Below are positions 1 to 32,465 of a DNA stretch of 32,465 nt, one piece after another. A program made the position numbers and the translations under genes. The stretch comes from Acidobacteriaceae bacterium (GTDB lineage Bacteria; Acidobacteriota; Terriglobia; Terriglobales; Acidobacteriaceae), in NCBI GenBank assembly GCA_025356095.1, contig JANXUR010000080.1:1-32465 (forward strand). Reading direction: 5' to 3'. How positions within the stretch are numbered: position 1 is the first letter of the stretch; every line of letters starts with the position of its first letter. Under the pieces are notes generated by a model, which was given only the letters and a program-made list of their open reading frames with translations, ran no database searches and was not told the DNA's origin.

Positions 1-140
1 GACTGCAGTCCCGCCCACGCCAGCAGCACAATGTACGCCGCGGTGACGAATAGCGAAATCCGCAACACCCGCGCCGACCCGGCATGCGAATGCGCGTGCC
101 CGTGCGAGTGCGAGTGTCCCGGGCTGTGGCTGTGAGACAT
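1..140 (-). CDS. Cation diffusion facilitator (CDF/CzcD-type) metal transporter, N-terminal fragment
   Basis: Only the first 46 codons lie in the window; the gene runs off the left edge. Reading leftward from ATG at 140, the protein opens with a histidine-rich tail in which His alternates with Ser, Gly or Ala (H3, H5, H9, H11, H13, H15, H17, H19). A basic residue and a hydrophobic stretch at about residues 27-45 follow, ending in VLLAWAGLQ, which fits the first membrane segment. Such a His-rich cytoplasmic tail before TM1 is typical of CDF zinc/cobalt/cadmium efflux proteins, where it binds metal. The family is an antiporter that exports divalent metals in exchange for protons. No strong Shine-Dalgarno precedes the start. 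Another His-rich membrane protein is possible, because the diagnostic transmembrane His/Asp sites lie outside the window. Confidence 0.75.
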   Translation of the reverse strand, partial: MSHSHSPGHSHSHGHAHSHAGSARVLRISLFVTAAYIVLLAWAGLQ

Positions 141-347
141 ATCAGTGGCTGAGTTCCAGTCTAGTGGCGCAGCGGGGAAGGCGGCAAGCGGAAGGGGGGG
201 TATGACGACTTACATCTTGCGCGGCCTGCGGCAGGCTCTCACCTTTCCCGCCGTCTAGTTCTAGAATCGGCGCGGGATTTTCGGGAGCTTCATCGAAAAA
301 TGCGCGAGTTCTCGGCGGCGCACGGCGTTGGCCGTACACCCCCCCTG

Positions 348-353
348 TAAAAT
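348..353 (+). promoter_or_regulatory. Candidate -10 element for a leaderless EamA-family transcript
   Basis: The hexamer TAAAAT, preceded by TG, ends six bases before the ATG at 360. No purine-rich ribosome binding site lies between them. A transcript starting about 7 nt after the hexamer would begin at the start codon. No convincing -35 box is visible. The same geometry recurs at other genes in the window. Confidence 0.4.
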
Positions 354-359
354 CCCTGC

Positions 360-1205
360 ATGCCCTTTTTGCCCGCCGCTTCGCTCTTTGGACTTGCCGC
401 TGCCCTCGCCTGGGGTTGCGCCGACTTTCTGGGAGGCATGGCGGCCAAGCGCGGACCCGCGCTCATTACTACCTGCATCACGCACGGCACGGCGCTGACG
501 CTGGCCGTGACGCTCGCGCTGGCTACCGGAGCCGCCTTGCCGCCGCTCCACGCTGTGCTCTGGGGATTCGCTGCCGGAGCCACCGGGGCCACCGCCCTGG
601 CGCTCTTTTACCACATCTTGGCGCAAGGCCACATGGGCCTTAAAACCGCCGTTGCCGCGCTGCTGGCGGCGGCCATTCCCGCGCTCATCGGCATCGTGAC
701 TGAAGGCTGGCCGCACCCCGTGCAAGCCGCCGGATTCACTCTCGCGGTCGTCGCCATTCTGCTGTTTACCTATGAAGATGGCGGCTTCGCCGTCACCGAA
801 GGCATGGGCACGGCCGCGCTGTGCGGGGTGGCCTTTGCCGGCTTCTATGTGTTCACTCATCTGGCGGGCAAGGTCTCTCCGTTTTGGCTGGGTGCCACCA
901 CGCGGCTTGCCGCCCTCGCCATTCTGCTGCCCATCATCGCCATCGTCCGCCCCACGCGTCCCGCCAATCCACGCGGAGCCCTAATCTTCGGGATCGCCTC
1001 AGGCACCTGCGACCTTGCGGGTACGCTTTGCTACATCACGGCCAGCCAACTGGGCCGCCTAGATGCTGCCGTTATTCTCTCTTCGCTCTATCCGGGGATG
1101 ACCGTGCTGCTAGCCTTCTTCTTTCTGAAAGAAAAGTTTACCGGTCGCCGCGCTCTGGCCATGCTGACTGCGCTGGTGGCCGTTCCGCTCATTGCGGCCG
1201 GTTAA
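360..1205 (+). CDS. EamA/DMT-superfamily membrane transporter
   Basis: This 281-residue, almost wholly hydrophobic protein has about nine or ten predicted membrane segments in two halves. That fits the EamA (DUF6-type) drug/metabolite transporter fold, whose members are usually 280-300 residues long. The N-terminus (SLFGLAAALAWGCADFLGG) and the C-terminal stretch with SSLYPGMTVLLAFFFLKEKF match the typical EamA pattern: a small-residue-rich first helix, and a helix ending in a Lys/Glu-containing loop before the last segment. It probably exports or imports a small metabolite across the inner membrane; the substrate cannot be told from sequence. The start at 360 begins directly with the first membrane helix. 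No Shine-Dalgarno is visible, but a TAAAAT hexamer sits just upstream. It stands alone between the divergent CDF gene and the M20 peptidase. Confidence 0.85.
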   Translation: MPFLPAASLFGLAAALAWGCADFLGGMAAKRGPALITTCITHGTALTLAVTLALATGAALPPLHAVLWGFAAGATGATALALFYHILAQGHMGLKTAVAALLAAAIPALIGIVTEGWPHPVQAAGFTLAVVAILLFTYEDGGFAVTEGMGTAALCGVAFAGFYVFTHLAGKVSPFWLGATTRLAALAILLPIIAIVRPTRPANPRGALIFGIASGTCDLAGTLCYITASQLGRLDAAVILSSLYPGMTVLLAFFFLKEKFTGRRALAMLTALVAVPLIAAG

Positions 1206-1533
1206 TCGCTGCCGGTAAACCTTGCCGGTTGCGCTACACTATCAGCGATTTGAGCACACAGATTTCGGCGGCATAATTCGGCAGGTCAAGTGAGTTGGCC
1301 GAGGGGGACACATGCGTTCGATTCCGTTTGCAAGATTGGTTGCGGGTCCTGTGAACCCAGCGGGCGACCGTATGGTGGCGGCGGACAACCCCAAACCGCT
1401 GCGTCGGTGGCAAAGGCGGTCTTCACAATCAACGGGCAAGTGCAACTGCCTGAATAAGCAAACTTGCGCGCAGCTTCAAGTGCGAAACGATGTTCAATTC
1501 TACTTATTTCTACTTAAGGATGCGGGGGCTTCG
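1206..1533 (+). other. 328-bp gap upstream of the M20 peptidase, no gene seen
   Basis: The frame is open back to an ATG at 1312. The 74 residues this would add are basic, Cys-containing and unlike any M20 N-terminus, and they would bury the signal peptide, so I treat this as non-coding leader. By eye it can form a nested stem-loop: an outer stem at 1338-1343 with 1364-1369 and an inner stem at 1344-1347 with 1355-1358. A 9-bp direct repeat TTCTACTTA occurs near 1498-1515. No recognised riboswitch or sRNA consensus was found. Confidence 0.4.
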
Positions 1534-2967
1534 ATGCGACGATTACTTGCATTTCTCCTTTTGCTGACCATTACCGGAGCCAGAGCCTCTGCTCAGGAAA
1601 AGTTTCCCTCGGATGCGATCCCACCCACTCGCATGGATGCCTACTCGGATTTGGCCGTGCAGTGGATGCAGGAGTATTTACGTATTGACACCACCAACCC
1701 TCCGGGCAACGAGGCCCGCGCCACGGCTTGGTTCAAGCAGATCTTCGACGCGGAGGGCATTGAAAACAAGACCTTTGAGTATCTGCCGGGCCGCGGCGAC
1801 TTCTGGGCGCGCATCCCCCACAACGTGCCCGACGCACAAGCCAAGCGGCCCATCGTCCTGCTCAGCCACATGGACGTGGTGACCAGTGATGCCACCCGCT
1901 GGAAGCATCCGCCATTTAGCGGGATGATTGCGACTGACGAGGCGGGCGGGCCGACGATCTACGGCCGGGGCGCTCAAGACATGAAGTGCGACGGCCTGGC
2001 CGAGCTCATGGTGATGGTGATGGCCAAGCGCGAGAAAGCGAAGCTCGACCGTGATTTGATTTTTCTCGCCGTAAGCGACGAAGAAGCCGAGGGCAGTGGC
2101 ACTGACTGGTTTATTGCCAACCAGCGACCTCTTCTGGGCAATGCCGAGTTCCTGATTAATGAAGGTGGCGAGAATGTTCAGATTGACGGCAGAGTAAGCC
2201 AAGTGGCTTTAGATACCGCTGAAAAGTCTCCTTTTTGGTTGCGAGTGGAGGCACATGGTCGCCCCGGGCATGGTTCAAGGCCGAATGTGGAGTCTGCTCC
2301 TAATCGCCTAGTTGCTGCGCTCGATAAGATTTTGGCTTGGCACACCCCGCTCAAGATGCTACCCGTGGCCGAGGCGTATATGAAGGCTGTCGCGCCGACT
2401 TATCCCGCGCAGCGCAGGTGGTTTGACGACCCGCATGCCGCCATCTACGACCCTGCCTTCGCCAAGTGGGTAGAAACAGACGAGTTGATCAACTACATGG
2501 TTCGCAACACGGTGCAGTTGACCATGCTGGGGGGCAGCGACCAGACCAACGTCGTTCCGCCGGTGGCATGGGCCAATCTAGATGTCCGCCTGCTTCCCGG
2601 AGAGGATCAAAATGCCTTCCTCGCCGCCATCCAACAGATAGTGAACGACCCCAATGTAGTCATTACTCCCCAAAGCGAGGAGTTCCGCGTAGCCAATTCC
2701 GCTGGCGTAGATACTGGGTTGTTCCGCTCGATCCAGAGGGCTTCTGCGCGCTACTGGCCCGGCGCAATCGTGGCCACAAAAATGACGAGTGGCTATGACG
2801 AGAACCAACGGTACCGCCCCCTGGGCATCGAATCGTACGGATTTTCGGCTTATGGCAACACGCTCGAAGAAGGGGCCACCGAGCATGGCAACAACGAACG
2901 CATCCGCGTAGAAGAAGTGCGGCGCGGCGCAAAAGTGCTGTACGACGTAGTGCTGGGGACGGAGTAG
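1534..2967 (+). CDS. Secreted M20-family metallopeptidase (M20/M25/M40)
   Basis: From the ATG at 1534 the protein has 477 residues and a clear signal peptide (MRRLLAFLLLLTITGARASAQ), so it should act in the periplasm or outside. The M20 di-zinc motifs are in order. H112 and D114 lie in SHMDVV, with D114 the residue after the metal His. D149 in GRGAQD is the bridging Asp. The pair E183-E184 in SDEEAEG supplies the general base. A C-terminal metal His, H451, lies in TEHGNN. Between them, at about 225-345, is the inserted dimerisation/lid domain starting around WLRVEAHGRPGHGS. The family hydrolyses N-acyl amino acids or di- and tripeptides; the substrate here is unknown. The longer frame from 1312 was rejected because the signal peptide must be N-terminal. 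The Shine-Dalgarno is weak. The gene ends 82 bp before selB on the same strand. Confidence 0.9.
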   Translation: MRRLLAFLLLLTITGARASAQEKFPSDAIPPTRMDAYSDLAVQWMQEYLRIDTTNPPGNEARATAWFKQIFDAEGIENKTFEYLPGRGDFWARIPHNVPDAQAKRPIVLLSHMDVVTSDATRWKHPPFSGMIATDEAGGPTIYGRGAQDMKCDGLAELMVMVMAKREKAKLDRDLIFLAVSDEEAEGSGTDWFIANQRPLLGNAEFLINEGGENVQIDGRVSQVALDTAEKSPFWLRVEAHGRPGHGSRPNVESAPNRLVAALDKILAWHTPLKMLPVAEAYMKAVAPTYPAQRRWFDDPHAAIYDPAFAKWVETDELINYMVRNTVQLTMLGGSDQTNVVPPVAWANLDVRLLPGEDQNAFLAAIQQIVNDPNVVITPQSEEFRVANSAGVDTGLFRSIQRASARYWPGAIVATKMTSGYDENQRYRPLGIESYGFSAYGNTLEEGATEHGNNERIRVEEVRRGAKVLYDVVLGTE

Positions 2968-3012
2968 GGTTGCGGTGGAAGAAGCAAGCCACGCAGGGAG
3001 CTACACTAGGCC

Positions 3013-3055
3013 TTAAATTGACCTTAAATTGACTTCAAATTGACCTGAAATGACC
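3013..3055 (+). repeat. 11-bp direct tandem repeat (four units) running into the selB start codon
   Basis: Three 11-bp units lie head to tail: TTAAATTGACC at 3013, TTAAATTGACT at 3024 and TCAAATTGACC at 3035. A fourth unit at 3046, TGAAATGACC, has lost one T. That loss creates the ATG at 3050 used as the selB start. The tract is AT-rich against GC-rich surroundings and contains no purine-rich ribosome binding site. An 11-bp period puts the units on one face of the helix, as in response-regulator operators, but simple slippage is also possible. Confidence 0.85.
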
Positions 3056-5050
3056 TCTGCTAAATCTGTAATCGTCGGCACGGCTGGACACATTGACCAC
3101 GGAAAGACGTCGCTGGTGAAGGCGTTGACCGGGATGGATGCTGACCGGCTGGAAGAAGAGAAGCGGCGGGGCATCACCATTGACTTAGGGTTTGCCTCTC
3201 TGGAACTGCCCATGCCGGCTGGAGGAGATGTCCTCCGCCTCGGCTTTGTAGACGTCCCCGGGCACGAGCGGTTTGTGCGCAATATGTTGGCGGGCATTGG
3301 CGGGATTGATGTGGTGCTGCTTGTGGTTGCGGCCAACGAGGGCATCATGCCGCAGACGCGCGAGCACCTTGACATCTGCCGATTGCTGGGCATCCGGCGC
3401 GGCATCACTGTGCTTACCAAGAGCGATCTGGTGGATGCCGAGACGCTCGACGTGGTGCGCATGGAAGTGGAAGAGTTTCTGCGCGGGACATTTCTCGACG
3501 CGACGCAAGCACCGGTGATCGCCGTCAGCACCGTTACAGGTGCGGGCATTGCTGAGCTGAAGCTGACCCTGGCACGGGTGGCGTCGCAGGCCTTGGCGAA
3601 AGATGCGGCTGCTTTTGTGCGGCTGCCCATTGACCGTGTCTTCACCATGAAGGGTTTTGGTACGGTGGTGACGGGCACGCTGATTACGGGCACAATCGCG
3701 GCCGCTGGAAGCCAAAGTGAATTGGGAGTCTTCCCGGCGCTGGCGGGTTCTCCACAACGGGTGCGGGTGCGTGGAGTGCAGGTACACGGCGGGTCGGCAG
3801 CAGAAGCTCGCGCAGGCGAGCGCACGGCGCTGAACCTCGCCGGGGTGAGTGTGGAGCAACTGGCGCGCGGCATGATGCTGGCCACTCCGGATGCGCTGGT
3901 GGCATCGCAGAGGATTGACGCGCGGTTGCACTTGCTGAGTTCAGCCAAGCCGTTGAAGCATCGCGCCAAGGTACACTTCCACGCCTACGCAGGCGAGCAG
4001 ATTGCCGAAGTGTACGTGCAAGGTGACGTGAAATGCGTTGTGCCGGGTGGCAAAGCACTGGTGCAACTGCGACTGGCCGCACCGGTGCTGCTGCTGCCGG
4101 GCGACCACTTTATTCTGCGGCAGTTCTCTCCGATGGTGACGATTGGTGGCGGCGAGGTGGTGGATGCACATCCGCTGGCGAAATCGGCTAAATCGGCGGT
4201 GTCGAGCAAGGGTGCGTCCAAGGGTGCGTCCAAGGCCGAGGCGGCGCGTTGGCGGGAGATATTGGCGAGTGGATCGGCGGAAGAAAAACTAGGGGCGCGG
4301 ATCGCGCGGCGTGGAAGGGACGGGCTGAGTCTGGCGCAGGCTGTCGCCGAAACCGGACTGCGGCGCGAACCGTTGGAGCAACTGGCAGCAACGCTGGTTG
4401 AGGCGTGCAGCGCAGTCCGCACCAACGATTTGTTTCTTGATGCGCAAGAGTTTAAGCAGCTCGCGGAAGAAATGCTGAAAACAGTTTGGGCGTTCCATGC
4501 GGCCAATCCGCTGGTGGCGGGCATGGGCCGCGGGGAACTGGAAGAAAAGTTGAGAGCCGCGCGAGAGGTGTTTGCGTTCACGCTAGCAGCGCTGGTGCGG
4601 GCGGGCAAACTCGGGCAAACGGGCGAGGCCGTTCACGTCGCCGGACGCAGCGTGCAGATGAAGGATGACGAAACTGAGGCGCGAGCAGAGATTGAGCGGG
4701 GCTTCGCCTCGGCTGGATTGCAGGTGCCAGCGCTGAAAGAGGTGTTTGCCGGGTTGAAGGTGGACCTGGTGCGCGCGCAAAAAATCGTCACCCTGATGCT
4801 GCGCCAGAAGACGCTGGTGAAGGTGAGCGAGGAGTTGGTCTTCCACGGCAAGGCGCTGGAAGAGTTGCGGGCCAGGGTGCTGGGGCTGAAGAGCACTGCA
4901 GGCAGCGCGCAGACTTCGCCAGTTCGGCTTGACGTCGCCCGCTTCAAAGAACTGACTGGAGTTTCGCGGAAGTATGCGATTCCGCTGCTGGAATGGCTGG
5001 ATCGCGAACGGGTGACGCGGCGGGTAGGCGATGCGCGAGAGCTTCTGTAA
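3050..5050 (+). CDS. selB: Selenocysteine-specific translation elongation factor SelB
   Basis: This 666-residue GTPase delivers Sec-tRNA(Sec) to ribosomes paused at an in-frame UGA followed by a SECIS hairpin. The N-terminal EF-Tu-like G domain is complete: GHIDHGKT (residues 13-20), GITIDLGF (switch I), DVPGHE (G3) and TKSD (G4, the form SelB uses in place of NKxD). A beta-barrel domain follows, with [13 protein letters not shown] around 203-215. From about 395 to the end is a winged-helix region closing with [20 protein letters not shown], the RNA-binding end typical of SelB rather than EF-Tu. Length fits the family (about 610-670). A linker at 380-398 carries a duplicated 12-bp unit encoding KGAS. 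The start at 3050 gives the canonical N-terminus directly. No selA, selD or tRNA-Sec gene lies in the window. Confidence 0.95.
4208..4231 (+). repeat. 12-bp tandem duplication in the SelB linker
   Basis: Two exact copies of AAGGGTGCGTCC (4208-4219 and 4220-4231) encode KGAS twice, at residues 387-394, between the translation-factor core and the winged-helix region. The duplication keeps the frame and lies in a Ser/Ala/Lys-rich, probably flexible linker. Confidence 0.85.
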
Positions 5051-5087
5051 CGCTAATGTTGGGCAAGACGGGATTGCGGGGAAAATT

Positions 5088-5108
5088 CCACACTGGCGGG
5101 GAGTGTGG
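5088..5108. terminator. Candidate terminator hairpin between selB and the ankyrin gene
   Basis: A perfect 7-bp stem (CCACACT at 5088-5094 with AGTGTGG at 5102-5108) encloses a 7-nt loop. It lies 38 bp past the selB stop and is followed by an AT-rich stretch without a clean T tract. The genes on either side converge, so it may serve either strand. Confidence 0.45.
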
Positions 5109-5116
5109 CCAAAATT

Positions 5117-5130
5117 TATACTATAGTATA
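5117..5130. promoter_or_regulatory. Perfect 14-bp AT palindrome in a convergent intergenic gap
   Basis: TATACTATAGTATA is its own reverse complement and sits in a strongly AT-rich patch (about 5111-5165) within GC-rich DNA. It contains TATACT on both strands, a good -10 hexamer. It lies downstream of both neighbouring genes, so it is not an ordinary promoter for either. It could be an operator, a promoter for a small RNA, or chance. Confidence 0.35.
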
Positions 5131-5190
5131 GTTATTTAGTTGCTATTATATGAATTTGCCATGCGTTTTTGAACCCCGTCCCCGCTAAAC

Positions 5191-6333
5191 CTACTTCCCG
5201 CCGCTCCTGAGTCTGCTACCTGCTTCGCTGCACGCGCGCAGATATGCCTCTAGCTCTGGCCTGCCTTGGTGTGCAGCCCAATCTGCCGGAGTTCCCCCCC
5301 ACAGCGCATCCTTCCAGTCGAGCCGGGCGCCACGCTCCACCAACAGATGCACTACCGCTTCCTGTCCGGCGGCCACCGCTTGATGCAACGGCGTCGCGTG
5401 CGAGTGGCATCCGAGCGGGTTGTAGCGATTGGGGTCTTCGCCCGCATCGAGCAAGGTGCGGACGATCTCTACGTATCCAAACTGCGCCGCCAGAGCGAGT
5501 GCTAAATGGCGCTCGGCGGGGTTGGCGGCACTCAAAAGGTGCGCGCATTCTGCGGAGCGGCCCAGCGCGGCCGCCACCGGCAAATCCACTATTACCCCCC
5601 GCCGGATTAAGGCAAGAACCGCCTCCTGCTGGTTGTGCGCGGCTGCCGCGTGAAGCGCGTTACTGGCATCCGCGCCGCCATCGCAAAGCAGGTCAAGCAA
5701 CGGCACCTGCATTTTGCACTCTCGCGCAACGCGGCCTGTGGCAACCAACAGCAAGGTTTCGTTGCGCGCGGCGATGTCAGCGCCAGCGGCGAGAATCTCG
5801 CGGGCCACATCCACGATATTCGCAGGCATCTTGCCATGCCGCACCGGATTTTCCGCTACAAACTCCAGCAGGCTCGGCGAGCGAAAGTAGTTGCCGCCCT
5901 CGAACAGAACGTGTTGATGCACCAGCTTCGGATGCTGACGCAACCAAACTCGCAGCCCCGCCGCATCGCCTGCGTCAATAAGACCTACAGCGTGTTGAAA
6001 CACGGCATCTTCAATGCGCTCATGGTGTGGCAAGTGCAACTGGTCGGCCAGAGTGGGCTGCTCGATGTGCCGCTTCAACCGCGCCCAACTCGCAAAGCCA
6101 TGCACACGCGCAATCGTAAGCTGCGCGTCGCTCAGGGTAAATTTGGCGTTGCATATGTCCGCATCACTGGCAGAAGCGAAGCGCGGATGAAACTCACGAA
6201 TGCGTTGTGCGGCTTCCAGCATGGGCGCAGAGGAGGCGGGGCCGAACTTGCCGCGCACCAGACACAGCATATCTTTGGCTTGGTACTTCAGATGGTCAAG
6301 GCTTGGATTGGGGGGCAGGCGACGAACTGGCAT
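5191..6333 (-). CDS. Ankyrin-repeat protein with LPPNPSLDHLK-type N-terminus
   Basis: From the ATG at 6333 the protein has 380 residues. An N-terminal helical module runs from LPPNPSLDHLKYQAKDML to LTIARVHGFASWARLKRHIE (about residues 5-90). This is a recurrent head region found in front of ankyrin repeats in soil bacteria. About six degenerate ankyrin repeats follow (about 115-370), the clearest being HLALALAAQFGYVEIVRTLL, PLHQAVAAGQEAVVHLLVERGA and GTPADWAAHQGRPELEAYL. There is no signal peptide, so it is probably a cytoplasmic protein-binding scaffold; the partner is unknown. The start is fixed by a strong Shine-Dalgarno (AAGGAAG, about 7 nt upstream). An open extension of 26 codons further upstream has no such site. 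The gene is divergent from trmFO and converges on selB. Confidence 0.85.
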   Translation of the reverse strand: MPVRRLPPNPSLDHLKYQAKDMLCLVRGKFGPASSAPMLEAAQRIREFHPRFASASDADICNAKFTLSDAQLTIARVHGFASWARLKRHIEQPTLADQLHLPHHERIEDAVFQHAVGLIDAGDAAGLRVWLRQHPKLVHQHVLFEGGNYFRSPSLLEFVAENPVRHGKMPANIVDVAREILAAGADIAARNETLLLVATGRVARECKMQVPLLDLLCDGGADASNALHAAAAHNQQEAVLALIRRGVIVDLPVAAALGRSAECAHLLSAANPAERHLALALAAQFGYVEIVRTLLDAGEDPNRYNPLGCHSHATPLHQAVAAGQEAVVHLLVERGARLDWKDALWGGTPADWAAHQGRPELEAYLRACSEAGSRLRSGGK

Positions 6334-6531
6334 AGCGAACTTCCTTTCGTGGGCCCGAGGTCCGCAGGCAAGTGGGCAGAAAGTGAGTTCGCACAACCCA
6401 GATGATGGCAAGCAAGGTGGACTTCTGTCCTCTCCGCGGACCGGATGCGCCCTTTGCGCGCTGGTAGAGTATCACAAGCAATGGTAGGGTCAGTGGCTCG
6501 AGTGCACTGCGTCCTGCTGTAATCTACAGGT

Positions 6532-7965
6532 GTGTCTAATCATTTCTCACCGGACTTACCAGCCTTACCAGCCTCACCGGCCTCACCGGCCTCACCGGCC
6601 TTACCGGCCTTACCGGCCTTATCGGCAGAAACTTCACCCCAACCCATTCGCGTCATCGGCGCGGGCCTGGCGGGCTGCGAGGCGGCTTGGCAGTGTGCGC
6701 GGCGCGGCCTCGCGGTCGAGCTGTGGGAGATGCGTCCGGTGCGCTCGACCCATGCGCACCAAACGGCGGACTTCGCCGAACTGGTGTGCTCGAACTCACT
6801 GAAGTCGGATAGCGAAAACACCGCGCCGTGGCTGCTGAAAGAAGAAATGCGGCGTGCGAACTCGCTGCTGATGCAACTAGCGCGCGAAACGGCAGTGCCC
6901 GCAGGCCATGCGCTGGCGGTGGATCGCGAGGTGTTCGCCAGACGCGTGACCGAGGCGATTGCCGCCGAGCCGCTGATAACCATTCGGCGCGAGGAGTTTA
7001 CGCAAGTGGACGAGGGCAGCGGCTACACCCTGCTGGCGAGCGGGCCGCTTACCTCGGATGCACTAAGCGCGGAGGTGGCGCGGCTGAGCGGCAGCGAGCA
7101 TCTCTATTTTTATGATTCCATCAGCCCCATCGTAGAAGCGGATTCGATTGACATGTCGCGCGTTTATATGGCCGCGCGCTACGACAAAGGCACGGCGGAT
7201 TACATCAACTGCCCAATGACACGCGAGGAGTATGAGCGCTTTCTGGATGCGCTGATTGCCGCGCGTCCGGTGGAAGGCCACGACTGGGAGAAGCTCAACT
7301 ATTTTGAAGGCTGCCTGCCGATTGAAGAGATTGCGCGGCGCGGGCGCGACACGCTGCGCTTCGGTCCCATGAAGCCCGTGGGACTCATTGACCCGCGGTC
7401 GGGCAAGCGTCCGTATGCAGTGGTGCAGTTGCGGCAGGAAAATCTGCGGGCGGATTCGTACAACTTGGTCGGCTTTCAAAATCACCTGAAGTTTGGCGAG
7501 CAGGCGCAAGTGCTGCGGCTGATTCCGGGGTTGGAAAACGCGAAGTTTCTACGCTATGGGCAGATTCACCGCAACACGTATATCAACGCGCCCACGCTGC
7601 TTACCTCCTCGCTGCAAATGCGGGCGCATCCGCGCGTAATGTTTGCGGGGCAGATTTGTGGAGTGGAAGGCTACGTGGAGTCGGTGGCGACGGGGCTGCT
7701 GGCGGGCTTGTATCTGGCGGCGCTGGTGCAGGGTCGCCTGCCAGTCACGGTGCCGCGCGCCACAGCGCATGGCTCGCTGGTGCACTACGTGACCGGAGCC
7801 GACCCCAAACATTTTCAGCCAGCAAATATCACGTTTGATCTGCTGCCCACGCTGGAGCCGCAAGTAAGGGATAAGAAATTGCGTCAGCAAATGCGCTGCG
7901 AGCTAGCTCTGCGCGAGTTTGCTGCGTGGTGGGGAAGCCTGCCGATTCCATCTTCGGCCCGCTAA
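6532..7965 (+). CDS. trmFO: Methylenetetrahydrofolate-tRNA-(uracil-5-)-methyltransferase TrmFO
   Basis: TrmFO makes ribothymidine (m5U54) in the T-loop of tRNA, using FAD and methylenetetrahydrofolate. The FAD-binding motif GAGLAG is at residues 43-48, and the ELVCSNSLKSD motif with the conserved Cys (C86) follows. The second conserved Cys is C227 in YINCPM. Near the end, ICGVEGYVESVATGLLAGL completes the FAD site. The protein is 477 residues, about 35 longer than usual. The excess is an N-terminal tail of repeated (S/L)PA triplets encoded by a 9-bp tandem repeat. No ATG, GTG or TTG lies in frame between the repeat and GAGLAG, so the tail is probably translated from the GTG at 6532. There is no Shine-Dalgarno; a weak TAATCT hexamer ends six bases before the GTG. 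Confidence 0.95.
   Translation: MSNHFSPDLPALPASPASPASPALPALPALSAETSPQPIRVIGAGLAGCEAAWQCARRGLAVELWEMRPVRSTHAHQTADFAELVCSNSLKSDSENTAPWLLKEEMRRANSLLMQLARETAVPAGHALAVDREVFARRVTEAIAAEPLITIRREEFTQVDEGSGYTLLASGPLTSDALSAEVARLSGSEHLYFYDSISPIVEADSIDMSRVYMAARYDKGTADYINCPMTREEYERFLDALIAARPVEGHDWEKLNYFEGCLPIEEIARRGRDTLRFGPMKPVGLIDPRSGKRPYAVVQLRQENLRADSYNLVGFQNHLKFGEQAQVLRLIPGLENAKFLRYGQIHRNTYINAPTLLTSSLQMRAHPRVMFAGQICGVEGYVESVATGLLAGLYLAALVQGRLPVTVPRATAHGSLVHYVTGADPKHFQPANITFDLLPTLEPQVRDKKLRQQMRCELALREFAAWWGSLPIPSSAR
6546..6626 (+). repeat. Nine-copy 9-bp tandem repeat in the 5' end of trmFO
   Basis: Nine units of 9 bp run without a gap: CTCACCGGA, CTTACCAGC twice, CTCACCGGC three times, CTTACCGGC twice and CTTATCGGC. 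They encode (S/L)-P-A triplets at about residues 6-32 of TrmFO. Because 9 is a multiple of 3, a change in copy number keeps the reading frame. The arrangement of identical neighbouring units suggests slippage expansion. Confidence 0.95.
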
Positions 7966-8038
7966 TCCCTCTCCGGAACAAATCCTTTGATTCGCTCGTA
8001 TCCTTTTTTGTACTCGTTCGTCCAACCAGCGGGCCGTG

Positions 8039-9298
8039 ATGCGAACTTCTGACCTTTTCCGCGACGTATTCCGCACCTTGTGGTCGCACAAGTTGCGCTC
8101 CCTGCTGACTATGTTCGGCATTGGGTGGGGCGTTGTCTCCATTGTGGTGATGGTGGCGGCGGGCGAGGGGCTGCGGGCAGGACAAGCGAAGCAGCAAGCG
8201 AACTTCGGTAAAGACGTGATGATTCTGTTCGGCGGGCGCAGCAGCATGCAGGTGGGGGGGCAGCGGGCCGGCCGCGTGGTGCATTTCGTGGACCAAGACA
8301 TTGCGCCAACGCAAGCCGAAACTCCTGACTGTCAGTACGTGATTCCGGAGTTGGGCCAAGGCGAAGTGAAGGCGCACACTGCATTCAACAATGCGTCGTT
8401 CGGGGTGAATGGATCGTATCCCGAGTTCAGCGAGATTCGCAGCATTGGGGTGGCAGAGGGCCGCTACTTTAATTGGGACGACGAGCGGCAGCGCAGACGC
8501 GTAGCGTTTCTCGGTGCGGAGGTGAGCAAGCAGCTCTTTCCTTTCGGCCAGGCTTTGGGGCAGACGGTGTATCTGAATTCGATTCCCTATACCGTCGTCG
8601 GGGTCATGCGCAGAAAGGATCAGAATTCAAGCTATGACGGTCCGGATGTGCGCAAAATTCTGATTCCCTTCGCGGCGATCCGGCAGGATTTTCCCGACAA
8701 ACCTCCGGGAACGCCCTACACCGTGGATCGGCTGCTGGCGACGCCGAAGTCGCTGAGGCAACACCTGGCCTGCAAGCAGGAGCTACGCGTGGTGCTAGGC
8801 CGCTTGCACGGCTTCGACCCCCGCGACAAAGAAGCCTGCTTTATCTGGGATACCGTGGAAGGCGCCAAGGCGTTCCAGAAGATGACCGACGGAATGAAAT
8901 ATTTTTTGGGCGGAGTCGGCATCATCACACTGCTACTGGGCGGACTCGGCGTAATGAATGTGATGCTGGTGGCAGTCCGGGAGCGCACTCGGGAGATTGG
9001 AGTGCGCAAGGCGCTAGGCGCGCCCGCAGCAAGCATTCTGCGGCAGTTCTTTTTAGAGGCGCTGGTGATCGCGGCGTCCAGTGGCAGCGCTGGGTTATTG
9101 GTAGCTTATGGCTTCTGCGCGCTCGTCAATTTGCTGCCCATGCCTCCGTTTTTCGCCGGCTTGGTTGCGACTTGGCAGTCGGGGGCACTTGCCTTCGGGT
9201 TGCTTTCCACTGTGGCGATTGTAGCCGCGATGATTCCGGCGCGGCAGGCCGCTTCAATTGATCCGATTGAGGCGCTGCGCTATGAGGCGGGTGGCTAA
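8039..9298 (+). CDS. ABC transporter permease, FtsX/MacB family (first of a tandem pair)
   Basis: This protein of about 419 residues has the MacB layout. A first membrane segment lies at about 22-45 (LRSLLTMFGIGWGVVSIVVMVAA). A large periplasmic MacB_PCD domain covers about 50-275. Three C-terminal segments form the FtsX domain from about 290 on, including GGVGIITLLLGGLGVMNVML and the following RERTREIGVRKALGA coupling motif. It should be an inner-membrane permease driven by a separate ATPase, coupling ATP hydrolysis to export or to mechanical work in the envelope. The start may be the ATG at 8039 or the GTG at 8036; neither has a strong ribosome site. The stop is two bases before the start of the next permease, so the two are co-translated. 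The shared phrase GGQRAG + K/R + VV shows they are paralogues. Confidence 0.9.
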   Translation: MRTSDLFRDVFRTLWSHKLRSLLTMFGIGWGVVSIVVMVAAGEGLRAGQAKQQANFGKDVMILFGGRSSMQVGGQRAGRVVHFVDQDIAPTQAETPDCQYVIPELGQGEVKAHTAFNNASFGVNGSYPEFSEIRSIGVAEGRYFNWDDERQRRRVAFLGAEVSKQLFPFGQALGQTVYLNSIPYTVVGVMRRKDQNSSYDGPDVRKILIPFAAIRQDFPDKPPGTPYTVDRLLATPKSLRQHLACKQELRVVLGRLHGFDPRDKEACFIWDTVEGAKAFQKMTDGMKYFLGGVGIITLLLGGLGVMNVMLVAVRERTREIGVRKALGAPAASILRQFFLEALVIAASSGSAGLLVAYGFCALVNLLPMPPFFAGLVATWQSGALAFGLLSTVAIVAAMIPARQAASIDPIEALRYEAGG

Positions 9299-9300
9299 CC

Positions 9301-10554
9301 ATGTTGACTGACATCATCAAACAAGCTTGGAGTGCGCTTTTGCGCAATCGTACCCGCAGCTTTCTGACCATGCTGGGCATCGTATGGGGCATCGCAACGG
9401 TCACTCTGCTTCTCGCCTACGGCAGTTCGTTCCGGCAGATTTTGAGCGGAGGCTTCGCCGCCTTTGGCAAAGGCGCGGTGATTGTGTGGCCGCAACAGAC
9501 CAGTGAGCAACCGGGCGGCCAGCGTGCAGGAAAAGTGGTGCGCCTTGAGGAAGCGGACGTGGACATGATCAAGGCGAACGCGACGCTGGTGAAGCACGTC
9601 TGTCTGGAATCCACTCAGTTTTTATCCATCGCTTATGGCGACCGTCAGGCAAGCACAGCCATTCGAGGAGTTTGCCCAGAGTATGGCGACATGCGAAACG
9701 AGATTCCGAGTGATGGTCGCTGGATCAACGCTGGCGACATGGTGGAGCGGCGGCGGGTCGCATTTATAGGTGGCAAGATGCGCGAAAAACTATTTAGCGG
9801 CCGGCCAGCGGTGGGCGAAACCGTTTTGATTAAAGGTGTCCGCTTCACCGTCATCGGCGTGATGGACCGAAAGATTCAGTTAAGCGACTACTTTACCAGC
9901 GACGACGAGTCGGTCTGGATTCCCTACTCCGCCGCAGCGGATATGTGGGATGCGCGGTATGCGCAGGTGATGGTTTTTGAGCCAGTGGCGCCGCAGTTTG
10001 AAAAGCAGGCGACCGATCAGGTGCGAACTGCGATTGCCACCCGGCAACAGTTTTCAGCCACCGACCCCCAGGCATTCCAGATTTACGGACGTGCCGAAGA
10101 GAAGCCGATTATTGACGGCATCACGCTGGGTTTGCAAGGCTTGCTGCTATTTGTCGGTGCGCTGACGCTGGGCATTGGCGGCGTCGGCGTAATGAACATC
10201 ATGCTGGTGAGTGTGGATGAGCGCATCCGCGAGATTGGATTGCGGCGCGCACTGGGCGCGCGCAAGCGGCATATCACTCTGCAATTTCTTGCCGAGACTC
10301 TGATGATCATGGTGCTGGGAGGATTGCTGGGCATCGCTGTGTCGTATCTAGTGGCTGCCGCCGTCGGCACCGTGCCGCTGATGGGGCCACTGTTCGAGGA
10401 TGAGTCCGGCAAGGCGGACATTCACCTGCACATTTCGTTCGCTACGGTAATGATCTCGGCGCTGGTGCTGCTGATCGTAGGAGTCATCAGCGGCTTGGTG
10501 CCCGCGCTCAAGGCATCCAAGCTCGACCCCGTAGAGGCGCTGCGCTACGAGTAA
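9301..10554 (+). CDS. ABC transporter permease, FtsX/MacB family (second of a tandem pair)
   Basis: This 417-residue protein has the same architecture as its upstream neighbour: TM1 near residues 18-40, a periplasmic MacB_PCD-type domain to about 275, then an FtsX domain with three membrane segments. The FtsX part contains GIGGVGVMNIMLVSVDERIREIGL followed by RRALGARKRH. The last segment ends SGLVPALKASKLDPVEALRYE, the usual end of such permeases. It starts two bases after the upstream stop. MacB-type transporters work as dimers, so the pair could form a heterodimer. The ATP-binding subunit and membrane-fusion protein that usually sit beside them are absent from the window, so the transporter must borrow an ATPase encoded elsewhere. 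A hairpin directly after the stop probably ends the transcript. Confidence 0.9.
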   Translation: MLTDIIKQAWSALLRNRTRSFLTMLGIVWGIATVTLLLAYGSSFRQILSGGFAAFGKGAVIVWPQQTSEQPGGQRAGKVVRLEEADVDMIKANATLVKHVCLESTQFLSIAYGDRQASTAIRGVCPEYGDMRNEIPSDGRWINAGDMVERRRVAFIGGKMREKLFSGRPAVGETVLIKGVRFTVIGVMDRKIQLSDYFTSDDESVWIPYSAAADMWDARYAQVMVFEPVAPQFEKQATDQVRTAIATRQQFSATDPQAFQIYGRAEEKPIIDGITLGLQGLLLFVGALTLGIGGVGVMNIMLVSVDERIREIGLRRALGARKRHITLQFLAETLMIMVLGGLLGIAVSYLVAAAVGTVPLMGPLFEDESGKADIHLHISFATVMISALVLLIVGVISGLVPALKASKLDPVEALRYE

Positions 10555-10555
10555 A

Positions 10556-10578
10556 GGGCCGCACTGTGCGTGCGGCCC
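10556..10578. terminator. Hairpin terminator between the permease pair and the FG-GAP gene
   Basis: A perfect 9-bp GC-rich stem (GGGCCGCAC at 10556-10564 with GTGCGGCCC at 10570-10578) with a 5-nt loop begins one base after the permease stop. It has no T tract on the plus strand. It sits 22 bp from the end of the converging FG-GAP gene, so it may act on both. Confidence 0.6.
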
Positions 10579-10599
10579 CCGCGGGGTTGCTTGCCCCGG

Positions 10600-12759
10600 C
10601 TAGTTGGTGCCGCTGCCGCTGACCGGCGTGAGCTGCGGGCTGCCGCCGCCGCTGTCGTAAACCGCCACGTTGCTTTGCCGGAAGCTGGCGAGCGACGGCG
10701 TGAAGGTGACGCTGATAGTGCAGCTCCCCTTGGCCGCCACCGACGTTCCGCAGTTGTTCGTCTGCGCAAAGTCCTTGGCGTTGTTGCCATTGAAGCTGAC
10801 CTTGGTGACGTTGAGCGCACTGGTGCCGTGGTTGGTCAGGGTGATGGACTGTGGGGCGCTGGTGGTTCCCTTCTTTACGTTGCCAAAGTTCAGGCTGGCG
10901 GGTGAGAAGGAGACTAGCGTCCCGGTGCCGCTGAGGGGCAAGCTTTGCGGACTCCCCGGCGCGTTGTCGGTGATGGTGACCGCGCCGGACTTCGCGCCCT
11001 TGCTGGAGGGCTTGAAGGCGACGGCGAAGGTGCAGGTGGCCCCGACGGCTACGGTGGCGGGGCAGGGACTGCGTAGCAGAAAGTCTCCGGTGGCCGCCAT
11101 GTTGCTGATGTTGAGCGTGGCGTTGCCCGTGTTAGTCAGCGTCACCATTTGGACGGGAGTGACCTGGTTGACCAACTCGTCTCCAAAGTTGAGGCTGGCG
11201 GGGTTGAGCGAGACGACGGCGGTGGTGCCGGTGCCGGTAAGCGCGATCTGCTGAGTCGAGCCGAGGGCATTGTCGGTGAGGGTGATGAGGCCGACGCGGA
11301 CGCCCGCACCGAGCGGCGAGAAGGTGACGTTGAGCGAACAGCTGGCTCCGGCGGCCAGGCTGGCGCCGCAGTTGTTGGTTTGGGCGAAGTCGCCGGAGTT
11401 GACGCCGCCGAGCGCGATGCCGGAGATGCTGAGCGGGGTGGCTGCGGTGTTGGTGATGGTCACCGTCTGCGGCGGACTAACAGTGCCACCCGCCTGCGCC
11501 CCGAACAGCAATGCACCGGAAGACATGCCAACCGTGGTCTGCAGCAGGATGCCAGCACCAAAGCTGCTTCCCCCGAGCACAATATCAAGACGCCCATCAC
11601 GATTGAGGTCGCTAGTGGCAACAGTTCTAGGCCCGATTTCAGGAGTTGAAAACAGTAGTTCGGGTTCTAGGGTTCCATCGCCGTTTCCGAACAAAATGGA
11701 GACCGTTCCGTTTCCAGTAGTTGTGCCGCTGCAGATTAAGTCTCCGCAGTCGTTTGCAACCACAACATCAAGCTTCCCATCTCCATTAAAGTCGCCGATT
11801 GCAACTCCGGTCGAGTTGGATGTTGTTGCATACTGCTGAGCTGACTGGAAGGTGCCATCAGAATTACCGATAAAAACTGAGAGTGAGGCCTCTCCCGCAA
11901 CGTTTGTTTCTTCCGACACGACAATGTCAGTCACACCATCGCCATTGAGGTCGCCCGTAGCCATAAAAAGCGCGCCGTTTGGCGCAGCGTACTCGGAAGC
12001 TCGTTGAAAAGTGCCGTCGCCGTTCCCCAGCATGACAAAAAGAGCCCCGACTACGCCCCCAGGAGTGCCAACGTATGCCACATCCGCCTTCCCGTCCCGA
12101 TTGAAATCACCTGTGACTATCTGCCCCGTCTGACTTGGTTGCGGATACTGAGTGGCGCGCGAAAATGTGCCATCTCCATTACCCAAGAGTGTCCAGACGG
12201 TGTTGTTACCGCAATCCACTAAGGCGACATCCAGCTTGTCATCGCCATTAAAGTCGGCAGTTGCGACCCCAACGACAGTCGGGCTGCTGCCTCCAAATAG
12301 CGTAGTCTTTGCGGATTGAAAGGTTCCATCTCCGTTGCCCAAGAAAACAGCAATCGTAAGTTGACCGCCGTAGGTGACCGCAATATCTGGCTTGCCATCA
12401 CCATTAAAGTCGCCCACCGTAACGCCGCGTAAGGCAGTACCACCAGGTACAGTGTAGTCAACTGTTGTTTGGAAAGTGCCGACGCCATTGCCCAAAGAAA
12501 CACCTAGACTATTCGATCCGTCAGCAGTCACCAAGTCCGGAATGCCATCTGCATTAAGATCGGCAATGACTACGTCAGTAGTGTCCACAGACATAGTGAG
12601 TGGCAGTTGGGAAAATCCAATTGAGGGGACGCTCGCTGTTCGACGTTGGCTTCTCACACTGTTGGCGGATGCTGACACTGTAGGAAGCGAAACTAGGATG
12701 ACAGCAACTGTGAACACCAATGACTTCACTTGGAACGTCAGCGTTCTGTTCTTAAACAT
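10600..12759 (-). CDS. Secreted FG-GAP (VCBS-like) repeat protein with C-terminal choice-of-anchor-D-type domains
   Basis: This 719-residue protein begins with a signal peptide (about 1-32). Seven FG-GAP/integrin-alpha-like repeats, each about 50 residues, follow. Each carries a calcium-loop motif of the form DxNxDGxxD, starting near residues 67, 117, 169, 218, 270, 323 and 384, with GNGDGTF-type turns between. Together they should form a calcium-binding beta-propeller. From about 413 to the end are three Ig-like domains of about 100 residues. Each has a LxFG start, a TITN or TLTN strand, a conserved Cys pair and an end such as LTGTGT, matching ASPM/choice-of-anchor-D domains of Acidobacteriota. 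It is probably a cell-surface or secreted adhesion or polymer-binding protein. A good AAGGAG site precedes the ATG. It lies 42 bp downstream of the beta-helix gene, probably in one transcript. Confidence 0.85.
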   Translation of the reverse strand: MFKNRTLTFQVKSLVFTVAVILVSLPTVSASANSVRSQRRTASVPSIGFSQLPLTMSVDTTDVVIADLNADGIPDLVTADGSNSLGVSLGNGVGTFQTTVDYTVPGGTALRGVTVGDFNGDGKPDIAVTYGGQLTIAVFLGNGDGTFQSAKTTLFGGSSPTVVGVATADFNGDDKLDVALVDCGNNTVWTLLGNGDGTFSRATQYPQPSQTGQIVTGDFNRDGKADVAYVGTPGGVVGALFVMLGNGDGTFQRASEYAAPNGALFMATGDLNGDGVTDIVVSEETNVAGEASLSVFIGNSDGTFQSAQQYATTSNSTGVAIGDFNGDGKLDVVVANDCGDLICSGTTTGNGTVSILFGNGDGTLEPELLFSTPEIGPRTVATSDLNRDGRLDIVLGGSSFGAGILLQTTVGMSSGALLFGAQAGGTVSPPQTVTITNTAATPLSISGIALGGVNSGDFAQTNNCGASLAAGASCSLNVTFSPLGAGVRVGLITLTDNALGSTQQIALTGTGTTAVVSLNPASLNFGDELVNQVTPVQMVTLTNTGNATLNISNMAATGDFLLRSPCPATVAVGATCTFAVAFKPSSKGAKSGAVTITDNAPGSPQSLPLSGTGTLVSFSPASLNFGNVKKGTTSAPQSITLTNHGTSALNVTKVSFNGNNAKDFAQTNNCGTSVAAKGSCTISVTFTPSLASFRQSNVAVYDSGGGSPQLTPVSGSGTN

Positions 12760-12801
12760 GGGGACTCCTTCAGCGCGATGCGCTTGATGTGTTCAACTTG
12801 T

Positions 12802-14205
12802 TTATTGGCCTTGAAGGCTTAAGAGTACGCGGATCTGCTTCGTGGTAACACCGCCTCCGGCCGAATCGAGCGCGACCCCAAGAATCTCGTTCGATGGTCG
12901 AGACGTACTTGCCCTACAACCGCCGGGAACGGAGCTAGAAGGCATGACATAGTTTCCCGCAGCGACCGCGGTGTTGCCGTCAAAAAGACAACCGGCAATG
13001 CCTGTGATAGCCACTACTGCGTTTCCGCTCGTGCCGCCGTTAAGAACAACAATGCCTACGATACCGCTTGTTGCGGTTGTTGGCGCGATCTTAGCGCAGA
13101 CTGGTGCACCAGTCGGGCAATTTGTTGACGACAACACTGCCGTTCTTCCTACTGTTGTGCCAGTGGAGGTCTCATTGGGAATGGAGATATTAACCGTACG
13201 ACCAGTCGCCGAGGTGTTTGATGACGTGATGAAGGGTGTGCCAGCACCAAGATTAGGTCCAGTTTCATCGGTCACCCACGACGTATTGGTGCCGTTGTCG
13301 GTGATGTTGGTGGTGTTACTACTAAAGATGGGTTTATAGATGTCGATGTTGGAGCAGCCCGCGCCGACATTGATCGCAGTGGCCGACGAAGAGATGACCG
13401 GGAAGGCGATGCGCGTGCCGGAGCAGCCGATGCCCGCTGTCCCGGCGATGACAGCGGTTTCCAGGCTAATGCCGATACCCTGCACAGCTGTGTTGATGTT
13501 CTCCTCTTTAATCTGCACGATGGTGGCGGCCGGGATGTCCACTAGCTTAATTTGTCCGGCGGGGAAGTCACGGAGTGCCACGTCATGAATGCGGAGGTTG
13601 CCGTTGGCAATGCCGGAGTTGGCGTCGCGCTCAAAGTCGAGACCGATGCCGGTGCCGCTGGCGGAAGTGTCACTGCTAGTCAGTGCACCGCCATCCACCT
13701 CAATATCGCTGAAGTTGCCGGGGGCGCGAATGCCAAACTTGCAGCCATCGCAACGCACCTTGTGGAGGGTGCCCACCTGCACCTGAGCAGAGCCATTGCC
13801 GCCATCAATGTAAATGCCGTCGCCCGAGCCGAAGTTCACGAATGAAGCTTCCACTTTGGCTCCAGTCCCACCGCAAGACGCTGTCACCGTCGTAAGCATG
13901 GGTGCCGTCATGATGCCCTTGGTCGGCAGGGCCGCCAAGGCAATGGGTTTGCCAGCGTCGTTGGGTGTTCCAGTGAGGAAGCCGGGTGCCGCGCTAACGG
14001 TGAGAGTTTGAGTCGTTGTGCCCGTCACCGCCGCTGTCACATTGATTCTCCCGTCGTCGACGCCGCCATAGGATGAATAATTGACGTCAACCCAAGGATT
14101 AGGCCCTTGAAAGACCGTTCCCTGGCCGAAACTAGTCGCGGCCAAGGCAAGCACGCAAATGGCTAGAGAAATGCGGGGGGGGGGCAACGCACTGCGTGAC
14201 TGCAT
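12802..14205 (-). CDS. Secreted right-handed beta-helix-like protein (pectate-lyase-superfamily-like), function unknown
   Basis: This 467-residue protein has a signal peptide (about 1-28) that includes a run of three prolines encoded by a C10 tract. The start of the mature chain, NPWVDVNYSSYGGVDDGRINV, resembles the degenerate opening of pectate-lyase-superfamily proteins (tail-spike or beta-helix type). The central part (about 120-300) is rich in short beta strands with Gly/Asn/Ser turns such as GIYIDGG, VRCDGCKFGI and NIDIYKPIFSSN, as expected of parallel beta-helix coils. No catalytic Asp pattern can be recognised. The C-terminus (about 310-467) is a Thr/Ser-rich beta domain. An AAGAGG site lies 6 nt before the ATG at 14205. 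It is the first gene of a two-gene minus-strand unit with the FG-GAP protein. A lone surface glycan-binding role would fit, but is not shown. Confidence 0.65.
   Translation of the reverse strand: MQSRSALPPPRISLAICVLALAATSFGQGTVFQGPNPWVDVNYSSYGGVDDGRINVTAAVTGTTTQTLTVSAAPGFLTGTPNDAGKPIALAALPTKGIMTAPMLTTVTASCGGTGAKVEASFVNFGSGDGIYIDGGNGSAQVQVGTLHKVRCDGCKFGIRAPGNFSDIEVDGGALTSSDTSASGTGIGLDFERDANSGIANGNLRIHDVALRDFPAGQIKLVDIPAATIVQIKEENINTAVQGIGISLETAVIAGTAGIGCSGTRIAFPVISSSATAINVGAGCSNIDIYKPIFSSNTTNITDNGTNTSWVTDETGPNLGAGTPFITSSNTSATGRTVNISIPNETSTGTTVGRTAVLSSTNCPTGAPVCAKIAPTTATSGIVGIVVLNGGTSGNAVVAITGIAGCLFDGNTAVAAGNYVMPSSSVPGGCRASTSRPSNEILGVALDSAGGGVTTKQIRVLLSLQGQ
14175..14184 (-). repeat. C10 homopolymer in the signal-peptide region of the beta-helix protein
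   Basis: Ten consecutive G on the plus strand read as C10 on the coding strand, covering codons 8-11 (three Pro and the first base of Arg). Gain or loss of one base would shift the frame within the signal peptide, as in contingency loci. Confidence 0.9.
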
Positions 14206-14429
14206 ACATAAACCTCTTCGAGCAGGATGGCCTTACGCCCAGGGGTCGGCGGCAGGGGGATGCCGCAACTTCGGCGAGAAGTGTCGCCGCAAGTGTAGTA
14301 AAGCAGGGCGGGCCGGTGATGTCAAGCGGAATCGGCAAACACAAGGCTAAGTGGGGCGTCCTTGACCGCAGGTGATGTTCGGGGTACCTTTCAGCATCCG
14401 GCATAGTTGCTTGCCGGCAAGGAGCCACC

Positions 14430-15569
14430 GTGCCCAAACACTCTGCCGCCGACGCTATTTCTCCCGCGATTGAACAGACCCGCCGCATCTTGCTGGAGCC
14501 ATTTCGCTGGGGCGCGTGGCTGCGTTACGCCGTTTTGGGGATGTTTGTGCAGCAGTTTGGCTGCAACGCAAACTTCAACTCCAGCAGCTTTAACAACCTG
14601 ATCAAGCAGACACCGCAATCGAGCGGATTCGCCGCTGGCCCACACTTGCCAGAGATCTTCCGCAACACCGCCTGGACTGCGGGCCTGATTGCAACATTGA
14701 TCGTGCTTGGGGTTCTGCTGATTGCGGTGCATCTTTATATCGGCAGCGTCAGCCGTTTTATGCTGTTCGATTCCGTGCTGCGCGGCAGTTGCCGATTGCG
14801 CCAAGGCTGGGCTCGCTGGCAAGCGCAGGGTTTGCGCTACTTTGGCATGCAGGTAGCTATTGCGGCGATGTCATTCGGGGCGGCGATGGTTTTGATCGGA
14901 CTGCCGGTACTGGGCATCGTGCTCGCCGCGCATAAGGCTCATTCCGACTTCGGTGGAGGGTCGGTGGGCATCATCATACTGTTGGTTTTGTTTATGGTTC
15001 CGGTGCTGATTTTGCTGCTGCTCGTCGCCTGGATGGTGCAGGTGCTGGCAGGCGACTTCGCAGTACCAATCATGGCGCTGGAAGGTGCAGGGGCATGGGC
15101 AGCGCTCGGCCGGGCTTGGCGTTTGGCGCTCGCGGAAAAAGGCGGCATGGCCTTTTATTTATTCATGCGGCTGGTGCTGGTAATTGCTGCAGCCATCATC
15201 TTTGGCATTATCGGGGTGGTGGTTTCGCTGATTTTTCTGGCACCCGTCATCGGCGTGGCGGTGGCAGCGGTGGTTGGCGGCGGGGCAGCGGGATTGAGTT
15301 GGACGCCCGTTACTATTACTCTCGCCGTCGTGGTCGGGCTTGCGCTGCTGTTGCCGCTGCTCTATCTGCTGAGTTTGGTGCGGACGCCGGGCACGGTGTT
15401 CTTTCCGGCCTACGCTATGCACTTTCTTGCCGGACGATACGAACCGCTGAGCGCGGTGCTCTATCCGCTGCCGCCGCTGCCAACTGCATATGCAGAAACT
15501 GCGGGCGACACTACGCCGTCCCTACTGCCGCCGCTGCCGACCGATGCGCCGCCAAGTGGCGTGGCCTAA
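14430..15569 (+). CDS. Polytopic membrane protein of unknown function
   Basis: This 379-residue protein has a soluble N-terminal part containing EPFRWGAWLRYAVLGMFVQQFG. About six or seven membrane segments follow (roughly 85-105, 135-165, 175-215, 245-285 and 295-320), several forming long hydrophobic pairs. The C-terminal tail of about 50 residues is Pro-rich. The arrangement resembles the membrane domains of YciC-like or glycerophosphodiester phosphodiesterase-associated proteins, but I do not recognise a family with certainty. The start is the GTG at 14430, chosen for the AAGGAG site (14419-14424) five bases upstream. The gene is divergent from the secreted pair and converges on der. A tandem repeat and two hairpins follow the stop. 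Confidence 0.7.
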   Translation: MPKHSAADAISPAIEQTRRILLEPFRWGAWLRYAVLGMFVQQFGCNANFNSSSFNNLIKQTPQSSGFAAGPHLPEIFRNTAWTAGLIATLIVLGVLLIAVHLYIGSVSRFMLFDSVLRGSCRLRQGWARWQAQGLRYFGMQVAIAAMSFGAAMVLIGLPVLGIVLAAHKAHSDFGGGSVGIIILLVLFMVPVLILLLLVAWMVQVLAGDFAVPIMALEGAGAWAALGRAWRLALAEKGGMAFYLFMRLVLVIAAAIIFGIIGVVVSLIFLAPVIGVAVAAVVGGGAAGLSWTPVTITLAVVVGLALLLPLLYLLSLVRTPGTVFFPAYAMHFLAGRYEPLSAVLYPLPPLPTAYAETAGDTTPSLLPPLPTDAPPSGVA

Positions 15570-15583
15570 GGTATTCCACTTTG

Positions 15584-15660
15584 GCGAGCGAGGCCGGCTA
15601 GCGAGGCCGGCGAGCGAGGCCGGCCAGCGCGACCGACGAGCGCGACCGACAACGCTACCG
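15584..15660. repeat. 13-bp tandem repeat, six degenerate units
   Basis: Units of 13 bp start at 15584, 15597, 15610, 15623, 15636 and 15649. The first three end in GCGAGGCCG and the next two in GCGCGACCG; the last is 12 bp and decayed. The array lies directly after the stop of the membrane-protein gene and before two hairpins. A 13-bp period cannot encode a regular peptide repeat, so it is intergenic. Confidence 0.85.
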
Positions 15661-15681
15661 GCTGGCGCTACTGCTGGCAAC

Positions 15682-15706
15682 CTGCCACCAAAGTAGTTGG
15701 TGGCAG
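15682..15706. terminator. Hairpin between convergent genes (first of two)
   Basis: A perfect 9-bp stem (CTGCCACCA at 15682-15690 with TGGTGGCAG at 15698-15706) encloses a 7-nt loop. It lies 113 bp after the membrane-protein stop and is not followed by a T tract. It may be a terminator or mRNA-stabilising hairpin. Confidence 0.5.
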
Positions 15707-15715
15707 ACGCAGGAA

Positions 15716-15744
15716 TCCCCGTTCGAGCAGAGCTTGAACGGGGA
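15716..15744. terminator. Long hairpin downstream of der (second of two)
   Basis: A 13-bp stem runs from T15716 to A15744, pairing CCCCGTTC with GAACGGGG and extending inward through GAGC/GCTT with one G-U pair, around a 3-nt loop. It lies 50 bp beyond the der stop, in the gap where der and the membrane-protein gene converge, so it could end transcription on both strands. It has no T tract. Confidence 0.55.
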
Positions 15745-15794
15745 ACGCGGCACTGGCTTTTATGCGACTGGCGCCGAGGATTAGTCGCTGAAGG

Positions 15795-17603
15795 TCAGTC
15801 TAGGTTGCGATCCCGTCTGCGCAGCTTCTTTTCTGCCATCTCTTCTTGCTTCGACTCTTTGTCTTTCGGTGACCCACCCGGCCGGGGCTTCTTCGTCTTA
15901 GGGCGAATCTTGAACCAGATTGGCGTACCGACAAAGCCAAAGGTGTCGCGGATGCGATTTTCCAGATAGCGCTCGTAAGAAAAGTGCAGCTTTACATCGC
16001 GGTCGGTGAACAAAATGAACGTAGGTGGCGCGACGGCGGCTTGGGTCATGTAATAGACGCGCATCTTGTGCTTGCCCGGTACCGCCGCCTTCTCAAAATC
16101 AATGTATTCCAGAAAGCGGTTCATCTCACTCGTGGAAATCCGCTTCTGGCGTTCCGCGGCCACGAGCGTAAGCTTCTCAAACAAAATATCCATATTGCGC
16201 CCGGTTTCGGCAGAGATGAACACGATCGGGGCGTAATCCAAAAACTTCAAGCTGTCGCGTAGTTGCTGGGCATACTCATTTTGGTCGTTGGGCTTTTTGT
16301 TGTTTTGGATGCGCGAAGCTCGCGAATCCAGATTCGCTGCCTTTGCTGCCTTGCCTGCGATCAAATCCCACTTGTTCACCACGATGATGACGGAGCGGCC
16401 CGACTCATGGGCGTAGCCAGCAATGTTGGCGTCCAGTGCGTTCACGCCCTCGGTGGCATCAATCACCATCAGTGCGATGTCGGCGGCTTCCAGATGTTTG
16501 CGCGCCATCACCACGCTCATCTTCTCTGCCATTAAATTGGTCTTGCTTTTGCGGCGAATGCCAGCCGTATCAATAATGCGATAGCGCTGGCCTTTGTGTT
16601 CAATCACTTCATCCACTGCATCGCGCGTGGTGCCTGCTATGGGCGAAACAATGGCGCGCGAGGTGCCAGTGATGCGGTTGAGCAGCGTGGACTTGCCCAC
16701 GTTGGGATGGCCGATGATAGCGACGCGAATTTCTTCGTCCGCCTCGGTGAGTGCGCGCTTGCTTTTTGCATGGGCATCGTCCGCTTCGCCATCTTCGCCC
16801 GACTCGTCGTTCGCCTTGCCAGCGGATTCAGCGGCCGATCGTTCGGCCATGCCTTTGGCGCGCGCCGTCTTGCGTTTGCTGTCGGCGCGGTCATCATGGG
16901 CGGCGTCCGGCGATTCCGCCTCGACTGGAGCGGGTGGCAGATGCAGCGCTTCAATCACCGCGTCGAGCAAGTCAGCAATGCCATTGCCGTGCTCGGCGGC
17001 AATCGGGATAAGGTTCTGAATTCCAAGGCTTCGATATTCTTCCGCCCCGGCTTCCAGCTTCACCGAGTCAATTTTATTGACCGCGAGAAAAAGCGGCTTG
17101 CCGCTGCGCAACAACAGACGCGCCAGTTCCATGTCCGGCTGCGCCAGTTCCGTCCGGCCATCCACCACCATCACCACGGCGTCGGCTTGCTTGAGCGCGA
17201 CCTGTGCCTGGCGAAAAATCTCCTGCGGGATTGTCTCTTCCACTCCCGGCAGCACACCGCCAGTATCTACAACACGGAAGTTACGGCCGCGCCAGTTGGC
17301 TTCGCCATAGAGGCGGTCACGCGTAATGCCGGGCTCGTCACCCACAATGGCGCGGCGCGAGCCGACCAGCCGATTAAATAGCGTGGACTTGCCTACGTTG
17401 GGGCGGCCGCAGATGGCGATAAGGGGCGCGCCCCCGGCAAAGGCCCCCGACGGAGCAGCGTAAGCGCCTACCTCGGGCTCAGGTGGCGCTTCCACAAATT
17501 GTTTGGCCGGTTTGGCAGCGGCCACGCTGGCTTTGCCGCGGCGCATACCGGTGCCGGGGTATATCTTTGCGCCAGGGCGCGAGGTTTTCTGTTTGTGCTT
17601 CAA
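15795..17603 (-). CDS. der: Ribosome-assembly GTPase Der (EngA), extended form
   Basis: Der has two G domains in tandem and works in 50S subunit maturation. G domain 1 has GRPNVGKS (66-73), DTGG (113-116) and NKID (176-179). G domain 2 has GHPNVGKS (298-305), DTAG (345-348) and NKWD (410-413). A C-terminal KH-like domain follows (about 485-570) with GTPIWFKIRPK near its end, and then a basic tail. At 602 residues it is well above the usual 440-490. Three parts explain this: an N-terminal tail of about 58 residues, a charged linker (about 225-288) between the G domains, and an insertion of about 20-25 residues after NKWD (about 415-440). The frame opens with TTG at 17603; an ATG at codon 20 (17546) is an alternative, since neither has a clear ribosome site. 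It is divergent from the helicase gene. Confidence 0.93.
   Translation of the reverse strand: MKHKQKTSRPGAKIYPGTGMRRGKASVAAAKPAKQFVEAPPEPEVGAYAAPSGAFAGGAPLIAICGRPNVGKSTLFNRLVGSRRAIVGDEPGITRDRLYGEANWRGRNFRVVDTGGVLPGVEETIPQEIFRQAQVALKQADAVVMVVDGRTELAQPDMELARLLLRSGKPLFLAVNKIDSVKLEAGAEEYRSLGIQNLIPIAAEHGNGIADLLDAVIEALHLPPAPVEAESPDAAHDDRADSKRKTARAKGMAERSAAESAGKANDESGEDGEADDAHAKSKRALTEADEEIRVAIIGHPNVGKSTLLNRITGTSRAIVSPIAGTTRDAVDEVIEHKGQRYRIIDTAGIRRKSKTNLMAEKMSVVMARKHLEAADIALMVIDATEGVNALDANIAGYAHESGRSVIIVVNKWDLIAGKAAKAANLDSRASRIQNNKKPNDQNEYAQQLRDSLKFLDYAPIVFISAETGRNMDILFEKLTLVAAERQKRISTSEMNRFLEYIDFEKAAVPGKHKMRVYYMTQAAVAPPTFILFTDRDVKLHFSYERYLENRIRDTFGFVGTPIWFKIRPKTKKPRPGGSPKDKESKQEEMAEKKLRRRDRNLD
16312..16337. 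repeat. Adjacent palindromes inside der
   Basis: Two inverted repeats abut and share bases: CGCGA-AGC-TCGCG at 16312-16324 and GCGAATC-CA-GATTCGC at 16322-16337. They fall exactly in the non-conserved insertion of the second G domain of Der (about residues 422-431). Palindromic DNA coding for a lineage-specific insert resembles palindromic elements known to invade coding genes in other bacteria. Confidence 0.6.
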
Positions 17604-17670
17604 GGGTTCATTTCCGCTGCCAGTGCCGCGCCCAAGAATGTAAGCGGACGGCTAACCGCGAACCGCTTTT

Positions 17671-17698
17671 ACTGGGAACTGGCTACTGAGAACTGGCC
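17671..17698. repeat. 14-bp imperfect tandem duplication upstream of the helicase gene
   Basis: ACTGGGAACTGGCT (17671-17684) is followed at once by ACTGAGAACTGGCC (17685-17698), with two mismatches. It lies in the der/helicase divergent gap, 24 bp before the GTG start, and overlaps any upstream promoter elements. Confidence 0.8.
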
Positions 17699-17706
17699 AC
17701 TCCTTC

Positions 17707-17714
17707 TATTATAA
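17707..17714 (+). promoter_or_regulatory. Candidate -10 element for a near-leaderless helicase transcript
   Basis: Overlapping hexamers TATTAT (17707-17712) and TTATAA (17709-17714) end seven to nine bases before the GTG at 17722. No Shine-Dalgarno lies between. Confidence 0.35.
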
Positions 17715-17721
17715 GAACTCT

Positions 17722-19854
17722 GTGGCTTCTGCATTCGATTCCGCCCATCCCGGTGCCCCGGGTACGCATGAATTAGGCGTAACGGCCTCGCCGCGTCCGC
17801 GCCGCGAACTCTCCTTGCATCAATTCTTTTCGCCCGGCGGTTTGCTCGCGCAAACGCATCCTGCCTACGAATTTCGCCGTGGACAACTGCAGATGGCGCA
17901 AGCGGTAGAGCTGGCGCTGAAAGAAAAACGCCACCTGATTGCCGAGGCGGGCACCGGTACCGGCAAGACGCTGGCTTACCTTGTCCCGGCGATTCTTTCG
18001 GGCAAGCGCGTCATCATTTCCACCGGAACCAAGAACTTGCAGGAACAAATCTTCCACAAAGATATCCCGTTTCTCGACCAAGTCTTTTTCCCCAACGGCG
18101 AAGATCGGCTGCGCGTTTGCTATATGAAGGGGCGGCAGAACTACTTGTGTCGTCAAAAGCTTTACGATCTGCGCAGCCAGCCTATCTTGAACGGCTTGGC
18201 TGAGATGGAGCAGTTCAGCAGCATTGAGCAGTGGGAAGCGATAACCACCACCGGCGACCGCGCCGAGCTAGGCACGTTGCCAGAAAATAGTCTGCTGTGG
18301 CCCAAGCTCGATGCCCGCACCGAAAAGTGTACCGGGCAAAAGTGCGCACAGTTTGACCGCTGCTTCATCACCGAGATGCGGCGCAAGGCAATGGAAAGCG
18401 ACATCGTGATTGTGAACCACCATCTGTTTTTCGCCGACCTCGCCATTCGGCAGGAGACCGATGGTGCGCCTGATGTGGGGATTTTACCCGAATTTGGCGC
18501 CGTGATTTTCGACGAGGCGCACGACCTAGAAGATGTGGCCAGCACCTATTTCGGCGTCACCGTAAGCAACCTGCGGGTGGATGAGTTGGCACGCGATGCC
18601 GAGATCGCGCTCACCAAGAACCGGCTGGTAACGGGGCCGCTGACCCAAGCCATCACCCGGGTGCGCGAGCGCTCGAACTTCTTTTTTAGCGCACTGCCGC
18701 CGGGCGACGGGCGATTCGCGTTTGTGAATCGCCACGAATTTTTGGAAGAAAATGGCGATGAATTTCTGGCGCTGCGGCAGGCACTTACCGGGCTGGGCTC
18801 CGAACTGGAAGGCATCGGCGAAAAGCCGGAAGAGGTTCACCAGTTGATTCGGCGCTCGGGCGAGTTGCGGGTGCAGTTAAGTTTTCTGCTGGAAAACGAA
18901 GACCGCAACACGGTGTTTTGGATAGAGCGCCGCGGCGGGATACGCGACGAAAAATTCGCTACTAATTTCGCTGTGCCAGACGACACCTCGTCACTACGGC
19001 AGCCGCAGCTTCAGCCCCGCACAAAGCAGACGCAGCGCCGCGGGCACCAGCAGGTGGTTTTGCAAGCCACACCGATAGATGTTTCGGCGATTCTGCGGCA
19101 GTCGCTGTTTGAGCGGCTGGAGTGCGCCATTCTCACTTCCGCCACGCTCGCCGTCAGCGGCAACTACAGCTACATCCGGCAGCGGCTGGGGTTTGAGCAT
19201 TGCCGCGAGTTGATGGTGCCCTCGCACTTTGACTACGCCAAGCAGGCCTTGCTCTATCTGCCGCCCGACTTGCCCGACCCGCGCGAACCCTTGTTCGCAC
19301 GACGTGCCGCCGACCGCATTCGCCAAATTCTAGAAGTGACGCGGGGCCGCGCCTTTTGCCTGTTCACCAGCTACGCGCTGATGCACGACGTTCACGACCG
19401 CCTGCTCGGCGAGTTGGAGCATCCCATGCTGCGGCAGGGAGACGCGCCGAGGTCTGCGCTGCTGGAAGAATTCAGGGCCACGCCGGGTGCGGTGTTGTTT
19501 GCCACGTCATCCTTCTGGCAGGGCGTGGACGTGCAGGGCGATCAGTTGAGCTGTGTGATTATTGACCGCCTGCCTTTCGCGGTGCCGAGCGACCCAGTGG
19601 TCGCGGCGCGCGTCCGCGCCGTGGACGACGCAGGCGGCAAAGCCTTTTTCGACTACCAGATTCCTTCGGCTGTAATCTCGCTGAAGCAGGGATTCGGGCG
19701 GCTCATCCGCTCGCTGAATGATCGAGGATTGCTGGTGTTGCTGGATAACCGCATCAGCAAGAAGCAGTACGGCAAGACGTTTCTGGAGAGTTTGCCACCA
19801 TACCGGCGAACCAGCGAACTGAGTGTGGTGCAGGAGTTTTTCGGCGGAAGCTAG
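17722..19854 (+). CDS. DinG/YoaA-type ATP-dependent DNA helicase with Fe-S cluster
   Basis: This 710-residue superfamily 2 helicase is of the XPD/DinG type, which unwinds DNA 5' to 3' in repair and in clearing R-loops or damaged forks. Walker A is AEAGTGTGKT with K82, and Walker B is the DEAH box at 264-267. Four cysteines in the XPD-like spacing, C143, C203, C208 and C214, lie between motif I and motif II and should hold a 4Fe-4S cluster. The C-terminal RecA-like lobe shows FCLFTSYALMHDV, a SSFWQGVDVQG motif and the motif VI sequence QGFGRLIRS. No N-terminal exonuclease domain is present. The length fits E. coli DinG/YoaA (about 640-720). The start is the GTG at 17722, without a Shine-Dalgarno. 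The split DUF5677-like locus follows 17 bp later. Confidence 0.92.
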   Translation: MASAFDSAHPGAPGTHELGVTASPRPRRELSLHQFFSPGGLLAQTHPAYEFRRGQLQMAQAVELALKEKRHLIAEAGTGTGKTLAYLVPAILSGKRVIISTGTKNLQEQIFHKDIPFLDQVFFPNGEDRLRVCYMKGRQNYLCRQKLYDLRSQPILNGLAEMEQFSSIEQWEAITTTGDRAELGTLPENSLLWPKLDARTEKCTGQKCAQFDRCFITEMRRKAMESDIVIVNHHLFFADLAIRQETDGAPDVGILPEFGAVIFDEAHDLEDVASTYFGVTVSNLRVDELARDAEIALTKNRLVTGPLTQAITRVRERSNFFFSALPPGDGRFAFVNRHEFLEENGDEFLALRQALTGLGSELEGIGEKPEEVHQLIRRSGELRVQLSFLLENEDRNTVFWIERRGGIRDEKFATNFAVPDDTSSLRQPQLQPRTKQTQRRGHQQVVLQATPIDVSAILRQSLFERLECAILTSATLAVSGNYSYIRQRLGFEHCRELMVPSHFDYAKQALLYLPPDLPDPREPLFARRAADRIRQILEVTRGRAFCLFTSYALMHDVHDRLLGELEHPMLRQGDAPRSALLEEFRATPGAVLFATSSFWQGVDVQGDQLSCVIIDRLPFAVPSDPVVAARVRAVDDAGGKAFFDYQIPSAVISLKQGFGRLIRSLNDRGLLVLLDNRISKKQYGKTFLESLPPYRRTSELSVVQEFFGGS

Positions 19855-19871
19855 GACGGAGGGAACTATTT

Positions 19872-20120
19872 ATGGACGGGCTCGAAGAGCTGAGAGAGTT
19901 TAAGGCAAAAACAATTGCCGAGCATCGTGCTGCTTTCGATCTATGGCAAAGGGTTCATGCGCTGATCGAAAAATACGTCACTTGTGGCCGCGGCCTGTCA
20001 TCTGAGTATTCGAAGGCCTTGGACATTCTGTTCATACAGGCATTCAAATCACATGGATCGCTTTATTGCTCTGCGTCATCGGGCATTGCGAAGACGCTGC
20101 CACCATCGCACGAAGAATAA
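19872..20120 (+). pseudogene. DUF5677-like protein, N-terminal part before a frameshift
   Basis: This 82-codon ORF starts at an ATG with a strong GGAGG site (19858-19864) 7 nt upstream. Its helical sequence up to about residue 64 (SKALDILFIQAFKSHGSLY) continues sensibly only in the -1 frame, as LLCVIGHCEDAATIARRIMEI. In frame it decays to a short unrelated tail and stops at 20120. The join falls at about 20058-20068. I see no canonical X-XXY-YYZ slippery heptamer there, so a one-base deletion or a sequencing error is more likely than programmed frameshifting. The stop overlaps an ATG (TAATG) in the downstream frame, so two coupled ORFs are the alternative. GC content looks lower than in the neighbours, suggesting an acquired accessory gene. 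Confidence 0.6.
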
Positions 20121-20620
20121 TGGAGATCGCGTTTCAGGTTCTTTATCTCAGCTGCAACGACACCGAACGTGAGAAGCGTGGCAAGCTGTACATCGCATAT
20201 TTTTGGGCGCGCGACCTTGAACTCATCAAGAAAGACGCTCCGAATGCTGATATTTCGGGATTGCAACACCAATTCGATGCGCACAAACATCTATTCACCA
20301 AGAAGAATGGGAAAGTTTTTAAGAACTGGTGGGGTGATGTGAGCATTGGAAGCATCGCGAGGGAATCAGCGGCTGAGGAGACTTATCTAGCGGACTACAA
20401 GGTTTTTTCCCAAATGGCTCATGCCACTCCCCAGGGCATGCTAGTCGGTCTCAAAGGCACACATCTCGAGATTTTGGACACCCAGCACGTCAGTACGATC
20501 CTCGTCTCTGGCACTCGTTACGTTTTGACGGTAGCGGCACAATGGAATCTGGAATTCAAGATCATTCCTGAAGTCGACTTGCACGCTGCCTTCGACGAAA
20601 TGCGCGAATTCAAATTCTAG
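20066..20620 (+). pseudogene. DUF5677-like protein, C-terminal part after the frameshift
   Basis: Open for 184 codons from a TTG at 20066, with an internal ATG at 20120 that would give 166 residues. The content matches the DUF5677 pattern as I know it: a helix with ARRIMEIAFQVLYL, a hydrophilic middle with KNWWGDVSIGSIARESA, then YKVFSQMAHATPQG and a C-terminal helix bundle. With the upstream ORF it would form one protein of about 247 residues, a normal family length. The family's function is unknown, though members often occur in accessory or defence-rich regions. There is no ribosome site for either start, apart from the TAATG overlap with the upstream ORF. It ends 73 bp before queD. Confidence 0.6.
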
Positions 20621-20693
20621 CGCTTGAAATTCTTCGGGTCCTTCACAGGACGGTAGAATGGATTCAGATTCAGTTTTTTGACACAGGAACCCT

Positions 20694-21071
20694 ATGTTTG
20701 AAGTGACAGTGGAAGATACATTCGCGGCAGGTCATTACCTGCGCAACTACAAGGGCAAGTGCGAGAATCCGCACGGCCACAACTACAAGGTGCAGGTGAC
20801 GCTGCAGGCGGCGACGCTCGACCATGCCGGGCTGCTGCTCGACTTCAAAGACCTGAAGCAGGTGATGAAGCACGTGATTGACCGGCTCGACCACCAGATG
20901 ATCAACGAGGTGCCCCCGTTCACCGAGATCAATCCCTCGGCGGAAAATCTGGCGCAGTACTTTTATCAGGAGTCGAAGGCGAAGTTGCATGAAGTGACAG
21001 CCGGGCGGGTCAGCGTCAGCAAGGTCACCATGTACGAAACCGACACGACGGCCGCAACGTACTGGGAGTAA
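20694..21071 (+). CDS. queD: 6-carboxy-5,6,7,8-tetrahydropterin synthase QueD
   Basis: QueD converts dihydroneopterin triphosphate to 6-carboxytetrahydropterin, an early step in making the 7-deazaguanine base preQ0 for queuosine in tRNA. The 125-residue protein has the usual size and all key residues. Zinc ligands H14, H27 and H29 lie in FAAGHYL and PHGHNY. The catalytic Cys is C23, the Asp-His pair is D66-H67 in RLDHQM, and a C-terminal Glu (E115) lies in MYETDT. The ATG at 20694 is supported by an AGGA site six bases upstream, and the chain begins directly with the family's first beta strand. It is the first of three que genes on this strand. Confidence 0.96.
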   Translation: MFEVTVEDTFAAGHYLRNYKGKCENPHGHNYKVQVTLQAATLDHAGLLLDFKDLKQVMKHVIDRLDHQMINEVPPFTEINPSAENLAQYFYQESKAKLHEVTAGRVSVSKVTMYETDTTAATYWE

Positions 21072-21098
21072 GTAGGGCAGCTAGCGCTAACAACACTT

Positions 21099-21794
21099 AT
21101 GCACATCACAGAGATTTACAAGTCGCTGCAAGGTGAGTCCTCCTGGGCTGGCTTGCCCTGCGTCTTCATCCGGCTGACGGGATGCAACCTGCGCTGCTCT
21201 TGGTGTGACTCCGAATACACCTTCAGCGGCGGCACGCGGAGGGACGTCGGCGAAGTATTCGAGGCGGCGCTGGCGCTGTTCCCTGCCGATTCACCCCAGC
21301 TCAAGCTGGTGGAAATCACCGGCGGCGAACCGCTGTTGCAGGAAAAAGAAGTCTGCGAGTTGATGCAGCGCCTGCTCGACGCGGGCTGCACCGTGCTGCT
21401 GGAAACCAGCGGGGAGCGTCCGCTGACGAATGTGCCCCGCGACGTTAACAAGATTGTGGATGTGAAATGCCCTGATTCCGGCGAGGGCGGCAGGTTTCAT
21501 TTTGCCAACCTGGAAATTCTGGTGCCGTGGGACGAGGTGAAGTTCGTCATCGCCAGCCGTGCCGACTACGAATTCGCCCGGGACTTCACCCGGCAGCACG
21601 CGCTGGCTGGCCGGGTGGCGGAGATATTGTTTTCGCCAGCCTTCCGTAAAGATGCCGTCGGCAGCCGCTCGTCGGCAAACTGCATGGTAGATCCGCTCGA
21701 TCTCGCCAACTGGATTTTAGCCGACGACTTACCCGTGCGGCTGGGTCTGCAACTGCACAAATATATTTGGGATCCGGCGACGAAGGGCGTCTAG
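21099..21794 (+). CDS. queE: 7-carboxy-7-deazaguanine synthase QueE (radical SAM)
   Basis: QueE rearranges 6-carboxytetrahydropterin to 7-carboxy-7-deazaguanine using S-adenosylmethionine and a 4Fe-4S cluster. The cluster ligands are C29, C33 and C36 (CNLRCSWC, the CX3CX2C form). The N-terminal substrate-binding sequence ITEIYKSLQGESSWAGLPCVFIRLTG is diagnostic. TGGEPLLQ, near residue 74, is the SAM-binding GGE motif. The protein is 231 residues, normal for the family. It lies 27 bp after queD and is probably in one transcript with it. No clear Shine-Dalgarno precedes the ATG, so coupling to queD translation is plausible. Confidence 0.96.
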   Translation: MHITEIYKSLQGESSWAGLPCVFIRLTGCNLRCSWCDSEYTFSGGTRRDVGEVFEAALALFPADSPQLKLVEITGGEPLLQEKEVCELMQRLLDAGCTVLLETSGERPLTNVPRDVNKIVDVKCPDSGEGGRFHFANLEILVPWDEVKFVIASRADYEFARDFTRQHALAGRVAEILFSPAFRKDAVGSRSSANCMVDPLDLANWILADDLPVRLGLQLHKYIWDPATKGV

Positions 21795-22004
21795 CGGCGG
21801 GCACCACTCGGCGGGCACCAGTCGCCCGTCGCCTTGTAAGCCTCCACCGCGGGCGGGTCAGCTACAATCTTTCTGCACCCTGAATCGGCGAAAATTGGCT
21901 GGTGGCGAGGATATTTCTGCCAACGCGCAACTTTTTACCGGTACATCGCTTTGCCTCCGGTTGGCATCGGATGTTGTGTAAGAGCACAGTCTGCACAAGT
22001 CTAA

Positions 22005-22034
22005 GGAAAGTAATTGCACGGAAAGTAATTGCAT
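22005..22034 (+). repeat. 15-bp tandem duplication carrying the queC ribosome site and start
   Basis: GGAAAGTAATTGCAC (22005-22019) is followed at once by GGAAAGTAATTGCAT (22020-22034). The second copy supplies the GGAAAG element and, by its final T, the ATG at 22033. The first copy has the same upstream element but no start codon. Confidence 0.9.
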
Positions 22035-22815
22035 GGCAGAGGCAAACCAATCCGGGCAACTCGGGCAAGGTGGCGAGCGGAGGAATCTCCGCCCTAACGT
22101 CCGCTCCGTGGTACTGCTGAGCGGCGGCATGGATTCCTGCGTGTGCGCAGCCATCGCCGTTGCCGAGGCGCGCGACTCAGGTACTGAGGTCGCGGCCCTT
22201 CACATCAGCTACGGCCAACGCACCGAAGCCCGCGAGCGGCAGGCGTTTCTGGCGATTTGTGATCACTTGGAGATCCGGCAGCGGCTTATCGTCCGCAATG
22301 AGGCTTTGCGAGCCATTGGCGGCTCCGCCCTCACGGATGTGAACATCGCGGTCCCCGAAATTACCGGCGAAAGCGCCCACATCGGGCAAACGGTTCCGGT
22401 GACCTATGTCCCCTTCCGCAACGCGCATTTTCTGGCTGTCGCAGTCAGTTGGGCGGAGGTTCTAGAGGCCAGCCAAATCTATATTGGGGCGGTCGAGCAA
22501 GACAGTTCGGGCTATCCTGATTGTAGGCCTGCGTACTACGAGGCCTACAATCAAGTAATACGGCTGGGCACCAAAGAGGGCAATATTTCCATTGTGACTC
22601 CGCTGATTGCTCTGCGAAAGTCACAGATTGTGAGCCATGGCCTTGAATTGGGCGCGCCCTTGGATTTAACGTGGTCATGCTACAGCCACGGGGATGGTGC
22701 TGGAGATGCCGCGTGTGGCGTCTGTGATAGTTGTGTGCTGCGTCTGCGCGCGTTTCAAGATGCCGGGGCCGCCGATGCGATTCCCTACACCGTCCGCGCC
22801 GTGAGCGCCGATTAG
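22033..22815 (+). CDS. queC: 7-cyano-7-deazaguanine synthase QueC
   Basis: QueC uses ATP and ammonia to turn 7-carboxy-7-deazaguanine into preQ0. The 260-residue protein has the PP-loop motif SGGMDS at 30-35. The zinc site near the C-terminus is C216, C228, C231 and C234 (SCY...CGVCDSC). A typical central segment includes [12 protein letters not shown] and [14 protein letters not shown]. The first 23 residues are hydrophilic and not conserved. The start at 22033 is supported by GGAAAG seven bases upstream. It is separated from queE by 238 bp with no gene, so it may have its own promoter. queF and folE are not in the window. Confidence 0.96.
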
Positions 22816-22911
22816 CCAGTGGCAGGTTTGGAGTGAGCAGTCGCGATTCAGTCTTTAGATTTCTGTTGAGAAATTGAGATCTGCGGTTTAAGAAAGAGCC
22901 GGGAGGCAAAT

Positions 22912-24015
22912 ATGAAGAAGTTCGCAATGATGATTTCGCTGTTCGCTCTGGTCGCCGCGCTGGCTGTTCCAGCGGCGCTGGCGCAGGCCACAGGCACCGT
23001 CAAGGGTACTTGCACTGATAAAGATGGCAAGCCCATCGCCGACGCGGTCGTGGAATGGCTCAGCACCGATTCGGGGCACAAATACTCCATCAAAACCAAC
23101 AGCAAGGGTGAATACTTCTCACTGGGTATCACGCCCGGCAAGTACAAGGTCACGCTGACCAAAGACGGTGTGGCGATCTTCAACTTCAACGGAGTCCCCG
23201 TAGCCACCGAAGAGCTCAAGGTGGACTTCGACATGAAGAAGGAGTTGGCGAACTCGCAGGTCGCCGCCCAGTCGCAAATGAATGAAGAGCAGAAGGCGGC
23301 CCGGGAAAAGGCACTGAAAGAAAATGCCAACATTAAAACCCTGAATGCCAAGCTGACTGCTGCCCGCGACGCCCGCAAGGCGACGCCCCCGGACTTTGAT
23401 ACTGCCATCAAGATGATGGACGATGCCACGCAGCTTGACACCAGTAAAGACATCCTGTGGTACGAACTCGCTGAAGGCTATCGGGGCAAGGGCCGTTTGA
23501 CGGAAAAGACCGACCGCGCCGCTGCTGGAGATCTCTACGCCAAAGCCGTAGATGCCTATAGCAAGGCCATCACCCTTAAGCCCGCAGCCGCTTACTACAA
23601 CAATCTCGGCGAAGTGCTTTCCCGCTCTGGCAAAACCGAGGATGGCGTGAAGGCCTACACGGAGGCCGCCACGCTTGATCCGGCGAACGCTGGCTCTTAC
23701 TACTTCAACATGGGCGCGGTGCTCACCAACTCGGGCAAGATTGACGAAGCTATTGATGCCTTCCAAAAGAGCGTTGTCGCTGATCCCACCAAGGCCGAGG
23801 CCTACTATCAACTGGGCATTGGCCTTATGGGCAAAGCGACCTTTGACAAAGCGGGTCATGCGGTTCCGGCCGATGGCACCGTGGAGGCGTTCCAAAAATA
23901 TCTGGAATTGGCCCCCACCGGCGCGAACGCCGAAACCGCCAAAGCCATGCTCGATAGCTTTAGCGCCACAGTTGATACCAGCTTCAGCAAGAAGAAGCCC
24001 GCAGGCAAGAAGTAG
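22912..24015 (+). CDS. Secreted protein with carboxypeptidase-regulatory-like domain and TPR repeats
   Basis: This 367-residue protein has a signal peptide (MKKFAMMISLFALVAALAVP, cut near AALAQ). A transthyretin-like carboxypeptidase-regulatory beta-sandwich follows (about 28-105: GTVKGTCTDKDGKPIADAVV, then GEYFSLGITPGKYKVTL). Next come a charged helical linker (about 110-160) and four or so TPR units (about 165-350), with YYNNLGEVLSRSGKTEDGVKAY and YYFNMGAVLTNSGKIDEAID as the clearest. It should be a periplasmic or surface protein-interaction factor; this domain pair is common in Acidobacteriota, with no assigned function. A GGGAGG site six bases before the ATG indicates strong translation. 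A strong terminator follows the stop, so it is probably monocistronic. Confidence 0.85.
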   Translation: MKKFAMMISLFALVAALAVPAALAQATGTVKGTCTDKDGKPIADAVVEWLSTDSGHKYSIKTNSKGEYFSLGITPGKYKVTLTKDGVAIFNFNGVPVATEELKVDFDMKKELANSQVAAQSQMNEEQKAAREKALKENANIKTLNAKLTAARDARKATPPDFDTAIKMMDDATQLDTSKDILWYELAEGYRGKGRLTEKTDRAAAGDLYAKAVDAYSKAITLKPAAAYYNNLGEVLSRSGKTEDGVKAYTEAATLDPANAGSYYFNMGAVLTNSGKIDEAIDAFQKSVVADPTKAEAYYQLGIGLMGKATFDKAGHAVPADGTVEAFQKYLELAPTGANAETAKAMLDSFSATVDTSFSKKKPAGKK

Positions 24016-24038
24016 GGGTTCCTGCATCGCAGAAATCA

Positions 24039-24069
24039 GGGGCTGCCCACGGGCAGCCCCTTTTGCTTT
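24039..24069 (+). terminator. Strong intrinsic terminator after the TPR gene
   Basis: A 9-bp stem (GGGGCTGCC with GGCAGCCCC) and a 4-nt loop are followed directly by TTTTGCTTT. It lies 24 bp past the stop at 24015 and ends only 23 bp before the moeA start codon. Confidence 0.9.
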
Positions 24070-24080
24070 ACGTTTGCGGC

Positions 24081-24086
24081 TATCAT
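24081..24086 (+). promoter_or_regulatory. Candidate -10 element for a leaderless moeA transcript
   Basis: TATCAT ends six bases before the moeA ATG at 24093. The strong terminator finishing near 24069 leaves no room for a long leader, and no Shine-Dalgarno is present. The -35 region would overlap the terminator stem. Confidence 0.5.
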
Positions 24087-24092
24087 TTTGCA

Positions 24093-25388
24093 ATGACTTT
24101 TTCTGCGACTCTTCCTGCTGCGAGTTCTGCGGCTGAGCCGGATAGCCCGCTGACTTTTGAGCAAGCGCGCCGGGTCGTGGAGTCTCACGCCGAAAAGCTG
24201 CTGCCACGCGCCGTAGAAACGCTACCTCTGCTGGAAGCGGTGGGCCGAGCGCTCGCCGAGCCCATTTCTGCCGACCGCGACTTTCCGCCCTTTGCTCGCG
24301 CCGCGCGCGACGGCTTCGCCGTTCGCGCCGCAGACGTGGCCTCTGTGCCTGCGCCGCTGCGGTTCGTCGGCGAGATTCGGGCTGGCGATGCGCTGGCCAC
24401 TTTGCCCTATATCCATGCGGGGCAGTGTGCTGCCATCATGACAGGCGCCGCCGCGCCGCCCAGTGCGGATAGCGTGGTGATGGTCGAATACACCCAGCGC
24501 GACGGTGATCAAATCACCATCAGGCGCAGCGTCAGTTGCGGCGAAAACATTGTCCCTACCGGCAGTGAGAGCGTCGCGGGCAACCTGCTGCTACCTGTTG
24601 GTACCCGGCTGGATCAAGCAGCGGTCTCCGTAGCGGCAGCGGTGGGTGCGGAGCACGTCAGCGTTTTCCGGCGGCCCCGCGTAGCTATTCTCTCCACCGG
24701 CGATGAGATTGTAGGCATTGGATCCGCGCCCGCGCCGCACCAACTGCGCAACTCGAATAGCTATTCGCTGGCCGCGCAGGTGATGTCGGGCGGCGGCGAG
24801 CCCGTCATCCTGCCCATTGCGCCGGACGAACCAGAGCGCCTGCGCGAGTTGCTCGCCGTGGGCTTGCAAGCCGACTTGCTGCTCGTCAGCGGGGGCGTTT
24901 CCATGGGTCAGTATGATCTGGTAGAACCCTGCCTTAGCCAGTTAGGGGCAGAATTCTTCTTTACCGGCGCCAAAATACAGCCGGGCAAGCCAATCGTCTT
25001 TGGACGCGCACCCAAGCCTGACTCGGGCGAAGCGGCGGAAGAATCCCCCAGCACGTACTTCTTTGGGCTGCCCGGCAATCCAGTCTCTACCATGGTGACC
25101 TTCACGCTGTTTGTTGCGCCTCTGCTGGATGCGCTGCGGGGCGCGGCCCCGGCTCCACTGGTGTTTTTGCGGGCCAAGCTGGCGGCAGAAATTCACACCA
25201 AGCCCGGCCTCACCCGCTTTCTGCCTGCAATACTTTCTGGCTTTGCTCAGAATGCGAGGGTTGAATTAGTGCGCTGGCAAGGCTCCGGCGACATCGCTGC
25301 GACCGCGCGGGCCAACTGCTATGCGGTGGTGCCTCCAGATTGCGAGCAGATTGCCGCCGGAGAATGGGTGGGCGTGCTGCTGCGGTAA
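24093..25388 (+). CDS. moeA: Molybdopterin molybdenumtransferase MoeA
   Basis: MoeA inserts molybdate into adenylylated molybdopterin in the last step of molybdenum cofactor synthesis. From the ATG at 24093 the protein has 431 residues. It shows the family's landmarks: the ISADRDFPPFARAARDGFAV region with the conserved DG pair, GAAAPPSADSVVMVEYT, RVAILSTGDEIV, and the MoCF-binding fold around LLVSGGVSMGQYDLV. FGLPGNPVSTMVTF follows. The C-terminal beta domain (domain IV) is complete. An in-frame start at 24063 was rejected because it lies within the upstream terminator. No Shine-Dalgarno is seen. moaC and a mogA-type gene follow on the same strand, after a 178-bp gap. Confidence 0.96.
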   Translation: MTFSATLPAASSAAEPDSPLTFEQARRVVESHAEKLLPRAVETLPLLEAVGRALAEPISADRDFPPFARAARDGFAVRAADVASVPAPLRFVGEIRAGDALATLPYIHAGQCAAIMTGAAAPPSADSVVMVEYTQRDGDQITIRRSVSCGENIVPTGSESVAGNLLLPVGTRLDQAAVSVAAAVGAEHVSVFRRPRVAILSTGDEIVGIGSAPAPHQLRNSNSYSLAAQVMSGGGEPVILPIAPDEPERLRELLAVGLQADLLLVSGGVSMGQYDLVEPCLSQLGAEFFFTGAKIQPGKPIVFGRAPKPDSGEAAEESPSTYFFGLPGNPVSTMVTFTLFVAPLLDALRGAAPAPLVFLRAKLAAEIHTKPGLTRFLPAILSGFAQNARVELVRWQGSGDIAATARANCYAVVPPDCEQIAAGEWVGVLLR

Positions 25389-25456
25389 GCCCGTGGCCAC
25401 TCGCAAGTTGCCAGAGTTGCATGCTTAGGCGCAGTGTTTTCGCTTTCTGCTGCGTT

Positions 25457-25491
25457 CTGTGTGTACCCTGTGTACTCTGTGTACTCTGTGG
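25457..25491 (+). repeat. 9-bp tandem repeat (CTGTGTACT) upstream of moaC
   Basis: CTGTGTGTACC (25457) is followed by CTGTGTACT at 25468 and again at 25477, and then by CTGTGG at 25486. The T/G-rich tract lies in the moeA-moaC gap, about 75 bp before the moaC start. It is open in the moaC frame, where it would read as Cys-Thr-Leu repeats, but it is upstream of the likely start. Confidence 0.85.
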
Positions 25492-25554
25492 TTCAATGTT
25501 CTTGCCTTTCGGTGTGGCCGCCCGCGCGTGGGGCGTGGCAACGCTGGGCAATGC

Positions 25555-25560
25555 AGGAGG
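25555..25560 (+). promoter_or_regulatory. Shine-Dalgarno that fixes the moaC start
   Basis: AGGAGG, a perfect anti-SD match, ends six bases before the TTG at 25567. It decides for this TTG over the upstream ATG at 25459 and the in-frame TTG at 25576. Confidence 0.8.
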
Positions 25561-25566
25561 CGACTT

Positions 25567-26061
25567 TTGGCAAATTTGGCGAAGAAGCTATCGCACTACG
25601 ATGCTCGTGGCCGCGCCCGCATGGTGGACGTTTCCGCCAAGGCCGCCACGGACCGCACAGCCACGGCCAGCGCTTTTGTGGCGCTGTCAGCGGCGGTGCT
25701 GCGGGCGCTGCCCAAGAATCCCAAAGGCGACGCGCTGGAAGTCGCGCGGCTCGCAGGGGTGCTGGCCGCCAAACGCACCAGCGACCTGATTCCGCTATGC
25801 CATCCTCTGCCGCTCACGCTGGTGGATGTGGAGTTGGTGAAACGACGCGGCGGCATTGCCATTACCGCGCGGGCCAAGACCAAGGCGGAGACGGGAGTCG
25901 AGATGGAGGCGCTCGTCGCGGCAAGCGTGGCCGCGCTCACCATCTATGACATGTGCAAAGCACTGGATAAGGGCATTGAGATTCGCGAGATTTTTCTGCT
26001 GGAAAAAACCGGCGGCAAAAGCGGCGACTACCGCCGAGCCAAAGCGACGGCGAAACAATAA
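25567..26061 (+). CDS. moaC: Cyclic pyranopterin monophosphate synthase MoaC
   Basis: MoaC, working with the radical enzyme MoaA, forms cyclic pyranopterin monophosphate in the first stage of molybdenum cofactor synthesis. With the TTG start at 25567 the protein has 164 residues, the usual size. It begins [25 protein letters not shown], matching the family N-terminus. The conserved segments are all present: [16 protein letters not shown] (with H79), [15 protein letters not shown] and IYDMCKA. The catalytic pair falls at D128 and K131, the same numbers as in E. coli MoaC. The longer frame from 25459 would add 36 residues encoded largely by a tandem repeat, and lacks a ribosome site. The stop overlaps the next start by one base. 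Confidence 0.95.
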
Positions 26062-26561
26062 TGGCAACCCCACTCGCAGTGCAGGCGCTTACAGCAGCGG
26101 TGTTAACGGTAAGCGACTCCTCCTTTACCGGCACACGGCGCGACGCGGGCGGCCCCGCCGTCGCAGCTGCGCTCACTGCTGCAGGCTTCACCGTGGTGGC
26201 GCATCAGGTGGTCCCTGATGCGCAAGGGCAGATCGCTGCGGCGATTCTGCAACTGGCAGATGTGGCGCGCCTGGTGGTCACCACGGGGGGCACTGGCCTT
26301 GCGCCGCGCGACGTGACGCCCGAAGCTACGCGCAGCGTCTGCTCGCGGCTGGTGGAGGGCATCCCTGAGTTGATGCGCGCCGAGGGGCTGAAGCATACGC
26401 CCTTCGCGGTGCTGACGCGGGGCCTGTGCGGTGTGCTGGGCACGTCACTGGTGCTGAACCTGCCGGGGAGTCCCAAGGGCGCGGTGGAGTCGCTAGCCGC
26501 GGTGCAGCATTTGCTGCCTCACTGCCTGAATCTGGTTGCAGGGGACACCCGCCATTACTGA
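26061..26561 (+). CDS. Molybdopterin adenylyltransferase family protein (MogA/MoaB)
   Basis: This family adenylylates molybdopterin before MoeA inserts the metal. The 166-residue protein has the MoCF-binding fold, with AAVLTVSDSSFTGTRRDAGGPAV at the start and the signature TTGGTGLAPRDVTPEAT at about 75-91. LNLPGSPKGAVESL follows near 133. Its size suits MoaB or a short MogA, and I cannot separate the two from sequence alone. The start codon shares its A with the moaC stop (TAATG), which implies translational coupling. With moeA and moaC it gives three of the cofactor genes; moaA, moaD and moaE are not in the window. Confidence 0.92.
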   Translation: MATPLAVQALTAAVLTVSDSSFTGTRRDAGGPAVAAALTAAGFTVVAHQVVPDAQGQIAAAILQLADVARLVVTTGGTGLAPRDVTPEATRSVCSRLVEGIPELMRAEGLKHTPFAVLTRGLCGVLGTSLVLNLPGSPKGAVESLAAVQHLLPHCLNLVAGDTRHY

Positions 26562-26620
26562 CGCCGCTACCGCTTCGCGTCGGCATCCCGTACACTCTCT
26601 AAGGTGCTTGGACTTTTTTC

Positions 26621-27283
26621 GTGAAATCCCTGAAAGAAAAATTAGGCCATTGGACTCTCGCCCTGTGGGCGATCCTCAAGCCGTTGGGCTTGTGGGGCGT
26701 CTTCCTCATCGCGGCAGAAGACTCCGCCGTCATCGCGCTGCCGGTGGATGCGGCGGTTGCGGGCTACGTCTTCTCCGACCCCTCGCGGATGCTGCTGTAT
26801 GCCGCCATGGCCGCGCTGGGCTCCGGGTTGGGCAGTATGGTGATCTACGCCATCGGCTACAAAGGCGGAGAAGTCCTGCTCCGCAGCAAGATGGCACCCG
26901 AGCGCTTTGAGAAAATCCGCCGCCAGTTTGATGAACACGAGTTTTGGACTTTAATGCTTCCCGCCATGCTGCCGCCGCCATTTCCGTTTAAGGTGGTGGC
27001 GCTGGCCGCGTCTGTGTTTGAGATGAAGCCGTGGCGCTACTTTGGGGCCATCGCCTTGGGCCGCTTTTTGCGCTTTCTGCTGGTCGGCTTTTTGGCCACA
27101 CGCTTCGGCCCCGACGCCATCAAAATGTTCGGCACCTTCGTGGTGCAGCACATCGCGTGGGTTACGATTGCACTCGAAATCGGCATCCCGCTGGGTGGGT
27201 TGCTATGGGTGGTCTGGCGCAAGCGCAAAAAGACGCGCGACACCCGCGCTGCGGCCAATCTCGAAATCAGCAAGCCGGAATAG
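26621..27283 (+). CDS. DedA/YqaA-like inner-membrane protein (VTT domain)
   Basis: This 220-residue protein has about five membrane segments and the VTT (SNARE-associated/DedA) pattern. A re-entrant stretch lies near AAEDSAVIALPVDAAVAGY. GSGLGSMVIYAIGYKGGEVLL follows, and then a middle segment FWTLMLPAMLPPPFPFKVVALAASVFEM. GRFLRFLLVGFLATRFG marks the conserved Gly/Arg near the third helix. DedA proteins act as lipid flippases or in maintaining the proton motive force. The GTG at 26621 is the only start that keeps the first helix; an AAGGTG lies rather far upstream (14 nt). A bidirectional terminator follows, so the moa run ends here. Confidence 0.85.
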   Translation: MKSLKEKLGHWTLALWAILKPLGLWGVFLIAAEDSAVIALPVDAAVAGYVFSDPSRMLLYAAMAALGSGLGSMVIYAIGYKGGEVLLRSKMAPERFEKIRRQFDEHEFWTLMLPAMLPPPFPFKVVALAASVFEMKPWRYFGAIALGRFLRFLLVGFLATRFGPDAIKMFGTFVVQHIAWVTIALEIGIPLGGLLWVVWRKRKKTRDTRAAANLEISKPE

Positions 27284-27284
27284 T

Positions 27285-27313
27285 AAAAAGCCCGCACTCG
27301 GCGGGCCTTTTTT
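27285..27313. terminator. Bidirectional intrinsic terminator
   Basis: A GC stem (GCCCGC with GCGGGC, 5-nt loop ACTCG) is flanked by AAAAA on the left and TTTTTT on the right, so it works on both strands. It separates the convergent DedA-like and DUF6580-like genes. Confidence 0.9.
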
Positions 27314-27335
27314 CCTGCATCAACTCGTTTGGAAG

Positions 27336-27857
27336 TTAAATCTTCTGCCGCAGTCCCCGGTCCTCTGCATACGACCGCACCAGCGCCGCCACCCCAAAAA
27401 ATCCAAAGGTGAACAGCAAATCCGCCACCGGCTGATTGCGGAAGAAGGGCACCGCCGCCTCGTAGCACATTGCCAAACCGGCCAAAGTCTTGGGATACAT
27501 ACTCCAACTCATCCATACAGCGAAGTTGCTGAGCACGAAGAATGAAACAGAAGCAGTGAGGGCGGCAGCACCCAGCCGCACCGGGCGAGCGCTTTCCGCC
27601 AGTTGCGTACCCAGCCAAAGCACGCCTGCATACCAAGCCCACGTCACAAAATGGTCCGCCGAGAGCGGATACGCATAGCGCACCAAAGTCAGGTAAAGGT
27701 CTGCGCCCATCAGCAGCGCAAGCGGCACAAACCACTGCTGGCGGTTGCCGCGAGCTCCAAAAAACAGCAGCGAAGCCGCCACCGGCGTGAAGGCCCACTC
27801 GGTGTGGGGCACCAGACGAAAGGCAACGGCCATCAGAACGAAAACATAAGCAAGCAT
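27336..27857 (-). CDS. DUF6580-like integral membrane protein
   Basis: From the ATG at 27857 the protein has 173 residues and about five membrane segments. Features of the DUF6580 family as I know it are present: an N-terminal helix ending RLVPHTEWAFTPVAASLLFFGA, the LALLMGADLYLTL segment with an intramembrane Asp, and FFVLSNFAVWMSWSMYPKTL followed by CYEAAVPFF. The function is unknown; a transporter-like role is only a guess from the fold. A GGAG site eight bases upstream supports this start over an upstream extension of 40 residues rich in Cys and Ser. It lies 119 bp downstream of the YdjM-like gene on the same strand and probably shares its transcript. Confidence 0.75.
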   Translation of the reverse strand: MLAYVFVLMAVAFRLVPHTEWAFTPVAASLLFFGARGNRQQWFVPLALLMGADLYLTLVRYAYPLSADHFVTWAWYAGVLWLGTQLAESARPVRLGAAALTASVSFFVLSNFAVWMSWSMYPKTLAGLAMCYEAAVPFFRNQPVADLLFTFGFFGVAALVRSYAEDRGLRQKI

Positions 27858-27976
27858 CAAAACTCTCCGTGAACAGAAACAGAAGGCATTGCGAGATTCG
27901 CAACCCCCCAGACTGAGGCCATCAATAAGCGACCCTTCGATTGTTGCGCGTGCCGAGGGCGGAGTCAAGCGAAACA

Positions 27977-29026
27977 CTACCGTGACCCCATCCCCTCATC
28001 CACCGGATGCAGGTTGGCGTCGAGCTGCACCCACGCCTGCAACGCTCCGCGCTTGCCCGCTTCGCCATAGCTAAAGCGCAAATCGTGGAAGTGCACCACA
28101 TAGCCTTTTCCCTCGCCCAGCGATTCGACTTCACTCACCGGATACTGCGCCCAATCCAGATAAATCCGCCCCAGATTCGATTGCTTGGCCGCCCGCGTCA
28201 CGGGCGTTTCTTCCGGCTTCAGGTGCACCTGCATCGCGCCATCATAATCCACGTCAGTCAGGCGCGAATCCACGTTCATCGAGACCAGCGCCGGGGGTGT
28301 CTCCACCACGCCGTACCAGGAGAAAGGATTCACCCAGACCGGGTAGACGCCGTAGCGGAGGGCATTCTCGTTTTGATAGGTGCGGGCCTGCATCGCTGCT
28401 AGTGCCCGGCGATGTTGGTAGTCGCGCACACCCCAAACCGCCAGCACACCCATGAGCGCGACGGTCGCCCCCCCGCGCCCCGGAAATCGGTTGCGTCGGG
28501 CTCCCACTTCTTCGTTGATAAGTGCAAAGAGCAGCGGCAGCACCAAGCCGCCAATTAAAAACACATACAGCAGCGGCTCCAGAATGAAGACGATATCCCA
28601 CGAATACCAACGCTCTGAAAAAGGCCAGAAGGGACGCACACCGTAGTTGTTGGTGAAGTCCAGCAAAATGTGTACAACCACACCCAGATACGCGTAGAAA
28701 AACAGTAGCACCCAACGCGCTGGCGGGTCGCCCGGATTCGCGCCGGGTCGAGGCTTGCGGCGCAAGTGGCGCTGCCCCCATCCCCAGCGGGAAAAGATCC
28801 AGACAAACGCGACCACGGCGGCGGCCACCAGCAAGCCGCCAAGAAACGAATGCGTAAAGCCGCGATGATGCGCAAATCCAAAGACCGAACCTTTGGCGTA
28901 TGCCAGCACGTCAACGTCCGGTGCCTCGGCTGCAATTGCCAGGGTCAGCGTGGCAAAAGCCGTCTTGCGATTCAGCCCGGCCCGGCCCATGCAGCCGCCG
29001 GTCAAAAAATGGGTGATGGGTTCCAT
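27977..29026 (-). CDS. YdjM-type membrane-bound metal-dependent hydrolase
   Basis: From the ATG at 29026 the protein has about 349 residues. It opens MEPITHFLTGG, and AEAPDVDVL then supplies acidic residues near a helix. The signature HHRGFTHS around residues 54-61 is typical of the LexA-binding/inner-membrane putative hydrolase family (PF04307). Further helices cover about 62-80, 105-125 and 150-170, and HILLDFTNNYG supplies another His/Asp pair. The C-terminal half (about 215-349) is a soluble domain. The substrate is not known. A TTG two codons upstream is an alternative start. The gene is divergent from the secreted TPR gene, across a 180-bp gap. Confidence 0.85.
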   Translation of the reverse strand: MEPITHFLTGGCMGRAGLNRKTAFATLTLAIAAEAPDVDVLAYAKGSVFGFAHHRGFTHSFLGGLLVAAAVVAFVWIFSRWGWGQRHLRRKPRPGANPGDPPARWVLLFFYAYLGVVVHILLDFTNNYGVRPFWPFSERWYSWDIVFILEPLLYVFLIGGLVLPLLFALINEEVGARRNRFPGRGGATVALMGVLAVWGVRDYQHRRALAAMQARTYQNENALRYGVYPVWVNPFSWYGVVETPPALVSMNVDSRLTDVDYDGAMQVHLKPEETPVTRAAKQSNLGRIYLDWAQYPVSEVESLGEGKGYVVHFHDLRFSYGEAGKRGALQAWVQLDANLHPVDEGMGSR

Positions 29027-29206
29027 GCACAATGAGTTTAGGGGAATATTGCGAAATCAGCACAGCATGGGCCAAAACTTACCGCAAAATCGCACGAAAA
29101 TATCACTTGCACTCGCCAGCCTTGCAGGACTACTCTTTTCCCGTCACCAGTCGAGTCGGCTTTCCAGCCCGCACGGCTCGCACCCCGCAGCTTCTGGAGG
29201 TCTTCT

Positions 29207-32465
<3,259 letters not shown>

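Follow-up and report, generated by a model that had tools for sequence, protein, structure and literature searches.

A minor class of genes in the genome of this soil bacterium of the Acidobacteriaceae appears to carry sigma-70-type −10 boxes set so that transcription would begin with the start codon or no more than about one base away from it, a reading to which we give a probability of about 0.85. RNA polymerase normally initiates 6–8 nt downstream of the −10 hexamer, and ribosomes bind the 5′-terminal start codon directly on known leaderless mRNAs. In the mechanism we propose, RNA polymerase would recognise a sigma-70-type −10 box abutting the start codon and, since a spacer of 6–7 nt matches the usual initiation distance, the transcript would open with the start codon itself, giving a message with neither a leader nor a Shine–Dalgarno (SD) sequence, whose 5′-terminal AUG or GTG ribosomes would be expected to bind directly. 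For the genes described below we infer both the transcription start and leaderless translation from the DNA sequence.

−10-like hexamers before start codons in the window and the genome

The window, i.e. the whole stretch of DNA analysed (32,465 nt), is an entire contig of a 3.53 Mb genome in 120 contigs. A sequence-only reading of it had claimed −10-like hexamers ending 6–9 nt before the starts of five genes without an SD (EamA, trmFO, a dinG-like gene, moeA and ligA), and all five hexamers were found in place, with spacers of 6, 6, 9, 6 and 7 nt, respectively, the first T lying at −12 in moeA, EamA and trmFO, at −13 in ligA and at −15 in dinG. The missing SD was likewise confirmed, GGAG, GAGG, AGGA and AAGGA being absent from positions −18 to −5 of all five genes. 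Pfam supports the names EamA, MoeA, LigA and GidA/TrmFO. Among 26 tested window starts (mog entering twice, with alternative starts), TANNNT at a spacer of 5–9 nt occurred before 6 versus 1.4 expected under a first-order Markov null (P = 0.002), an SD core before 10, and neither signal before the remaining 10, so that a missing SD does not by itself imply a TA box. The same null gave P = 0.011 for at least five boxes, and judged from the window alone the excess is suggestive, not decisive. SD cores were present upstream of the ankyrin (AAGGA) and FG-GAP (AAGGAG) genes, the TPR gene at 22912 (GGAGG) and g29207 (GGAGG). Good SD sites had been claimed for FG-GAP, ankyrin, two TPR genes and moaC; the claim stood for the first two and for the TPR gene at 22912, while g29207, possibly the second TPR gene of that reading, gave no Pfam match at 1e-5, and for moaC it stands only if the gene starts at TTG 25567 (SD posterior 0.99), the alternative start at 25576 having no SD core.

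The genome-wide test covered 1.33 Mb (38% of the genome), made up of the window and 80 further stretches. A simple custom gene caller identified 946 genes there whose 5′ end is closed; their starts were set blind to any −10 box, the only inputs being start-codon use, the coding score and an SD model. The no-SD set comprised the 260 genes that had an SD posterior < 0.3 and at least 60 nt of sequence upstream. TANNNT stood at −12 in 18 and at −13 in 10 of these genes. Offsets −31 to −54 gave a background of 2.7 per offset, against which the count at −12 has P = 7e-10, and at −11 to −15 there were 44 occurrences versus 13.5 expected (P = 4e-11). The mode of the profile was at spacer 6, with a tail at offsets −14 to −16, and compared with 60 composition-matched decoys TANNNT ranked first at −12 and joint first at −13. 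Only 1 of 434 SD genes had TANNNT at −12, a low count that is partly structural because the SD occupies −10 to −15. A count of TANNNT split by presence of an SD, as the sequence-only reading had proposed, thus peaks at −12 in the no-SD class, and its view that two initiation classes coexist, one with a −10 box at the start and one with an SD, passes the genome test. Genes divergent from their neighbour, or at least 50 nt after it, made up 33/37 of the no-SD genes with TANNNT at −11 to −14, 188/223 of the other no-SD genes and 318/434 of the SD genes, the contrast between the first two groups being small.

We also fitted, by EM, a second free motif started from TATAAT under a flat position prior. 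The resulting motif, tAnAaT, had its offset mode at −12 and was assigned to 145 genes, 52 of them exactly at −12 and 93/946 at −11 to −15. When the windows were shifted by 30 or 60 nt, the interval −11 to −15 still held 37 or 39 genes, but position −12 itself only 7 or 0; in shuffled windows, where other motifs emerged, the interval held 54, 33 and 48 genes. The figure of 93/946 is therefore an upper bound. Of six runs begun from other motifs, two converged on the tAnAaT signal (in one case displaced by a base) and four ended in different weak motifs, and the gain in likelihood over the best unrelated motif was small (78063.3 versus 78058.5, i.e. 4.8 log units). The class is thus a minor one, of about 3% (strict TANNNT excess) to 10% (EM, background uncorrected) of genes, most of the others being SD-led. 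The same scripts run on 300 kb of Deinococcus deserti plasmid 3 found TANNNT at −11, −12 and −13 in 4, 6 and 3 of 44 no-SD genes over a background of 0.17, while in 300 kb of E. coli K-12 a single case at −11 was the only one at these three offsets, a weak negative control since only 13 of its genes lack an SD. EM counts at −11 to −15 were 29/233 in D. deserti, so low that the pipeline may undercount, and 12/232 in E. coli (motif tTTaAT, 9 at −13), which indicates that such counts include background. All ten proteins scanned against Pfam from the list of TA-class genes, nine hand-picked from the genome and one from the window, gave a match. The domain begins at residue 1–6 in LexA, MnmE, IspD, IspF (YgbB), thiolase and YdjM, so these six starts are well placed, and at residue 18–46 in GatB, LpxD, MurJ and RuvX, where the start position is less constrained.

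These counts bear on the view that the hexamers are chance matches near starts, AT-rich upstream sequence making TANNNT common. Besides the modest probability for the five hexamers from the window alone, this view can draw on the crude profiles, in which starts taken from coding score only, or pooled candidate starts, gave a diffuse upstream enrichment of TANNNT with no sharp peak; we read that diffuseness as misplaced starts because the SD-only, TA-blind start model sharpened the peak. Since TANNNT outranks all 60 composition-matched decoys at −12, and the peak there also exceeds the shifted windows, and since moeA and ligA keep their boxes amid diverged flanks (see below), we regard chance as improbable; the decoys, shifted windows and shuffles led us to reject it for the class, while it may still account for trmFO and EamA, whose boxes are not conserved.

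moeA and ligA keep the box among relatives

Matches were found among 60 genomes of the family for moeA (55, the own genome included here and in the following counts), ligA (56), trmFO (60), dinG (56), EamA (40) and moaC (56). The best 25–30 loci per gene were examined, a choice that favours the closest relatives, and TANNNT at a spacer of 5–8 nt before any candidate start was counted alongside 60 decoys. For moeA, 41 of 42 further loci were added, a fragment without a start being omitted, and after three identical sequences were dropped from the 70 given the set held 67. Across orthologues the arrangement is kept for moeA and ligA, has a wider spacing in dinG and is not conserved for trmFO and EamA. 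A conserved −35 element was looked for in the upstream regions of the orthologues and none was seen.

The molybdopterin biosynthesis gene moeA (24093–25388, forward strand; Pfam MoeA_N and MoeA_C) is preceded by TATCAT (24081–24086, forward strand), 6 nt from the ATG at 24093, with a TA posterior of 0.84 in the EM genome model. A terminator claimed to end about 23 bp before this start is present as a terminator-like stem-loop after the upstream TPR gene (24038–24061, forward strand; 10 pairs, 8 of them G–C). Its T-rich tail extends to 24069, and the 23 nt from there to the ATG would leave little room for any leader. The 63-nt stretch 24030–24092 folds at −24.5 kcal/mol (z −2.7), and the terminator pattern scan alone was not significant (1 found versus 0.6 expected). 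Scanning 23900–24300 with a sigma-70 consensus revealed no full promoter.

In the enlarged set 50/67 moeA orthologues had TANNNT at a spacer of 5–8 nt (37 at 6 and 11 at 7) against a decoy median of 8, and in 31 of these 50 the hexamer was TATCAT itself. TANNNT ranked second among the 60 decoys, the one decoy ahead of it, TNNNAT, being part of the same TATNAT hexamer. Pairwise identity in the 50 box-bearing orthologues was 0.87 in the hexamer and 0.26 in the flanks and, while three hexamer columns are fixed by the selection criterion, columns 3 and 5, which are free of it, held 1.4 and 2.0 bits. With the flanks at chance identity, common descent alone does not preserve the hexamer, in a set that is uncorrected for relatedness and may retain near-identical species. 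An SD core preceded a candidate start in 4/67 loci, and some box-less orthologues (e.g. L041 and L039) carry an SD-like core instead, so that class changes occur. From the box and its conservation we consider moeA very probably leaderless. The closest named relatives of its product come mostly from acidobacterial metagenome assemblies, many titled Candidatus Sulfotelmatobacter, Acidobacteriaceae or Terriglobia. L041, on a contig titled Rhodanobacteraceae, carries a moeA 48% identical to the acidobacterial one here, with an SD-like core before its start; the record may be misbinned.

The NAD-dependent DNA ligase gene ligA (31066–32465, forward strand; identified by Pfam) is cut by the contig end, and the EM genome model left it unscored because it runs off the contig. 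Its box, TATAAT (31053–31058, forward strand), lies 7 nt from the ATG at 31066. TANNNT at a spacer of 5–8 nt was present in 23/29 ligA orthologues and ranked first among the 60 decoys, whose median was 8; spacers in the orthologues span 5–10 nt, and an SD core preceded a candidate start in 1/29. Beyond the family, 85 genomes have a ligA match, and in 20 chosen from 20 other families TANNNT at a spacer of 5–9 nt was found in four, in one case at a distance of 111 nt upstream from the protein match and in a second together with an SD core. The conservation within the family points to a ligA message that is very probably leaderless as well, its start being predicted from the box.

A hexamer held at a fixed distance from a start could instead be the binding site of a regulator, or a translational signal. 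The moeA TATCAT, and the TATTATAGAGACTC block of dinG described below, are indeed more conserved than a bare −10 box requires, but TAnAaT precedes many unrelated genes at the same offset and the hexamers differ between genes, and we hold this explanation to be very improbable.

Spacing in dinG, and the remaining window genes

The dinG-like gene, whose product has DEAD and Helicase_C_2 domains (Pfam), carries TATTAT (17707–17712, forward strand) 9 nt before its GTG at 17722; TATAAG (17710–17715) overlaps this box and is 6 nt from the start, and TATAGA overlaps likewise. TANNNT at a spacer of 5–8 nt was found in only 5/29 orthologues (decoy median 3; rank 21 among 60), TATTAT at spacer 9 in 10/29, and TATNAT at spacers 7–11 in 19/29, of which 16 have GTG as start codon. 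The EM genome model places the gene outside the TA class (TA 0.27, SD 0.43). A spacing of 9 nt predicts a leader of 2–3 nt, unless the overlapping TATAAG or TATAGA at spacer 6 serves, and the leader is probably 0–3 nt long, with 2–3 nt the likelier length. An extended TATTATAGAGACTC-n-GTG block, which occupies 17707–17722 here, is common to many of the 29 loci and is conserved beyond a plain −10 box. The divergent neighbour of the gene in the window is a Der/EngA-type GTPase.

It is here that a short leader has to be weighed, the boxes then being functional −10 elements which leave 2–10 nt before the start, so that the messages would be short-leadered, not leaderless. The mostly 9-nt, conserved spacing in dinG, with a AGAGACTC-like conserved stretch between box and start, would suit such an arrangement, as would the range of ligA spacers and the tail of the genome profile at −14 to −16. 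The mode at exactly spacer 6, in the moeA orthologues and genome-wide, instead equals the usual distance from the −10 box to +1, and we consider short leaders unlikely, though well within reach, as an account of the class.

Transcription from the start codon is less well placed in two of the five genes. The EamA hexamer, TAAAAT (348–353, forward strand), lies 6 nt before the ATG at 360 and has a TA-class posterior of 0.99 in the EM genome model; the box is not conserved, TANNNT at a spacer of 5–8 nt occurring in 3/24 orthologues (decoy median 1; rank 4 among 60), and a leaderless EamA message is possible. In the weak case of trmFO, TAATCT (6520–6525, forward strand) precedes a GTG at 6532 by 6 nt. 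This box too is not conserved (3/29 orthologues; decoy median 2; rank 6 among 60), and the gene caller and genome model place the start at 6739 and not at 6532. The GTG at 6532 lies in an N-terminal extension (6532–6640) of about 35 low-complexity residues with LPA and SPA repeats, and in most of 17 trmFO relatives inspected the match begins only past it. We regard trmFO as a doubtful leaderless gene. The proposal that all five genes are leaderless therefore fared unevenly: relatives argue strongly for it in moeA and ligA, the dinG box is kept at a spacing of 9 nt, EamA matches the genome motif, and trmFO is in doubt.

One candidate absent from the earlier list is TAAACT (29035–29040, reverse strand), 8 nt from the ATG at 29026 of a YdjM-family gene (posterior 0.95), the sixth of the six boxed starts counted in the window. 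In the window the EM model also assigns SelB (0.74) and queE (0.82, hexamer at −7) to the TA class, where the resemblance to a −10 box at the distance expected of leaderless genes is poorer. Directly before the SelB-like gene, an 11-bp CTTAAATTGAC-like unit is repeated three times in tandem (3012–3044). In the orthologue count moaC was meant to represent SD genes but failed as a control: TANNNT at a spacer of 5–8 nt was found in 9/29 orthologues (decoy median 2) and ranked first among the 60 decoys. Only 4/29 had an SD core ahead of a candidate start, and moaC may be partly TA-led in relatives.

Predicted leaderless genes in Acidobacteriota

The arrangement resembles the TA-led class of Zheng et al. 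2011 (PMC3160421), which in the part of that work drawn on here is defined by TANNNT about 12 bp before the start, in genes that have no SD and stand beside SD-led genes. That part also gives leaderless genes as predicted in all three Acidobacteria genomes included (mean 13.3%, range 9.7–19.4%), so the present case would be a new instance and not new in kind. It differs in that theirs was a genome-wide statistic on other genomes, while here moeA, ligA and dinG were followed through relatives, and in the lower share, about 3–10%. As far as the review of leaderless mRNAs in D. deserti and mycobacteria (PMC9031893) is used here, those systems have transcriptomic support, with about 60% of D. deserti genes leaderless; the likeness lies in messages that begin at or near the start codon, as we would predict in our case, and in the −10 offset, which our scripts recover from D. 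deserti plasmid 3 as well, whereas the acidobacterial class is minor and predicted from sequence. Acidobacteriia appear with a CCUCC anti-SD core in the relevant portion of PMC10783764. Our literature search found no paper with mapped transcript starts in Acidobacteria, which is not proof that none exists.

More speculatively, and with odds well below even, leaderlessness may in this family be preserved for certain genes (moeA, ligA and the near-leaderless dinG), the distance from −10 box to start being selected while the sequence upstream, including any −35 element, is randomised; such genes might form a co-regulated translation class, e.g. one that under stress relies on 70S ribosomes or on IF2.

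These results add gene-by-gene footprint evidence to a leaderless class for which the papers located give a bulk prediction in Acidobacteriota. The phylum is abundant in soil but few of its species have been cultured, and both gene-start prediction and promoter finding in it should allow for such a class, for which moeA and ligA are clean test cases.
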